Below are positions 1-64,000 of a stretch of DNA of 64,000 bases, one piece after another (within the stretch, counting starts at the first letter, position 1; the number at the start of each line of letters is the position of its first letter). The notes under the pieces were generated by a model. The model searched no databases, was not told the origin of the DNA, and saw only the letters and a list, made by a program, of their open reading frames with translations. Source of the DNA: Xanthomonas sp. F10 (GTDB lineage: Bacteria > Pseudomonadota > Gammaproteobacteria > Xanthomonadales > Xanthomonadaceae); contig NZ_JACHNP010000001.1 in NCBI RefSeq assembly GCF_014206815.1, forward strand, positions 2,508,456 through 2,572,455. Reading direction: 5' to 3'. The position numbers and the translations under genes are program-made.

Positions 1-525
1 ATGCGCGGGAAACGACTTTACGTAGCGCCGCGAGAACACCCGGTAGCCGGACAGCATGTCGTCGAAGCTGCGCCCGAACAGGAAGCCCACGCAGCGGGTC
101 AGCAGCACGTTGCCGGTGCGATGACCGGCGCGGTAGGCCGCCGCCGCGTCGCTGCGGCGCGCCCCCACCACCATGTCCAGCCCGTCGCGCAACAGGCGCT
201 CGACCAGCGCCGGCGCCATCGCCGCATCGTAGGTCGCATCGCCGTCGACCAGTACGTAGACGTCGGCCTCGATGTCGGCGAACAGGCGCCGCACCACGTT
301 GCCCTTGCCCTGCAGCGCGACCTCGCGCACCACCGCGCCGGCCGCACGCGCCCGGGCGATGGTGGCGTCGCTGGAGTTGTTGTCGAACACGTGGATGCGC
401 GCGCCCGGCAGATGCGCGGCGAAATCGGCCACGACCTGGCCGATGGTGGCCGCTTCGTTGTGGCACGGCACCAGGACCGCGATCCGCGGCGCGACCGCGG
501 GGCGTTCGGAAGGGGAACTGGACAT
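1..525 (-). CDS. Family 2 glycosyltransferase, C-terminal part missing
   Basis: The minus-strand frame from the ATG at 525 stays open for 175 codons to the window edge, so the C-terminus is outside. It starts MSSSPSERPAVAPRIAVLVP and goes on CHNEAATIGQVV, the usual first strand of a GT-A fold. A run ending FDNNSSDAT follows, and VDGDATYD gives the Asp-X-Asp-type metal and nucleotide-sugar site near residue 90. The last visible part, GNVLLTRCVGFLFGR then DMLSGYRVFSRR, resembles dolichol-phosphate-mannose-synthase-like enzymes. It probably transfers a sugar from a nucleotide donor to a polyprenyl phosphate or envelope glycan, in keeping with the membrane glycosyltransferase beside it. The precise substrate cannot be read from sequence. 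Confidence 0.85.
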   Translation of the reverse strand, partial: MSSSPSERPAVAPRIAVLVPCHNEAATIGQVVADFAAHLPGARIHVFDNNSSDATIARARAAGAVVREVALQGKGNVVRRLFADIEADVYVLVDGDATYDAAMAPALVERLLRDGLDMVVGARRSDAAAAYRAGHRTGNVLLTRCVGFLFGRSFDDMLSGYRVFSRRYVKSFPAH

Positions 526-736
526 GAGCGGCGTGCGGTCCTGCGCGACGGCGTGGAAAGGCGCGCCATTCTAGGGCGGATCATCGCTCCCCGAGCACGC
601 CGCGCCGCGGTTGCGCGCGCCTGTGGCGACAAGCATGAGGAAGTGGACGTCGGTCCAGGTCAGGTCGATGGCGCGCGGCTACGCGCGCGCAACTAGACCG
701 AACGCGGATCCTCGGGGAGCGACGAGACGCCCCGGC

Positions 737-2581
737 TCAGCGCGGGCGCAGCACGATCGGTTGTTCCCACCAATCCTCGACACTGCCGTCGCGGCCGTGC
801 AGGCGCAGGCCCAGCCAGTGCGTGCCCGGCGCCAGGCCGCCGGCATCGACGGTGGCACGGAAGCCGATGTTCGGATGGCCCGGATCGGTGGAGATCTTCC
901 AGAACTTGGTGACGTCGTAGAAGTCGCCGTAATGCGCCTGCGCCGCGACCTTGCCGTCGAGCAGCACCTCGACCCGGTCGATCCCCACCCCGTCCTTGAA
1001 CGCCCAGCCGGAGACGTCGAAGCGGCGGCCGACGCTGGCGTCCACGTCCGGCGTGTTGAACCAGGCCATCGCCGGCGTGGTGCACGGGCCGGTCGCACGC
1101 TGCGCCGGCAGCGCGAACAGCAGGAAGCGCTGGCTGCCATGGTCGCTGGACACCACCCGCGGCGGCGGCAGCGGGCCGACCAGGTCGCAGACCGCGTGGT
1201 AGCGCTGCAGCAGCAGCCGGTACTTCATGTCGCTGGGCGAGAGCACCAGCAGCCGCGGCCCGTCGCGGCGTCCGTCGCCGAGCAGTCCCCACTGCTGCAG
1301 CTGCGCGCTGCGCCCGTGCTTGTCGTTCAACGGATGCGGCAGCACCTGGATGTCCGGGTCGCGCAGTTCGAAGCCGAGTTCGGCGCCGACCTTGAAGTTG
1401 TCCGCCAGCACCTGGGTGCCGCGCGGCATGGTCGCCAGTTCACGACGCACCGCGGTGGCCAACGGCCGCCAGCCGGCGAAGTTGCGCGGGTAGTACTTGT
1501 CGCCGGCGGTGTGCTCGCGCACCGCCGGCACCGACACCGCCAGGTAGTAGCCGAACGCGCCGACCAGGCCGAGCCCGGCCAGCAGCCAGGTGGCGCGGCG
1601 CAACGGCTTGCTCCAGCCGTTGAGGATCACCGGCGTGGCGATCAGCAGCGCCAGATAGCCCGGCAGCGGCCAGTGGAAACTGACCCGCTCGGCGTCGGTG
1701 AAGAACCCGAGCAGGAAGATGCCCAGCGTGGACACGCCACCGAGCAGGCCGAAGTAGCGCCACTGCACGCGCGTGCCGCTGCTGCCGCCGCGCGTGGCCA
1801 TCAGCGCCACCTTGGTCATCGCCACCGCCAGCAGCGGCGTGACCAGCAGCAACTGGATCAGCAGGAAAGCGATGCCGGCGGGCTGGAAACTCCAGGGATG
1901 GCGGTCGACCAACTGGAACTTGAGACCGGCCTCGCCGTTGTCCGCGTTCCAGGCCAGCAGCGGCAACCAGGCGACCATGCCCAGCGCCAGCGCCACCCAC
2001 ACCTGCGGATCGCGCAGCATGCGCCGGCCCTGCGGGATCAGCAGCAGGGCGATCGCGCCGACGCCGATCACGCCGACGAAGCGGTAATGGCTCAGTGCGC
2101 CGATGACCAGACCCAGCGCCAGTTCCACCGCGCTCAGCGCCTCGGTCTGGCGCAGCAGCCGCGCCGTGGCGTCGATGCACAGGATCGTCGCCAGCGCCAT
2201 CGGCACGTCAGGCAGCGCCAGGATGCCCAGGGTGCCGGACAGCGGCATCAGCAACACCAGGCTGCCGGCGCGCCAGCCCGCCACCGCGCCGAACCAGCGC
2301 GTGGCGATGCGTGCGACCAGCCAGGGCAGGGCCGCGCCCAGCAGCAGGAACGGCGCGCGCAGCGCCAGCAGATGGTCGCCGCCGAGCGCCACGCCCAACC
2401 GCGCCAGCCACGCGGTCAGCCCGGGCAGATCCGAGTAGGCCAGCGCCAGGTGCTGGCCTTCCTGCCAATAGAATGCCTCGTCGACGAACAACGGCAGGCG
2501 CGCGGCGACCAGCAGTTTGGCGGCGGTGACGAGCGTCCACAGCACGATGAAGACACTGCGTGCACGTTGTTCCCCTTGCAT
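737..2581 (-). CDS. GT39/ArnT-like membrane glycosyltransferase
   Basis: This 614-residue polytopic protein has an N-terminal membrane segment (about residues 9-30) followed by LFVDEAFYWQ. The Asp-Glu pair at 34-35 sits just after the first helix, where PMT/ArnT-type GT-C enzymes keep their catalytic acid. Eight to ten further hydrophobic segments run to about residue 360. The last 250 residues are soluble and probably periplasmic. GT39-family members transfer sugars from polyprenyl-phosphate donors to lipid A or proteins. The adjacent family 2 glycosyltransferase would fit as donor maker, but that pairing is inferred. It is divergent from the moxR gene, 36 bp away. The acceptor is unknown. 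Confidence 0.85.
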   Translation of the reverse strand: MQGEQRARSVFIVLWTLVTAAKLLVAARLPLFVDEAFYWQEGQHLALAYSDLPGLTAWLARLGVALGGDHLLALRAPFLLLGAALPWLVARIATRWFGAVAGWRAGSLVLLMPLSGTLGILALPDVPMALATILCIDATARLLRQTEALSAVELALGLVIGALSHYRFVGVIGVGAIALLLIPQGRRMLRDPQVWVALALGMVAWLPLLAWNADNGEAGLKFQLVDRHPWSFQPAGIAFLLIQLLLVTPLLAVAMTKVALMATRGGSSGTRVQWRYFGLLGGVSTLGIFLLGFFTDAERVSFHWPLPGYLALLIATPVILNGWSKPLRRATWLLAGLGLVGAFGYYLAVSVPAVREHTAGDKYYPRNFAGWRPLATAVRRELATMPRGTQVLADNFKVGAELGFELRDPDIQVLPHPLNDKHGRSAQLQQWGLLGDGRRDGPRLLVLSPSDMKYRLLLQRYHAVCDLVGPLPPPRVVSSDHGSQRFLLFALPAQRATGPCTTPAMAWFNTPDVDASVGRRFDVSGWAFKDGVGIDRVEVLLDGKVAAQAHYGDFYDVTKFWKISTDPGHPNIGFRATVDAGGLAPGTHWLGLRLHGRDGSVEDWWEQPIVLRPR

Positions 2582-2617
2582 TGCCCGTACACTCCCTGAA
2601 ACCGTTGCGAGACTGCG

Positions 2618-3571
2618 ATGCCTACTCCGCTCCGCTTGCCGGAAATGCTAACCGATACCTTGCGCGAGGCGCTCACGCGCGCCCAGCAGCAGGTCAACGC
2701 GCTGGTCCTGGGCAAGCCGCAACAGGTGCGCATGGCCTTTGTCGCCCTGCTGTCCGGCGGACATCTGCTGATCGAGGACCTGCCCGGCCTGGGCAAGACC
2801 ACGCTGGCGCATGCGCTGGCGGCGAGCCTGGGACTGGGTTTCCAACGCGTGCAGTTCACCTCCGACCTGCTGCCGGCCGACGTGCTCGGCGTATCGGTGT
2901 ACGACGCGCAGTCGCGCCAGTTCCAGTTCCATCCGGGCCCGGTGTTCACCCACGTACTGCTCGCCGACGAGATCAATCGCGCGCCGCCGCGCACCCAGAG
3001 CGCGCTGCTGGAAGCGATGGCCGAGCAGCAGGTCACCCTCGACGGCACCACCCATCCGCTGCCGTCGCCGTTCTTCGTCATCGCCACGCAGAACCCGGTG
3101 GACCTGTCGGGCACCTTCCCCCTGCCCGACTCGCAACTGGACCGCTTCCTGCTGCGCCTGGCACTGGGCTATCCCAACGCCGAGGCCGAACGCGCGCTGC
3201 TCAGCGGCAGCGACCGCCGCGACCTGATCGCGCAGGCGCAGCCGCTGCTCGGCGAGGCCGACATGGCCACCCTGCGGCAAAGTGTGGAACAGATCCACGC
3301 CAGCGAGGCGCTGGTCGGCTACGTGCAGGCGCTGCTGGCGCGCAGCCGGCAGCATCCCGGCGTGCGCGTGGGGCTGTCGCCGCGCGCCGGCATCGCCCTG
3401 CTGCGCGCGGCCAAGGCGCATGCGCTGCTGCTCGGGCGCGGGCACGTGCTGCCCGACGACGTGCAGGCGCTGTTCGTGGCCGTCGCCGAGCACCGCCTGG
3501 TGGCCGAGCAGGAATCGGCCTCCGGCCAGGCGCTGGCCAAGGCGATCCTGCACAGCGTCGCGGTGGACTGA
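2618..3571 (+). CDS. MoxR-family AAA+ ATPase
   Basis: The 317-residue protein has a Walker A motif in EDLPGLGKTTLAHAL (residues 53-67), Walker B in VLLADEINRAPPRTQ, a sensor stretch FFVIATQNP, and the C-terminal lid of the MoxR/RavA group. These ATPases act as chaperones that mature or remodel partner proteins, usually encoded next door. Here the next genes are a DUF58 protein and a TgpA-like transglutaminase, the classic MoxR-DUF58-transglutaminase trio, so the three probably work together in the cell envelope. The stop codon is 5 bp before the DUF58 start, which indicates translational coupling. The client protein is not known. Confidence 0.92.
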   Translation: MPTPLRLPEMLTDTLREALTRAQQQVNALVLGKPQQVRMAFVALLSGGHLLIEDLPGLGKTTLAHALAASLGLGFQRVQFTSDLLPADVLGVSVYDAQSRQFQFHPGPVFTHVLLADEINRAPPRTQSALLEAMAEQQVTLDGTTHPLPSPFFVIATQNPVDLSGTFPLPDSQLDRFLLRLALGYPNAEAERALLSGSDRRDLIAQAQPLLGEADMATLRQSVEQIHASEALVGYVQALLARSRQHPGVRVGLSPRAGIALLRAAKAHALLLGRGHVLPDDVQALFVAVAEHRLVAEQESASGQALAKAILHSVAVD

Positions 3572-3576
3572 CGCCG

Positions 3577-4533
3577 ATGCCGGGCGGGCGGCGCGACTGG
3601 CGGCAGCGACTGGCGCAGTTGGCCGCGCCGCGCGCGCCGGAAGTCCTGCCGGTGCAATTGGACCGGCGCCGCATCTACATCCTGCCGACGCCGTTCGGCG
3701 GCTTCCTGGCACTGCTGCTGGCGGCGATGCTGCTCGGCGCGCTGAACTACAACAACAACCCGGCGCTGCTGCTGGCGATGCTGCTCGGCGCGGCCGCGAT
3801 GGCCAGCGCCATCGTCGCCCACCTGCAGTTGTCCGGACTGCGGCTGGAGGCGCTGTCGGCCGAACCGGTCGCCGCCGGGCAACCGCTGCGCCTGCGGTTG
3901 GCGCTGGCCACCGCCGACGGCCGCCGCCGACGCGGCCTGCGCGTGCGCCACGGCGATGCGCACACCTACCTGGACCTGCAACGCGACGACCGCAACGAAG
4001 CCGACCTGGAGGTGCCTACCGAGCGCCGCGGCTGGCTCGACCTGCAGCGCGTGCAGGTGTCCACCACCCAGCCGCTGGGCCTGCTGCGCGCCTGGGCCTG
4101 GTTCTGGCCGGACACTGCGCTGCTGGTCTATCCGCAACCGGAAGCCGATGGCCCGCCGCTGCCGGCCGGCGCCGGCACGCCGACCCAGACCCGCCTGCAC
4201 GCGCTCGGCGAGGAACTGCACCAGTTGCGTCCCTATCGCGCCGGCGACGCGCCGCGGGCGATCGCCTGGAAGCACTCGGCACGCCGCGACACCCTGCTGG
4301 TGCGCGAGTACGAACGCCCGATCGGGGTGGACGTGGTGCTGGACTGGCGCACGCTGCCGGCCTTGCCGCACGAACGCCGCATCGCACGGCTGGCGCGCTG
4401 GGTCGAGGAAGCCGAACGCGACGGCCGCCGCTACCGTTTGCTGTTGCCGGGGCAGCCGGCGCTGGGCCCGGGCCGCGGCCCGCAGCACCGGCACCTGTGC
4501 CTGCGCGCGCTGGCGCTGCTGCCGCATGGCTGA
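3577..4533 (+). CDS. DUF58 domain membrane protein
   Basis: The 318-residue product has two hydrophobic helices near residues 40-85, around the sequence LNYNNNPALL, which is typical of the family. A beta-rich stretch follows, then the DUF58 signature: ELHQLRPYRAGDAPRAIAWK around residues 215-235 with REYERP just after. DUF58 proteins have a partial von Willebrand A-like fold and regularly accompany MoxR ATPases. The start is the ATG 5 bp after the moxR stop. The end overlaps the next gene by 8 bp (4526-4533). A role in envelope assembly is inferred from the operon only. Confidence 0.9.
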   Translation: MPGGRRDWRQRLAQLAAPRAPEVLPVQLDRRRIYILPTPFGGFLALLLAAMLLGALNYNNNPALLLAMLLGAAAMASAIVAHLQLSGLRLEALSAEPVAAGQPLRLRLALATADGRRRRGLRVRHGDAHTYLDLQRDDRNEADLEVPTERRGWLDLQRVQVSTTQPLGLLRAWAWFWPDTALLVYPQPEADGPPLPAGAGTPTQTRLHALGEELHQLRPYRAGDAPRAIAWKHSARRDTLLVREYERPIGVDVVLDWRTLPALPHERRIARLARWVEEAERDGRRYRLLLPGQPALGPGRGPQHRHLCLRALALLPHG

Positions 4534-6475
4534 GCCGCGCTCGCCCGCGCTGCATGCCGCCAGCCGCGCCTGGGCGCTGGGCGCGGCGCTGCTGGCCTTG
4601 CTGCCACTGCTGCTGCAGTTGCCCGCGACGCTGGCCTGGCTGATCGCGTTGTCGGCGCTGCTGATCGGCGCCAGTTCGGCGTGGCGGCCGATGCCGGCGC
4701 TGCTGCGCCTGGCCCTGGTCGCGCTGATGCTCGCGGCGCTGTACTGGCAGGTCGGCCTGCGCTTCGGCCGCGACACCGGCTGCGCGCTGCTGGCGGCGAT
4801 GCTGGCGATCAAACCCTCGGAACTGAATAGCCTGCGCGATGCGCGCAGCCTGCTCGGCTTCGCCCTGTTCGCGCCGTTCGCCGCCTTCCTGCTCGACCAG
4901 GGGCCGGTGACGATGGCGCTGGGGCTGGCGGCGGTGATCGCGGCGCTGCTGTGCATGCAGCGCCTGGCCGACCAGGAAGGCCACAGCACGCGACGGCCGC
5001 TGCGCGGGCAACTGCGCGGCGTCGGCCGCCTGCTGGCGCTGGGCCTGCCGCTGGCGCTGGCCGCGTTCTGGCTGTTCCCGCGGCTGGGCTCGCCGCTGTG
5101 GGGCGTGCCGGAACGCGCCATGGGCCGCCCCGGCCTGTCCGACACGATGAGTCCGGGGCAATGGCTGGACCTGATGGCCGACGACACCCCGGCGCTGCGC
5201 GTGCAGTTCTTCGGCCCGGTGCCGGCCCCGGCGCAGCGCTACTGGCGGGGCCCGGTGCTGTGGGATTTCGACGGCCGCACCTGGCGTGCGCGCCGCGACA
5301 ACGTCTTCGCGCCGGCACCCCCGATCCAACTCGCACCAGGCGGCTGGGACTACCAGCTCGAAATGGAACCGACCGACCGCCGGCAACTGGTCGCCCTGGA
5401 CCTGCCGCGGCAGGCGCCGGCCGGCACCCGGCTCAGCGCCGACGCGGTGCTGCAGACCGAGCGCCCGCTCAGCGCACTGACCCGCTGGCGGCTGCGCTCG
5501 GCGCCGCCGCAGCGGGTCGAGGCCGATCTGGACGCGGCGCAGCGCCAGCGCGCGCTGGCGCTGCCGCCCGGCTACAACCCGCGCACGCTGGCGCTGGCCC
5601 GGCAATGGCGGCAGCAGGCCGGCACCGACGACGCGGCGATCGTCGCCCGCGCCCTGCAATGGATCCGCCGCGACTTCGCCTACACCCTGCAGACGCCGCT
5701 GCCCGGCCGCAACGGCGTGGACGAGTTCCTGTTCCAGCAGAAGGCCGGGTTCTGCGAACACTTCAGCTCGGCGTTCGTGGTGCTGATGCGCGGCGCCGGC
5801 ATTCCCGCGCGGGTGGTCACCGGCTATGCCGGCGGCACCCGCAACCCGTTCGGCGGCTACTGGGTGGTGCGGCGCATGGACGCGCACGCCTGGGCCGAGG
5901 TGTGGCTGCCGCAACGCGGCTGGGTGCGGGTGGACCCGACCGCGGCGGTGGCGCCGGAACGCATCTACGACACCCTGGAGGACCGCCTCGGCAACGGCGC
6001 CGGCGCGCAGGGCGGTGACGCCGACTGGCGCTGGCGCGACCTCGCCGACTGGGCGCGGCGCGGCTGGAACGACCTGGTGCTGTCCTTCGACGCCAACCGC
6101 CAGCAGCGCCTGCTCAGCCAGTTCGGCGTGGCGAAGCTGGAGCCGGGCCAATTGGTGGCGCTGTTCGCCGGATTCGCCGTGCTGCTGCTCGGCGCGATGG
6201 CATGGTGGCTGGCCCGCGGCGAGCGCGAGCGCGATCCCTTGCTGCGTGCCTGGCGCGGCCTGGGCCGGCGCTACGCCAAGCGCGGCCAGGGCCGCGAACC
6301 GCACGAACCGGCAGTGGCATGGGCGGCGCGCGTGCAGCGGGAAACCGGCGATGCGAGCCTGATTCCGCTCAGCCGGCGTTTCGCCGATGCGCGCTACGCT
6401 GGCGCTGATTCGGACAGCGCTTCATTGTTGCGCGACCTGCGCAGGCACCGTCCGCCCACTGGAGCATCCCGATGA
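4526..6475 (+). CDS. TgpA-like membrane transglutaminase (DUF3488)
   Basis: The 649-residue protein begins MAEPRSPALHAASRAW and has about six N-terminal membrane helices (residues 15-190, DUF3488 region). A large periplasmic domain follows with a transglutaminase core, then one more helix near residue 560 and a short cytoplasmic tail with a DUF4129-like segment. The catalytic triad can be read as Cys410 in GFCEHFSS, His454 in DAHAWAEVW and Asp470 in RVDPTA. The Pseudomonas homologue TgpA is essential and thought to act on periplasmic proteins. The frame is open upstream, but this ATG overlaps the DUF58 stop and matches the family N-terminus. The stop overlaps the slp start as ATGA. Confidence 0.92.
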   Translation: MAEPRSPALHAASRAWALGAALLALLPLLLQLPATLAWLIALSALLIGASSAWRPMPALLRLALVALMLAALYWQVGLRFGRDTGCALLAAMLAIKPSELNSLRDARSLLGFALFAPFAAFLLDQGPVTMALGLAAVIAALLCMQRLADQEGHSTRRPLRGQLRGVGRLLALGLPLALAAFWLFPRLGSPLWGVPERAMGRPGLSDTMSPGQWLDLMADDTPALRVQFFGPVPAPAQRYWRGPVLWDFDGRTWRARRDNVFAPAPPIQLAPGGWDYQLEMEPTDRRQLVALDLPRQAPAGTRLSADAVLQTERPLSALTRWRLRSAPPQRVEADLDAAQRQRALALPPGYNPRTLALARQWRQQAGTDDAAIVARALQWIRRDFAYTLQTPLPGRNGVDEFLFQQKAGFCEHFSSAFVVLMRGAGIPARVVTGYAGGTRNPFGGYWVVRRMDAHAWAEVWLPQRGWVRVDPTAAVAPERIYDTLEDRLGNGAGAQGGDADWRWRDLADWARRGWNDLVLSFDANRQQRLLSQFGVAKLEPGQLVALFAGFAVLLLGAMAWWLARGERERDPLLRAWRGLGRRYAKRGQGREPHEPAVAWAARVQRETGDASLIPLSRRFADARYAGADSDSASLLRDLRRHRPPTGASR

Positions 6476-6990
6476 AGATTCGCCTGCTGTTCCCCGTGAT
6501 CGCTGCGTTGGCGCTCGGCGCCTGCGCCACCGCCCCCAAGCCGCTGCAGGGCCAGTTCGCGCCCGTCAGCCCGCGCGACTCGGTCGCCGGCCAGCAGGCC
6601 GGCGCGCCGGTGCGCTGGGGCGGCAAGATCATCAAGACCACCCCCGGCCAAGGCCAGACCTGCTTCCAGATGCTGTCGCGTCCGCTCAATGCCAGCGGCC
6701 GCCCGGACAGCGATGCGGCCGACGCCAGCGATGGCCGCTTCATCGCCTGCCGCGCCGGCTTCTACGACCCGGCGGTGTTCGAACCCGGCCGCGAGGTGAC
6801 CTTCATCGGCCACGTGTCCGGCTACGACAACACCCGCATCGGCGAGTACGACTACCGCCTGCCGAAGATGGACGCGGACGTGGTCTACCTGTGGCCGGTG
6901 GTGCGCCAGGTCGAAGTGGTGCCCGCCTACCCGTACGGCCCCTGGGGCCCGGGCTGGGGCCCGTGGGGTCCGCGCTGGGGCTGGTGGTAA
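6472..6990 (+). CDS. slp: Slp-family outer-membrane lipoprotein
   Basis: The 172-residue protein has a lipoprotein signal peptide ending LALGACATAP (lipobox LGAC, Cys near residue 20). The body has the Slp features VRWGGKIIKT, CFQMLSRPL, FIACRAGFYDPAVF and REVTFIGHV. Slp lipoproteins are outer-membrane proteins of poorly known function, induced by stress or starvation in E. coli. The last 20 residues are a run of Gly, Pro and Trp (GPWGPGWGPWGPRWGWW) that looks like a surface or membrane-interface tail. The start overlaps the transglutaminase stop by 4 bp. A strong terminator follows. Confidence 0.9.
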   Translation: MKIRLLFPVIAALALGACATAPKPLQGQFAPVSPRDSVAGQQAGAPVRWGGKIIKTTPGQGQTCFQMLSRPLNASGRPDSDAADASDGRFIACRAGFYDPAVFEPGREVTFIGHVSGYDNTRIGEYDYRLPKMDADVVYLWPVVRQVEVVPAYPYGPWGPGWGPWGPRWGWW

Positions 6991-7012
6991 GCCTGCCGCG
7001 TGCGCCGCAACG

Positions 7013-7043
7013 AAAAACGCCGCTGATCCAGCGGCGTTTTTTT
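7013..7043. terminator. Bidirectional rho-independent terminator
   Basis: A GC-rich hairpin, AACGCCGCT-GATCC-AGCGGCGTT, is flanked by A5 on the left and T7 on the right. It can therefore stop transcription of the moxR-slp operon (plus) and of the HIT gene, which ends at 7074 on the minus strand. Confidence 0.9.
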
Positions 7044-7073
7044 ATGCCTGCCGGTTGGCGCAGGCCACGCGAC

Positions 7074-7421
7074 TCAGGGCGTGCCGAAGCGTCCCAGCGG
7101 CGCGCCGGCGAGCAGATGCAGGTGCAGATGGAACACCGTCTGCCCGGCGTGCTCGCGGCAGTTGATCACCACTCGGTAGCCGTCCTGGGCCAGGCCCTGC
7201 TCGCGCGCATAGCTGGCCGCGGCCAGCACCAGCCGGCCGACCAGGGTCGCCTGCTCCGGCGCCAGGTCGTCCAGGGTCGGAATCTCCACCTGCTTGGGGA
7301 TGAAGAGCACATGCACCGGCGCCTGCGGCGCGATGTCCTTGAAGCCGAGCACGGCGTCGTCCTCGTAGACGATGCTGGCCGGAATTTCGCGACGGATGAT
7401 CTTGCCGAAGATGGTGTCCAT
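7074..7421 (-). CDS. HIT-family nucleotide hydrolase (HinT-like)
   Basis: The 115-residue protein has the histidine triad His98-Leu-His100-Leu-His102 in TVFHLHLHLLAG, and N-terminal IFGKIIRREIPA, as in HinT and PKCI proteins. HIT proteins of this group hydrolyse purine nucleoside phosphoramidates such as AMP-lysine. The length is normal. It is a monocistronic minus-strand gene between the bidirectional terminator and recR. The physiological substrate is uncertain, as for most HinT proteins. Confidence 0.92.
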   Translation of the reverse strand: MDTIFGKIIRREIPASIVYEDDAVLGFKDIAPQAPVHVLFIPKQVEIPTLDDLAPEQATLVGRLVLAAASYAREQGLAQDGYRVVINCREHAGQTVFHLHLHLLAGAPLGRFGTP

Positions 7422-7495
7422 GGAGCGCGCCCGGAACGAAAGAATGGGCCGCCGTTATAGCCCAATTCGGCCTCGCGCCGCAGCCACGTGCGGCG

Positions 7496-8110
7496 TCACT
7501 CGCCGGCGCCGGCGCGCGGCACTTCGCTGCGGCTGCCGAAGGCATGCGAGAGCGTGCCGCGATCCACGTACTCCAGTTCACCGCCCAGCGGCAGGCCCTG
7601 CGCCAGCCGGCTCGGCCGTACGCCGTGCTGGCGCGCCAGTTGCGCCAGGTAATGCGCGGTGGCCTCGCCTTCGACCGTGGAATTGGTGGCGATGATCAGC
7701 TCGGCCACCTCGCCCTGCGCCAGCCGCGCGCCGAGCCGGTCCAGGCCCAGTTCGCGCGGGCCGATGCCGTCCAGCGGCGACAGCCGGCCCTGCAGGATGA
7801 AGTACAGGCCGCGGTAACCGGTGGCGTGCTCGATCGCCAAACGGTCGGCCGGCGACTCCACCGCGCACAGCTGCTGGCGGTCGCGGGCGGGACTGGCGCA
7901 GATCGCGCAGACCTCGGTTTCGCTGAAATCGCGGCACTGCGCGCAATGGCCGATGCGCTCGATCGCCTCGTGCAACCGCTCGGCCAGCCGCTGCCCACCC
8001 TCGCGCTCGCGCTCGAGCACGTGGTAGGCCATGCGCTGCGCGGTCTTCTGGCCGACGCCAGGCAACACGCGGAACGCATCGATCAGTTGTTCGAGCAGCG
8101 GCGAGCTCAT
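7496..8110 (-). CDS. recR: Recombination mediator RecR
   Basis: RecR (204 residues) works with RecO to load RecA on gapped DNA. The helix-hairpin-helix segment [16 protein letters not shown] (residues 15-30), a Cys4 zinc finger (Cys56, Cys59, Cys68, Cys71) and a Toprim domain with [12 protein letters not shown] are visible. The frame extends 19 codons upstream into repeat sequence. The ATG at 8110 gives [18 protein letters not shown], the conserved N-terminus. It lies in the order dnaX-ybaB-recR, as in E. coli. Here a 212-bp spacer carrying a repeat element separates it from ybaB. Confidence 0.95.
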
Positions 8111-8115
8111 GTGGT

Positions 8116-8318
8116 TGGGGATTCGGGAGTGGGGATTGGGGATTCGTAAGGGAAACATCGCTGTCACGCGATGTTTTCGTAGGAGCGGCTTCAGCCGCGA
8201 CGGTTTGATCTGACCGGTCGCGGCTGAAGCCGCTCCTACAAGAGGAATTCACCGAAGCAGGAAGGGCAGCGCACTCGCGAAAAACCGCGAATCCCCACTC
8301 CCGAATCCCGAATCCCGG
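8116..8318. repeat. Composite intergenic repeat: G-rich arms around a GTAG palindrome
   Basis: The recR-ybaB spacer is almost wholly repeat. The left arm (8118-8147) is built of GGGATTC-like heptads. The centre (8179-8240) is a pair of inverted GTAGGAGCGGCTTCAGCCGC sequences. The right arm (8287-8318) holds complementary GAATCCC heptads, preceded by ACTCGCGAAAA. The centre matches the GTAG-type REP/REPIN class described in Stenotrophomonas and Xanthomonas. The same arm-centre-arm order recurs near 44.2-44.5 kb. Confidence 0.8.
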
Positions 8319-8322
8319 CCCT

Positions 8323-8643
8323 TCAGAACGGCAGCTTCATGCCCGGCGGGATCGGCATGCCGGCCGTGGCCGCACCCATGCGCGCCTTGGATTCGGCGTC
8401 GATCTTGTTGGAGGCGTCGTTGAACGCGGCGGCGATCAGGTCCTCGGCCATTTCCTGGTCGGCCAGGATGCTCGGATCGATCCGCACCTTGCGGCACTCC
8501 TTGGCGCCGGTCAGGGTCACGTTGACCATGCCGCCGCCGGCGCTGCCGGTGACTTCCAGCTTGGCCAGTTCTTCCTGGGCGCGCTGCAGGTTTTCCTGCA
8601 TCTTCTGCGCCTGTTGCATCAGTTGGGCGATATTGCCGCGCAT
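8323..8643 (-). CDS. ybaB: YbaB/EbfC nucleoid-associated protein
   Basis: The 106-residue protein begins MRGNIAQLMQQAQKMQENLQ and has the coiled-coil N-terminus plus the VTLTGAKECRKVRIDPS strand region typical of the family. EbfC/YbaB dimers bind DNA and contribute to nucleoid organisation and expression. The gene sits between dnaX and recR as in many proteobacteria. It starts 6 bp after the dnaX stop, so it is translated from the dnaX transcript. Confidence 0.95.
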   Translation of the reverse strand: MRGNIAQLMQQAQKMQENLQRAQEELAKLEVTGSAGGGMVNVTLTGAKECRKVRIDPSILADQEMAEDLIAAAFNDASNKIDAESKARMGAATAGMPIPPGMKLPF

Positions 8644-8649
8644 CGTGGT

Positions 8650-10503
8650 TCACTCATCGTAGGGACGGATGGAATCGGGGACGACCCGCGCGCCTTGCTG
8701 CTGGATCAGCGCCTGCACCGCCGGGTCGTTCATGAACGCGGTCTCGGCCGCGTTCTGGCGCTCGCCGCGTTGCCGGTGCGAGCGCTCATGCAGGGTTTCG
8801 GCATCGACCGCGATGCCGCTTTCGATGACGATCTTCGGGCGCTGGCCCAGCGCATCGGCCAGGGCCGCGGCCAGTTCGCCGAGCGAGCGCTCGGACTGCA
8901 GGTATTCGAAGCCCGGCGACAGCGACAGCCGCAGCACGCCTTCAGCATGGCTGACGAAGGCGGCATTGGCGGCGAGCTGCCGCGACGGGCCGCTCAGCCC
9001 GCAATCGGCGACCAGTTCGAGCCAGTCCTCGGCGCTGTGCAGCGCGCGCGGCGTGTCGGACACGGCGGCATGGGTGCGCGGCGGCGGTGCCAGCGGCGGC
9101 ACCATCGCCATTTCCGGTTCGGCGGCGGCGGCCGGGACCACCGCTGGCGCCGGCGTCGCGACGGACGCGGACGGCGCCGGGCGTGCTGCCGGCGGATCCC
9201 AGGGCGGATCCAGCGGGGCCGGGGCCGCACTGGGCGCAGCCGCCATGGGCGCGGCAGGAACCGGCGCCGGCGCGGCGGCGACGGGCGCAGCCGGCACGGC
9301 GGTGGTCACCGCGACAGGGGCCGCCATCGCCGCGGCGGGCGCGCTGGCAGCGGCCGCGGACGCATGGCCGTGTCCTTGCGTGGCCGTACCGGTCGCGGTG
9401 CCGGCCGGCAGCGCCGCGGCACCCATCGGGCGGAACGCCAGCATGCGCAACACCGCCATCTCGAACCCGGCGCGCGGACTCGGCGCCAGGTACAGGTCGC
9501 GGCGCCCGTTCAGCGCCATCTGGTACCACAGCTGCACGATCTCCGGACGCAGGCGCTCGGCCAGCGGTGCCGGGTCCAGGCCATCCAGCGCGGGCGTGGC
9601 CGCGCCCGGCACCAGTTGCCGCACCTGGATGCGGTGCAGGGCCTCGGCCAGCGCCTCCAGCACCCCGCCCCAGTCGGGCGAGAACTCGGCCAGGCCGGCC
9701 ACCACCTGCAGCAACCGCTGCCCGTCGGCATCGGCCAGCGCGTCGAGCATCGCCCCGACCTGGGTGCGATCGACCGTGCCCAGCATCGCCCGCACCACCG
9801 CGTCGCGCAGCGCACCGCCGGCGTAGGCGATGGCCTGGTCGAGCAGCGACAGACCATCGCGCAGGCTGCCATCGGCCGCCTTGGCCAGCTGCACGATCGC
9901 CGAGGCATCCACCTCGATCTGCTCGGCGGCCAGGATCTTGGTCATCTGCCCCTGGATCTGCTCCTCGTCCAGGCGCTTGAGGTTGAACTGCAGGCAGCGC
10001 GACAGCACCGTCACCGGCAGCTTCTGCGGGTCGGTGGTGGCGAGCAGGAACTTCACGTGCTCCGGCGGCTCTTCCAGCGTCTTCAGCAGCGCGTTGAACG
10101 CCGCCTTGGAGAGCATGTGCACTTCGTCGATCAGGTAGACCTTGAACTTGCCGCGCGAGGGCATGTACTGCGCGTTCTCGATCACCTCGCGCACGTCGTC
10201 CACGCCGGTGTTGGACGCGGCGTCGATCTCCAGCAGGTCGATGTAGCGCCCGGCATCGATGTCCAGGCAGGCCGCGCACTGACCGCACGGGTCGGCGCTG
10301 GTGCCCTGCTCGCAGTTGAGCGACTTGGCGAAGATGCGCGCGATGGTGGTCTTGCCGACACCGCGGGTACCGGTGAACAGGAACGCGTGATGCACCCGGC
10401 CGCTGTCCAGCGCGTTGGTGAGCGCGCGGACCACATGCTCCTGCCCCACCAACTCGGCGAAACGCTTGGGGCGCCACTTGCGGGCGAGAACGAGATAGGA
10501 CAT
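8650..10503 (-). CDS. dnaX: DNA polymerase III subunits gamma/tau
   Basis: DnaX (617 residues) is the clamp-loader ATPase that links core polymerases at the replication fork. The N-terminal AAA+ module shows Walker A GTRGVGKTT (residues 45-53), zinc ligands Cys64, Cys73, Cys76 and Cys79, Walker B LIDEVHML and the SRC motif in LSRCLQF. Residues about 370-500 are an Ala/Pro-rich linker. The rest corresponds to the tau domain that contacts the polymerase. I saw no A-rich slippery sequence like the E. coli gamma frameshift site, so a short gamma form cannot be predicted. It is first in dnaX-ybaB-recR. Confidence 0.96.
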   Translation of the reverse strand: MSYLVLARKWRPKRFAELVGQEHVVRALTNALDSGRVHHAFLFTGTRGVGKTTIARIFAKSLNCEQGTSADPCGQCAACLDIDAGRYIDLLEIDAASNTGVDDVREVIENAQYMPSRGKFKVYLIDEVHMLSKAAFNALLKTLEEPPEHVKFLLATTDPQKLPVTVLSRCLQFNLKRLDEEQIQGQMTKILAAEQIEVDASAIVQLAKAADGSLRDGLSLLDQAIAYAGGALRDAVVRAMLGTVDRTQVGAMLDALADADGQRLLQVVAGLAEFSPDWGGVLEALAEALHRIQVRQLVPGAATPALDGLDPAPLAERLRPEIVQLWYQMALNGRRDLYLAPSPRAGFEMAVLRMLAFRPMGAAALPAGTATGTATQGHGHASAAAASAPAAAMAAPVAVTTAVPAAPVAAAPAPVPAAPMAAAPSAAPAPLDPPWDPPAARPAPSASVATPAPAVVPAAAAEPEMAMVPPLAPPPRTHAAVSDTPRALHSAEDWLELVADCGLSGPSRQLAANAAFVSHAEGVLRLSLSPGFEYLQSERSLGELAAALADALGQRPKIVIESGIAVDAETLHERSHRQRGERQNAAETAFMNDPAVQALIQQQGARVVPDSIRPYDE

Positions 10504-10669
10504 CAGGCGACCGTCTTCATCTGAACCGCCATTGTGCCACGCCGGGCCAGCGCGATCGTTCAGCCGCCCGGTCAGCCGGCGTCACGCGCGCGCCGGCCGT
10601 CGTGCAGGGCTGCCTGCCACGATGAACAGGGTGAAGATGAGCGCAGTTCACGCCCCGGCGTCGTTCGCC

Positions 10670-10698
10670 TTGTGAACAGCGGCCATGACGGCTAGAAT
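10670..10698 (+). promoter_or_regulatory. Sigma-70 promoter of tRNA-Ser(GGA)
   Basis: TTGTGA at 10670-10675 and TAGAAT at 10693-10698 are separated by exactly 17 bp and lie 39 bp before the tRNA 5' end. This is a near-consensus housekeeping promoter in an otherwise GC-rich spacer. Confidence 0.75.
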
Positions 10699-10737
10699 TC
10701 CCGCCCTTGCCCGGACCGCATGGCCTGCGCAAGACCC

Positions 10738-10830
10738 GGAGAGGTGTCCGAGTGGTTGAAGGAGCACGCCTGGAAAGTGTGTAAGCGTCTAAACCGCGCT
10801 TCGGGGGTTCGAATCCCCCTCTCTCCGCCA
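10738..10830 (+). tRNA. tRNA-Ser(GGA)
   Basis: The 93-nt class II tRNA has a long variable arm, acceptor stem GGAGAGG paired with CCTCTCC (one G-T style offset at the base), anticodon loop CTGGAAA with GGA, T-loop GGTTCGAATCC and an encoded CCA. It closely resembles E. coli serW/serX. Its last 20 nt plus the next 4 bp are repeated 159 bp downstream; see the separate repeat entry. Confidence 0.95.
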
Positions 10831-10993
10831 GATTGAAAGTGTTGAGATGGCCCAGTCGCGTGAGTTTCGCCGGCGCCTGGGAGGGGGTGAGAACCCCCGG
10901 GTTCGACAGGTGGCGTAGCTACCTGCACGGCGAAGCCGCCCGAAGGGCGAGGCATCGAAGATGCCGAGTGAATCCCCCTCTCTCCGCCAGATT
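10811..10993 (+). repeat. tRNA-Ser(GGA)-linked unit bounded by copies of the tRNA 3' end
   Basis: A 24-bp sequence (10811-10834: tRNA T-arm 3' half, acceptor 3' strand, CCA and GATT) is repeated perfectly at 10970-10993. Between the copies are four successive hairpins. The first is GGGGGT-GAGA-ACCCCC near 10883-10898. The linker GGGTTCGAC follows at 10899-10907. Next come AGGTGGC-GTA-GCTACCT, then CGCCC-GAA-GGGCG, then GGCATC-GAA-GATGCC. The segment 10925-10952 matches 26 of 28 bases of the unit behind tRNA-Ser(CGA). No protein frame is convincing. The layout resembles the E. coli tyrT rtT repeats. The function is unknown. Confidence 0.8.
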
Positions 10994-11081
10994 CGAATGC
11001 GTTTCCCTCGCAGAGTTGCTTCGCCGTTGGCGTAAGACTCAAAGGGAAAGACCACGCCACTGGCGCGGTTTCGTCTCTATG

Positions 11082-11192
11082 GTGGCCCCGTCGGCCCCTC
11101 GCGACGCTAGGTCGAAAACCCCGCCAGGGCCGGAAGGCAGCAACGGTATCGATCGACGCGGGCGCCGAGGTCAGCCGGCGGGGTTACCACCC
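11082..11192 (+). ncRNA. ffs: Signal recognition particle 4.5S RNA
   Basis: The apical domain reads GCCAGGGCCGGAAGGCAGCAACGG (11123-11146), split here as GCCAGGGCCGGAAGG and CAGCAACGG. It contains the GGAA tetraloop and the asymmetric AGCA loop that bind Ffh. The ends pair: GTGG, CCCCG and TCGGC at 11082-11096 match GCCGG, CGGGG and CCAC at 11174-11190, giving one long rod of about 110 nt as in small bacterial SRP RNA. The ends are estimated from the pairing. The 3' part (11146-11192) is repeated downstream. A clear promoter was not found. Confidence 0.85.
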
Positions 11193-11580
11193 CCTTCTGC
11201 AACGCTGCCTGCCGCATGGAGACACATCGCCTGCGCGATGCGTCCTGCCAGACATGAGCATCCTTGCGGTACGCCACGCCTTCCGCCCGCGTCGGGTCCC
11301 TGGCTAGTCGTTGGCACCGGCCGTGGCGACGGCGCAAGCATCTCTACAACGGCGGCGCTACTTCGGCGCGTATCGATCGACGCGGGCGCCGAGGTCAGCC
11401 GGCGGGGTTACCACCCTTCTACGACGACGAACGATCAGCCTAGATCGCGTGCAGCGGTTGCGCCTGCAGAAAGCAACAGCCATCCCGGCCTGTCATTCGT
11501 TCCGGCCGTGGCGACGACACAGAGAGTCTTACGGCGGCGGGATATGCCTGGCGCGGTCAGCCGGCGGGATTACCACCCCC
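11146..11580 (+). repeat. Tandem units ending with copies of the ffs 3' end
   Basis: The 47-bp ffs segment at 11146-11192 recurs without mismatch at 11368-11414, and its last 26 bp or so recur with one change at 11555-11580. The two spacers (11193-11367 and 11415-11554) share a block CCGGCCGTGGCGAC (11317-11330 and 11502-11515), followed by ACGGCGGCG, so they are diverged copies of one unit. Only the 3' half of ffs is copied and the Ffh-binding loop is absent, so these are not extra ffs genes. No protein-coding frame of family character exists here. The 429 bp between ffs and moaE hold nothing else that I recognise. Confidence 0.8.
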
Positions 11581-11621
11581 TCCCCTACGAAGACACGATC
11601 AACACCTGATCGCGCGCGCCG

Positions 11622-12068
11622 CTAATCGGGTTGCGCCGCCTGCGTCTCCGGATGCAGCCATCCCGCATCGCCGTCGCGATAGCGTTCGCGCTTCCAGATC
11701 GGCACGCGCGCCTTGACCTCGTCGATGAGGTAGCGGCAGGCATCGAACGCGGCGCCACGGTGCGCAGCGACCACGCCGACCCAGACCGCCAGGTCGCCGA
11801 TCGCCAGTTCGCCGACGCGGTGCACGCAGCGCAGGTCGAGGATGGCGAAGCGGGCCAGCGCCTCGTCGACGATGCGCTGGCCCTCGGCCTCGGCCAGCGC
11901 GGCGTAGGCCTCGTAGTGCAGGCCGTCGACCGCACGGCCGTCGTTGTGGTCGCGCACCCAGCCTTCGAAGCTGGCATAGGCACCAGCCTGGGCGTGCGCC
12001 AGCGGGGCGCGCAGCGTGGCGATGTCGAGCGGATGGTCGGCCAGGCGGAAACGCGGTTCGGTGGACAT
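11622..12068 (-). CDS. moaE: Molybdopterin synthase large subunit MoaE
   Basis: The 148-residue protein is the catalytic subunit that converts precursor Z (cPMP) into molybdopterin with sulphur from MoaD. Family features are FEGWVRDHNDG, HYEAYAALAE, HRVGELAIGD, AHRGAAFDACRYLID and the active-site lysines Lys119 and Lys126 in VKARVPIWKRE. It is the last gene of the kdkA-moa operon, 3 bp after moaD. Confidence 0.95.
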   Translation of the reverse strand: MSTEPRFRLADHPLDIATLRAPLAHAQAGAYASFEGWVRDHNDGRAVDGLHYEAYAALAEAEGQRIVDEALARFAILDLRCVHRVGELAIGDLAVWVGVVAAHRGAAFDACRYLIDEVKARVPIWKRERYRDGDAGWLHPETQAAQPD

Positions 12069-12071
12069 GGC

Positions 12072-12317
12072 TCAGCCTCCCGAGACCGGCGGGATGAACA
12101 CCACTTCGCTACCGTCGCGCACCGCTTCGTCCCAGCCCGCGAAGGCACCGTCGACCGCCACCCGCAACCGCTCCGCCGGCCAGCGCAGGCCGTGGCGGGC
12201 ATCGCGTTCGGCGTACAGCGCACGCAGATCGGGCGCATCGGTACTCACCTGTTCGCGCTCCAGGCCCGCGGCCTCGCGCAGGCTGGCGAAGTACAGCACG
12301 GTCACCGAGGCGCTCAT
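12072..12317 (-). CDS. moaD: Molybdopterin synthase sulphur carrier MoaD
   Basis: The 81-residue ubiquitin-like protein ends in Gly-Gly (IPPVSGG), the tail that is thiocarboxylated and inserted in the MoaE active site. The start [20 protein letters not shown] is typical. Its ATG overlaps the moaC stop by 4 bp, and moaE follows after 3 bp, so all three are co-translated. The length is normal for MoaD. Confidence 0.95.
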
Positions 12318-12832
12318 GCCACGCTCCCGACATCGCGCTTGCCGCCGCGCTTGCCGACCAGTCGCACCGGGCCGATGGTCATCGCGTGGGTCAAGGCCTT
12401 GCACATGTCGTAGACGGTCAACGCGGCGACGCTGGCGCCGGTCAGCGCCTCCATCTCCACGCCGGTGCGGTGCACGGTGCGCACCGTGCATTCGATGCCC
12501 AGCACCTGCGGCGAGCGCCAGTCGATGGCGAAGCGGCAGCCGTCGATCGGCAGCGGATGGCAGAACGGAATCAGTTCGTGGGTGCGCTTGACCGCCATGG
12601 TGCCGGCGATCACCGCGGTGTCGACGATGCCGCCCTTCACGCTGCGCAGCGCGTCGGCGCGCAACTGCGCAGCCACGGCCGCGGGAAAGCGCACCTGCGC
12701 CTGCGCCACCGCCACGCGCGCGGTGGCGGTCTTGGCGGAGACGTCGACCATGGTCGGCAGCCCCTGCGGGTCCAGGTGGGTCAGCGCCGGCGCGGCGGCG
12801 CGCGCGGACGTGGCGGAGGTCTTCTTGGTCAT
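12314..12832 (-). CDS. moaC: Cyclic pyranopterin monophosphate synthase MoaC
   Basis: The 172-residue protein acts with MoaA to make cyclic pyranopterin monophosphate from GTP. Visible signatures are [32 protein letters not shown], the active-site segment [12 protein letters not shown], and [20 protein letters not shown]. The ATG at 12832 gives [20 protein letters not shown]. The first 25 residues are variable. It is preceded in the operon by an NTF2-like gene and overlaps moaD. Confidence 0.95.
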
Positions 12833-12863
12833 GGACTGCGCTGCCGCTCCCACGGCGCGATCT

Positions 12864-13238
12864 TCAAGCGCCGCCGGGGATCGGCGTGCCCTGGTGGAAC
12901 AGCATGCGCCATCTGTCGTCACGGCGCTGCCACAGCGAACTGCGCAGCGCCTGCCGCGGCGGCTCGCCGCCGCCGCTGCGCTCGCTGCGATAGCGCACTT
13001 GCGCAAGATCCGGCGCCAGCGACTGCACCTGGATGTCGAAGGCGCGGTAGCGGAAGTCGCCCGACTCCACCGCCAACGCCTGCAGCACCGCCGGCCTGTC
13101 GAAGCAGCGCCCGGAGGCGCCGAACTCGACGAAGGCGTCGTCGAGCAGTTCAGCCACGCGCGTCGCCGAGGCACGCACCGCCGGCTCCAGCAAGTCCAGC
13201 TCCAGCGCGACCAGCGCGTCTTGCACTGCGGCGTCCAT
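12864..13238 (-). CDS. NTF2-like/DUF4440 small protein
   Basis: The 124-residue protein fits the SnoaL/NTF2-like cone fold: an N-terminal helix pair [24 protein letters not shown], then [13 protein letters not shown] and a C-terminal strand [11 protein letters not shown]. These proteins bind small ligands or act as isomerases, but family membership does not give a reaction. It sits between moaA (3 bp gap) and moaC (31 bp gap) on the same strand. A link to molybdenum cofactor synthesis is inferred from position only. Confidence 0.75.
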
Positions 13239-13241
13239 CGC

Positions 13242-14276
13242 TCAACCGCCGATCAGGAACATTTCGACGTGCTTGCCGCGCGTGGCCGACGCCGCGCCCC
13301 GCAGTTCGCTGTAGCGATCGTCGCGACGCTCCCACAGCGCACGCACACGCTCGGCCAGCATCTCTTCGCCACCGGCCAGCGCCGGCCGCAGGTCGGTGCC
13401 CTCGCCCGCGAACAGGCAGGTGTATAGATGGCCATCGGCCGAGACGCGGGCACGGTGGCAATCGCCGCAGAACGGCGCGCTGACCGAAGTGACGAAGCCG
13501 ATCTCGCCGCCGCCGTCGGCGAAGGCGTAGCGCGCGGCGACCTCGCCTGAGTAATGCGGCGCCAGCGCCTGCAGCGGCCAGCGCGCGGCGATGCGATCGC
13601 GCAGTTCGGCGGCCGGCACCACCCGCTCGCGGCGCCAGGCATTGCAGGTGCCCACGTCCATGTATTCGATGAAGCGCAGCACATGGCCGCTGCCGCGAAA
13701 ATGCGCCAGCAACGGCAGCACCTGGTCGTCGTTGATGCCGCGCTGGACCACGCAGTTGAGCTTGACCGGCCCAAGCCCGGCCGCCACCGCCGCGTCGATG
13801 CCCTCCAACACTTGCGCGATCTCGCCACGGCCGCCGGACAGCTGCCGGAACACCGCCGGCTCGATCGCATCCAGGCTGACCGTGACCCGGCGCAGGCCGG
13901 CCTCGCGCAAGGCGTGCGCGTGCCGCGCCAGCAGCGCGCCGTTGGTGGTCATGGCCAGATCGTCCACGCCAGGGATGCGCGCCAGCCGCCGCACCAACTC
14001 GGGCAGATCGCGGCGCAGCAGCGGCTCGCCGCCGGTCAAGCGCAGCTTGTTGACGCCGTTGCGGACGAAGGCGCGGGCAAGGGTCTCCAGTTGCGCGAAC
14101 GACAGCCGCGACGCGGCGTCGAAGCCGTAGTCGTCCGGCACCTTGTCGGCGGGCATGCAGTAGCCGCAGCGGAAGTTGCAGGCCTCGATCACCGACAGGC
14201 GCAGGTCGCGCAACGGCCGCCCGCGCCGGTCCGCAGGCGTCGCCGACGCGAGCGGCAGACGCGGCAGCGCGTTCAT
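13242..14276 (-). CDS. moaA: GTP 3',8-cyclase MoaA
   Basis: MoaA (344 residues) is the radical-SAM enzyme for the first step of molybdenum cofactor synthesis. The N-terminal cluster motif is Cys33-X3-Cys37-X2-Cys40 in [10 protein letters not shown]. The C-terminal second cluster is Cys-X2-Cys-X13-Cys in [19 protein letters not shown]. The chain ends with the conserved Gly-Gly. [16 protein letters not shown] and TTNGALL are radical-SAM core elements. The frame is open 15 codons further upstream, but the ATG at 14276 overlaps the preceding stop as ATGA and gives a normal length. Confidence 0.96.
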
Positions 14277-15031
14277 CCCGCCGGTACCTGCGGCGCGCGC
14301 GGCGCTGCCAGCGCCACGCACTGGCCCGGGCGCGCCACGCGGTGGCCGCGCGCGCGCAGGGCCTCGGCATCTTCGTCGCTGGCGTAGTGGTAGAGCATCG
14401 TCCGTTGCAGCAGCTCGGCGGGGTATTCCCGCTCCAGGTCGTCGACCCCAGTATGCGACGGGTTGCCGTGAAGACCGCAGTCGTGCGCCACCAGCTCGCC
14501 GTCGTCGGCATAGCGGTTCAGCATTTCCGGGATCGGCCGGGTATCACCGCTCCATACCAGCGCGCCCTGCAAGCGCAGGCCGTAGGCGGTCTCCGGCCAG
14601 TGGTGGCGCGCCGGGAACACCTCCAGGCGCACGCCCTCGTGCCAGAACGCATCGCCCACCGCGATCAATTGGAACGCGTCCCAGAAGTTGGCGCCACCCT
14701 CGGCCAGCACGTTCGGATAGTCGGCCACCCGCCGGTGCAGCAGCGACACCACCGTGGCCGGCACGTACAGCCGCACCTTGCCGCGGCGCGCAGAGAAATA
14801 GCTGTCCACGAACAGCCGTTCGAAGCCGGCCACATGGTCCATATGCACGTGGGTGACGAACAGCGCCTGCGGCATCACCCCGTAGTGCGCCTGGTAAGCG
14901 GTCAGCCCTTCGCCGCCGCAGTCGATGGTCAGCCACGGCCGGCCATCGCGCTCGATGGTGGCCATCGGCGAACCCAACGTCACCGCCGAGGCATTGCCCA
15001 CGCCCTGGAAGCGCAGCGCCCAGTCCGTCAT
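14273..15031 (-). CDS. MBL-fold metal-dependent hydrolase (RNase Z-like)
   Basis: The 252-residue protein has the metallo-beta-lactamase motif THVHMDHVAG (His-X-His-X-Asp-His) near residue 95. Further ligand regions are PARHHWPETAYG, WSGDTRPIPEML and HDCGLHGNPSHTG. This pattern resembles the RNase Z and phosphonate-metabolism PhnP groups. It is coupled at both ends: TGATG overlap with kdkA and ATGA overlap with moaA. Placement between an LPS kinase and molybdenum cofactor genes gives no clear role, and I do not assign a substrate. Confidence 0.85.
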   Translation of the reverse strand: MTDWALRFQGVGNASAVTLGSPMATIERDGRPWLTIDCGGEGLTAYQAHYGVMPQALFVTHVHMDHVAGFERLFVDSYFSARRGKVRLYVPATVVSLLHRRVADYPNVLAEGGANFWDAFQLIAVGDAFWHEGVRLEVFPARHHWPETAYGLRLQGALVWSGDTRPIPEMLNRYADDGELVAHDCGLHGNPSHTGVDDLEREYPAELLQRTMLYHYASDEDAEALRARGHRVARPGQCVALAAPRAPQVPAG

Positions 15032-15780
15032 CAGCAGCCGCGCTCCCAGGCCAGGTCGTAGGCGCGGCGCAGCCGCGCGTAATCCTTCTCCACCGCATCG
15101 ACGCTGCGCTCGCCGCGCAGCTTCAGCAGCGAACGACGCAGCCGCTTGAGGTTGCGCTCGCGCCAGCGGGTGGCGGGAATGCGCAGCACGCCGCGATCGA
15201 AATCGATCAGCCAGCCGCGGCCGTTGCCGTCGAACAGGATGTTCTGCGCATTGAGGTCGGCGTGGTCGAGACCGGCGCGATGGAAGCGCGCGATCAGCCG
15301 CCCCGCTTCCTCCCACGGCGCGCCGCGGCCGGCCAGATGCGCGCGATCGGCCAGCGAGCGCACGCCTTCCAGCCGCTCCATCAGGATCGCTGCGCGATAG
15401 CGCAATCCCTGGCGCAGGTAGCAGGCCGCCAGCGGGCGCGGCACCGGCAGCTTGCGCGCGATCAACGCACGCATCAGCCGGAACTCGGCGAAGCTGCGGG
15501 TGCGATCGGCGCCGGTCCACAGGTAACGGTCGCGGACCAGCTTGGCGACCAGCCCGCCGCGGCGGTACTGGCGCAGCACGCAGCTGCCGAACGGGGCATC
15601 GACGAACCAGGCGCCGCCGCGGCCGCCGGCATCCACCGGGCGAGCGCGTTCGCCCCAGGCGACGGCGGAGAACAGCGACGGCTCGGCTTGCCGCAGTCGT
15701 TCGCGGTCGAACAGAATGGCCCCGTATCCGCGGCCCTCGCGGTACGGCGTCAGCGCTTCGGTGGCGTCGAATGCAACCAT
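15031..15780 (-). CDS. kdkA: 3-deoxy-D-manno-octulosonate kinase KdkA
   Basis: The 249-residue lipopolysaccharide kinase has the conserved RGG segment in [10 protein letters not shown] and [17 protein letters not shown]. Kinase-fold catalytic residues are Asp175 and Asn180 in [10 protein letters not shown], and Asp193 in WLIDFDRG. KdkA phosphorylates O-4 of the first Kdo in organisms that attach a single Kdo to lipid A. It is first in a seven-gene minus-strand operon leading to moaE. Its start lies only 20 bp from the divergent opsX, so promoters must lie within or across the coding regions. Confidence 0.92.
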
Positions 15781-15800
15781 CCAGCGAGTCTAACAACACC

Positions 15801-16856
15801 ATGCCGGCAACGCTCCCTTCGTTGTGCCTGTTGCGCCTGTCGGCGCTGGGGGACGTGACCCACGTGGTGCCGCTGGTGCGGACCCTGCAGCGCGCCTGGC
15901 CGCAGGCGCCGGCGCCGGCGCTGCACTGGATCATCGACAAAGCCGGGCACAAGCTGCTGGAGGGCCTGCCGGGCGTTGCGTTCCACACCTACGACAAGCG
16001 CAGCGGCCTGGCCGGCATGCGCGCCTTGCGCCACGAGCTGCCGGCACAAGGCTTCGACGCGCTGCTGCAGATGCAGGTGGCGCTGCGCGCCAACGTGCTG
16101 TCGGCGTTCGTGCCGGCGCGCCGCCGCATCGGCTACGACCGCAGCCGCTCCAAGGATCTGCACGGCCTGTTCGTCAACGAGCGCATCCCCGACCGCCCCG
16201 GCATCCACGTGCTGGATGCGATCGGCAGCTTCTGCGAGCCGCTGGGCCTGCGCCAGACCGAGGTGCGCTGGGACCTGCCGGTGCCCGACGACGCCCATGC
16301 CTGGGCGCGCGCGCAATGGCCCGACGACGGCCGTCCGGCGCTGCTGATCTCGCCCTGCTCCAGCCACCAGCGCCGCAACTGGTATGCCGAGCGCTACGCC
16401 GCGGTGGCCGACCATGCCGCCGCGCAGGGCTGGCGGGTGGTGCTGTGCGGCGGCCGCAGCGATCTGGAGCGCAGTACCGCCGACGCCATCGTCGCCACGG
16501 CGCGCACGCCGGTGCTCGACCTGGTCGGCCGCGACACGCTCAAGCAACTGCCGGCGCTGCTGCAGCGCGCGGCGTTGGTCATGACACCCGACTCCGGCCC
16601 CATGCACATCGCCAACGCGATGGGCACCAAGGTGCTGGGCCTGCACGCGGCGAGCAACCCGCGCCGCAGCGGCCCGTATTCGGATATCCGCTACTGCGTG
16701 GACAAGTACGACGCTGCCGCGCGCAAGTACCTGGGAAAGCCGGCCGCGCAGCTGAAGTGGGGCAGCAAGATCGAATTCGACGGGATAATGGACCTCATCG
16801 CGGTGGACGATGCGATCGCCGCGTTCGAGCGCTACCGCGCCGACCACGGCCACTGA
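15801..16856 (+). CDS. opsX: Family 9 glycosyltransferase OpsX (inner-core heptosyltransferase type)
   Basis: The 351-residue GT9 protein begins MPATLPSLCLLRLSALGDVT, the heptosyltransferase N-terminus. The C-terminal ADP-sugar site includes LLISPCSSHQRRNWYAERY, VLCGGRSDLE and MTPDSGPMHIANAMGTKV. It is closest to the OpsX group. Haemophilus OpsX adds the first heptose to phosphorylated Kdo, and a Xanthomonas opsX locus affects LPS and EPS. Divergent kdkA supplies exactly that acceptor phosphate, so the pair makes biochemical sense. An upstream in-frame codon at 15771 would overlap kdkA; the ATG at 15801 is preferred. The exact sugar transferred is inferred. Confidence 0.85.
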   Translation: MPATLPSLCLLRLSALGDVTHVVPLVRTLQRAWPQAPAPALHWIIDKAGHKLLEGLPGVAFHTYDKRSGLAGMRALRHELPAQGFDALLQMQVALRANVLSAFVPARRRIGYDRSRSKDLHGLFVNERIPDRPGIHVLDAIGSFCEPLGLRQTEVRWDLPVPDDAHAWARAQWPDDGRPALLISPCSSHQRRNWYAERYAAVADHAAAQGWRVVLCGGRSDLERSTADAIVATARTPVLDLVGRDTLKQLPALLQRAALVMTPDSGPMHIANAMGTKVLGLHAASNPRRSGPYSDIRYCVDKYDAAARKYLGKPAAQLKWGSKIEFDGIMDLIAVDDAIAAFERYRADHGH

Positions 16857-17055
16857 AGCCATTGCGGCGGCGCTGGCGTCGCTCTACCATCCGCCGCGCG
16901 TCCTGCCGCCGAACTGGCCCGCAGGAGCCGCCGTAAGCGTTTACGTCAATCAACGCGCCAACTGCGCCGGATCCGTCCGGGGCTGTTTCCCGTCCAGGCC
17001 TGGCAGGCCAATGGCGGGTGGCGCCTTCGATCGACCGGCTTACGGAGAGTCCGCA

Positions 17056-17310
17056 ATGTCACGTTCCCCGCTGTTTGCCCGCAAGCTGTCCCCGCGCCAT
17101 GCTGCCTGGGTGACCCCGCTGCTGCTGTCGGTGCTGATGACCTGCATCGTCTCGATGATCAGCACCCTGCGCAGCGTCGGCTTGGCGCCCGGCGTCGGCA
17201 CGCTCTGGCTCGGCGCCTGGGCGCTGTCCTGGCTGGTCGCCTTCCCGACCCTGCTGCTGGTCCTGCCGCTGGTGCGGCGCCTGACCGGCCTGCTGGTTGC
17301 GCGCGACTGA
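17056..17310 (+). CDS. DUF2798 small membrane protein
   Basis: The 84-residue protein has two hydrophobic segments: TPLLLSVLMTCIVSMISTLR and the later WALSWLVAFPTLLLVLPLV. These are typical of DUF2798. A ribosome site GGAGA lies 8-12 bp before the ATG. It stands alone between opsX and a convergent DUF6165 gene. The 199 bp upstream hold no recognised element. The function is unknown; the family is described only as a two-helix membrane protein. Confidence 0.8.
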   Translation: MSRSPLFARKLSPRHAAWVTPLLLSVLMTCIVSMISTLRSVGLAPGVGTLWLGAWALSWLVAFPTLLLVLPLVRRLTGLLVARD

Positions 17311-17357
17311 AGGCAGTCCCGTGCCCGGGAGACGGCAACGCCTCCCGGGCACCACTC

Positions 17358-17762
17358 TCAGGCCGAGGCGTTGCGGTAGTCCTGGTAGGACTTCTCTTCC
17401 ACGTAGCTGGAGCCCAGGGCCAGGTTGATGTCCTTCTTGAGCCGCGCGCGCTCGTCGTTTTCGTAGTACACGCTGCGCGCGAGCTTGATGAACTCCTCGT
17501 CGAAGGCCTGCGCCTTCTCCTTGATCCGGATCTCATCTTCGATCACCCACAGGCGCTCGTTGACCGCCTTCAGCTCCGCGCGCAGGCGCGCCACGTCGCC
17601 GCCGGCCGCCGGATGCGCCATCCAGGTCTTTTCCAGCGCCGACAGTTCGGCGTGCACATTGGCCAGCTTGGTCGGATCCTCGATGCGCTCGGACTTGATT
17701 TGCAGGATGGCGATCTTGTCGAGCAGTTCGCCGAAGGACACGGGCACCAGGATTTCGGACAT
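17358..17762 (-). CDS. DUF6165 family protein
   Basis: The 134-residue protein starts MSEILVPVSFGELLDKIAIL and contains KSERIEDPTKLANVHAEL and LWVIEDEIRIKEKAQAFDEE, a mostly helical, charged chain typical of DUF6165. I know no experimentally defined role for this family. The frame opens 4 codons earlier, but this ATG matches the conserved N-terminus. It is the only gene between DUF2798 and the tRNA-Ser(CGA) terminator. Confidence 0.8.
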   Translation of the reverse strand: MSEILVPVSFGELLDKIAILQIKSERIEDPTKLANVHAELSALEKTWMAHPAAGGDVARLRAELKAVNERLWVIEDEIRIKEKAQAFDEEFIKLARSVYYENDERARLKKDINLALGSSYVEEKSYQDYRNASA

Positions 17763-17840
17763 GGCAGACACCACAAACAGGAGAAGGGAGAGTGTAACGG
17801 CCGCGTCTTAAAGCGGCGTCGGCACGCTGTCGCGCGCATC

Positions 17841-17869
17841 AAAAAAGCAAAAGGCCCCTGACGGGGCCT
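17841..17869 (-). terminator. Terminator of the tRNA-Ser(CGA) transcript
   Basis: Read on the minus strand, AGGCCCCG-TCA-GGGGCCT is followed by TTTTGCTTTTTT. It lies downstream of the tRNA and beyond its 3'-end repeat, so the repeat unit should be part of the primary tRNA transcript. Confidence 0.85.
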
Positions 17870-17875
17870 CATGCG

Positions 17876-18062
17876 GAACTGGCGGGAAGGGGGGATGCAC
17901 TCGGTGCATGCTGCACCTCGCCCTGCGGGCGGCTGCGCCGTGCGCATCGGCTGTCGCCGATGGGTCGAACCCGCGGGGCTTCTCCCCACCCACACCTGCG
18001 CTGATCACGCTCTGCGACCGCTGAAGGGCCTGTGCGCGATAGAACTGGCGGGAAGGGGGGGA
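17876..18062 (-). repeat. tRNA-Ser(CGA)-linked unit bounded by copies of the tRNA 3' end
   Basis: Read on the minus strand, the tRNA 3' end plus AGTTC (18042-18062) is repeated at 17876-17895. The interior carries the same order of hairpins as the unit after tRNA-Ser(GGA): GGGG-AGAAG-CCCC, the linker GGGTTCGAC, CATCGGC-GACA-GCCGATG, CGCCC-GCA-GGGCG and GGTGCA-GCA-TGCACC, ending CCGAGTG before the tRNA-like end. Positions 17916-17943 match 26 of 28 bases of the other unit. The terminator at 17841-17869 follows, so the unit is probably transcribed. Confidence 0.8.
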
Positions 18063-18136
18063 TTCGAACCCCCGAGGCGCTATAAACGCCTGCCTGATTT
18101 CGAGTCAGGTACATTCAACCACTCTGCCACCTTCCC
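18046..18136 (-). tRNA. tRNA-Ser(CGA)
   Basis: The 91-nt class II tRNA has acceptor stem GGGAAGG with CCTTCCC, anticodon stem-loop CCTGA-CTCGAAA-TCAGG with anticodon CGA, a long variable arm, T-loop GGTTCGAATCC and an encoded CCA. It is followed by a repeat unit bearing a copy of its 3' end and then a terminator. Confidence 0.95.
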
Positions 18137-18165
18137 GGGTGGTCCCCGGCGGACCGGGGGCGTGC

Positions 18166-18194
18166 ATCATACGGTTCCCGCCGCGCGCGGACAA
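18166..18194 (-). promoter_or_regulatory. Sigma-70 promoter of tRNA-Ser(CGA)
   Basis: On the minus strand, TTGTCC (18189-18194) and TATGAT (18166-18171) are 17 bp apart. The tRNA begins 29 bp after the -10 box. A GC-rich discriminator follows the -10 box, as expected for stringently controlled stable RNA promoters. Confidence 0.7.
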
Positions 18195-18345
18195 GCGGCC
18201 CGGCGCCGACGCCTCCACAGGCGCCCGGCGGCGCGGGGCGATGAACCCCGCCTGCTTGGCGCTGCGCCCGGCGATTGCCTGATCCGCGCGCGACCGCGAT
18301 GATGCCCCTCGACCCCAGAAAACACCGGCCGGCCGCAGGCGCGCA

Positions 18346-19050
18346 ATGATCGAATTCGGACACCTCACCCACGTCGGCCTGCGCCGCGACCTCAACGAGG
18401 ACACCTACTACGGCGACCACGAACTGGGGCTGTGGCTGGTGGCCGATGGCATGGGCGGCCATGCCTGCGGCGAGGTCGCCAGCGCCCTGGCGCGCGAGGC
18501 CATCGTCCGCGAAGTGCGCGGCGGCACCGCGCTGGCGCAGGCCATCCGCATCGCCGACGAGGAAATCATCCGCGCCTCGCAGCGCCGCAACGACACCCTG
18601 CCGATGGGTACCACGGTGGTGGCCGCGCGGGTACAGGGCAACCGCTTCGAGGTGGCCTGGGTCGGCGACAGCCGCGCCTACCTGTGGCGCGACGGCAAGC
18701 TGGCCCAGCTCAGCCAGGACCACAGCTACGTGCAGGAACTGATCGCCCAGGGCGCCCTCACCGCCGAGCAGGCCCGCGCGCATCCGCACCGCAACGTGGT
18801 CACCCAGGCATTGGGCGTCACCGACCCGCAGCACCTGAACGTGGCCACGATGACCGGCGAACTGCGCCCGGGCATGCGCCTGCTGCTGTGCAGCGACGGG
18901 CTGACCGAGGAAGTGGACGATGCCGGCCTGGCCAGCGCGTTGGGCCACGACGACTGCAGCGCGCAGGAGTGCGTGGACATGCTGGTCGCCGCTGCGCTCG
19001 ACGAAGGCGGCTCGGACAACATCACCGCGATCCTGGTGCGCTGCCACTGA
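18346..19050 (+). CDS. PP2C-family Ser/Thr protein phosphatase
   Basis: The 234-residue protein is of Stp1/PrpC type. Metal-binding motifs are NEDTYY (Glu18, Asp19) and VADGMGGHACG (Asp34, Gly35), with MGTTVVAA, VGDSRAYLWRDG, LLCSDGLTEEV and the C-terminal SDNITAILV completing the PP2C set. Enzymes of this size dephosphorylate targets of Hanks-type kinases or components of type VI secretion. No kinase or secretion gene lies next to it here. It stands alone between tRNA-Ser(CGA) and the dnaQ region. Confidence 0.92.
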   Translation: MIEFGHLTHVGLRRDLNEDTYYGDHELGLWLVADGMGGHACGEVASALAREAIVREVRGGTALAQAIRIADEEIIRASQRRNDTLPMGTTVVAARVQGNRFEVAWVGDSRAYLWRDGKLAQLSQDHSYVQELIAQGALTAEQARAHPHRNVVTQALGVTDPQHLNVATMTGELRPGMRLLLCSDGLTEEVDDAGLASALGHDDCSAQECVDMLVAAALDEGGSDNITAILVRCH

Positions 19051-19146
19051 ATTCGGTGCGGCGCGGCCGCCGCTCCGTCCGCGCAACCCACGTCAGGGCA
19101 CCGCTGGATACTTGCAGTCTTAACGCTCAAGTCGGCCAGGCTGGCC

Positions 19147-19216
19147 TGTAGGAGCGGCTGCAGCCGCGACGGGGCTTTACCGGGAACGCTCCATCGCGGC
19201 TGAAGCCGCTCCTACA
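19147..19216. repeat. GTAG-type palindromic repeat pair (REPIN-like)
   Basis: The inverted sequences GTAGGAGCGGCTGCAGCCGC and GCGGCTGAAGCCGCTCCTAC flank about 27 bp in the spacer between the phosphatase gene and dnaQ. The unit is the same family as at 8179-8240. Here it stands without the G-rich heptad arms. It could also act as a hairpin at the ends of the two convergent genes. Confidence 0.8.
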
Positions 19217-19246
19217 ACATCCGTCCCGTCGTCATTCGAGGCGTCC

Positions 19247-19984
19247 TCAGCCGGCCACCGCTTCCGCCACGACCGGTTCGGCGTCGTCCCACAGCGCGCG
19301 GCCGGCCTTCTTGCGCAGCTTCTCCAGCCGCGCCTGGTGCGCCTCCAGCTCCGAGGCGGTCGGCAACACCCGCGGCCGCGGCAGCAGCATCGTCATGTCG
19401 AACGCCGGCCCCTGCGCGGCCGCATGCGCGGCGCCGTCCTCGGCCAGGGCGAAACCGATCTCTTCCTGACCCGAGGTCAGCGCGATGTACACGTCGCTGA
19501 GGATCTGCGCATCGAGCAGCGCGCCATGCAGCTGCCGGTGCGAGTTGTCCACGCCCAGCCGCTTGCACAGCGCGTCCAGCGAATTGCGCTGGCCGGGGAA
19601 GCGCTCCCGCGCCAGCAGCAGGGTGTCGATCACCGTGGCGCGGTCGAGGATGCGGCCGTAGGACTCGCCCAGCCGCGACAGCTCGTAGTCCAGGAACCCC
19701 AGGTCGAACGACGCGTTGTGGATGATCAGCTCGGCGCCGTCGATGAACTCCAGGAATTCATCGACCACCTCGTGGAATTCCGGCTTGTCGGCGAGGAAGT
19801 CCAGGGTCAGGCCGGTGACTTCCTGCGCGCCGGGTTCGAAATCGCAGTCCGGGCGCAGGTAGCGGTGGAAGTTGCGCCCGCTGGGGCGGCGTTCGAGCAG
19901 TTCCACCGCGCCGATTTCGACGACGCGGTTGCCCTTCTTCCATTCCAGGCCGGTGGTTTCGGTATCGAGGATGATCTGACGCAT
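19247..19984 (-). CDS. dnaQ: DNA polymerase III epsilon subunit (proofreading exonuclease)
   Basis: The 245-residue protein is a DEDDh 3'-5' exonuclease. It has ILDTETTGLEWKKGNRVVEI (Asp7, Glu9), HNASFDLGFLDYEL, and the HxAxxD motif in LHGALLDAQILSDVY. It begins MRQIILDTETTG as in E. coli DnaQ. The longer open frame upstream is rejected because rnhA occupies it. The residues after about 190 form the tether to the alpha subunit and carry a variable linker. It lies 29 bp after rnhA on the same strand; in E. coli rnhA and dnaQ are also neighbours, but divergent. Confidence 0.95.
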   Translation of the reverse strand: MRQIILDTETTGLEWKKGNRVVEIGAVELLERRPSGRNFHRYLRPDCDFEPGAQEVTGLTLDFLADKPEFHEVVDEFLEFIDGAELIIHNASFDLGFLDYELSRLGESYGRILDRATVIDTLLLARERFPGQRNSLDALCKRLGVDNSHRQLHGALLDAQILSDVYIALTSGQEEIGFALAEDGAAHAAAQGPAFDMTMLLPRPRVLPTASELEAHQARLEKLRKKAGRALWDDAEPVVAEAVAG

Positions 19985-20013
19985 GGGACTCGCAGCTGAG
20001 AAGGAAGACAGGA

Positions 20014-20472
20014 TCAGGTCGCGACCGCGGCGCCGCCGGCGCGCACGTGCAGGGCCTGGTTGCGCGCCAGCTGGTCGACCCGCTCGTTGTCCGGGTCGCC
20101 GTTGTGGCCCTTGACCCAGCGCCAGTCGATCGTATGCCGCTGCGCGGCGGCGTGCAGCCGTTCCCACAGGTCGCGGTTCTTGACCGGATCGCCGCCGGCG
20201 GTCTTCCACTGCCGCCGCACCCAGCCCGGCATCCATTCAGTGATGCCCTGGCGCACGTACTGCGAGTCGGTGTGCAGCACGATCTGGCACGGCTCGTTGA
20301 GCGTCTCCAGGGCCATGATCGCGGCCATCAGCTCCATGCGGTTGTTGGTGGTGTGCGCCTCGGCGCCGGCCACTTCGCGCTCCAGTCCCTTGTAGCGCAG
20401 CAACGCGGCCCAGCCGCCGGGGCCGGGATTGCCGAGGCAGGCGCCATCGGTATGGATGTCGACAGTCTTCAT
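20014..20472 (-). CDS. rnhA: Ribonuclease HI
   Basis: RNase HI (152 residues) cuts RNA in RNA-DNA hybrids. Catalytic residues lie in [17 protein letters not shown] (Asp9), [11 protein letters not shown] (Glu), VLHTDSQYV (Asp) and [13 protein letters not shown] (Asp), with the basic protrusion [19 protein letters not shown]. The ATG at 20472 gives [10 protein letters not shown]; the frame reaches 4 codons further but without family similarity. The methyltransferase gene ends 13 bp upstream, so the three genes form one operon. Confidence 0.96.
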
Positions 20473-20485
20473 GAAACTCCGCAAA

Positions 20486-21145
20486 TCAAATGGAAGCGAT
20501 CGAGCCGCGCCAGCGGACCGGCGCGCGCAACGGGATGGGGCCGATGCCGGCGGCGGTGCGTTTCTCGGCCTGCAGCAGGCAGACCGCGCGCAGCGGTGCG
20601 GCGGAGGTGGCCGGGCCGACGCCGCCGCGGGTCGGCCATACCGGCCCGAGATAGCGCAGTTGCTCCACGCACGGCAGGCCGGTCTGCTCGAGCAGGCCGC
20701 GCCAGCTGCCCGGCGGGCGCGCCACCAGGCCCTGCCGCCGCCAGCGCAGCCGGTACGGGCTCATCGCGTTGAGCGCGAACAGCCACAGGCGGCCGCCCGG
20801 CATCAGGATGCGCTCGCATTCCTCCAGCAGCGCCGCCGCGTCGGCGGCGAGCACGTGCTGCAGGACGATCGCGTTGACGCTCTCCGACGGCAGCGGCAGC
20901 GGCAAGGTGCACACCAGGTCGCCGGCATAGCCGCGGGCGCTGCGGTGCAGGCGCACACCCCGCCCCGGCAACTCGCGCCCCGGGGGCGGCAGCGGCACCG
21001 GCGCCAACCACAGCCAGGGCTGCGCGGGGCGCTTGAGCAGGGCGTCGAGGATCAGCGGCTGCTCGGCCTGGAGCAGCGCCTGCGCCCCGGCCGTATCAAA
21101 CCAGGATGAGACGTTGGCTTGACGGGGGAGCGACACGGCAGGCAT
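20486..21145 (-). CDS. SAM-dependent methyltransferase (class I, degenerate)
   Basis: The 219-residue protein has a UbiE/BioC-like C-terminal half: [20 protein letters not shown] then [26 protein letters not shown]. Post-motif III is clear, whereas the glycine-rich motif I (around [14 protein letters not shown]) is much degraded, so SAM binding needs proof. The family sits upstream of rnhA and gloB in many gammaproteobacteria. It is divergent from gloB, with 12 bp between the starts, and upstream of rnhA-dnaQ. The substrate is unknown. Confidence 0.75.
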
Positions 21146-21157
21146 GGTGCCAATTCT

Positions 21158-21925
21158 ATGCGACTGATCGCCCTGCCCGCATTCCAGGATAACTACATCT
21201 GGGCGATCGCCACGGACGACGGGCGTGCGCTGCTGGTCGACCCCGGCCAGGCCGAGCCGGTGCTGGAGGCCGCGGCACAGGGGCTGCAGCCCGCCGCCAT
21301 CCTGCTCACCCACCACCACGACGACCACATCGGCGGCGTCGCCACGCTGCGCGAGCGCTGGCCGGACCTGCCGGTGTACGCGCCGGACGATCCGCGGATC
21401 GCCGGATTTCCGTGCGAGCGGGTCGGCGACGGCGACATCGTGAAGGTGCTGGACTGGCAGTTCGATACCCTGGCCGTCCCCGGCCACACCCGCTCGCATC
21501 TGGCGTACGTCGGCCAGGGCCACCTGTTCAGCGGCGATACGCTGTTCAGCCTGGGCTGTGGGCGCATGTTCGAAGGTACGCCCTCCCAGATGTTGGGTTC
21601 GCTGCAGCGCCTGTCCGCCCTCCCGGGGCAGACGCTGGTCTGCTGCGGACACGAATACACCTTGGCCAATGCGGCATTCGCCGTCACGGTCGATCCCACC
21701 AACGCTGCCCTGCGGCAGCGCCATCAGGAAGCCCAGGCCATGCGTCATGCTGCCCGCCCCACCGTTCCCGTCACACTCGCCAGCGAACTGGCGACCAATC
21801 CGTTCCTGCGCACCGCCTCGGCGGCGATCCAGCAGGCGATCGGCGCCCGGCTCGGCCGGGGGGTGTCCGACGAGGTGGAAGTCTTCGCCGAACTGAGGCG
21901 CTGGAAAGACGATTTCCGCGCATGA
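21158..21925 (+). CDS. gloB: Hydroxyacylglutathione hydrolase (glyoxalase II)
   Basis: GloB (255 residues) hydrolyses S-lactoylglutathione to lactate and glutathione in methylglyoxal detoxification. The metallo-hydrolase motif is LLTHHHDDHIGG (His-X-His-X-Asp-His, near residue 53). Other binuclear-metal ligands are in VPGHTRSHLAY, FSGDTLFSLGCGRMFEG and CCGHEYTLAN, which are specific to glyoxalase II. The ATG at 21158 yields MRLIALPAFQDNYIW, the family N-terminus. The stop overlaps the next start as ATGA. Confidence 0.95.
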   Translation: MRLIALPAFQDNYIWAIATDDGRALLVDPGQAEPVLEAAAQGLQPAAILLTHHHDDHIGGVATLRERWPDLPVYAPDDPRIAGFPCERVGDGDIVKVLDWQFDTLAVPGHTRSHLAYVGQGHLFSGDTLFSLGCGRMFEGTPSQMLGSLQRLSALPGQTLVCCGHEYTLANAAFAVTVDPTNAALRQRHQEAQAMRHAARPTVPVTLASELATNPFLRTASAAIQQAIGARLGRGVSDEVEVFAELRRWKDDFRA

Positions 21926-23133
21926 GGGCGCTGGCGTTGACGGCGGCGCTGACGCTGGCGATGGCGTCGGCGGCGCCCCCCGCGGCGGCCGCGACCCCGC
22001 TTGCGGCGGCACTCGAGCAGACCGTGGCCGGCCTGAACGGTCTGCCGACGGATGCGGCGGCGCTACCGCCGCCCACCACCCGTAACGGGCACGACATCCT
22101 CGCCCGCTTCCGCGACGGCCTGGCCGACGCGCGTTGCGACGCCGGCGCCACTGATGCGCGCTGGCAGCAGCAGTTCTCGCGCGCGCCCTCGCGTCTGGCC
22201 GACGAGGATGAGGACGTACTGCCGCTGTTCGGCTACGTGGTCGACGAACTGCGCGCGGCCAACCTGCCGACCGAGTTCGCGCTGATCCCGTTCGTGGAGA
22301 GCGGCTACCGCCCGGCCGCGCGCAACAGCAGCGGCCCCGCAGGCCTATGGCAGTTCATCCCCGGCACCGCGCGCAACCACGATGTCCCGCTGGAGAACGG
22401 CTACGACGGCCGCCTGTCCGCGGTGGACTCCACCCGCGCCGCGGTGCGCTACCTGAAGACCCTGCACGGCATGTTCGGCGGCGACTGGCGCCTGGCGATC
22501 ATGGCCTACAACGCCGGCGAGTACCGCGTGCTGCAGTCGATGCGCCGCGCCGGCATGAATGCGCAGAACGCCCAGCCGGACAAGCTGCCCGGGCTGTCCT
22601 CGGTCACCTATGCCTACGTCGAGAAGCTGCACGCGCTGGCCTGCGTGCTGGAACAGGCGCAGACCCGCGACGAATGGATGGCGTCCCTGGATCGCGACGT
22701 GCCGATCCTGCAGGCGCAGACGCTGCCGGCCGGGATGGCGCTGGACGACTGGGCACGGCGCCAGGCGCTGCAGGGCAACCAGCTCGCACGGCTGAATCCG
22801 GCCCTGGGCAGCGGCCGCAGCGCCAAGCGCGCGCTGCCGGTGCTGGCGCCCCGCAGCCTGGGCGGCCCCGTGCTGGCCCAGGACACCGCACTGCCGGCGC
22901 AGGACGACGCCCCGGTCGTCGCCACCGTGGCCAGCACCGACGACAGCCCCGCGCCGCGCCGTGGCGCACGCGCTGGTGCGCGCTCCCGCCACACCCACAC
23001 CGTGCGCGACGGCGACACCGCCTGGAACATCGCCAAGCGCTACGGCATCACCGTACAGGCGCTGTTGATGAAGAACGGCCTGTCCGCACGCAGCGTGCTG
23101 CGCCCCGGCATGGTGCTGAGCTACGAGGACTGA
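21922..23133 (+). CDS. MltD-like membrane-bound lytic transglycosylase with LysM domain
   Basis: The 403-residue protein has a signal peptide (MRALALTAALTLAMASAAPP). A family 1 SLT domain follows with EFALIPFVESGYRPAARNSS (the Glu of FVES is catalytic), GPAGLWQFIPGTA and IMAYNAGEYRVL. One C-terminal LysM repeat runs HTHTVRDGDTAWNIAKRYGI to the end. It cleaves peptidoglycan in the periplasm. E. coli mltD also lies next to gloB, which supports the call. MltD usually has two or more LysM repeats; only one is seen here. Confidence 0.9.
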   Translation: MRALALTAALTLAMASAAPPAAAATPLAAALEQTVAGLNGLPTDAAALPPPTTRNGHDILARFRDGLADARCDAGATDARWQQQFSRAPSRLADEDEDVLPLFGYVVDELRAANLPTEFALIPFVESGYRPAARNSSGPAGLWQFIPGTARNHDVPLENGYDGRLSAVDSTRAAVRYLKTLHGMFGGDWRLAIMAYNAGEYRVLQSMRRAGMNAQNAQPDKLPGLSSVTYAYVEKLHALACVLEQAQTRDEWMASLDRDVPILQAQTLPAGMALDDWARRQALQGNQLARLNPALGSGRSAKRALPVLAPRSLGGPVLAQDTALPAQDDAPVVATVASTDDSPAPRRGARAGARSRHTHTVRDGDTAWNIAKRYGITVQALLMKNGLSARSVLRPGMVLSYED

Positions 23134-23565
23134 CGCGTTCCCGCCACGGCGGGACGACGTCCGTTACAGGCGACAACGCCGGCGGTTGTGCCCATGCCGC
23201 GGAGACGGCCGCCCATTGCCGCCGGCCCGAACGGCGCCTACACCGCCACGCGCGTCTGCAATGCAGGCTGGTACCGGGCCCAGCACCGACGGCAACCGCG
23301 CGCACTGACCCTCCAAGAGCAAGTCCGGCCTCGATCACCGCTTAGCGCGCAGGGCCTCGCGCCAGCCGAAGCGGCGGCCGTACCGCCTGCCGCCCATTCA
23401 CGCCACCACTCGAACCTGCCGGCGATCGACAGGCGCACGCCGCGCACTTGCGCGCCAACGTTGCGCACTTCCCGCGGCAACGCGCGCATGTGGACACCCC
23501 TGAAACGCAACAGGCCCGGCAAAGCCGGGCCTGTTGCGTCATCTCCCGCGTCGGCGGCGCCGCTG
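23134..23565. other. 432-bp intergenic region without a recognised gene
   Basis: This lies between the convergent mltD-like and ppiD genes. Apart from the hairpin at 23505-23539, I see no RNA motif, start site or protein of family character. Several frames cross it but look like shadow translations. It may be eroded coding sequence, since the composition stays GC-rich. Confidence 0.5.
23505..23539. terminator. Perfect 16-bp hairpin between convergent genes
   Basis: ACGCAACAGGCCCGGC and its exact complement are separated by AAA. There is no T-run, so it may act as an RNA 3'-end stabiliser or attenuating hairpin for mltD (plus) and ppiD (minus) rather than as a classic intrinsic terminator. 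Confidence 0.6.
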
Positions 23566-25554
23566 TTACAGCTGCGACTCCTGCACGCTGATCTTGTAGT
23601 GCTTGCGCATCGCATCGACGTAGGCCTTGGCATCGGCCGCGCCGTCGATCTGCGCCAGCTGCTGCTGGAACATGGTCTGCTGCTCGGCCGGTACCTTGCT
23701 CAGGTCGCCCGGCGTCACCTTGGTGACCGCGAACAGCGCATAGCGCTTGCCCACCGTGCCCGGGGCCGCAGGCAGTTCGACCTTGCCCACCGACGGCTTG
23801 CCGTCGACCGGCTGCGGTGCGCTGAAGATCGCCTGGCTGGCCTGCGCGCTCGGCATCGGCACGTTGCGCGGCAAACCCGGCATCGGGTTGATCTGCAGCT
23901 TCTCCGCGCCGGCCAGGGCCTGCAGGCTCTCGCCCTTGCGCAGGCGCGCCAGCAGCGCGTCGGCCTTGGCGGCGGCGGCCTTGGCGGTGCGGTCGGCATG
24001 CACCGCGGCCACCACCTGCTCGTGCACCTTGGCCAGCGGCTGGATCTGCTCCGGCTGGTGCTGGGTCACGCGGATCAGCACGCTGTGGTTCGGCCCGAGG
24101 TTGATCGGGTCGCTGACCGTGCCGTCCTGCACCAGGGTGTCGGAGAACGCGGCGCGCAGCACCGCCGGCTGTGCGGCGATGCCGCTGGCGTTGGCGCGCG
24201 AGAACGGCCCCAGCGTCTGCACCGGCAGACCCACTTCCTTCGCGGCCGAGGCCAGCGCGGTCGGGTTCTTGTAGACCAGGTCCACCAGCTTGCCGCTCAA
24301 CTCGCTGAAGGCCTTCTCGCTGTCGGCCTTCAACTGCTCGCTGGCGAGCTGGTCGCGCACCTGCTCGAACGACTTGCCTTCGCCGCCCTTGACCTGGCGC
24401 AGCTGGATGATGTGATAGCCGAATTCGCTCTTCACCGGGCCGACGATCTCGCCGGGCTTCATCGCGAACAGCGCATCCTCGAACGGCTTCACCATCACGC
24501 CCTTCTCCACCCAGCCCAGATCGCCACCGGCGTTCTTGGAGCCCGGGTCGTCGGAGTTGGCGCGGGCCAGCGCGGCGAAATCGGCGCCGGGCTGCTTGGC
24601 TTCGGCCGCCAGCTTGGCCGCCTTGGCCTCGGCCGCCTTCTGCGAGGCCGCGTCCTTGCCGGCGCTGATCAGGATGTGCGAGGCCAGTCGCTGGTCGGGC
24701 TCGACGAAGCGCGCCTTCTCATCGTCGTAGCGCTTGCGCAGCGTCGCCTCGTCGGCCGGCTTGACCGGCGGCAGGTTGGCCGCATTGAGGTCGACGTACT
24801 CGATCGTCACGGTTTCCGGCTGCTTGAAGTCGGACTTGTGCGAGTCGTACCACTGCTGCACCTGCGCGTCGCTCACCGGCGCGGTATCGGCCGGCATCTC
24901 CGGCAGCAACGCCATTTCCACGTCGCGGGTCTCGCCCAGCATCTTCAGCAGGCGATCGGTCTCCTGCTTGGTGGCGAACGCCGATTCTGCGAGGCCGGAC
25001 GGAATCACCGACTGCTGCAGCGCATCGCGCACCAACTGCTGGAACATGGTCGGCGTGCGCGGCGGCGTGCCCGAGGCCAGGGCCAGGCGGTAGCGCTCCG
25101 GATCGAACTTGCCGTCGTTCTGGAACGCAGGCATGGCGCTGATGTAATCGCGTACCGCGGCATCGCCGATGACCACGCCGGCGCGTTCGGCCGACAGCTT
25201 GGCCACCTGCTCGTCGATCAACTGATCGAGCAGCTTGCGCTTGTTGTCGATGCTTTCGAACGCACGCGGATCGAAATCCTCGCCCTGTTGCTCGCGCGCC
25301 TGGATGCGCGCCTGCTCGAAGCGGGTACGGAACTGTTCCGTGCTCACTTCGTGGTGCTGCCACAGCAGCGACACCGGCCACCACGACGGCGCCGACGACC
25401 ACCACGAGGGCGGTGCCTGCACCTTGGCGACATTGTTGGCACCGACGCCACCGAGGTAGCTGTTGTCGATGACGAACAGGAACGGAATCATCAACAGACC
25501 GATGATCGCGGTGGCGATCCAGCCCGAGGTCTTTTCGCGAAGTTTCTGCAGCAT
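23566..25554 (-). CDS. ppiD: Periplasmic chaperone PpiD (parvulin-type)
   Basis: The 662-residue protein has an inner-membrane anchor ([20 protein letters not shown] and on to about residue 32), a SurA_N/PpiD chaperone region, and a parvulin domain around residues 270-360. The parvulin part has [30 protein letters not shown] and [12 protein letters not shown]. PpiD assists folding of proteins leaving the Sec translocon. Compared with E. coli PpiD there is a Trp-rich insert right after the anchor ([17 protein letters not shown]). It lies downstream of lon and hupB as in E. coli, but three tRNA genes are interposed. The ATG at 25554 is chosen over upstream codons by family match. Confidence 0.92.
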
Positions 25555-25695
25555 TGGGAACCGACGGCCTATTGGCGAGCCGCGCAGTTTAACCCGCTTC
25601 ACGCCCTGCGGCAGAACCGCCGGCCCGGCCCCCGCGCCGGTCATGCGCCGCGGCGGCGGATCGGGAGCGGGCAGCGGACGAAAACAGGCGTGACG

Positions 25696-25729
25696 CAGAA
25701 AAAAGAAACCCCCGATCGCTCGGGGGTTT
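25696..25729 (-). terminator. Terminator after the second tRNA-Asp
   Basis: On the minus strand, AAACCCCCGAGCGATCGGGGGTTT is followed by CTTTTTTC, 11 bp after the encoded CCA. It ends the Val-Asp-Asp tRNA transcript before ppiD. Confidence 0.9.
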
Positions 25730-25739
25730 CGCGTACAAA

Positions 25740-25816
25740 TGGCGGAGTGGACGGGACTCGAACCCGCGACCTCCGGCGTGACAGGCCAGCATTCTAACCG
25801 ACTGAACTACCACTCC
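25740..25816 (-). tRNA. tRNA-Asp(GTC), copy 2
   Basis: The 77-nt tRNA has acceptor GGAGTGG with CCACTCC, anticodon loop CTGTCAC (GTC) and an encoded CCA. It is identical to the copy at 25934-26010 over the whole gene. Each copy is followed by its own near-identical hairpin, which shows a tandem duplication with a period of 194 bp. Confidence 0.95.
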
Positions 25817-25895
25817 GCGTTTGAACGGAGGCGGGCGCGAGGCCCGCTTTCCCGAAGTGGCCGGGCCAACGCTGGTGCGTGGCGGCGACTGCGAG

Positions 25896-25924
25896 AAACG
25901 AAACCCCCGATCGCTCGGGGGCTT
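25896..25924 (-). terminator. Terminator between the two tRNA-Asp genes
   Basis: CCCCCGAGCGATCGGGGG is followed on the minus strand by TTTCGTTTCTC. The T-run is weaker than that after copy 2, so some read-through to the second tRNA-Asp is likely. Confidence 0.75.
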
Positions 25925-25933
25925 CGGTACAAC

Positions 25934-26010
25934 TGGCGGAGTGGACGGGACTCGAACCCGCGACCTCCGGCGTGACAGGCCAGCATTCTAACCGACTGAA
26001 CTACCACTCC
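25934..26010 (-). tRNA. tRNA-Asp(GTC), copy 1
   Basis: The 77-nt tRNA is identical to the copy at 25740-25816: anticodon GTC, encoded CCA. It lies 27 bp after tRNA-Val, and a terminator-like hairpin follows at once. Confidence 0.95.
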
Positions 26011-26037
26011 GCTTTTGAAACTTGTCGCTTGGTGCTC

Positions 26038-26112
26038 TGGTGGGTGCTGAGGGTTTCGAACCCCCGACCCTCTCCGTGTAAAGGAGACGCTCTACCGCTG
26101 AGCTAAGCACCC
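26038..26112 (-). tRNA. tRNA-Val(TAC)
   Basis: The 75-nt tRNA has acceptor GGGTGCT with AGCACCC, anticodon TAC in CTCCTTTACACGGAG and an encoded CCA. Its 5' end is only 11 bp after the hupB stop, so there is no room for a separate promoter outside the hupB coding region. Confidence 0.95.
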
Positions 26113-26123
26113 TAGCGAGTCGA

Positions 26124-26396
26124 TTAGTTTACGGCATCCTTCAGCGCTTTACCAGCCTTGAACGTCGGATTCTTCGACGCGGCGATCTTGATGGAGTCGC
26201 CGGTCTTCGGGTTGCGGCCGGTGCGCTCGGCACGGTCGCGCACCTGGAAGGTGCCGAAGCCCACGAGCGTGACGCTGTCGCCCTTCTTCAGGGCCTTGGT
26301 CACTTCCGACACGAAGGCGTCGATGGCACGACCGGCTTCGGCCTTGGAAATATCGGCGGCAGCGGCGATCGCGTCGTTCAGTTCGGCTTTATTCAT
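26124..26396 (-). CDS. hupB: DNA-binding protein HU-beta
   Basis: HU (90 residues) is a dimeric nucleoid protein. The chain [40 protein letters not shown] and [20 protein letters not shown] covers the helix pair, the body and the DNA-binding arm with its Arg-Asn-Pro tip. It lies downstream of lon as in E. coli. tRNA-Val follows after 11 bp, so the hupB mRNA is probably trimmed by tRNA processing. Upstream codons in the frame lie in noncoding sequence and were rejected. Confidence 0.96.
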
Positions 26397-26625
26397 TTCT
26401 TGATGACTCCATGTGCGGCAGAAGACCGCGGATTGAGGATCGGGTGTCGGCGTGGCCTGCCTCGCCTGAGCGAGACCCCGATGGATATGTTTTGCACTAC
26501 CAAGCACGCCCGTTCGCGGTGCTCGCAAGCGCTGCATTTATACCAGCGGGCCCATACCCGCGCAAGCCGAAAAGCCAACAACGGCGCGGGTTTGGGCCGT
26601 TTGCGCGGGTGCGGTTCAGCGCGCG

Positions 26626-29094
26626 TCAGTGCTTGACGCGCGGGTTCGAGGATGCTTTCTGCTTGCGCCGCGACGGCGCCTGGTCGGCATCGGCGACAGG
26701 CTTCGGCGCAAGCGGACGCTCCAGCGCCAGATCCAGCACTTCGTCGATCCACTTCACCGGCACGATCTTCAGATCGCGGGTGACGTTCTCCGGGATGTCG
26801 GCCAGATCCTTGCGGTTCTCCTCCGGGATCAGCACGGTACGGATGCCGCCGCGCAGCGCGGCCAGCAGCTTCTCCTTGAGGCCACCGATCGCCGAGACGC
26901 GGCCACGCAGGGTGATCTCACCGGTCATCGCCACGTCCGCCTTCACCGGCACCTTGGTCAGCATCGACACCAGCGAGGTCACCATCGCGATGCCGGCACT
27001 GGGGCCGTCCTTCGGCGTCGCGCCATCGGGCACGTGCAGATGCACGTCGTGCTTCTGCAGGAAGTCCGCCTCGATGCCGAGCCGCTCGGCGCGCGAACGC
27101 ACCACCGACAACGCCGCCGACGCCGATTCCTTCATCACATCGCCGAGCTGGCCGGTCAGGATCACCGCGCCCTTGCCCGGGACCAGGGTCGATTCGATCT
27201 GCAGCAGATCGCCACCGACCTCGGTCCAGGCCAGGCCGGTCACCAGGCCGATCTCGTTCTGCTCCTCGGCACGGCCGAAGTCGTAGCGGCGCACGCCCAG
27301 GTACTTGTCCAGGTTCTTCGAGCCGACGACGACCCGCGCCTTGTCCTTGCGCGCGACGCCCTTCTTCGCCGCAGCCTTCTTCGCCAGGGCTGCCGGCTGC
27401 GGACCGGCCAGGGCGATTTCCTTGACCACCTTGCGGCAGATCTTGGCGACTTCACGCTCGAGGTTGCGCACGCCGGATTCGCGCGTGTAGTAGCGCACGA
27501 CGTCGCGGATCGCGTCGGCACCGATCTCCAGCTCATCCTGCTTCAGGCCATTGGCCTTGAGCTGCTTGGGTACCAAGTAGCGCGTGGCGATGTTGAGCTT
27601 CTCGTCCTCGGTGTAGCCGGGGATACGGATCACTTCCATGCGGTCCAGCAGCGGACCGGGGATGTTCAGCGAATTGGAGGTCGCCACGAACATCACTTCG
27701 GACAGGTCCAGGTCCACTTCCAGGTAATGGTCGTTGAAGGCGTTGTTCTGCTCGGGGTCGAGCACTTCCAGCAGCGCCGACGACGGATCGCCACGGAAGT
27801 CCATCGACATCTTGTCGATTTCGTCGAGCACGAACAGCGGATTCTTGCTGCCGACCTTGTTGAGGTTCTGCACGATGCGGCCCGGCATCGAGCCGACATA
27901 GGTACGGCGGTGACCGCGGATCTCCGCCTCGTCGCGCACGCCGCCCAGCGACATGCGCACGAACTTGCGGTTGGTCGCCTTGGCGATGGACTGGCCCAGC
28001 GAGGTCTTGCCCACGCCCGGCGGTCCGACCAGGCACAGGATCGGCCCCTTCATCTGCTTCACCCGCGACTGCACCGCGAGGTACTCGAGGATGCGGTCCT
28101 TGACCTTCTCCAGGCCGTAGTGATCGGCGTCGAGGGTTTCCTGCGCGACCTTGAGGTCCTTGCGCACCTTGCTGCGCTTCTTCCACGGCACGCCCAGCAG
28201 CCAGTCGAGGTAGTTGCGCACCACCGCGGCTTCGGCCGACATCGGCGACATCTGCTTGAGCTTGTTGAGTTCGGCCTTGGCCTTGGTCTCCACCGGCTTG
28301 GGCATGCCGGCCTCGGCGATCTTGCGCGCCAGCTCCTCCAGCTCGCCCGGCGCGTCGTCGAGGTCGCCCAGTTCCTTCTGGATCGCCTTCATCTGCTCGT
28401 TGAGGTAGTACTCGCGCTGGCTCTTCTCCATCTGCGACTTGACCCGGCCGCGGATGCGCTTCTCCAGCTGCTGCACGTCGATCTCGCCGTCGACCAGGCC
28501 GACCAGCATCTCCAGGCGCTCGCCCACTTCCAGCGTTTCCAGCAGGCGCTGCTTGTCGGCCAGGCGCACGCCGATGTGCGCGGCGATGGTGTCGGCCAGG
28601 CGGCCGGGCTCGTCGATGCCGGACAGGGTCTGCAGCAGTTCCGGCGGCAGCTTGCGGTTGGTCTTGACGTACTGCTCGAACAGCGACATCAGCGAACGCG
28701 CGATCGCCTCGACCTCGCGCTCCTCGCGCGATTCGGCGGCATCGATCTCGCGGCCTTCGCCCTGCAGCGCGCCGTCGCGCTCGGCGACCTTGTCGACGCT
28801 GACCCGCGACAGGCCCTCGACCAGCACCTTGATGGTGCCGTCGGGCAGCTTCAGCAGTTGCAGCACCTGCGCCAGCGTGCCGACGTTGTACAGGTCGGCC
28901 GCCGCCGGATCGTCGGTCTCGGCGGATTTCTGCGCGACCAGCAGGATGCGCTTGTCGGCCTCCATCGCGTGCTCGAGCGCGCGCATGGATTTGTCGCGAC
29001 CGACGAACAGCGGGATGACCATGTGCGGGAAGACCACGACGTCGCGCAACGGCAGGACCGGCAGGTCGAGGACTTCGGATTGGGACTGGGCCAT
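26626..29094 (-). CDS. lon: ATP-dependent protease Lon
   Basis: Lon (822 residues) degrades misfolded and regulatory proteins. It has the N-terminal substrate domain ([20 protein letters not shown]), coiled coil, AAA+ module with Walker [17 protein letters not shown] and Walker [12 protein letters not shown], and the serine-lysine protease domain with [14 protein letters not shown] (catalytic Ser) and the downstream Lys in [12 protein letters not shown]. It is longer than the E. coli enzyme through a Lys/Ala-rich insert near residues 590-610 and a C-terminal basic tail. A terminator separates it from clpX, so it has its own promoter. Confidence 0.97.
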
Positions 29095-29137
29095 GAGGAT
29101 TCCGATTTGGGAGGCGGGAACGCGATGCGGGCGGCCA

Positions 29138-29173
29138 TAAAAACGCCGATGGCCCCGTTATGGGGCCATCGGC
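29138..29173 (-). terminator. Terminator after clpX
   Basis: On the minus strand, GCCGATGGCCCC-ATAA-GGGGCCATCGGC is followed by GTTTTTATGG. It lies about 100 bp after the clpX stop and 44 bp before the lon start, so it isolates the tig-clpP-clpX transcript from lon. Confidence 0.9.
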
Positions 29174-29271
29174 TGGACGATGCAAGGGGAGCGCAGAACC
29201 CCTTTATGTTTCAGCGACTTACCGGCAGGCCTGGGGCACGCGACGGGGTCGCCGCGCAGCACCGGCCCGGG

Positions 29272-30558
<1,287 letters not shown>

Positions 30559-30686
30559 TGCTTCGCTTACCCAGTTACCCCACCCGATGAACGGGGGTTC
30601 GATTTCGAGAATAGCACAGGGCCGGGAGGACGCTAGCCCGACCCCGGCCCTGCGGAATACGCTGCGTTTTGCAGTACATGCAAGCC

Positions 30687-31313
30687 TTATGCCGGCTGGA
30701 TGGACTCGTCCGGGCGACGCTCCAGCACCTGGTCGACGAGGCCGTAGGCCTGCGCGTCGACGGCGCTCTTGAAGTTGTCGCGCTCGGTGTCGCGGGCGAT
30801 GGTTTCCAGCGACTGGCCGGTGTGCTTGGCCAGGATTTCGTTCAGCCGCGCGCGCAGGGTCAGGATCTCGCGGGCGTGGATGTCGATGTCGGTGGCCTGG
30901 CCCTGGAAGCCGCCCAGCGGCTGGTGGATCATCACCCGCGAGTTCGGCAGCGCATAACGCTTGCCGGCCGCGCCCGACGCCAGCAGCAGCGCGCCCATCG
31001 AGGCGGCCTGGCCGACGCAGATGGTGCTCACGTCCGGCTTGATGTACTGCATGGTGTCGTAGATCGCCATGCCGGCGGTGACCACGCCGCCCGGCGAGTT
31101 GATGTAGATGCTGATGTCCTTCTCCGGATTGTCCGCTTCCAGGAACAGCAGCTGGGCCACGATCACGTTGGCCATGTGGTCGTCGATCGGGCCGACCAGG
31201 AAGATCAGGCGCTCCTTCAACAGACGCGAATAGATGTCGTAGGCGCGCTCGCCGCGGCTGGTCTGCTCGACCACCATCGGAACCAGATTCAAGGCCTTGG
31301 TCACATTGTCCAC
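30687..31313 (-). CDS. clpP: ATP-dependent Clp protease proteolytic subunit ClpP
   Basis: ClpP (208 residues) forms the tetradecameric serine-protease chamber. The triad is Ser105 ([10 protein letters not shown]), His130 ([10 protein letters not shown]) and Asp179 (RDTERDNF). The GSP-type oxyanion segment is [11 protein letters not shown]. It lies between tig and clpX in the standard order. A 128-bp spacer before clpX suggests separate ribosome loading. Confidence 0.97.
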
Positions 31314-31454
31314 GCGGTGATCTCCTGCTGCTCGGGGTCCGTCCCTGCACGGGGGTGTACAGGGCTTCGCATCGTGTTGCGCCCCGCCGCCGCGGGGAGG
31401 TGAAACGGGATCCGCGTCGCGCAGGCCGGCTGCGCAACGCGGCGACGCGTCGTC

Positions 31455-32750
31455 TTATTGACGGATCGCGTCCTGAAACGACATCGCCTGCTCGGTGTGC
31501 TGGGCGCGCTCGGCGATCCAGTCGATCACCTGCTCTTCCATCACACGGCTCTGCAGTCCTCCCATCAATTGGGGATCGTTGCGGTACATCTCAATGACCT
31601 GCTCCGGCTCTTCGTAGGTCGAGGCGATCAGGCGCAGCGTCTCCGAAACCCGCTTCGGGTCCAGGCGCAGTTCGTTGCGGCGGGCGACCTCGCCGACCAG
31701 CAGGCCGACCAGCACGCGCTTGCGCGCGGCGTCCATGAAGCCCTGGTGGGCGTCCTCCGGCACCTGGCCCGGGTCGCGGCCGGAACGGCGCAGTTGCTCG
31801 ACCTGCTGCGCCAGCATGGCGCGCGCCTCGTTCTCGACCAGGCGCGGCGGCATTTCCACCGAGGCATAGGCGGCGATCAGCTGCTCGCCGACTTCGCGAC
31901 GCAGGCGATTCATCAGCGCGCCCTTGAGCTCGCGCTCCAGGTTGATGCGGATGTCCTTGCGGAACTGCTCGGCATCGCCGCTCTTCACGCCGAAGCTCTT
32001 GATGAACTCCTTGTCCACCTCCGGCAGCACCGGCGCGGCCACATCGACCGCCTTCACGTGCACCTGGACCTGCTTGCCGGCGAACTGCGGCACGCGCCAG
32101 TCGGCCGGGAAGTCGACCGTCAGCGTCTTCTCTTCGTCCTTGGACAGGCCGATCAGGCCCTGCTCGATCGCCGGGAACATCACGCCCGAGCCGATCACGC
32201 TGCTGCCCTTCTCCACGCCTTCGGCCGGCAGGCGCTCGTCGCCGACCTGCGACCAGGTCTCCAGGGTCACCAGGTCGCCGTCCTGCGCCGGACGCGCGGC
32301 CGGCTGCCAGGTGCGGCGCTGCAGGCGCAGGTTCTCGATCATCTGCTCGATGTCGGCGTCGGTGACCTCGGCGGTGTGGCGGATCACCTGCAGCGTCGAG
32401 ACGTCGATGTCGCCAAAGTCCGGCACCACTTCGAAGGTGGCCACGAACTGCAGCTCGTTGTCGCCGGCGCGATCGATGCGCGGGTTGCCGGCCAGGCGCA
32501 GCTCGTGCTCGCGCACGGCCGAGTCGAAGGTCTCGCGCAGCAGGCCGTCCAGCGCCTCGGCGCGGATCTGCGGCCCGAAGCGCTGCTCGATCACCTTGGC
32601 CGGAATCTTGCCCGGACGGAAGCCCTTGATCCGCGCGGTACGCGCGACTTCGCGCAGGCGGCCGCCGACATGGGTTTCCAGGCGATCCTCCGGCAGGGTG
32701 AAGGTCAGACGCCGTTCCAGGGTACCGGTGGTTTCGATCGAAGCTTGCAT
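31455..32750 (-). CDS. tig: Trigger factor
   Basis: Trigger factor (431 residues) is the ribosome-associated folding chaperone. The N-terminal ribosome-binding signature lies in [18 protein letters not shown] (about residues 43-60), followed by an FKBP-like domain ([20 protein letters not shown] on) and the helical C-terminal arms. The ATG at 32750 gives [19 protein letters not shown]. It is the first gene of tig-clpP-clpX. A tRNA-Leu lies upstream on the same strand. Confidence 0.96.
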
Positions 32751-32941
32751 GTGGACTCCTGCCACCGGGAGCCCACGGCTCTCGGCACGATGTAGAAAAG
32801 TACGGGTTGGCGCGGGCACGGGACAGCCGCCGCAGCCGGATAGTTTCGCCTATTCCCGCGGCGCCTGCCAGCGCAGGGCCGGGCGGCCGCCGTGGCGACG
32901 CCGAACCCGCCATCGCCGCGAGGGGCCGTGGGGGGGTTGGA

Positions 32942-33026
32942 TGGTGCGAAAGAGGGGACTCGAACCCCTACGCCTTGCGGCACTGGTACCTAAAACCAGG
33001 GCGTCTACCAATTCCGCCACTTTCGC
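32942..33026 (-). tRNA. tRNA-Leu(TAG)
   Basis: The 85-nt class II tRNA has acceptor GCGAAAG with CTTTCGC, anticodon stem-loop CTGGT-TTTAGGT-ACCAG (TAG), a variable arm and an encoded CCA. It is separated from the upstream tRNA-Lys by a terminator. Confidence 0.95.
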
Positions 33027-33078
33027 GCTGCGGCGCCGGAGGGCGCCTGCCGGCACATTGTTGCAGGCCGGCCGACAA

Positions 33079-33110
33079 AGAAAAAGGCACCTGCCGGAGC
33101 AGGTGCCTTT
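33079..33110 (-). terminator. Terminator after tRNA-Lys
   Basis: On the minus strand, AGGCACCTGC-TCC-GGCAGGTGCCT is followed by TTTTCTTTG. It ends the Pro-Arg-His-Lys tRNA operon. Confidence 0.9.
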
Positions 33111-33115
33111 CGTTT

Positions 33116-33191
33116 TGGTGGGCCGTCAAGGATTCGAACCTTGGACCTATTGATTAAGAGTCAACTGCTCTACCAACTGAGCTAACGGCCC
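33116..33191 (-). tRNA. tRNA-Lys(CTT)
   Basis: The 76-nt tRNA has acceptor GGGCCGT with ACGGCCC, anticodon loop CTCTTAA (CTT) and an encoded CCA. It is the last tRNA of the four-gene operon. Confidence 0.95.
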
Positions 33192-33267
33192 TGAAACTGA
33201 GTCGCACATTCTATGTGCTTTTTTGCTTCGTTGCAACACCCCGCGAAGCATCGGGTCACGCGATCAA

Positions 33268-33345
33268 TGGGGTGGCTGAGGGGACTCGAACCCCCGACAT
33301 CTGGAATCACAATCCAGTACTCTAACCAACTGAGCTACAGCCACC
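33268..33345 (-). tRNA. tRNA-His(GTG)
   Basis: The 78-nt tRNA has anticodon GTG in CTGGATTGTGATTCCAG, the extra 5' G paired opposite the C discriminator (CCCCA end) that histidyl-tRNA synthetase needs, and an encoded CCA. Confidence 0.95.
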
Positions 33346-33380
33346 ATTGAAACCTTGCATCTCCTGCCCGGCGCCGGTGT

Positions 33381-33457
33381 TGGCGCGCCCGACAGGAATC
33401 GAACCTGTAACCGCCGGCTTAGAAGGCCGGTGCTCTATCCAGTTGAGCTACGGGCGC
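33381..33457 (-). tRNA. tRNA-Arg(TCT)
   Basis: The 77-nt tRNA has acceptor GCGCCCG with CGGGCGC, anticodon loop CTTCTAA (TCT) and an encoded CCA. It decodes AGA/AGG, which are rare codons in this GC-rich genome. Confidence 0.95.
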
Positions 33458-33501
33458 CCTGGCTGGATTGTCGCATTCCTTTCCGCCGTTGGACATCGGA
33501 T

Positions 33502-33578
33502 TGGTCGGGGTAGAGGGATTCGAACCCCCGACATCCTGCTCCCAAAGCAGGCGCGCTACCAGACTGCGCTATACCCCG
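33502..33578 (-). tRNA. tRNA-Pro(TGG)
   Basis: The 77-nt tRNA has acceptor CGGGGTA with TACCCCG, anticodon loop TTTGGGA (TGG) and an encoded CCA. It is the first gene of the Pro-Arg-His-Lys operon. Confidence 0.95.
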
Positions 33579-33617
33579 GCGGAACATCCCTCGCGGCCAA
33601 GGCCGGAAAGGTCGGCT

Positions 33618-33646
33618 ATTGTGGGAAGCTTGCGGCCTGCTGTCAA
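33618..33646 (-). promoter_or_regulatory. Sigma-70 promoter of the Pro-Arg-His-Lys tRNA operon
   Basis: On the minus strand a perfect TTGACA (33641-33646) and CACAAT (33618-33623) are 17 bp apart. The tRNA-Pro 5' end lies 39 bp further. A GC-rich discriminator (AGCCGACC) suits stringent growth-rate control. Confidence 0.8.
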
Positions 33647-33732
33647 CGTCGCATGCACGCAACATCGCCTGCGCTATGCTCAAGCCTTGCCATCGGCATC
33701 GGCCGAGCGCCTTTTTTGAAGGAGAAAACAGC

Positions 33733-34533
33733 ATGCTTCGCAGCGGCAATCCCGCCCTGAAGGAATCCACCTTCCTCGATCTGCGCAGCGGCACCGTGGT
33801 CTCGCCCGGGAGCAGCGCGGTCGCCGCGCGCGACAGCGGCGCGATGACACTGAACGGTACCGCCAACAAGACCGGCATCCTGCTGATGCTGACGGCGCTC
33901 ACCGCCGTATTCGCCTGGAGCCAGTCGGTTTCGATCGATGCCGCGGGCAACGCGATGATCGCCCCGGGCGTGGCCGGCTACGCGCTGGGCGGCCTGATCG
34001 GCGGCTTCATCCTGGCTCTGATCACGATCTTCAAGAAGGAATGGTCGCCGATCACCGCCCCACTGTACGCGCTGGTGGAAGGCTTCTTCCTGGGATCGAT
34101 CTCGGCAATGTACGAAGTGCGCTTCAACGGCATCGTGCTGCAGGCGGTGATGCTGACCTTCGGTACCCTGTTCGCGATGCTGTTCGCCTACCGCAGCGGC
34201 ATGATCAAGGCCACCGAGAACTTCAAACTGGGCGTGGTCGCAGCCACCGGCGGCATCGCCCTGGTGTACCTGGCGACCATGGTGCTGGGCTTCTTCAACA
34301 TCCAGATCCCCTACATCCACGCCTCCGGCACGGTCGGCATCCTGTTCAGCCTGTTCGTGGTGGTGGTGGCGGCGCTGAACCTGGTGCTGGACTTCGACTT
34401 CATCGAAAGCGGCGTCGAACAGGGCGCGCCCAAGTACATGGAGTGGTACGGCGCGTTCGGCCTGATGGTGACCCTGGTGTGGCTGTACCTGGAGTTCCTG
34501 CGCCTGCTGTCGAAGCTGCAGTCGCGGAATTGA
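33733..34533 (+). CDS. Bax inhibitor-1/YccA-family membrane protein
   Basis: The 266-residue protein has the N-terminal motif MLRSGNPALKESTF typical of one YccA-like subgroup, then seven hydrophobic segments from about residue 47 to 262. Acidic residues lie in the late helices (NLVLDFDFIESGVEQGAP). Family members are membrane proteins that in E. coli modulate FtsH, and in other systems act as pH-sensitive calcium leaks. A ribosome site GGAGA is at 33721-33725. The gene is monocistronic and divergent from the tRNA cluster. Confidence 0.92.
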   Translation: MLRSGNPALKESTFLDLRSGTVVSPGSSAVAARDSGAMTLNGTANKTGILLMLTALTAVFAWSQSVSIDAAGNAMIAPGVAGYALGGLIGGFILALITIFKKEWSPITAPLYALVEGFFLGSISAMYEVRFNGIVLQAVMLTFGTLFAMLFAYRSGMIKATENFKLGVVAATGGIALVYLATMVLGFFNIQIPYIHASGTVGILFSLFVVVVAALNLVLDFDFIESGVEQGAPKYMEWYGAFGLMVTLVWLYLEFLRLLSKLQSRN

Positions 34534-34621
34534 GGCCGGGAGTCGGGAATCGGGATTGGGGAATCGCAAGAGCGACTCCCCTTTCTCGATGAGCGGACGT
34601 GGCTTCAGACAACTTGCAAGC

Positions 34622-34657
34622 AAAAGAAAAGGGCGCCCTGGGGCGCCCCTTCTGTTT
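34622..34657. terminator. Bidirectional terminator between convergent genes
   Basis: The hairpin GGGCGCC-CTGG-GGCGCCC is flanked by AAAAGAAAA on the left and a short T-rich stretch on the right. It serves the isocitrate dehydrogenase gene (minus) and probably the Bax inhibitor-1 gene (plus). Confidence 0.85.
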
Positions 34658-34676
34658 GTGCGATCTTGCGGCGGGC

Positions 34677-35684
34677 TCAGAGGCGGCCGGCGATGGCCTT
34701 GGCGAAGCCCATGGTGTTGCCGCTGCCGCCCAGGTCCGGGGTCAGCCCGTCCTTGGCTTCCAGCGTGGCGACGATGGCGTTGCGCAGGCGCTCGGCGTTC
34801 TGCGGCTGGCCGATGTGGTCCAGCAGCTGCGCCGCGCCCAGCAGCAGCGCGCACGGGTTGGCCTTGCCCTGCCCGGCGATATCCGGGGCCGAGCCGTGCA
34901 CGGCTTCGAAGATCGCCGCGTCCACGCCGATGTTGGCACCCGGGGCCAGGCCCAGGCCGCCGACCAGGCCGGCGCACAGATCCGACAGGATGTCGCCGAA
35001 CAGGTTGGTGGTGACGATGACGTCGAACTGCTCCGGACGCATCACCAGCTGCATGCAGGCGTTGTCGACGATCATTTCCTGGAATTCGATCTCCGGGTAG
35101 TTGGCCGCCACTTCGCGCGCCACCTTCAGGAACAGGCCCGAGGTGGACTTGATGATGTTGGCCTTGTGCACCGCGGTGACCTTCTTGCGGCCGGTCGCGC
35201 GGGCCAGGTCGAAGGCGTAGCGGACGATGCGCTCGGAACCCTTGCGGGTCACCTTGGCCATCGACAGCGCGGTCTCGCCATCGGCGGACACTTCCTGGCC
35301 TTCGCTCAGGTAGGCGCCTTCGGTGTTCTCGCGCACGGTGATCAGGTCCACGCCGGCGCCGAAGCGCGACTTGGTGTTCGGGAACGACTTGGCCGGACGC
35401 ACGTTGGCGTACAGGTCGAACTGGCGGCGCATGGCCACGTTGATCGAGCTGAAGCCCTCGCCCACCGGCGTGGTCAGCGGGCTCTTCAGCGCCACCTTGT
35501 TCTTTCGGATCGACTCCAACGTGGCGGCCGGCAGTAGGTCGCCGTGCTTCTCCAACGCCACCAGGCCCGCGTCGGCGTATTCGTAGGTGAGGCCGGCGTT
35601 CAGCGCGTCGAGCACGAACAGCGTGGCGTCCATGATCTCCGGGCCGATGCCATCGCCACGGATGACCGTGATTGTCTGCGTCAT
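34677..35684 (-). CDS. Isocitrate dehydrogenase, NAD-type
   Basis: The 335-residue protein is a beta-decarboxylating dehydrogenase of the citric acid cycle. It begins [20 protein letters not shown]. It has the substrate segment [20 protein letters not shown] (Ser and Arg contacts), [12 protein letters not shown], the metal site [14 protein letters not shown] and the coenzyme segment [18 protein letters not shown]. Length and sequence fit the short NAD-dependent IDH group rather than E. coli Icd. Isopropylmalate dehydrogenase is a relative, but the SSINV-type phosphorylation-loop region favours IDH. It is monocistronic. Confidence 0.88.
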
Positions 35685-35847
35685 AGGGTTGCGGTTTCCG
35701 TACAAGAGGGGGGAGCGCCGCCCGGGAACCGGGGCTGCAGGCGCAAGGAGGTTTCAGCGGTAATTATGCCCGAAGCCGGTGAAGGCGCCCAAAACCGGGC
35801 AGCCTTCGGCAACCGGCGCCGGCGGCCGCCGGCCGACCGGGGCGGGC

Positions 35848-36261
35848 TCAGTCGTGCGCGTGCTGCGCCGGGGCGGCGGCCTCGCCGGCCTCCAGCGTGT
35901 CGAGGAAGTCCACGGCGCGGCGCAGGTGCGGGATCACGATCGATCCGCCGACCACCAGGCCCACCGAGAAGGTCTCGAAGAACTCCTCGCGGCTGACCCC
36001 GGCCTCCTTGCACTGGGCCACGTGGTAGCTGATGCAGTCGTCGCAGCGCAGCACCAGCGAGGCGACCAGGCCGAGCAGTTCCTTGGTCTTCACGTCCAGC
36101 GCGCCGGCCTGGTAGGTCTGGGTGTCCAGCGCGAAGAAACGCCGCACCACCTGGTTCGGCTCGGCCAGGATGCGCTGGTTCATGCGCTGGCGGAACTCGG
36201 TGAACGCGCGGACCCGGTCCTGCCCGGCCCCACCGCCCTCGCCCGTCTCGGCGCCGCTCAT
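35848..36261 (-). CDS. AhpD-like carboxymuconolactone decarboxylase family protein
   Basis: The 137-residue protein has the CXXC-type redox motif in LRCDDCISYHVAQCKEAGVS (Cys-X2-Cys with His four residues on), as in AhpD-type alkylhydroperoxidases. It lies directly after a glutaredoxin gene, overlapping by 4 bp (ATGA), which supports a thiol-redox role. True CMD enzymes of aromatic degradation share the fold, but the Cys pair argues for peroxidase or reductase activity. The reducing partner is not known; the glutaredoxin is a candidate. Confidence 0.85.
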   Translation of the reverse strand: MSGAETGEGGGAGQDRVRAFTEFRQRMNQRILAEPNQVVRRFFALDTQTYQAGALDVKTKELLGLVASLVLRCDDCISYHVAQCKEAGVSREEFFETFSVGLVVGGSIVIPHLRRAVDFLDTLEAGEAAAPAQHAHD

Positions 36262-36569
36262 GCCTGCGCCTCCGGGGCGTGGCCGTCGAGCAGCGGCTCC
36301 AGCTTGCCGGCGCGGTGCAGCGCCATCATGTCGTCGTAGCCGCCGACATGGACGTCGCCGACGAAGATCTGCGGCACGCTGGTGCGCCGCGCCAGGGCCA
36401 CCATCTTCTCGCGCTCGGCCGGATCCAGATCGATCCGCACCTCGTTCCAGGTCCGCCCCTTGCTCTTGAGGAAGTTCTTGGCCGCCACGCAGTACGGGCA
36501 GATCGCGGTGGAATAGAGGGTGATCGGCGGGCCGCCGGCGTGGCCGGTGTCGGCAGTTGGGTTGTCCAC
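36258..36569 (-). CDS. Glutaredoxin (GrxC type)
   Basis: The 103-residue protein has the dithiol active site CPYC in YSTAICPYCVAAKNFL, the glutathione-binding cis-Pro segment RTSVPQIFVG and GGYDDMMALHRAGKLEPLL. It reduces protein disulfides or glutathione mixed disulfides. The start is taken as GTG at 36569 because GGAG lies 8 bp upstream. The longer frame to 36599 would need a TTG. It is coupled to the AhpD-like gene downstream. Confidence 0.92.
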   Translation of the reverse strand: MDNPTADTGHAGGPPITLYSTAICPYCVAAKNFLKSKGRTWNEVRIDLDPAEREKMVALARRTSVPQIFVGDVHVGGYDDMMALHRAGKLEPLLDGHAPEAQA

Positions 36570-36718
36570 GGGAAACTCCGGGCGGTGTAGAAGGTCCAAG
36601 CCACTATGGTAGCGGCCGGGTGGATTTTCGAGGCCGCTGCCGCAACACTGCGAATCATCCCGGATTCACCGTCGTCCCGGACGCTCCCCGGCGTCCGCCA
36701 GCCCTCTTGGAGCCCGTC

Positions 36719-38362
36719 TTGCGCCTGCTGCCGCTCGCCTTCGCGATCACCCTGGCCACCGCCTGCGCCGTGGCGCCGGCCCAGGAGAACAAGCTCCCGG
36801 ACATCGGCTCCTCGGCCGGCGAGCTGCTGACCCCGGCGCGCCAGGCCGAGTACGGCAAGATGATGCTGGCCGAACTGCGCAGCTACGGCTACGTGCTCGA
36901 GGACCCGCTGATCGACGACTGGCTGCAGACCATGGGCACCCGGCTCGGCGCCAACAGCGACCAGCCGCAGCAGAAATTCACCTTCTTCATGCTGCGCGAC
37001 CGCCAGATCAACGCCTTCGCCACCCTCGGCGGCTACGTCGCGGTCAACGCCGGCCTGGTACTGACCGCCGAGCGCGAGGACGAGGTGGCCGCGGTGCTGT
37101 CGCACGAAATCGCCCACGTCACCCAGCAGCACGTGCTGCGCGGGGTGGAGCGGGCGCAGCGCGACCAGATCCCGATCCTGCTGGGCATGCTCGCCGCGGT
37201 GGTCGCGGCGCAGCAGGCCGGCGGGCGCTCCAGCGGCGACGCCACCCAGGCGGCGATCGCCAGCGGCCTGGGGCTGATGCAGCAGCGGCAGATCGACTAC
37301 ACCCGCTCCAACGAATCCGAAGCCGACCGCCTGGGCATCCGCACCCTGGCGCGCAGCGGCTACGACGTCGATGCGATGGCCGGCTTCTTCGAGCGCATGT
37401 CGCTGGCGATGCGCGGCAACCAGGGCGGCTACAGCACCCCGGACTTCCTGATGACCCACCCGGTCACCACCACCCGCATCAGCGAGGCGCGCGAGCGCGC
37501 CGAGCAGATGAAGAAGAACACCCTGACCGTGACCACCAGCGTGCCCGGCGGCACCCTGCAGGAGCGGGTCGATCCGAACGACGTGTCGCTGAGCCAGCCA
37601 CTGGGCGCGCCCAGCAACCCGCTGCTGCCGGGTGGCCTGCAGTTGCCGTTCGCCAACTACGCGCGCGGCCCCAGCGGCCAGTTCGAATGGGCCCGCGAGC
37701 GGTTGCGGGTGTTCAGCGCCAACACCCCGGCCGATGCGATCCGCGAGTACGAGGGCCTGCGCCAGGGCAGCAAGCAGGGCCTGAGCGATGCCCAGCGCTA
37801 CGGCCTGGCGCTGGCGCGGCTGCGCGCCGGCGGCGCCGCAAAGGACGTCGCGCAGACCCTGGAGGGCCTGCTGCAGGCGCACCCGGACAACTGGTGGCTG
37901 ACCGTGGCGGTCGCCGAGGCCGAGGCCAAGGCTGGCCGCAGCCAGGCCGCCGACCAGCGCTTCGAGGCGCTGGTCAAGCGCATGCCCAGCAACCGGGCGG
38001 TGGCGCTGAGCTATGCGAGCACCCTCAACGAACAGGGCGGCCGCCAGGCCGGCCAGCGCGCCCAGGCGGTGCTGCGGCCGCTACTTGGCGCGGCCGCGGA
38101 GGACCCGGTGTTCCAGCGCACCTTCGCCCGCGCCTGCGAACTGGCCGGCGACGACACCCGCGCCGGCGAGGCCTATGCCGAGGCGGCCTATCTGAACGGG
38201 CATCCGGAGCAGGCCCTGATCCAGCTCAACAACCTCAAGAAGCGCAGCGACCTGGACTACGTGGCGCGCGCGCGCATCGATGCGCGCATCGCTGCGATCA
38301 CCCCGACGGTGCTGGAACTGCGCCGCCAGGGCGTGCAGGACCCGGACATGCAACGGCGCTGA
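36719..38362 (+). CDS. bepA: BepA-like periplasmic M48 metalloprotease with TPR region
   Basis: The 547-residue protein has a signal peptide (about 20 residues, LRLLPLAFAITLATACAVAP). An M48 domain follows with the zinc site AVLSHEIAHVTQQH and the third ligand in SNESEADRLGIR, and an alpha-helical TPR-like C-terminal half. BepA degrades or helps assemble outer-membrane proteins such as LptD. The start is a TTG at 36719 with GGAG 7 bp upstream; no ATG or GTG gives a signal peptide directly. It lies upstream of phoB; co-transcription is possible but not shown. Confidence 0.88.
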   Translation: MRLLPLAFAITLATACAVAPAQENKLPDIGSSAGELLTPARQAEYGKMMLAELRSYGYVLEDPLIDDWLQTMGTRLGANSDQPQQKFTFFMLRDRQINAFATLGGYVAVNAGLVLTAEREDEVAAVLSHEIAHVTQQHVLRGVERAQRDQIPILLGMLAAVVAAQQAGGRSSGDATQAAIASGLGLMQQRQIDYTRSNESEADRLGIRTLARSGYDVDAMAGFFERMSLAMRGNQGGYSTPDFLMTHPVTTTRISEARERAEQMKKNTLTVTTSVPGGTLQERVDPNDVSLSQPLGAPSNPLLPGGLQLPFANYARGPSGQFEWARERLRVFSANTPADAIREYEGLRQGSKQGLSDAQRYGLALARLRAGGAAKDVAQTLEGLLQAHPDNWWLTVAVAEAEAKAGRSQAADQRFEALVKRMPSNRAVALSYASTLNEQGGRQAGQRAQAVLRPLLGAAAEDPVFQRTFARACELAGDDTRAGEAYAEAAYLNGHPEQALIQLNNLKKRSDLDYVARARIDARIAAITPTVLELRRQGVQDPDMQRR

Positions 38363-38379
38363 AACGCGCCCATGGCAGG

Positions 38380-38412
38380 CGTCACTTAAACGTAATAAAA
38401 CCGTAGTCTACT
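38380..38412 (+). promoter_or_regulatory. Candidate Pho box upstream of phoB
   Basis: Three 11-bp repeats start with CGT: CGTCACTTAAA, CGTAATAAAAC and CGTAGTCTACT. PhoB binds direct repeats spaced 11 bp with AT-rich gaps, so this is a plausible autoregulatory site 34 bp before the phoB start codon. The match to the E. coli consensus is only partial. Confidence 0.5.
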
Positions 38413-38445
38413 GGCGACCTTCCTCCCCAGTTCCACGGTGCCGTT

Positions 38446-39135
38446 GTGCAGAAACGCATCCTGATCGTCGACGACGAACCGGCCATCCGCGACATGGTCG
38501 CGTTCGCCCTGCGCAAGGGCGACTTCGAGCCGGTGCATGCCGGCGATGCCCGCGAGGCGCAGACCTCGATCGCCGACCGGGTCCCGGACCTGATCCTGCT
38601 GGACTGGATGCTGCCCGGCACCAGCGGCCTGGAGCTGGCCCGGCGCTGGCGCAAGGATGCGATGACCCGCGAAGTGCCGATCATCATGCTCACCGCCCGC
38701 GGCGAGGAGAACGATCGCGTCGGCGGCCTGGAGGCCGGCGTCGACGACTACGTGGTCAAGCCGTTCTCCGCGCGCGAGCTGCTGGCGCGGATCCGCGCGG
38801 TGATGCGCCGCACCCGCGAGGACGACGAGGACGGCAGCGTCTCGGTCGGCAGCCTGCGCATCGACGGCGCCGCGCACCGGGTGTTCGCCGGCGAGGCGCC
38901 GGTGCCGATCGGCCCGACCGAGTACCGCCTGCTGCACTTCTTCATGACCCATCCCGAGCGCGTGTACAGCCGCGCGCAGCTGCTCGACCACGTCTGGGGC
39001 GGCAGCGTGTACGTGGAAGAGCGCACCATCGACGTGCACATCCGTCGCCTGCGCAAGACGCTGGAGCCGTTCGCGGTGGAAAACATGGTGCAGACCGTCC
39101 GCGGTTCCGGCTATCGCTTCTCTGCGTCCATCTGA
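38446..39135 (+). CDS. phoB: Phosphate-response regulator PhoB
   Basis: PhoB (229 residues) is an OmpR-type regulator. The receiver domain has RILIVDDEPAIRDM (acidic pocket), phosphoacceptor Asp53 in LILLDWMLPGTSG, and the Thr and Lys switch residues in IIMLTARGEE and DDYVVKPFSARELL. The winged-helix domain has RVYSRAQLLDHVWG and ERTIDVHIRRLRKTLE. The start is GTG at 38446. phoR follows after 64 bp. Phosphate limitation is the expected signal. The neighbouring ppk and ppx fit a phosphate block. Confidence 0.95.
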   Translation: MQKRILIVDDEPAIRDMVAFALRKGDFEPVHAGDAREAQTSIADRVPDLILLDWMLPGTSGLELARRWRKDAMTREVPIIMLTARGEENDRVGGLEAGVDDYVVKPFSARELLARIRAVMRRTREDDEDGSVSVGSLRIDGAAHRVFAGEAPVPIGPTEYRLLHFFMTHPERVYSRAQLLDHVWGGSVYVEERTIDVHIRRLRKTLEPFAVENMVQTVRGSGYRFSASI

Positions 39136-39199
39136 CCGCCGGCTGCGCCTGCTATAACGGCGGACGGATCACGATCCTTTGCGACAGAGTGCGTTCCCG

Positions 39200-40525
39200 A
39201 TGCCCCGCCACATCCGCTCCGCCTGGTTGAAGACCCTCGGCACGCTCGCCGGCCTGCTGTTGCTGGCGTTGCTGATCGGCTGGATCGGCGGCCACGTGTG
39301 GATGGCGCTGACTCTGATGTCGCTGGGGGTGATGGGCTGGCACTACTGGCGGCTGCGGCGCGTGCTGCGGCGGCTGACCGCACGCCAGCGCTGGGAGCCG
39401 CCGGCCGGCACCGGGGTGTGGAACGAGCTGGACCGGCTGCTGTACCGCAGCCAGGCGGAAATGCGCGTGCGCAAGCGGCGCCTGCTGGACATGCTGCGCG
39501 CCTACCGTGCCGCCGCCGCGGCGCTGCCCGACGCGGTGGTGGTGGTGGACCGCAACAGCCAGCGCATCCAGTGGTTCAACGAGGCGGCCGGCACCCTGCT
39601 CGGCCTGCGCCATCCCGGCGACCTCGGCGCACCGGTGGTGGAACGCCTGCAGCCGATGCCGCTGGCGCACTGGCTCAGTGCCGGCCGCAACGCCGAGCCG
39701 ATGCTGGACATGCCCTCGCCGGTCGATGAGCGCCTGCGCCTGAACCTGCGCCTGATCCCCTATTCCGAGGACCACTGGCTGCTGGTCGCGCGCGACGTCA
39801 GCAAGCTGCTGCAACTGGAGCAGGTGCGCCGCGATTTCGTCGCCAACGTCTCGCACGAACTGCGCACGCCGCTGACCGTGGTGCATGGCTACCTGGACAT
39901 GCTGGACCCGGAGGACTTTCCGGATTCGGGGCCGATGATCGCCGAGATGCGCAAGCAGTCGCAGCGCATGACCCAACTGGTCGAGGACCTGCTGACCCTG
40001 TCGCGGCTGGAATCGCAGGAGCACGCCAACGAGGAGTCGATCGCGATGGCGCCGATGCTGGCCACGCTGCGCCGCGAGGCCGAAGCGCACAGCCAGGGCC
40101 GGCACCGCATCGAGGTCCACGACGAGGCCGATTGCGACCTGGTCGGCTCCAACAAGGAACTGCACAGCGCCTTCTCCAACCTGGTCACCAACGCGGTGCG
40201 CTACACCGCGGCCGGCGGCACCATCCGCATCCGCTTCGCCCGCGAAGGCGATGGCGCGGTGCTGTCGGTGCGCGACAGCGGCTACGGCATTCCCGCGCAT
40301 CACCTGCCGCGGATCACCGAACGCTTCTACCGCGTCTCCAGCAGCCGCTCGCGCGAGAGCGGCGGCACCGGCCTGGGCCTGTCGATCGTCAAGCACGTGC
40401 TCGGCCTGCACCAGGCACGGCTGGAGATCGAGAGCGAGGTCGGCAAGGGCAGCACCTTCTCCTGCCACTTCGGTGCCGGGCGCGTGCATCCGCGGCACGA
40501 CCATGCCACCCTGACCTCCGTCTAA
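39200..40525 (+). CDS. phoR: Phosphate-regulon sensor kinase PhoR
   Basis: PhoR (441 residues from the ATG at 39200) has two N-terminal membrane helices (about residues 10-50), a PAS-like region (AAAALPDAVVVVDRNSQRIQ), HisKA with His219 in ANVSHELRTPLTVVHGY, and HATPase_c boxes NLVTNAVRYTAAG, DSGYGIPAHHL and GTGLGLSIVKHVLG. It phosphorylates PhoB in low phosphate. The short N-terminus without a periplasmic sensor domain is normal for PhoR, which takes its signal through the Pst/PhoU system. A TTG 7 codons upstream is possible but lacks a better ribosome site. Confidence 0.94.
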   Translation: MPRHIRSAWLKTLGTLAGLLLLALLIGWIGGHVWMALTLMSLGVMGWHYWRLRRVLRRLTARQRWEPPAGTGVWNELDRLLYRSQAEMRVRKRRLLDMLRAYRAAAAALPDAVVVVDRNSQRIQWFNEAAGTLLGLRHPGDLGAPVVERLQPMPLAHWLSAGRNAEPMLDMPSPVDERLRLNLRLIPYSEDHWLLVARDVSKLLQLEQVRRDFVANVSHELRTPLTVVHGYLDMLDPEDFPDSGPMIAEMRKQSQRMTQLVEDLLTLSRLESQEHANEESIAMAPMLATLRREAEAHSQGRHRIEVHDEADCDLVGSNKELHSAFSNLVTNAVRYTAAGGTIRIRFAREGDGAVLSVRDSGYGIPAHHLPRITERFYRVSSSRSRESGGTGLGLSIVKHVLGLHQARLEIESEVGKGSTFSCHFGAGRVHPRHDHATLTSV

Positions 40526-40536
40526 CGAGTACCGCC

Positions 40537-42633
40537 ATGCCCCGCGCCGCCGCCCTGCCGCCCACGCCGCCACCGGACGTTCCCAGCGACCCGCTGCGCG
40601 ACCCTGCGCTGTACCTCAACCGCGAACTGTCGCAACTGGACTTCAATTTCCGGGTGCTGGCGCAGGCGCAGGATCCGCAGGTGCCGTTGCTGGAGCGGCT
40701 GCGCTTCCTGTGCATCTCCTGCACCAACCTCGACGAGTTCTTCGAGATCCGCGCCGCCACCGTACGCCACGCCCAGGAGTTCGGGCTGCCGCCGGCGCCG
40801 GACGGCATGAGCCCCAACGCCATCCTCAACGCGATCCACGACCGCGCCGCGCAACTGGTCGACCAGCAGTACCGCTGCTGGAACGAGGTGCTGCGTCCGG
40901 CGCTGAAGGACGCCGGCATCGGCGTGCTCGGCCGGCATTCCTGGAACGCGCGGCAGAAGCGCTGGCTGCGCGCCTACTTCCGCAACGAGATCATGCCGGT
41001 GCTGTCGCCGCTGGGCCTGGATCCGGCGCATCCATTCCCGAAGATCCTCAACAAGTCGCTCAACATCGTGGTGGTGCTCAAGGGCACCGACGCGTTCGGC
41101 CGCGTCGGCCACCTGGCGATCGTGCGCGCGCCGCGTTCGTTGCCGCGCATCATCCAGTTGCCGGAAAGCCTGGCCGAGGGCGGCCAGAGCTTCGTGTTCC
41201 TGTCCTCGGTGCTGTCCACCTTCGTCGACGAGCTGTTCCCGGGCATGGAGGTGATGGGCTCCTACCAGTTCCGCGTCACCCGCAACTCGGAACTGGTGGT
41301 GGACGAGGAGGAAGTGGAGAACCTGGCGCTGGCGCTGCGCGACGAACTGGTCAACCGCGGCTATCGGCCGGCGGTGCGGCTGGAGATCGCCGAGGACTGC
41401 CCGAAGTCGATCGTGCGCACCCTGCTGCAGAACTTCGAACTGCCGGAGAACGCGGTCTACCGGATCAACGGCCCGGTCAACCTGAGCCGGGTCAACCAGG
41501 TCTACGACCTGGTGCAGCGCCCGGACCTGAAGTATCCGCCGATGAACCCGCGCACCCTGCGCGACAGCGAAGGCATCTTCGAGATCGCCGCCGCCGGCGA
41601 CGTGCTGCTGCATCATCCGTTCGACGCCTTCACCGCGGTGCTGGACTTGATCAAGCAGGCCGCAATCGACCCCAACGTGCTGGCGATCAAGCAGACCCTG
41701 TACCGTACCGGCAAGGACTCGGCGATCGTCGATGCGCTGGTGCTGGCCGCGCGCAACGGCAAGGACGTCACCGTGGTGGTGGAGCTGCGCGCGCGCTTCG
41801 ACGAAGAGGCCAACCTGGGCCTGGCCGATCGCCTGCAGGAAGCCGGCGTGCAGGTGGTGTACGGCGTGGTCGGCTACAAGACCCACGCCAAGATGCTGCT
41901 GATCGTGCGCCGCGAGGGCCGCAAGCTGCGCCGCTACGTGCACCTGGGCACCGGCAACTACCACAGCGGCACCGCGCGCGCCTACACCGACCTGAGCCTG
42001 ATCACCGCCGACGTGGACATCGGCAACGATGTACACCTGCTGTTCCAGCAGCTGTCCGGCCTGGCGCCGAAGATCCGCCTCAAGCGCCTGCTGCAATCGC
42101 CCTTCACCCTGCACCCGGGCGTGCTGCACCGGATCGAACGCGAGACCAAGCTGGCGCATGCCGGCCGCCCGGGCCGCATCATCGCCAAGATGAACGCGCT
42201 CAACGAGCCGCAGGTGATCCGTGCGCTGTACGCGGCCTCGCAGGCCGGCGTGAAGATCGACCTGATCGTGCGCGGCGCCTGCACCCTGCGCCCCGGCGTG
42301 CCGGGCGTATCCGACAACATCCGGGTGCGCTCGATCGTCGGCCGTTTCCTCGAGCACAGCCGGGTCTACTGGTTCGGCAACGACGGGGCGCCGGAACTGT
42401 TCTGCGCCAGCGCCGACTGGCTGGAGCGCAACCTGCTGCGGCGCGTGGAGACCGGCTTCCCGATCCTCGATCCGGATCTGGTCAAGCGCATCCACCGCGA
42501 GGTGCTGCAGAACTACCTGGCGGACAATCTCAACGCCTGGGAACTGGACGCCGACGGCAACTACCGCAAGCTGGCCCCGGGCCAGGACCAGCCGCCGCAT
42601 TCGGCGCAACTGGCCCTGCTCGACGGGCTCTGA
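40537..42633 (+). CDS. ppk: Polyphosphate kinase 1
   Basis: PPK1 (698 residues) makes polyphosphate from ATP. It has the N domain (LYLNRELSQLDFNFRVLAQA), head domain, and two phospholipase-D-like C domains. The autophosphorylated His450 lies in GYKTHAKMLLIVRR, and HLGTGNYHSGTARAYTDLSL forms the active-site tunnel. The start codon is 11 bp after the phoR stop, so phoB-phoR-ppk are probably one unit. This links polyphosphate synthesis to phosphate sensing. ppx follows after 55 bp. Confidence 0.96.
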   Translation: MPRAAALPPTPPPDVPSDPLRDPALYLNRELSQLDFNFRVLAQAQDPQVPLLERLRFLCISCTNLDEFFEIRAATVRHAQEFGLPPAPDGMSPNAILNAIHDRAAQLVDQQYRCWNEVLRPALKDAGIGVLGRHSWNARQKRWLRAYFRNEIMPVLSPLGLDPAHPFPKILNKSLNIVVVLKGTDAFGRVGHLAIVRAPRSLPRIIQLPESLAEGGQSFVFLSSVLSTFVDELFPGMEVMGSYQFRVTRNSELVVDEEEVENLALALRDELVNRGYRPAVRLEIAEDCPKSIVRTLLQNFELPENAVYRINGPVNLSRVNQVYDLVQRPDLKYPPMNPRTLRDSEGIFEIAAAGDVLLHHPFDAFTAVLDLIKQAAIDPNVLAIKQTLYRTGKDSAIVDALVLAARNGKDVTVVVELRARFDEEANLGLADRLQEAGVQVVYGVVGYKTHAKMLLIVRREGRKLRRYVHLGTGNYHSGTARAYTDLSLITADVDIGNDVHLLFQQLSGLAPKIRLKRLLQSPFTLHPGVLHRIERETKLAHAGRPGRIIAKMNALNEPQVIRALYAASQAGVKIDLIVRGACTLRPGVPGVSDNIRVRSIVGRFLEHSRVYWFGNDGAPELFCASADWLERNLLRRVETGFPILDPDLVKRIHREVLQNYLADNLNAWELDADGNYRKLAPGQDQPPHSAQLALLDGL

Positions 42634-42688
42634 GCACAGCGCGGCGCCGTCTCCACGGCGTGCGCCGCGCATCGGCTACCATTCCGCC

Positions 42689-44215
42689 ATGCCTGCCACC
42701 TCCCCCACTCATCCGCCGCTGCGCGACGGCGACCTGCTGGCCGCCATCGACCTGGGTTCCAACAGTTTCCACATGGTCATCGCCCGCTATCAGCTCGGAC
42801 AGCTGCGGGTGGTGGACCGCCTGCGCGAGACCGTGCGCATGGCCGACGGCCTGGACAACAAGGGCGGGCTGTCCGCCGAGGCGCGGCAGCGCGCGCTGGA
42901 ATGCCTGGCGCGGTTCGGCCAGCGCATTCGCGACCTGCCCTCGCTGCGCGTGCGCGCGCTGGCCACCAACACCGTGCGCCAGCTGCGCTCGCCGCAGACC
43001 TTCCTGATTCCCGGCGAGACCGCGCTCGGCCATCCGATCGAAGTGGTCAGCGGCCGCGAGGAAGCGCGCCTGATCTACCTGGGCGTGGCCCACGCGCAAC
43101 CGCCCAAGCCCGACCAGCGGCGCCTGGTGATCGACATCGGCGGCGGCTCCACCGAGTTCATCATCGGCAGCGGCTTCCAGACCCTGGAACGCGAGAGCCT
43201 GCAGGCCGGCTGCATCGCCAGCACGCGGCGCTTCTTCCCCGGCGGCAAGCTGTCCAAGAAGAAGTGGAAGGACGCGCTGACCGAGATCGGCGCCGAGTTC
43301 CAGCAGTTCGCCGGACAGTACCGGGCGCTGGGCTGGCACGAGGCGCTGGGTTCGTCCGGCACGCACAAGGCGATCGGCGAGATCTGCGCGGCGATGAAGC
43401 TGACCAAGGGCGCGATCACCGCCGAGGCGCTGCCGCAACTGCGCGAGCGCCTGCTGCTGGCCAAGCGCATCGAGGACATCGACCTGCCGGGCCTGTCCGC
43501 CGACCGCCGGCCGATCATCGCCGGCGGCGTGCTGGTGCTGGAGGCGGCATTCCAGGCGCTGGGCCTGCAACGGCTGATGGTGAGCAAGGCGGCCATGCGC
43601 GAAGGCATCCTCTACGACATGCTCGGCCGCGCCGGCCAGAACGATCCGCGCGAGAGCGCGATCGCCGCGCTGACCCGGCGTTACGGCATCGACGAGGCGC
43701 AGGCCGCGCGCGTGGAGCACACGGCCATGGCGCTGTTCGAGCAGGTCGCCGGCGACTGGGCGCTGGATGCCGACGACGGCCGCATGCTCAGCTGGGCCGC
43801 GCGCCTGCACGAACTCGGCCAGGCCATCGCGCACAGCCAGTACCACGTGCATGGCGCCTACGTGCTGGAGCATTCGGACATCGCCGGCTTTTCGCGGCAG
43901 GAGCAGCAGGTGCTGGCCACGCTGGTGCGCACGCACCGCCGCAACGTGGCCAAGACCGCCTTCGACGCGCTGCCCGACCGCCTGCTGCTCAGCGCCAAGC
44001 GCAAGGCCGCGCTGCTGCGCCTGGCGGTGCTGCTGCACCGCGCGCACGAGGCCGACCCGATCCCGGCGCTGGAACTGAAGGCCGACGGCGCCAACCTGCA
44101 CCTGATCCTGTCGCAGCCGTGGATCGAATCGCGGCCGCTGCAGCGCGCCGACCTGATCGGCGAGGTCGAGGGCATGGCGGGATTGGGGATCAATTTCCGC
44201 CCATTTGTGGCTTGA
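42689..44215 (+). CDS. ppx: Exopolyphosphatase (Ppx/GppA family)
   Basis: The 508-residue protein has an ASKHA fold: phosphate 1 loop AAIDLGSNSFHMVIARY, LVIDIGGGSTEFIIG, catalytic Glu in VVSGREEARLIYLG, and IIAGGVLVLEAAF. The C-terminal HD-like domain has LSWAARLHELGQAIAH. The length fits true Ppx with the helical extension. It degrades polyphosphate or pppGpp. Placement next to ppk favours exopolyphosphatase over GppA. Confidence 0.93.
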   Translation: MPATSPTHPPLRDGDLLAAIDLGSNSFHMVIARYQLGQLRVVDRLRETVRMADGLDNKGGLSAEARQRALECLARFGQRIRDLPSLRVRALATNTVRQLRSPQTFLIPGETALGHPIEVVSGREEARLIYLGVAHAQPPKPDQRRLVIDIGGGSTEFIIGSGFQTLERESLQAGCIASTRRFFPGGKLSKKKWKDALTEIGAEFQQFAGQYRALGWHEALGSSGTHKAIGEICAAMKLTKGAITAEALPQLRERLLLAKRIEDIDLPGLSADRRPIIAGGVLVLEAAFQALGLQRLMVSKAAMREGILYDMLGRAGQNDPRESAIAALTRRYGIDEAQAARVEHTAMALFEQVAGDWALDADDGRMLSWAARLHELGQAIAHSQYHVHGAYVLEHSDIAGFSRQEQQVLATLVRTHRRNVAKTAFDALPDRLLLSAKRKAALLRLAVLLHRAHEADPIPALELKADGANLHLILSQPWIESRPLQRADLIGEVEGMAGLGINFRPFVA

Positions 44216-44602
44216 AGGCTGGGATTCGGGATTCGGGATTCGGGATTCGGGATTCGGGATTCGGGATTCGGGATTCGGGATTCGGGATTCGGGATGGCAG
44301 CATGCTGTCCACGGTCAAATCGCGGTCAAGCGATTTCATGAAAAATGTGCCGGTTTTTGAAAGAAAAACCGCCCTCCCTGAAACCGCCGCGACACCGTGG
44401 CTTTTTTGTGGGAGAGGCTTCAGCCCCGACGCCTTACCGATACCGCATCGGGACTGAAGCCCCCCACAGAAAAGCGGCACGGCGACGAACTCGCGAAAAT
44501 CCCGAATCCCGAATCCCGGCTTTTGGCGTCATCGTTCCTACATGCGCTGGACATGTTCGCTTCACTGCGGTGCGCGAGGCTTTGTCAAACCGGAGCCCCC
44601 GC
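44216..44602. repeat. Intergenic region with heptad tandem repeat and GTAG-like palindrome
   Basis: Position 44221 begins ten full copies of GGGATTC plus GGGAT (to 44295). A palindrome of variant GTGGGAGAGGCTTCAGCC sequences lies at 44407-44467. The complementary arm follows, with ACTCGCGAAAA and two GAATCCC copies (44490-44518). The order matches the recR-ybaB element. No gene is seen in these 387 bp. The glycosyltransferase promoter probably lies after 44520. Confidence 0.8.
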
Positions 44603-45736
44603 ATGCGCTACGCGATCGTCACCGAGACGTATCCCCCTGAGGTCAACGGCGTCGCGCTGACCGTGCAGGGGCTGGAACTGGGGCTGCGCGCACGCGGCCA
44701 TACCGTCGACGTGGTGCGCCCGCGCCAGGCCGGCGACGCCGACCCGGCGGACCTGCGGCTGGTGCGCGGCGCGGCGCTGCCGCGCTACCCCGGACTGAAG
44801 TTCGGCCTGCCGGCACCACGCCGCCTGACCCGACTGTGGCAGGCGGCGCCGCCGGATGCGGTGTACATCGCCACCGAGGGCCCGCTGGGTTGGTCGGCGC
44901 TACGCAGCGCGCGGCGCCTGGGCATTCCGATCGCCACCGGCTTCCACACCCGTTTCGACGAATACCTGCCGCAGTACGGCGCGGCCTGGCTGCAGTCGAC
45001 CGCGCTGCGCTGGATGCGGCGCTTCCACAACCAGGCCCAGGCGACCCTGGTGCCGACCCGCGAGTTGCGCAACTTCCTTGCCACCCAGGGCTTCGAGCGG
45101 GTACGCCTGCTGGCGCGGGCGGTGGACAGCAAGCAGTTCGAGCCGCAGCGCCGCGATGCGCAGTTGCGCGCGCAGTGGGGCCTGCACGACGACGATTGCG
45201 CGGTGCTGTACGTGGGCCGCATCGCCTCGGAGAAGAACCTGCCGCTGGCGGTGCGTGCGTTCCGCCAGTTGCAGCAGCTGCGCCCGCGCGCGCGCTTCGT
45301 CTGGGTCGGCGACGGCCCGCTGCGCGAGCGCCTGGCGCAGGAGAACCCGGACTTCATTTTCTGCGGCATCCAGCGCGGCGACGCGCTGGCGCGGCATTTC
45401 GCCAGCGGCGACCTGTTCCTGTTCCCCAGCCGCAGCGAGACCTTCGGCAACGTGACCCTGGAGGCGATGGCCAGCGGCGTGGCCACGGTCGCCTTCGACT
45501 ACGGCGCGGCACGCGAATACCTGCGCGACGGCCTCAACGGTGCGGCGGTGGCCGACGACGACGCCTTCATCGCCGCCGCCTTGCGCCTGGGCAGCGACGA
45601 CGCGCTGCGCCGGCGCCTGGGCGAGGCCGCCTGCGCGTCGATGCAGCAACTGCGCCCGGAGCGGGTGGTGGCCGATTTCGATGCGCTGCTCGACCAACTG
45701 GCACAGACCCGGAGGACGCATGTCGACGCGGCTTGA
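44603..45736 (+). CDS. Family 4/1-type glycosyltransferase
   Basis: The 377-residue GT-B protein begins MRYAIVTETYPPEVNGVALT. The acceptor-domain segment GFHTRFDEYLPQYG and the donor-site acidic E-X7-E motif in PSRSETFGNVTLEAMASG are clear. The sequence is close to the GDP-mannose-dependent or sulfolipid-type alpha-glycosyltransferases that make glycolipids. The following PAP2 phosphatase overlaps by 17 bp, which suggests a joint lipid-linked pathway, possibly glycosylation and dephosphorylation of a lipid. The donor is not assignable. Confidence 0.88.
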   Translation: MRYAIVTETYPPEVNGVALTVQGLELGLRARGHTVDVVRPRQAGDADPADLRLVRGAALPRYPGLKFGLPAPRRLTRLWQAAPPDAVYIATEGPLGWSALRSARRLGIPIATGFHTRFDEYLPQYGAAWLQSTALRWMRRFHNQAQATLVPTRELRNFLATQGFERVRLLARAVDSKQFEPQRRDAQLRAQWGLHDDDCAVLYVGRIASEKNLPLAVRAFRQLQQLRPRARFVWVGDGPLRERLAQENPDFIFCGIQRGDALARHFASGDLFLFPSRSETFGNVTLEAMASGVATVAFDYGAAREYLRDGLNGAAVADDDAFIAAALRLGSDDALRRRLGEAACASMQQLRPERVVADFDALLDQLAQTRRTHVDAA

Positions 45737-46247
45737 GATCCTGCGCGGGCACGAGACCCGCTGGTGCCGGCGCGCCAATCATTGGTGCCGGCGGCGCTCG
45801 GTGCGGCGCTTCTTCTCGGCGATCAGCCGGCTCGGCGACGGCGTGTTCTGGTATGCGCTGATGACCCTGCTGGTGCTGTGCGACGGCATGGACGGCGTGT
45901 TCGCCTCCGCGCACATGGCCGCCACCGGCGTGGTCGCGCTGAGCCTGTACAAGGGCCTGAAGCGCTGGACCCGCCGCCCGCGCCCGTACGCCGCCGACCT
46001 GCGCATCCGCGCCTGGGTGGCGCCGCTGGACGAGTTCAGCTTCCCCTCCGGCCATACCCTGCACGCGGTGTCCTTCGGCATCGTCGCCCTCGCCTACTAC
46101 CCCTGGCTGGCGCCGCTGCTGGTGCCCTTCATCGCCTGCGTGGCGCTGTCGCGGGTGGTGCTGGGCCTGCACTACCCCAGCGACGTGCTCGCGGCCACTG
46201 GCATCGGCGCGCTGCTGGCGGGCGTGTCGTTGTGGTTCGTGGGGTGA
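45720..46247 (+). CDS. PAP2-family lipid phosphatase
   Basis: The 175-residue membrane protein has the three phosphatase motifs: [12 protein letters not shown] (K-X6-RP), [13 protein letters not shown] (PSGH) and [15 protein letters not shown] (SR-X5-H-X3-D). About five helices surround them. It probably dephosphorylates a lipid phosphate at the periplasmic face, for example undecaprenyl pyrophosphate or phosphatidic acid. The start ATG overlaps the glycosyltransferase gene by 17 bp, so both are translationally coupled. Confidence 0.92.
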
Positions 46248-46255
46248 GGAAAAGT

Positions 46256-46400
46256 CGGGACCCGGGACCCGGGGCCCGGGACCCGGAAAAGCAGGACAGC
46301 GCGGCCTCGCAGTAAGCGCGGTAGCGAACGGCATCAACCCGCGCGCGCCCGGCGGCGTCATGGCGCCGCTGTTCCGGGCCCCGGGTCCCGGGTCCCGGCC
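46256..46400. repeat. Inverted GGGACCC-type arms between the PAP2 gene and lpxH
   Basis: Runs of CGGGACC/CGGGGCC (46256-46290) are matched by the complementary CCCGGGTCC series at 46374-46400, about 90 bp apart. The pattern is like the GGGATTC arms at 8.1 and 44.2 kb with a changed heptad and no GTAG palindrome in the middle. The arms could form a large hairpin upstream of lpxH. Confidence 0.65.
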
Positions 46401-46413
46401 TTACAATGCTCCC

Positions 46414-47151
46414 ATGACCACGCTGTTCATCTCCGACCTGCATCTGGATCCGGCACGGCCGGCGATCACCGCGCTGTTTCTGGATTTCCTGCGCGGGGAG
46501 GCGCGCCAGGCCGAGGTGCTGTACATCCTCGGCGACCTGTTCGAGGCCTGGATCGGCGACGACACGCCGTCCGAAGCGGCCGATGCGGTGGCGTTGGAGT
46601 TGCACGCGCTGCACGAGGCCGGGGTGCCGGTGTTCTTCATGCACGGCAACCGCGACTTCCTGCTCGGCGTCGACTATGCGCAGCGCGCCGGCCTGCGCCT
46701 GCTGCCCGACCCCTGCGTGATCGACCTGTACGACGAGCCGACCCTGCTGCTGCACGGCGACCTGCTGTGCACCGACGACACCGCCTACCAGGCATTCCGC
46801 GCGCAGACCCGCGACCCGGCCTTCCAGCAGCAGTTCCTGGCGCAGCCGCTGGCCGCGCGCATCGCCTACGCGCAACAGGCGCGCGCCGCCAGCCAGGCGC
46901 GCCAGGCCGACCTGAAACAGGGCGACCGCGCGCAGTTCGAGACCGTCACCGACGTGGCGCCGGCCGAAGTCGCCGCCACCTTGGCCCGCTACGGCGTGGC
47001 GCGGATGATCCATGGCCACACCCATCGGCCGGCAGTACATGCGCTGGACGTGGACGGCCGCGCCTGCACCCGCATCGTGCTCGGCGACTGGTACGAGCAG
47101 GGCTCGGTGCTGCGCGTGGACGCGCAGGGCTGCCAACTGCAACAGCTCTAG
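46414..47151 (+). CDS. lpxH: UDP-2,3-diacylglucosamine diphosphatase LpxH
   Basis: LpxH (245 residues) cleaves UDP-2,3-diacylglucosamine to lipid X in lipid A synthesis. It is a calcineurin-like phosphoesterase: [11 protein letters not shown] (Asp8, His10), [34 protein letters not shown] and [12 protein letters not shown]. The ATG at 46414 is preferred; the frame upstream runs through the repeat arm. It is monocistronic. The 288 bp after it show no gene that I can support. Confidence 0.95.
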
Positions 47152-47439
47152 CGCACGCTTCCGGCGCCGTCGCGCGGCGCAGCACTCTCCTGCGGCGAAC
47201 GCGCGACCGCAGGACGACACCCAACTACGCTTCGATCCGGAATTCCACGGGGCCGCCGAGTCCAGCACTTGAACGCAGCAGATGGCCACGGCCTGCCTCA
47301 TGGAACGCCGCAACCGGCGTGGCAGTGACGCGCGACGTCGCCTCGTCCGCGTGCGCGTCGCCTCCATCCATCCGCATTTCCTTGCCGCGTCCCGCGGCAA
47401 CCACGCGTCGGCCACGGCGCGAAGCCACGTCGCTCAGCG

Positions 47440-47925
47440 CTAGCCGCCGCTGGCTTGCTGCTGCCGCCATTGCGCGTAATCGACGAAGTCGCCATCGACC
47501 ACGTCGTACCAGCGGATCGCGCCGGAGCGCTCGACGCGGAAGCGGTCGCGAACCGGTTCGGTCTGCGGGTCGCCGGGGCAGCCGTCGCCGTGTTTCTCAC
47601 GCACCGCGATCTCGATCGCCGCCGGCGCGACGGGCTTGGAAGCGGCCGCTGCAGACGCGGTCGCGGAGGCGGCCTCGTCCTCGTCGTTCTCGATGGCGTA
47701 GCCCAGGCACGGCAGGTCGGGATAGGCGCGATCGGCGGTCAGGCGCGCCTGCAGCAGGTCCATCGCACGGTTTTCGTCGAAGGTGTCGGCCGGCGGGGTC
47801 GCCCGCGGCGCGTCGGTCTTGGCGGTCGGCGACGGAGTCTCGGTCTGCCGATCCGGGGCGGGGCCGCAGCCCGCGCTGAGCATCGCCAGCAGCAGCGCGG
47901 CCGGCAGTCGCATGCGCTTGAACAT
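47440..47925 (-). CDS. Putative lipoprotein, unknown function
   Basis: The 161-residue protein begins MFKRMRLPAALLLAMLSAGC, a lipoprotein signal with lipobox LSAGC (Cys20). A Pro/Thr-rich linker follows, then a domain with NRAMDLLQARLTADRAYPDL and the final RFRVERSGAIRWYDVVDGDF. I do not recognise the domain. It is probably anchored in the outer membrane or facing the periplasm. It is single and on the opposite strand from lpxH. The M72 protease gene lies upstream on the same strand, 141 bp away, with no evident functional tie. Confidence 0.75.
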   Translation of the reverse strand: MFKRMRLPAALLLAMLSAGCGPAPDRQTETPSPTAKTDAPRATPPADTFDENRAMDLLQARLTADRAYPDLPCLGYAIENDEDEAASATASAAAASKPVAPAAIEIAVREKHGDGCPGDPQTEPVRDRFRVERSGAIRWYDVVDGDFVDYAQWRQQQASGG

Positions 47926-48066
47926 CGTCGCTCCCAGGAAGTCGGTCGGCACCGGCCGCGCCGGCGCCGCTTCCCAGCATAGCCGAAGCGGACGCCGCCG
48001 CGCCCGCTCCGGCCGTCTTCGCCGCACGTGGCGCAGGCATGCAGCCTGCACCACGTGCGCGCCGGC

Positions 48067-49311
48067 TCAACGGAACCCGGCCACCGTCGCCTTGGTGTTG
48101 ACCAGCACGCGCTGGTTGTCGGCGCTGCTGGCATTGCCCATCGGCACGCCGTTGTAGGACACGTTCGGGTTGGACCAGTAGTTCAGCCGCGGGCAGCTGC
48201 TGCTGCAGTTGTAGGCCATGATCGTGCGCCAGCTGTTGCCATAGCGATAGCCGTGGCCGTAGGCGTAGGGCGAGGTGCTGGAGTCGGTGGCCACATCGTG
48301 GCGCGCGCTCTGCAGGTGCCCGATCTCGTGGGCGAAGCTGTAGTAGCCGGTGGCGCAATCCCAGTACACCGCCGCGAACGCGGTGGCGGCGGTGGAGCCG
48401 ATGCCCGAGGCCAGGCCGCAGTAGCTGGAATTGTCGATGATCAGCACGCCGACGTCGGCGGCGGTGCTGTTGCGCGAGGTATGGATGCTGTCCATGTAGC
48501 CGTCGCTGGTGCCGCGGAAGCGGGTCAGGTCGGTGTTGAAGTCGCCGGACTCGGTGTAGTTGGTGGTCTCGTAGCCGGCCAGCTGCATGGTGATGCCGAC
48601 GTTGCTGTTGCTGTAGCCCTGGTTGGACTCGGCCACCGCCAGTTGCACCAGCGACTGCATGTTGCCGCCGTAGCTGGTCACCGCCTTGTTGGTCGCCACC
48701 ACCAGCACGCGGATGGTCGCAGGCGAACCGGACGAGGCGCCGGCGGCGGTCATCCGCTCGTCGATCACCGACTGCGGCATCTGCACCGTCGGCAGCAGGG
48801 CGTAGTCGGCCGGATGCTCGGCCGGCATGCGCCGTTCGTCGACCTCCACCAGCACATGGCCGCCGCCGGCGATCGGCCGCAGGTGGAACAGCGTGCCATT
48901 GCTGCGGATGCTGCCGGTGATGGTGTCGCCGCTGCGCACCAGGATCGCCGAGTTCAGCGGGTCCAGGCCGGAGGGCGCACGGGTCCGCGCCACCGCGGCA
49001 TTGCCGAGGTTGCCGTACCAGATGCTGTTGCCGCCTTCCAACTGCTCGGTCTTCAGCTGCGTGGCGGTGATGCGCTGGCCCAGCAGGTCCAACTCAAGTT
49101 GCTGCTGCCCGGCGGTGACGGCGGCGGCGTCCACGCCGACCCGCTGCACCGCGCCGGTGGCGGGATTGGCCAGCAGGCGGCTCAACGCGGGCTCGCCGGC
49201 GATGGACTTGGAGACGTACTGGCTGCTCTGGAACAGGGGCTTTCCCGCCGCGGAGGCGGAACCGGCGACACACAGGGCAAGCATCGCGGTCAGGCTGCAC
49301 ATCGACTTCAT
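48067..49311 (-). CDS. Secreted M72-family zinc metalloprotease (peptidyl-Asp type)
   Basis: The 414-residue protein has a Sec signal peptide (MKSMCSLTAMLALCVAGSAS, cut about residue 22), a propeptide-like region to about residue 200, and a metzincin catalytic domain. The zinc site is HEIGHLQSARHD (His328, Glu329, His332, His338) and the Met-turn is RTIMAYNCSSSC. This fits MEROPS family M72, peptidyl-Asp metalloendopeptidase. It probably leaves the cell or acts in the periplasm. Specificity for Asp is a family inference. Confidence 0.88.
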   Translation of the reverse strand: MKSMCSLTAMLALCVAGSASAAGKPLFQSSQYVSKSIAGEPALSRLLANPATGAVQRVGVDAAAVTAGQQQLELDLLGQRITATQLKTEQLEGGNSIWYGNLGNAAVARTRAPSGLDPLNSAILVRSGDTITGSIRSNGTLFHLRPIAGGGHVLVEVDERRMPAEHPADYALLPTVQMPQSVIDERMTAAGASSGSPATIRVLVVATNKAVTSYGGNMQSLVQLAVAESNQGYSNSNVGITMQLAGYETTNYTESGDFNTDLTRFRGTSDGYMDSIHTSRNSTAADVGVLIIDNSSYCGLASGIGSTAATAFAAVYWDCATGYYSFAHEIGHLQSARHDVATDSSTSPYAYGHGYRYGNSWRTIMAYNCSSSCPRLNYWSNPNVSYNGVPMGNASSADNQRVLVNTKATVAGFR

Positions 49312-49546
49312 GTCGGACTCCTGGGGTGGTGAGTAGGGACGAACGTCGCCCCGCGCGCGGCCAGATCGGGGGAGGCCGCGCGGGGGAGTTCGATTAGCCG
49401 CTCAGCCACCGTTCAGCGCAAGCACCAAATGCAGCGGGGTCGCAGCTCGGAGATAGGCGTCACAGAAAGCAGGCGTCCCGACGGTCATGCCGCCCTCGCC
49501 AGCGCGTTTCCGCAACACGCGTGCTGCCCCATAGGGCAACGCCGCC

Positions 49547-50383
49547 TCAGCCGGCCTGCTGCTGCAGGGCCAGCAATTCGTCCTCGTCGAAGCCGGCCAG
49601 CAGGCGCGCCTGCAGGTTGAACGGGCCGTGCAGATAGCCACCGGCGTACTCGCGCAGCAGGGCGGCGAAGCGGGCGCGCGGCTCGATCCCGGCCTGCGTG
49701 CAGTACCAGCGGTACCAGCGCGAGCCGGCGGCCACGTGCGCCACTTCCTCGCGCAGGATGATCTCCAGGATGTCGGCGGTGGCGTCGTCGCCGAGCGCGC
49801 GCAGCTTGGCGATCATGCCCGGGGTCACGTCCAGGCCGCGCGCTTCCAATACCCGCGGCACCAGCGCCATCCGCGCCAGGCCGTCGTGGGCGGTCTTCTC
49901 GCACATCTCCCACAGGCCGTTGTGCGCGGCGAAATCGCCGTAGGCGTGGCCCAGCGCGCGCAGGCGGTCGCGCAGCAGCACGAAATGGCGCGATTCGTCG
50001 TCCGCCACCGCCACCCAGTCGGCATAGAACGCCGGCGGCAGGCCACGGAAGCGGTAGACCGCGTCCCAGGCCAGGTCGATGGCGTTGAGTTCGATGTGGG
50101 CGATGGCGTGGATGAAGGCAGCGCGACCCTCGGTGCTACCGAGGCCGCGCCGCGGCAGCTCGCGCGGGTGCACCAGCAGCGGCCGTGGCGGCCGCCCCGG
50201 CATGCGGGTCGGCTCAGGCGCCGGCGCGGCGGCCGGCACCGCCAGCGCGCCATCGCGCCAGGCCGCGGCATGGCGCTGGGTCAGCGCGACTTTCTCGTCG
50301 GGGTCGGCCGCGTCCAGGCAGGCACGCGCGGCCTGGTACAAGTCGCCGTTCACGGCGCCACCAGCGGCGGCCGGCCCGCCCAT
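49547..50383 (-). CDS. DUF455 ferritin-like protein
   Basis: The protein (278 residues from the ATG at 50383) has a four-helix ferritin-like core with repeated metal-ligand pairs: AIAHIELNAIDLAWD (Glu, His), VADDESRHFVLLRDRL (Glu, His) and ILREEVAHVAAGSRWY (Glu, His). This arrangement of DUF455 suggests a diiron site. No reaction is established. The N-terminus is uncertain: a GTG at 50350 (giving NGDLYQAARACLDAAD) may be the true start because the first 11 residues look non-conserved. It lies 39 bp after purF on the same strand. Confidence 0.88.
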   Translation of the reverse strand: MGGPAAAGGAVNGDLYQAARACLDAADPDEKVALTQRHAAAWRDGALAVPAAAPAPEPTRMPGRPPRPLLVHPRELPRRGLGSTEGRAAFIHAIAHIELNAIDLAWDAVYRFRGLPPAFYADWVAVADDESRHFVLLRDRLRALGHAYGDFAAHNGLWEMCEKTAHDGLARMALVPRVLEARGLDVTPGMIAKLRALGDDATADILEIILREEVAHVAAGSRWYRWYCTQAGIEPRARFAALLREYAGGYLHGPFNLQARLLAGFDEDELLALQQQAG

Positions 50384-50422
50384 GCAGGCATGCGCTGCGC
50401 CCGGGCACTGGCGCCGCGGGGC

Positions 50423-51889
50423 TCAGGCACGGCGCTTGCGCTTGGCCTCGTCCGAGCGCAACTGCATGATCCGCTCGAAATAGCCGGGTTCGATGCCGGT
50501 GGTGTACTGGCCGTTGAAGCACGAGGAGTCGAACGCCTTCAGTTCCGGGTTGCCCTCGCGCACCGCGGTCTCCAGGTCTTCCAGATCCTGGTAGATCAGC
50601 CAGTCGCAGCCGAGGAATTCCTGGATCTCCTGCTCGCTGCGGCCGTGCGCGACCAGTTCGTCGGCGGCCGGCATGTCGATGCCGTAGATGTTGGGATAGC
50701 GCACCGGCGGTGCGGCGCTGGCCAGGTACACCTTGCGCGCGCCGGCGTCGCGCGCCATCTGCACGATCTGCCGGCTGGTGGTGCCACGCACGATCGAATC
50801 GTCGACCAGCAGCACCACGCGGTTGCGGAATTCCAGGTGGATCGGATTGAGCTTGCGGCGCACCGACTTCACCCGCTCGCCCTGCCCCGGCATGATGAAA
50901 GTGCGGCCGATGTAGCGGTTCTTGACGAAGCCCTCGCGGTACTTCACCCCGAGCACGTTGGAGATCTCCAGCGCAGCGTCGCGCGAGGTGTCCGGGATCG
51001 GGATGATGGTGTCGATGTCGTGGTCCGGGCGCAGGCGCAGGATCTTCTCGCCCAGCTTCATGCCCATGCGCATGCGCGCCTTGTGCACCGAGACGTTGTC
51101 GATCATCGAGTCCGGGCGCGCGAAGTACACGTACTCGAAGATGCACGGGGTGTGGTCGGTGGGCGAGGCGCAGACCTCGGAGAACAGCTCGCCGCGGCCG
51201 GTGATGACCAGTGCTTCGCCCGGACGCACGTCGCGCACGCGGGTGAAGCCGAGGATGTCCAGCGCCGAGGATTCGGAGGCGACGATGTACTCGTCGCCCT
51301 CCACGCCCTCGCGCTTGCCCAGCACCAGCGGGCGGATGCCGTGCGGATCGCGGAACGCGACCAGGCCCAGCCCCAGCACCACGCTGACCACGGCGTAGCC
51401 GCCCTTGCAGCGGCGGTGCACGCCGGCCACCGCGCGGATCGCCGCTTCCGGGGTCAGCATGCGCTGCGCGTCCAGCTCGTAGGCGAACACGTTCAGCAGC
51501 ACTTCGCTGTCCGAATCGGTGTTGATGTTGCGGCGGTCGGCCTCGAACACCTGCTGGCGCAAGGCCTCGGTGTTGACCAGATTGCCGTTGTGGGCCAGCG
51601 CGATGCCGTACGGCGAATTCACGTAGAACGGTTGCGCCTCGTCCATACCTTCGGATCCGGCGGTCGGATAGCGGCAATGGGCGATGCCGACGCGCCCTTC
51701 CAGCACCGCCATGCGCTTCTCGTCGAAGACGTCGCGGACCAGGCCGTTGGCCTTCTGCACGCGCAGGCGGGTGCCGTCGGCGGTGGCGATGCCCGCCGCG
51801 TCCTGGCCGCGGTGCTGCAGCACGGCCAGGCCGTCATAGAGTTGCCCGGCCACGTTCTGGTTGCCGACGATTCCGACGATGCCACACAT
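50423..51889 (-). CDS. purF: Amidophosphoribosyltransferase
   Basis: PurF (488 residues) makes phosphoribosylamine from PRPP and glutamine, the first step of purine synthesis. Cys2 in [20 protein letters not shown] is the N-terminal nucleophile, so no propeptide is cut. The glutaminase continues with [15 protein letters not shown]. The PRPP loop [19 protein letters not shown] is near residues 350-370. It is the E. coli-type enzyme without Fe-S Cys ligands at the end. It is downstream of cvpA in the conserved folC-dedD-cvpA-purF order. Confidence 0.97.
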
Positions 51890-51917
51890 GTCAACGCTCT
51901 CCGCGGCGGGAACGCCG

Positions 51918-52679
51918 CTATTGGGAAGGTGGCCGTGCCTGGCCGTTGGGTTCGACCCGTGCCGGGTCGAATTGCGCCGGACGCGCCTGCGCCGGATCGA
52001 TGTTCGCGGGCATCAGGTGCGACGGATCGCTCCCGGGCTGCGCGGACCGTACCCCGGGACGTCCCAGGGCCTTGGACATCATCTCCTGCAGCCCGCTGGC
52101 CTGCAGGGCGTTGCCCAGCGCGGCATTATCGCCTGCCGCGGGCAAGTTGCCCAAATCCATCTGCGACACGTTCAGTTGCGGCATCTGCGACAGGTTCAAC
52201 TGCGGCATCTGCGGCATGCGCCAGTCCGGCATCTGCGCGCGCATCCAACCCACCCCCGGGCTGAGCACCGGCAGCACCATCGAATGCTGCCAGTCCGGCT
52301 CGCGGGTCAGCGGCGTGAAGCTCATCAGGAAGGCCAGCACCGCGGCGAAGAAACCGCCGCGCACCGTGCCCAGGCCGAAGCCGAGCGCGCGGTCGGTGCC
52401 CGACAGCGCGGTCGAGCGCACCGCGGTGCGGATCACCATGCCGACGATGGCGACCACCGCCATCACCGTCACGAAGGTCAGCGCGTAGCCGCCCAGGTAG
52501 TAGCTCATGCTCGGCCGCGCCCCATCGGCGAGCCAGCGCCCGGTATTGCCGCCGAACTGGAACGTGGCCCAGCCGGCCAGGAACCAGGACAGCGTGCCGA
52601 CCACGATGCCGACGAACCCGCGCAGGGCCCCGAGCAGGGCCGAGACCAGGATCACCGTCAACAGCACCATGTCGATCAT
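51918..52679 (-). CDS. cvpA: CvpA-family membrane protein
   Basis: The 253-residue protein has four membrane helices in residues 3-125 ([20 protein letters not shown], then [32 protein letters not shown] and [14 protein letters not shown]), as in CvpA, which is tied to colicin V production and envelope tolerance. The C-terminal 100 residues are unusual: short repeats ([16 protein letters not shown]) and a Pro/Asp-rich tail ([14 protein letters not shown]). It is 28 bp before purF on the same strand. Confidence 0.9.
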
Positions 52680-52774
52680 GCGCGCCTCCCGCGGCCAAGC
52701 CGCTGCATCGCGCCGATCGCGCGTCGCGCCTGCCTTCCCTGGACCATCGTGCTACTCCATGGGCCGCGGCCCGA

Positions 52775-53860
52775 TCAAGGATGTGGACGTACCATACCGC
52801 TGATGCCGACCTTGGCCGCCACCTGGGCGCGCAACTGCTCGGCGTCGGCACGGTTGGCGACCGGCCCCACCCGCACCCGGTTCAGCGCGCCCTTGTCGGT
52901 GCGTACCTGTTCGACGAAGGCGCTGAAGCCGGCCGCGCGCACCTTGTCGCGCAGGGCATTGGCGTCCTCGGCCTTGCCGAAGGCGCCCAACTGCACGGCG
53001 AAGCCGGTGCCGGACGCCGCAGGCGCGGCCGGCACGCTCGGCGCCGGCTTGGCCACTGCCGTGGTGGCCGCAGGGGCCGCCGGCTTGGTGGGTTCAGGCT
53101 TGGGCGTGGCCGGCTTGGCCGGTTCCGGCTTGGGCGCCGGCGGCGTCGCCGGCTTGCTGGTGGCGACCGGCTTGGCCGGCTCCGGCGGCAGCGCCTCGGT
53201 CTTGGCCGGGGCGGCGGGCGCGGCGGCGGCGACATGGCTGGCGGCAGCCGGCGCGGCGCTGGTCGAGGTCGCGTTGCTCGGCGCCGCATCCAGGGTCACC
53301 ACCTGGGCATTGACGTCGTTGCGGACCTTGACCGCCTGCAGGCGCACCGATTCGGCCTGGGCGCGATCGGCATACGGCCCGATCCGCACCCGCCAGGCCT
53401 GGCGCCCGCCGATCGTGGCCTGCTCGCGGAAGCCCGGCAGCTGCGCCTGCTTGAGCCGCGCGATCACCGCATCGGCATCGGCGGCGGTGGCATAGGCGCC
53501 GAAATTCACCGCGTAGTTGCCGGCGGCCACGCTCGGCGGCAGCGGCTGCGCGGCGCTGCCGGCGGCCGGATCGGCCAGGTCGGCGGCATCGGGATTGTTC
53601 TGGACCGGCGCCGGCGCGGGCGTGGCGCCCGGCGTCTTGGCCATGCCCACCGCCCCGCCGCTGGGCGCATCGCCCGGGGTCACCAGCGGCAGTTCGCGGG
53701 TCTCGAACTGGCCGTCGGCCGGCGCCTCGGGCGCCTTCAGCGGCACATTGGCCACGCCGCTGTCGGGCGCAGGCCCCTTCACCAGCATCGGCAGGAAGAT
53801 CACGGCGAGCGCTACCAGGACGAGGGCGCCAATCAATCGCTGTTTCAGGACGGTATCCAC
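52775..53860 (-). CDS. DedD-like SPOR-domain protein
   Basis: The 361-residue protein has a membrane helix (residues 9-27, IGALVLVALAVIFLPMLV). It has two SPOR-like domains: NYAVNFGAYATAADADAVI to about residue 190, and GFAVQLGAFGKAEDANALRD to the end. Between them is a Lys/Pro/Ala-rich linker (KPEPAKPATPKPEP). SPOR domains bind denuded septal peptidoglycan. Its position between folC and cvpA is that of E. coli dedD, but DedD has one SPOR domain, so this is an extended form. Confidence 0.88.
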   Translation of the reverse strand: MDTVLKQRLIGALVLVALAVIFLPMLVKGPAPDSGVANVPLKAPEAPADGQFETRELPLVTPGDAPSGGAVGMAKTPGATPAPAPVQNNPDAADLADPAAGSAAQPLPPSVAAGNYAVNFGAYATAADADAVIARLKQAQLPGFREQATIGGRQAWRVRIGPYADRAQAESVRLQAVKVRNDVNAQVVTLDAAPSNATSTSAAPAAASHVAAAAPAAPAKTEALPPEPAKPVATSKPATPPAPKPEPAKPATPKPEPTKPAAPAATTAVAKPAPSVPAAPAASGTGFAVQLGAFGKAEDANALRDKVRAAGFSAFVEQVRTDKGALNRVRVGPVANRADAEQLRAQVAAKVGISGMVRPHP

Positions 53861-53929
53861 GGAAAGGGTGAGGGGGCGGCGTGGCGGAGTGCCGTCGCGA
53901 TTATAAGGTCGGCCCGCCCGGGGGCGGGA

Positions 53930-55189
53930 TCAGCCGGCTGAATGCAGCCAGTGCAAGGCCTCGGCGGCGGTGTGGAACGAACCGAACACCAGCACCCGGT
54001 CGCCCGGTCGTGCCTGCGCCAGCGTCGCCTGCAGCGCCTGCGCCACGCTCTCGGCGACGCCCGCCTCGGCGGCAGCCGTGCTCGCCAGCCGCGCGCGCAG
54101 CTGCGCAGCGCTCTGGCCGCGGTTGCCGCCCAACCCCGCCAGGTGCCAGGCATCGACCTGCGCGGCCAGCGCCTCCACCACGCCGGCGGCGTCCTTGTCG
54201 GCCAGCGCCGCGAACACCGCGCAAGTGCGGCCGGCGACCGGCTGCGCCTGCAGCGCGGCGGCCAGCTCGCGGGCGGCCTGCGGGTTGTGGCCGACGTCGA
54301 CCAGCACCTCCACGCCGTCGCGCACGCACGGTTGCAGGCGCCCGCGCAGGCGCGCGGCGGCGATGCCCTCGGCGTAGGCGCTGCGCGGCAGCGACCGGCG
54401 CAGCGCGCGCAGGGCGGCGATGGCGGTGGCGGCATTGGCGCGCTGCACCGGCGCGCGCAGCTGCGGCAACGGCAGCTGCAGTTCGGTGCCGACGTCGCGC
54501 CAGCGCCAGCGTTCGGCGTCGATCGGCTCGTGGAAGAAGTCGCTGCCGGCGCGCAACGCATTGGCACCGATCGCGTAGGCGCGGCGCAGCACGCTGGACG
54601 GCGGATCGATCTCGCCCAGCACCAGCGGCTTCCACGGCCGCGCGATGCCGGCCTTTTCCGCGCCAATCGCCTCGCGGTCGTTGCCAAGCCAATCGGTGTG
54701 GTCGATGTCCACGGTGGTGATCACCGCGACGTCGGCGTCGACCAGGTTCACCGCGTCCAGGCGGCCGCCGAGCCCGACTTCCAGCACGGCCAGGTCCAAC
54801 GTGGCCTGCTGGAACAGCCACAGCGCCGCCAGCGTGCCGTATTCGAAATAGGTCAGCGCGGTGTCGCCGCGCGCGGCCTCCACTGCCGCAAAGGCGCTCA
54901 CCAGGTCGGCTTCGCTGGCCTCTTCGCCGTCGAGGCGCACGCGTTCGTTGTAGCGCAGCAGGTGCGGCGAGGTGTAGCTGCCCACGCGCCAGCCGGCGGC
55001 ACGCGCAATCGCTTCGATGAAGGCGACGGTCGAGCCTTTGCCGTTGGTACCGCCGACGGTGATGACGTGCTTGGCCGGCTTGGTCAGGCGCATGCGCGCG
55101 GCCACGGCGCGCACCCGCTCCAGGCCCATGGCGATGTCCTGGGGATGCTGGCGCTCGATGTAGGCGAGCCATTCGGGGAGGGTGTTCAT
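53930..55189 (-). CDS. folC: Dihydrofolate/folylpolyglutamate synthase
   Basis: FolC (419 residues) adds glutamate to dihydropteroate and folates. The Mur-ligase-type P-loop ITVGGTNGKGSTVAFIEA is at residues 43-60, with YTSPHLLRYNERVRLDG, LEVGLGGRLDAVN and DIDHTDWLGNDREAIGAEKA (Asp-His metal contacts). The C-domain has DVGHNPQAARELA. It begins MNTLPEWLAYIERQHPQDI. It is first in the folC-dedD-cvpA-purF series. accD, often upstream elsewhere, is absent here. Confidence 0.95.
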   Translation of the reverse strand: MNTLPEWLAYIERQHPQDIAMGLERVRAVAARMRLTKPAKHVITVGGTNGKGSTVAFIEAIARAAGWRVGSYTSPHLLRYNERVRLDGEEASEADLVSAFAAVEAARGDTALTYFEYGTLAALWLFQQATLDLAVLEVGLGGRLDAVNLVDADVAVITTVDIDHTDWLGNDREAIGAEKAGIARPWKPLVLGEIDPPSSVLRRAYAIGANALRAGSDFFHEPIDAERWRWRDVGTELQLPLPQLRAPVQRANAATAIAALRALRRSLPRSAYAEGIAAARLRGRLQPCVRDGVEVLVDVGHNPQAARELAAALQAQPVAGRTCAVFAALADKDAAGVVEALAAQVDAWHLAGLGGNRGQSAAQLRARLASTAAAEAGVAESVAQALQATLAQARPGDRVLVFGSFHTAAEALHWLHSAG

Positions 55190-55680
55190 TTGTGTATTTC
55201 TAGCCTTTCAGGCAAGCGCGTTCGCTCGCCTTCGTCAGAAGCAACAGCTTTGGAAGCGACAGCTTTCGCGCTGACGCGCGAGTCACTTTGATCAGCCTCC
55301 GGCTGCTGAGAAGCACTTCTTTGCTTGTGCAAAGAAAAGTAACCAAAAGAAGCGCTTTATCACAGCCGAATGGCTGGTCACGCACACCCGGGCGCCGCGC
55401 CCTCCGCGCTGCGCGCTCCGGGTTCGCACTTGGCCTGGGCATTTTTCGACGGCACATCCATGTGCCGGCGAAAAACGGCGCGCTTCCTGCGCGCCGCCCC
55501 TTCGGGGTTTTCGCCCAGGCCAAGTGCCGCGGCTCACGGGATCCCGGAAAGCAAGCAAAAGCGACAGCAAAAGCACCGCAACGGCAACGGCAACGGCAAC
55601 GGCCAAGCGAACCGCATCGGAAGTGGGCCGGATCAACCCGTCGACGAGACGACGCACGCTATACGCGCATCATGTCCGTC
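55190..55680. other. 491-bp intergenic region with interspersed-repeat character
   Basis: No gene can be supported. A palindrome ACTTCTTTGC-TTGT-GCAAAGAAAAGT lies at about 55314-55340, and its surroundings (AAAGTAACCAAAAGAAG) resemble an interspersed sequence seen in other proteobacteria. GCCCAGGCCAAGTGC (55514 on) repeats in inverted form the GCACTTGGCCTGGGC at 55427-55441. A (CAACGG) tandem run lies near 55571-55600. Short frames across it look accidental. Confidence 0.6.
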
Positions 55681-56325
55681 CTACAGCGCCCGATGCTTGG
55701 CCTCACCGAAAAACGGTGTGTGATGCGCGCAATCGTTCAAGCGCACCACGTCCAGATGCTCCACGTCCGGCCCTTCCAGCAGGTTCAGCGTGGTCGGCGC
55801 CTGGCGGAAACTCCACAGCCGCGCGATCGGCAGGCCGAGCACCCGGCACAGAATTACGCGGTTGACCGCATCGTGGGCGACCACCAGCAGCGTGTCGTGC
55901 TCGCCCAGGCCCTCGGCGGCGCGAGTCAGGCCACGCCAGGAACGCTCCAGCACCTGCCGCAGCGACTCGCCGCCCGGCATCAGCACCGTGTCCGGCTCCT
56001 CGCGCCAGGCGCGCAGGCGTGCCGGATCCTTCTCGTGGATCTCGCTGGCCAGCAGGCCCTCCCACTCGCCATGGGCGATTTCCTGCAAGTCCGGATCGGT
56101 CTGCAGCAGCGCCTCGCGCTCGGGCCCCAGCGCGAAGCGCGCAGTGCGTTGCGCACGCGCCAGGGGCGAGGCCACGGCGCGGGTCAGCGGGACCTCGCGC
56201 AGGCGCGCGCCCAGCGCCTGCGCCTGGGCGTCGCCGACCGGCGACAGCGGGATGTCGATCTGGCCCTGGTAGCGGCCTTCGGCGTTCCACGGGGTTTCGC
56301 CATGGCGGGCGAGCAGAATGCGCAT
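55681..56325 (-). CDS. Histidine phosphatase family protein (GpmB/CobC-like)
   Basis: The 214-residue protein begins MRILLARHGETPWNAEGRYQ with the RHGET motif (His8 phosphoacceptor). The second catalytic His lies in LLVVAHDAVNRVILC, and ASPLARAQRTARF and EIAHGEWEGLLASEI are typical. It could be a phosphoglycerate-mutase-like phosphatase or an alpha-ribazole-phosphate phosphatase. No cobalamin genes are near. The frame extends upstream 30 codons, but this ATG matches the family. Confidence 0.9.
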   Translation of the reverse strand: MRILLARHGETPWNAEGRYQGQIDIPLSPVGDAQAQALGARLREVPLTRAVASPLARAQRTARFALGPEREALLQTDPDLQEIAHGEWEGLLASEIHEKDPARLRAWREEPDTVLMPGGESLRQVLERSWRGLTRAAEGLGEHDTLLVVAHDAVNRVILCRVLGLPIARLWSFRQAPTTLNLLEGPDVEHLDVVRLNDCAHHTPFFGEAKHRAL

Positions 56326-56491
56326 GCGCTGGATTCCTTGGGGGGAAGGCCCGTCTCGCAAACGAAAACGGAGCGGCATGATACCCGCTCCGTCGCCGGA
56401 AACCCTGCGCTGCATCCCCGTGCGCCGCCGTGGCGTTGGCCGCGGCGGACAGGCGGACGGCGGCCATGGCCGCCGCCCGCCCGAGCCTGGC

Positions 56492-58651
<2,160 letters not shown>

Positions 58652-58831
58652 CGAGCGGTTTCCTTGATGACAGACGTTAGAGTGTAACGGCTGTCGCCAA
58701 GCGCCCGGACCGTGACCAATGGCACCCTGGGACCTATCACGTCCTGACCGCGCCGCAACATGGGCACGCCGGCCGGGCGCTTATACTGCGCGCCCTCTTC
58801 CCATCGAATCTGCACCGACATGGCGCAAACA

Positions 58832-59851
58832 ATGAAGGCGCTGGTCAAGCGCGACGCCGCCAAAGGCATCTGGCTGGAACAGGTGCCGGTGCCGGTCCCC
58901 GGCCCCAACGACGTGCTGATCAAGCTGGAAAAGACCGCGATCTGCGGCACCGACCTGCACATCTACCTGTGGGACGAGTGGAGCCAGCGCACCATCAAGC
59001 CCGGCCTGACCATCGGCCACGAATTCGTCGGCCGCATCGCCCAGCTCGGCTCGGCGGTCACCGGCTACGAGGTCGGCCAGCGCGTGTCGGCCGAAGGCCA
59101 CATCGTCTGCGGCCACTGCCGCAACTGCCGCGGCGGGCGCCCGCACCTGTGCCCGAACACGGTGGGCATCGGCGTCAACATCAACGGCGCCTTCGCCGAG
59201 TACATGGTGATGCCGGCCTCGAACCTGTGGCCGATCCCCGACCAGATCCCCTCCGAGCTGGCCGCGTTCTTCGACCCCTACGGCAACGCCGCACACTGCG
59301 CGCTGGAATTCGACGTGATCGGCGAGGACGTGCTGATCACCGGCGCCGGCCCGATCGGCATCATCGCCGCCGGCATCTGCAAGCACATCGGCGCGCGCAA
59401 CGTGGTGGTCACCGACGTCAACGATTTCCGCCTGAAGCTGGCCGCGGACATGGGCGCCACGCGCGTGGTCAACGTCGCCAACACCTCGCTCAAGGACGTC
59501 ATGGCCGACCTGCACATGGAAGGTTTCGACGTCGGCCTGGAGATGAGCGGCAACCCGCGCGCCTTCAACGACATGCTCGACTGCATGTACCACGGCGGCA
59601 AGATCGCCATGCTCGGCATCATGCCGCGCGGCGCCGGCGCCGACTGGGACAAGATCATCTTCAAGGGCCTGACCGTGCAGGGCATCTACGGCCGCAAGAT
59701 GTACGAGACCTGGTACAAGATGACCCAGTTGGTGCTGTCCGGCTTCCCGCTGGGCAAGGTACTGACCCACCAGTTGACCATCGACGAATTCCAGAAGGGC
59801 TTCGACCTGATGGAAGAAGGCAAGGCCGGCAAGGTCGTGCTGAGCTGGTGA
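58832..59851 (+). CDS. tdh: L-threonine 3-dehydrogenase
   Basis: Tdh (339 residues) oxidises threonine to 2-amino-3-ketobutyrate. It is a zinc MDR enzyme: catalytic zinc Cys38 in [21 protein letters not shown], structural zinc site [15 protein letters not shown], and Rossmann motif [16 protein letters not shown]. The sequence is strongly conserved through EFDVIGEDV and the C-terminus. I chose ATG 58832 ([12 protein letters not shown]) for its match to the E. coli form. An ATG 4 codons earlier (58820) is possible. No kbl gene is adjacent, which is unusual compared with E. coli. Confidence 0.93.
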
Positions 59852-59883
59852 TGCGCGCGCCGCGGCAACGCGGCGATGCCGAA

Positions 59884-59921
59884 AAACACGAAGGGCGCCT
59901 CGCGGCGCCCTTCGTCGTTTC
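59884..59921. terminator. Bidirectional terminator between tdh and the porin gene
   Basis: The hairpin CGAAGGGCGCC-TCGC-GGCGCCCTTCG is flanked by AAAAACA on the left and TCGTTT on the right, between two convergent genes. Confidence 0.85.
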
Positions 59922-59935
59922 ACGAGACGATGCGA

Positions 59936-60634
59936 TCAGAACGCGATCGTGCCCGAGACCACCACGCGGTGACCGGCCAGGCGCTCGGTGAAGTTCGCCG
60001 CGCCCTTGTTGTCGGTGTCGTAGTAGCCCACGCTCAGCGCCAGCGGGCCGACCATCTTGCCCACGCTGACGTTGTAGTCGGTGTAGTCCTGGTACGCGGT
60101 CAACGCGCTTTCGTAGGTGGTACGGCCGACGTGCGCGCCGACGCTGAAGCCCTGCGGCAGCGACCAGTTCCCGTCCAGCGCGTAGTAGAAGCTGTCCCGG
60201 TCCAGGTTGTACACGTTGTCGGTGTAGGCCACGGTCAGGGTGTAGGTCTTGAGGAACTTGGTCTTGGTGATCAGTTCGTTGTAGTTCGACTTGCCGGCGC
60301 CCGGATAACCGTAGCGGTTGACCATCACGTCGAAGTTCCAGTCCGGCGAGAAATCGACGTTGTAGCCGACGAAGCCGTCCACTTCCCAATCCGGATCGCC
60401 CGCGCCGAAATCGACGTTGGAGCCCCAGGTGCCCACGTACAGGCCGAACGGCGAGGTGTAGGTGAGGCCGGCCTGGAACGCCGGGCCCTTGTCGGTCTGG
60501 GAGACGCCGCGGAACACGTAGTCGCTGACCACGCCATAGGAGCCGGTGACCGGCGAGGTGGGCTCGTCCTGGGCCAGGACGGTGAGCGGCGAAGCGGCCA
60601 GTGCGACGGCCAGGGCGAGAGTGGTCTTGTTCAC
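59936..60634 (-). CDS. TorF-family putative outer-membrane porin
   Basis: The 232-residue protein has a signal peptide (MNKTTLALAVALAASPLTVL, cut after AQ) and alternating aromatic beta-strands ending in VVVSGTIAF, a C-terminal Phe signature for outer-membrane insertion. The segment SYGVVSDYVFRGVSQTDKGP is the hallmark of the TIGR02001/TorF family. Members are predicted small barrels; the solute is unknown. The 280 bp upstream toward cysA carry no recognised element except a T-rich stretch near 60690-60715 that may hold its promoter. Confidence 0.88.
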   Translation of the reverse strand: MNKTTLALAVALAASPLTVLAQDEPTSPVTGSYGVVSDYVFRGVSQTDKGPAFQAGLTYTSPFGLYVGTWGSNVDFGAGDPDWEVDGFVGYNVDFSPDWNFDVMVNRYGYPGAGKSNYNELITKTKFLKTYTLTVAYTDNVYNLDRDSFYYALDGNWSLPQGFSVGAHVGRTTYESALTAYQDYTDYNVSVGKMVGPLALSVGYYDTDNKGAANFTERLAGHRVVVSGTIAF

Positions 60635-60914
60635 CGGTCATTCTCCTGCGGTTGACGAGGGTGGTTGCAGCGTGGGGCGCGGCGCGCCTTCACGATTTTT
60701 TAACTGCTTTTACCTTGCAGCGCAACAACTTTCGTTCCTTCCAGGTCCTGGCGTGTCCCGCGTCCGTGGATGTGCGCCAAGCGCGGACATGCCGATCGCG
60801 CCCTGATTGTCGGGCCCTGGCCAGCCACGGTCCCGGCCCGCACAACGCCGCCACGCCGCAGCGACCGGCCCGGTCATGCGTGGCAAAGGGGACGTGGCCT
60901 GCCCCGATCGGGCC

Positions 60915-61955
60915 TCAGGCAGGTGCGGCGAACACCCCGAACCGGCGCGCGCGCAGATGCAGTGGCTGGCCCGGCGCGTAGTCGTGCGTCCCCTCGCCCG
61001 CCAGCAGTTCCACCTCCACCTCGTCGCGGCCGTGCGCCAGTTGCGCGCGCAGGCGCAGGCGCGGGCCGCTGCGCTGGATGGACAGCACCGTCGCCGCCCA
61101 GCCTTCGCTGCCCGGCGCCAGATCCTCCGGCCGCACATACAGCTCGACCGGACCGCTGGACAGCGGCGTCGAGGGTGCCGGCAAGGCCAGGCCGCCGACC
61201 TGCACGGCACCGTCATGCAGGCGTGCCGGCAGCCGGTTCACCGCGCCGACGAAGGCGTACACGAACGGCGAGGCCGGCTGCTCGTAGACCTGCGCAGGGC
61301 TGCCGACCTGCTCGATCCGCCCGCGGTTGAGGATCGCCACGCGGTCGGCCAGTTCCAGCGCCTCTTCCTGGTCGTGGGTGACGAACACCGTGGTCAGCCC
61401 GGTGCGTTCGTGCAGCTCGCGCAACCAGCGGCGCAGGTCGCGGCGGACCTGCGCGTCGAGCGCGCCGAACGGTTCGTCGAGCAGCAGCACGCGTGGCTCG
61501 ATCGCCAGCGCGCGCGCCAGCGCCACGCGCTGACGCTGGCCGCCGGACAGCTGCGCCGGGTAGCGCCGCTCCAGGTCGTGCAACTGCACCAGCGCCAGCA
61601 GTTCCTGCACCCGCGCGCGGATGCGCGCCTCGGTCCAGCGCGCCTCGCGGCGCACGCGCAGGCCGAAGGCGATGTTCTCGTAAACGCTCATGTGCTTGAA
61701 CAAGGCGTAGTGCTGGAACACGAAGCCGACCCGGCGCGCCTGCACCGACAGCGCGGTGGCGTCCTCGCCGTGGATCAGCACGCGCCCGCGATCGGCGTGT
61801 TCCAGCCCGGCGATCACCCGCAGCAGCGTGGTCTTGCCGGAGCCGGACGGCCCCAGCAGCGCCAGCAATTCGCCTTGGCCGATGTCCAGGCCGACGTCGT
61901 CGAGCGCGGCGAAATCGCCGAAGTGCTTGCCCAGGTGCTGTACGCGGATGCTCAT
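60915..61955 (-). CDS. cysA: Sulfate/thiosulfate ABC transporter ATP-binding protein
   Basis: CysA (346 residues) powers sulfate import with CysT and CysW. It has Walker [19 protein letters not shown], the signature [15 protein letters not shown], Walker [13 protein letters not shown], the H-loop [13 protein letters not shown] and a C-terminal TOBE-like domain (after about residue 235). It starts 7 bp after cysW. The sulfate-binding protein Sbp or CysP is expected further upstream, outside the window. Confidence 0.95.
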
Positions 61956-61962
61956 GGCAACC

Positions 61963-62916
61963 TCAGTGTCGGTGAGTGGCGGCCAGCGCCGCGCCGTGGC
62001 GCCAGTGCAGCCAGGACTTCACGGCGAGCGTCAGCAGCGCGGTCAGCGCCAGCAGGCTGGCGCAGGCGAAGGCGGCGCTGTAGGCGTATTCGTTGTAGAG
62101 GATCTCCACATGCAGCGGCAGCGTGTTGGTGCGCCCGCGGATGTGCCCGGACACCACCGACACCGCACCGAATTCGCCCATCGCCCGCGCACTGCACAGC
62201 AGCACGCCGTACAGCAGGCCCCAGCGGATGTTGGGCAAGGTCACCCGAAAGAAGGTCTGCCAGCCGCTGGCGCCCAGGCTCAGCGCCGCCAGCTCCTCGT
62301 CGTCGCCCTGCTGCTCCATCAGCGGCATCAGTTCGCGGGCGATAAAGGGAAAGGTGACGAAGGTGGTCGCCAGCACGATGCCCGGCAGCGCGAACACGAT
62401 GCGCGGCAGGCGCAGCACCACCTCGCCCAGCAGCGGCAGGGACAGCCGCACGCCCTCGTCGATCAACGGCCAGGCCCAGCCGTTGCGGCCGAAGATCAGG
62501 ATGAACAGCAGCCCGGCGACCACCGGCGACACCGAGAACGGCAGATCGATCAGGCTTACCAGCAGGCGCTTGCCGGGGAAGCGATGCTTGCTGACCGCCC
62601 AGGCCGCGGCCACGCCGAACACCAGGTTCAACGGCACCACGATCGCCGCGACCAGCAGGGTCAGGCGAATCGCCGCCAGCGCGTCCGGATCGGAGATCGC
62701 GCGCCAGAACACGTCGGCGCCGCTGCGCAAGGCCTCGACGAACACCAGCAACAAGGGCAGCAGCAGGAACGCCAGCAGGAACAGCAGCGCACCGCCGATC
62801 AGCAGCCGCTGCACCCAGCGCGGCTCGTCGACCACCGAGGCCGGCAGTTGCATCGGGACGGTGGTGGCGGCCTGCCCCGGGACGCGCGCAGCCAGCGCGG
62901 ACACCACGGACGCCAT
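61963..62916 (-). CDS. cysW: Sulfate ABC transporter permease CysW
   Basis: CysW (317 residues) is one of two permeases of the sulfate importer. Six to seven helices and the EAA loop region [20 protein letters not shown] then [19 protein letters not shown] contact Cys[21 protein letters not shown] is characteristic. The ATG at 62916 overlaps the cysT stop by 1 bp; a GTG one codon earlier (62919) is also possible. The N-terminal 45 residues before the first helix are longer than usual. Confidence 0.94.
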
Positions 62917-64000
62917 CACGTCACCGCCCTGCCACGCCGCGCGAACCAGGCCTGCGCCGCGTTGACCAGCAGCAACGACAGCAGCGACAACAGCAGCATC
63001 GCCGCGGCGATCGCGCTGGCGCCGCCGTAATCGAATTCCTCCAGGCGGATGGTGATCAGCAACGGCGCGATCTCGGTGGCATTAGGCAGGTTGCCGGCGA
63101 TGAAGATCACCGAGCCGTATTCGCCGACCCCGCGCGCGAAGGCCAGCGTGAATCCGGTCAGCACCGCCGGCCACAGGGTCGGCAGCAGCACCCGGCGCAC
63201 CGTCTGCCAGCGCCCGGCACCGAGCGTGGCCGCCGCCTCCTCAAGCTCGCGCTCGGCCTCGGCCAAGACCGGCTGCACGATCCGCACCACGAATGGCAGC
63301 CCGACGAACACCAGCGCCACGACAATGCCCAGCGGCGTGTAGGCGACCTTGACCCCGCCCGCGCCGCTGCCCTGCATCAGGCCGGCGTAACCGAACAGCA
63401 GGCCACCGACGCCCAGCGCCGCCAGGCTGAGCACGGCGAGCGTGCCGAGCAGGCGCTGCAGCGCGCGCAGCGGCGCCGGCAGCAGCGACTGGCTGCGTCG
63501 CAACAGCGCGTGGCCGATGGCGGCCAGCACCAGCAGCAGCGCCAGCCGCGGCCACCACCAGGCCAACGTCGGCAGGCTGGCCGCCAGCGCCTGCGCCGGC
63601 TGCTCCAGCCAGCGCCCGATCCAGCCGTTGCTGCCGTACAGCGCGGTCAGGGCGATGCCGGCCACTGCGGTGGGCAGCGCGAACGGCAGGTCGATCATCG
63701 CGTCGAACAGGCGCTTGCCGGGAAAGCGATAGCGCACGAACACCCAGGCCACCCAGGTGCCCATCACCGCATTGAACGCGGCCGCAGCCAGCGCGGTGCC
63801 GAAACTCAATCGCAACGCCGCCAGCACCCGCGGCTCGCTCCACACCCGCCACACGCCCTCCCAGCCCAGCCCGCTGGTCTTGAGCAGCACCGCGAGCAAG
63901 GGGATCAGCACCACCAGCCCCAGCCAGGTCAGGGTGATGCCCAGGCTCAGCCCCAGGCCCGGCATCACCCGGCGCTGGCGCGGTGCGCGGGGAACGGCGG
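62916..64000 (-). CDS. cysT: Sulfate ABC transporter permease CysT, 5' end outside the window
   Basis: About 360 residues are visible and the frame is open to the window edge. The segment QRRVMPGLGLSLGITLTWL aligns with the E. coli CysT N-terminus RRVLPGFTLSLG, so the true start lies upstream of the ATG at 63965, near or beyond 64000. Permease features are FPGKRLFDAMIDLPFALPTA and the EAA loop LEEAAATLGAGRWQTVRRVL. An insertion of roughly 60 residues (LAASLPTLAWWWPRLALLL to LLFGYAGLMQGSG) lies between helices where E. coli CysT is shorter. Confidence 0.92.
   Translation of the reverse strand, partial: AVPRAPRQRRVMPGLGLSLGITLTWLGLVVLIPLLAVLLKTSGLGWEGVWRVWSEPRVLAALRLSFGTALAAAAFNAVMGTWVAWVFVRYRFPGKRLFDAMIDLPFALPTAVAGIALTALYGSNGWIGRWLEQPAQALAASLPTLAWWWPRLALLLVLAAIGHALLRRSQSLLPAPLRALQRLLGTLAVLSLAALGVGGLLFGYAGLMQGSGAGGVKVAYTPLGIVVALVFVGLPFVVRIVQPVLAEAERELEEAAATLGAGRWQTVRRVLLPTLWPAVLTGFTLAFARGVGEYGSVIFIAGNLPNATEIAPLLITIRLEEFDYGGASAIAAAMLLLSLLSLLLVNAAQAWFARRGRAVT

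Follow-up and report, generated by a model that had tools for sequence, protein, structure and literature searches.

Units behind two tRNA-Ser genes of Xanthomonas sp. F10 are related to RtT and probably represent tRNA-anchored copies of a mobile hairpin-rich DNA element

Two tRNA-Ser genes are followed by units with a common core

The window, a stretch of 64,000 nucleotides from the genome of Xanthomonas sp. F10, contains two intact tRNA-Ser genes with the anticodons GGA and CGA. Each gene is followed by a hairpin-rich unit, and both units are bracketed by direct repeats (24 bases for unit 1 and 19 bases for unit 2). In its usual order, a unit comprises a 5' arm (part of the tRNA acceptor/T arm, copied in inverted orientation), GGTTCGA (the sense half of the T arm), a core, ATCC and the remaining tRNA 3' end with CCA. 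The core opens with C, contains four hairpins (H1 to H4) and closes with GAGT or a similar ending. Two covariance models were used. R1 was built from seven tRNA-linked units, taken from the window and from relatives in its genus and order, with no enterobacterial rows, and R2 describes the core only. The rows were aligned by hand and padded with N because the MAFFT alignments A1-A3 placed the arms and H1 wrongly. The features at the two loci are as follows.

10670..10698, + strand: promoter-like site TTGTGA-17-TAGAAT upstream of tRNA-Ser(GGA) (consensus scan only)
10724..10892, + strand: Rfam sX4 match, covering the tRNA, the spacer and the initial bases of unit 1 (77.9 bits, cut-off 70)
10738..10830, + strand: intact tRNA-Ser, anticodon GGA (ARAGORN; Rfam tRNA 50.8 bits)
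10811..10834, + strand: first copy of the 24-base direct repeat (tRNA 3' end plus GATT), identical to 10970-10993
10835..10876, + strand: spacer of unit 1, closely resembling by comparison the unit spacer that follows tRNA-Ser(CGA) in genome G008
10867..10989, + strand: full-length RtT match below the cut-off (38.6 bits, E 3.2e-6, cut-off 45)
10877..10898, + strand: 5' arm of unit 1, a G-rich hairpin and inverted partial copy of the tRNA acceptor/T arm, in which TGAGAACC replaces ATTCGAACC
10899..10906, + strand: GGGTTCGA, the sense T-arm half, ending at the insertion point (sequence and comparison with other loci)
10907..10969, + strand: core of unit 1, consisting of C, H1 (10908-10924), H2 (10928-10938), H3 (10939-10947), H4 (10951-10965) and GAGT (R1 71.1 bits; R2 39.3 bits)
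Elements of unit 1, + strand: GGGTTCGAC at 10899, AGGTGGC/GCTACCT at 10908, 28-base block at 10925, GGCATC/GATGCC at 10951, CCGAGTG at 10964
10970..10993, + strand: second copy of the 24-base direct repeat (tRNA 3' end including CCA), absent as a second copy in 15 of 20 genomes of the genus
11088..11184, + strand: small SRP RNA gene, the next RNA gene downstream of unit 1 (Rfam 64.6 bits)
18166..18194, - strand: promoter-like site TTGTCC-17-TATGAT upstream of tRNA-Ser(CGA) (consensus scan only)
18046..18136, - strand: intact tRNA-Ser, anticodon CGA (ARAGORN; Rfam 59.3 bits)
17981..18150, - strand: Rfam sX4 match, covering the tRNA, the spacer and the initial bases of unit 2 (92 bits)
18042..18060, - strand: first copy of the 19-base direct repeat (sequence identity)
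17973..17995, - strand: 5' arm of unit 2, a GGGG-AGAAG-CCCC hairpin
17899..17964, - strand: core of unit 2, consisting of C, H1 (17962-17945), the H2/H3 block, H4 (17917-17903) and GAGT (R1 78.2 bits; R2 48.9 bits)
Elements of unit 2, - strand: GGGTTCGAC from 17972, CATCGGC/GCCGATG from 17962, GGTGCA/TGCACC from 17917, CCGAGTG from 17904
17880..18006, - strand: weak full-length RtT match (25.2 bits, E 0.0066 in 301 bases)
17876..17894, - strand: second copy of the 19-base direct repeat (sequence identity)
17851..17870, - strand: intrinsic-terminator-like hairpin downstream of unit 2 (consensus scan)

A preliminary description of this DNA had listed the elements of both units, and every one of them was matched letter for letter in the window sequence. 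The 28-base blocks share 26 bases, as described. The paired changes of the stems were also present as claimed, with AGGTGGC/GCTACCT against CATCGGC/GCCGATG in the 7-bp stem, where one pair of unit 1 is G-U, and GGCATC/GATGCC against GGTGCA/TGCACC in the 6-bp stem. Unit 1 was longer than first delimited: it runs from the G-rich arm (at about 10877) to the second copy of the tRNA 3' end at 10989, with the preceding spacer included. As single strands, the two units had only modestly low folding energies (z -2.07 and -1.38).

At E <= 0.001, R2 matched exactly two places in the window, which are units 1 and 2, and this speaks against a chance resemblance. Two tandem tRNA-Asp(GTC) genes of equal length and score lie beside tRNA-Val at 25740-26010, and no unit was found behind them by R1 or R2. 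The consensus scan found no terminator-like hairpin on the coding strand between tRNA and unit at either locus. At the CGA locus such a hairpin comes after unit 2, so the tRNA and the unit can share one transcript.

The units are homologous to RtT

The units had been thought to fit no named family. This did not hold, since the unit is homologous to RtT (RF00391) and its 5' part falls in sX4 (RF02223); an unnamed RNA family is ruled out by these matches. Both units matched the RtT model over its full length (1-130), at scores of 38.6 and 25.2 bits that miss the gathering score of 45 bits. By Rfam's own cut-off, the window units fall outside RtT as presently drawn. The sX4 threshold of 70 bits was passed at both loci (77.9 and 92 bits), with the core lying outside that model.

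The homology with RtT was approached from the other side with R1. This model recovered two complete rtT copies of E. coli K-12, at 55.1 bits (E 1.5e-13) and 42.1 bits (E 9.7e-10). Both fall within rttR as annotated, one downstream of tyrV and one in the interval from tyrT to tyrV. A third copy, which is cut off, scored only 8.4 bits. Since R1 contains no enterobacterial rows and finds E. coli rtT, and the Rfam RtT model spans the window units, we consider the two homologous. R1 also finds cores without tRNA context, and the link to RtT is thus not built into the model. At the Rfam cut-off, RtT was found at 0 of 20 core loci sampled at class level, and a megablast search of E. coli genomes with a 49-base piece of the RtT consensus gave no match.

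The likeness to RtT (rttR of E. coli tyrT) is extensive. Both lie behind a tRNA and close with a copy of the tRNA 3' end including CCA; both have a G-rich 5' arm, followed by TGAGAA, GGTTCGA, hairpins, GAGT and AATCC; and both occur as tandem copies in some genomes. They differ in their hosts, which are tRNA-Tyr for RtT and tRNA-Ser GGA and CGA (ARAGORN) in the window, and relatives of the window units extend to Gln, Glu and Arg tRNAs and to sites without any tRNA. The sX4 model shares with the units the stretch of tRNA-Ser plus spacer, above its cut-off at both loci, but its match stops 10 bases into 10883..10970 and does not contain the core.

RtT was described in E. coli decades ago, and we know of no accepted function for it. 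No paper on RtT or on the dispersed element described below was found in the open-licence literature, among the matches listed by titles and abstract openings. The window units are thus ordinary in part, as RtT relatives behind tRNA-Ser. The wider identity of their core as a dispersed element is new as far as our literature searches reach. The expectation of an undescribed system failed as regards an unnamed family and held in part, in another form, in that the core is a dispersed element with evidence of insertion.

The core is widespread and occurs in many contexts

In the family of the window, R1 matched 53 of 119 genomes, including cores with flanks other than tRNA. With R2 at E <= 1e-4, matches were obtained in 154 of 369 genomes (118 of 272 genera) of the Gammaproteobacteria, and in 66 of 299 genomes (33 of 154 genera) of the phylum sample. 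Only 12 (class) and 16 (phylum) candidates per genome were scored, so copy numbers and the label "no match" are lower bounds. A blastn search of plasmids and phages with one core gave no match at E 1e-3 and 1e-2. The genome of the window itself has only two confident copies, units 1 and 2, and nothing in it points to current activity. Weak R2 hits of 19-25 bits in the same genome (L092, L093, L098, L099, L100) seemingly belong to another dispersed repeat (CTTTTGA..., GCCGTCCGCGGCAGGGGCAGGATGCCCC...).

The hits were reduced from 219 to 205 distinct ones, then to 199 with usable core and flanks, and finally to 119 after clustering at 70%. These 119 distinct contexts comprise 57 T-loops, 3 D-loops and 2 anticodon loops of tRNA-Ser, and 57 others; the loci were best hits plus 79 hand-chosen regions (80 fetched, L177 unused), so this split is not an unbiased one, and the 57 others include L092, L093, L099 and L100 from the weak hits above. 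The core starts with CAA in 62 of the 119, other C-forms coming next, and its last four bases are GAGT in 39, GAAT in 21, GAGC in 12, and others.

The core was also found within genes and within other repeats. Dispersed hairpins of the form TTACTTTTCTTTG...CAAAGAAAAGTAA hold it in their loop (L050-L062, L068, L069, L077, L087), and palindromes of the type CCCTCTCCC...GGGTGAGGG also carry it (L162, L163, L172). At L140 in genome G321, six copies in both orientations lie inside 1.6 kb, in a region that presumably is a decaying group II intron. The labels IS91-type, RHS and group II intron for genes at core loci are ones that we assume from translations. One family outside the class (f210, phylum sample) was very rich in core copies, and 5 of the 6 loci fetched from it (L217, L218, L220, L222, L224) had the full core after GGTTCGA, which is the T-loop form.

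Occupied and empty sites differ by about 72 bp after GA

Comparison of occupied with empty sites showed that about 72 bp are inserted after GA. At L159, the H1 stem of one core copy is split by a second copy of 72 nt. The empty counterpart, L156, has the same gene start and the same outer copy, with 46 identical bases around the joint and 115 of 142 identical over a longer ungapped stretch.

In genome G273, one gene exists in two occupied and two unoccupied copies. After removal of the 72 nt from the occupied copy L157, the gene was identical to the unoccupied copies at 171 of 180 and 169 of 180 positions, with an open frame; unoccupied homologues of it were also found in other genomes. The joint reads GTGGA/element/ATCC, against GTGGAGTCC at the empty site. 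Since the empty site has GTCC and the occupied one ATCC, the right end of the element is uncertain by one base. In genome G088, a palindromic host repeat, TGCGGGAGAAGGTGCCCGAAGGGCGGATGAGGG, is unoccupied at 42 places (with at most 3 mismatches) and occupied at three (L065-L067), where the element follows CGGGAGA. This repeat serves as a landing site for the element.

Insertion into hairpin loops only was rejected as a general rule. It fits the tRNA loops and a few palindromes (L050, L077, L172, L124) but not most other contexts, and a flank pairing score of at least 8 was reached in 4 of 57 non-tRNA contexts and in 15 of 1117 mismatched pairs.

The arms follow the host tRNA

To relate the arms to the host tRNA, the analysis started from 63 rows that had a T-loop flank and lay at most 160 nt from a tRNA; 52 were left after clustering. 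Their hosts were Ser in 30 (CGA 14, GGA 11, TGA 5), Tyr in 6, Arg in 6, Glu in 5 and Gln in 5. The 3' arm fitted its own tRNA better than any tRNA for another amino acid in 48 of the 52 rows, and the antisense 5' arm was best with its own tRNA in 32. Hence the arms follow the tRNA, the 5' arm less strictly, and the core is common to all. When the core was removed and the flanks were joined, ARAGORN found a complete tRNA in just one of 101 T-loop rows (tRNA-Ser, L137), which means that nearly all T-loop cores reside in partial tRNA copies. At L035, L045, L070 and similar loci, the inverted repeat of the terminator hairpin reaches back into the 3' end of the tRNA. In the three loci named, the arm prolongs, across the terminator, the reverse complement of that 3' end and of the bases downstream of it. 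Terminator palindromes extended in this way may have given rise to the inverted (antisense) arm of the units.

At tRNA-Ser(GGA), the 139-bp unit 1 was present in 5 of the 20 genus genomes and absent from 15. The empty genomes have a single tRNA 3' end, and six of them then continue with GATTCGAAT, as does the sequence downstream of the window's unit. G008 is empty at tRNA-Ser(GGA), yet has a unit with a much alike spacer behind tRNA-Ser(CGA). A tree of 1400 upstream bases required four changes for the presence of the unit. Many forks of this tree were weak and 185 of 500 label shuffles were equally good, so it does not separate gain from loss. The distribution in the genus could therefore reflect loss between direct repeats instead of gain.

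These data raise the question of whether the whole 139-bp unit moves rather than the core. It might be a tiny element that carries repeats of the tRNA 3' end, comparable to an integrase-type tRNA-site element that lacks an integrase of its own. Alternatively, it might be a tandem duplication whose retention or loss depends on recombination between the 20-24-base repeats. The perfect 24-base direct repeats and the clean presence or absence of 139 bp are in line with this, as are the near-alike spacers at two different tRNA-Ser loci and the tandem arrays behind Tyr and Gln tRNAs. Whole-unit movement leaves unexplained the cores in D-loops, in anticodon loops, in genes and in repeats free of tRNA ends, and we regard it as rather unlikely, with about one chance in a few.

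The pattern of stem change points to DNA palindromes

The preliminary description had proposed a folded core conserved through compensating base changes. This was confirmed in more members. In an alignment of 28 relatives (28 of the 30 rows listed, fitted by hand to the structure), 98.0% of stem cells were paired, compared with 29-37% when the partners were slid by 1-3 columns. Changes on both sides of the stem were seen in 19 of 25 pairs, and the covariation score was reached by none of 500 shuffles.

Paired change had been taken as evidence of selection on RNA structure, and this step was not borne out. When the RNA strand is what selection acts on, G·U pairs are accommodated and A·C pairs are not. 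In the core stems, G-U was no commoner than A-C, neither in copies flanked by a T-loop (G-U 22 and A-C 20 of 2118 stem cells), nor in the other copies (27 and 34 of 2007), nor in 61 distinct copies lying at most 160 nt from a tRNA (12 and 13 of 1396). The acceptor and T stems of 81 tRNAs at the same loci, used as control, gave G-U 28 and A-C 0 of 972, although ARAGORN may itself select against A-C. The lack of a G·U excess over A·C argues for DNA palindromes, which are symmetric on both strands, rather than for selection on RNA. The pattern of stem change thus points to DNA palindromes, and transcription of the tRNA-linked copies is compatible with it.

The same counts bear on the reading that the unit is a functional RNA, co-transcribed with the tRNA and excised as a small RNA like RtT or sX4, with its fold under selection. 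Transcription with the tRNA is suggested by the promoter-like sites before both tRNAs, by the terminator-like hairpin after unit 2 and by the absence of one on the coding strand between tRNAs and units. The sX4 match over tRNA and spacer is above its cut-off, rttR is annotated as ncRNA in E. coli K-12, and the covariation is strong. PMC6337395 lists sX4 among the sRNAs expressed in Xanthomonas, which we counted in favour of a functional RNA. Besides the equal frequencies of G-U and A-C, this reading is countered by the 15 of 20 genus genomes that lack the unit and by the occurrence of the same core inside genes. Several relatives have a T-run hairpin between tRNA and unit, where transcription would require read-through. 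We consider a functional RNA improbable for these reasons.

Comparison with known palindromic repeats and CsrA sites

Rickettsia palindromic elements (RPE) are palindromic DNA within coding genes. The core resembles them by description, having 72 nt, or 24 codons, in frame in a gene, and differs in its hosts. In L168, one core copy is inserted into a palindrome that we take to be of the CGTCATTCC type.

Among published dispersed elements, those closest to the core are the GTAG and CGTC repeats (PMC3733652, Di Nocera and others); this source also mentions RPE. There, REP repeats of the GTAG type are taken to be mobilised by Y1-type transposases (RAYTs). GTAG and CGTC repeats are likewise short palindromic repeats with many copies, both inter- and intragenic; the core differs in having four hairpins in about 72 bp and in inserting after GA, often in tRNA loops among the copies seen. 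A GTAG tag was absent from the 12 four-base core endings listed for the 119 contexts.

The core could also be a REP dimer of the CGTC super-family, i.e. two palindromic units with small hairpins between them. PMC3733652 describes CGTC repeats with 8-9 bp stems and 4-5 base loops, which form dimers, some with spacer hairpins, and also occur within genes; those of Halothiobacillus lie inside larger palindromes. The stem and loop of H1 about fit this description, and in a number of copies H1 is followed by GACG, which reads CGTC on the opposite strand. The tag, however, would sit inside the element, whereas the published CGTC dimers are mostly tagged outside (PMC3733652), the tag bases vary (GACG, CACG, GAAC, GACA), and the copy in L168 is inserted into the putative CGTCATTCC-type palindrome. 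The comparison was made with the published description in words, and on this basis a CGTC dimer seems doubtful. Since the dimers reported in that text include ones with spacer hairpins or inside palindromes, part of the element may already have been counted among them.

A sponge for CsrA/RsmA, in which hairpins with GGA loops soak up the regulator, is highly improbable in general and was ruled out for the window units: GGA occurs in the loops of H1 (49) and H4 (47) of 67 clustered hits, but in only 5 of H2 and 12 of H3, it is missing from H1 and H4 in both window units and both complete E. coli copies though present in many relatives, and the stem changes follow a DNA-level pattern. The H4 loop is often ACAAGGATGT or ACATGGATGT, which presumably resemble CsrA sites.

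Discussion

Our results suggest that each unit is probably a tRNA-anchored copy of a non-coding, hairpin-rich mobile DNA element of about 72 bp. This explanation draws on four things that the analysis showed: the homology with RtT, the copies elsewhere, the existence of both occupied and empty sites, and stem changes of the kind expected for DNA palindromes. The element would begin at the C after GA, include the four hairpins and end in GAGTA or a closely similar sequence. In the window units, it would occupy the T-loop (GGTTCGA / ATCC) of the second copy of the tRNA 3' end, beside the inverted partial copy, and E. coli RtT would be the same arrangement behind tRNA-Tyr. Because the flanks of the element repeat the tRNA 3' end, the tRNA gene itself is not disrupted. 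Lying within the tRNA transcript, the units probably yield a trailer RNA like RtT during tRNA processing.

As to its movement, the element is most likely non-autonomous and moved in trans, perhaps as single-stranded DNA, inserting after GA. The sequence TTCGAATC, common in T-loops, would be one such GA target. Copies that land in a working tRNA would be lost, and those in a duplicated 3' end would survive. The trans-acting enzyme may be a single-strand transposase of the Y1/HUH type, with the units themselves mostly passengers.

No transposase linked to the element was found, and the evidence for Y1 is co-occurrence with PF01797 (Y1_Tnp). Y1_Tnp genes were present in 23 of 25 genomes with at least 8 core copies, compared with 8 of the 17 genomes in which no core was matched, the latter being the first among those listed, minus G166 (0.4 Mb), G043 and G035, and also smaller than the dense genomes. 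The p value of 0.0005 for this contrast refers to 23 of 24, with G436 left out; with G436 included (23 of 25) the contrast is lower. The two dense genomes without Y1_Tnp, G436 and G446, are both fragmented drafts, and they count against Y1 being required.

We further propose that one very widespread and hitherto unrecognised mobile element of Pseudomonadota (about 72 bp, four hairpins, inserted after GA) has left RtT and the trailing parts of sX4 behind as stranded copies. It would enter genes, tRNA loops and other palindromes as well as copies of itself, be mobilised in trans, and seed units whose arms are rewritten for each new tRNA. We regard the arguments for and against this wider proposal as evenly balanced.

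This reading would join two Rfam families, RtT and sX4, with a large dispersed repeat, which had been annotated apart from one another. It would also carry a warning that compensating changes in bacterial hairpins need not prove an RNA function, as here they come without the G·U excess typical of RNA. If the RtT core is a mobile palindrome, the question would shift from the job of the RtT RNA to the enzyme that mobilises the core and to its retention behind tRNA genes.
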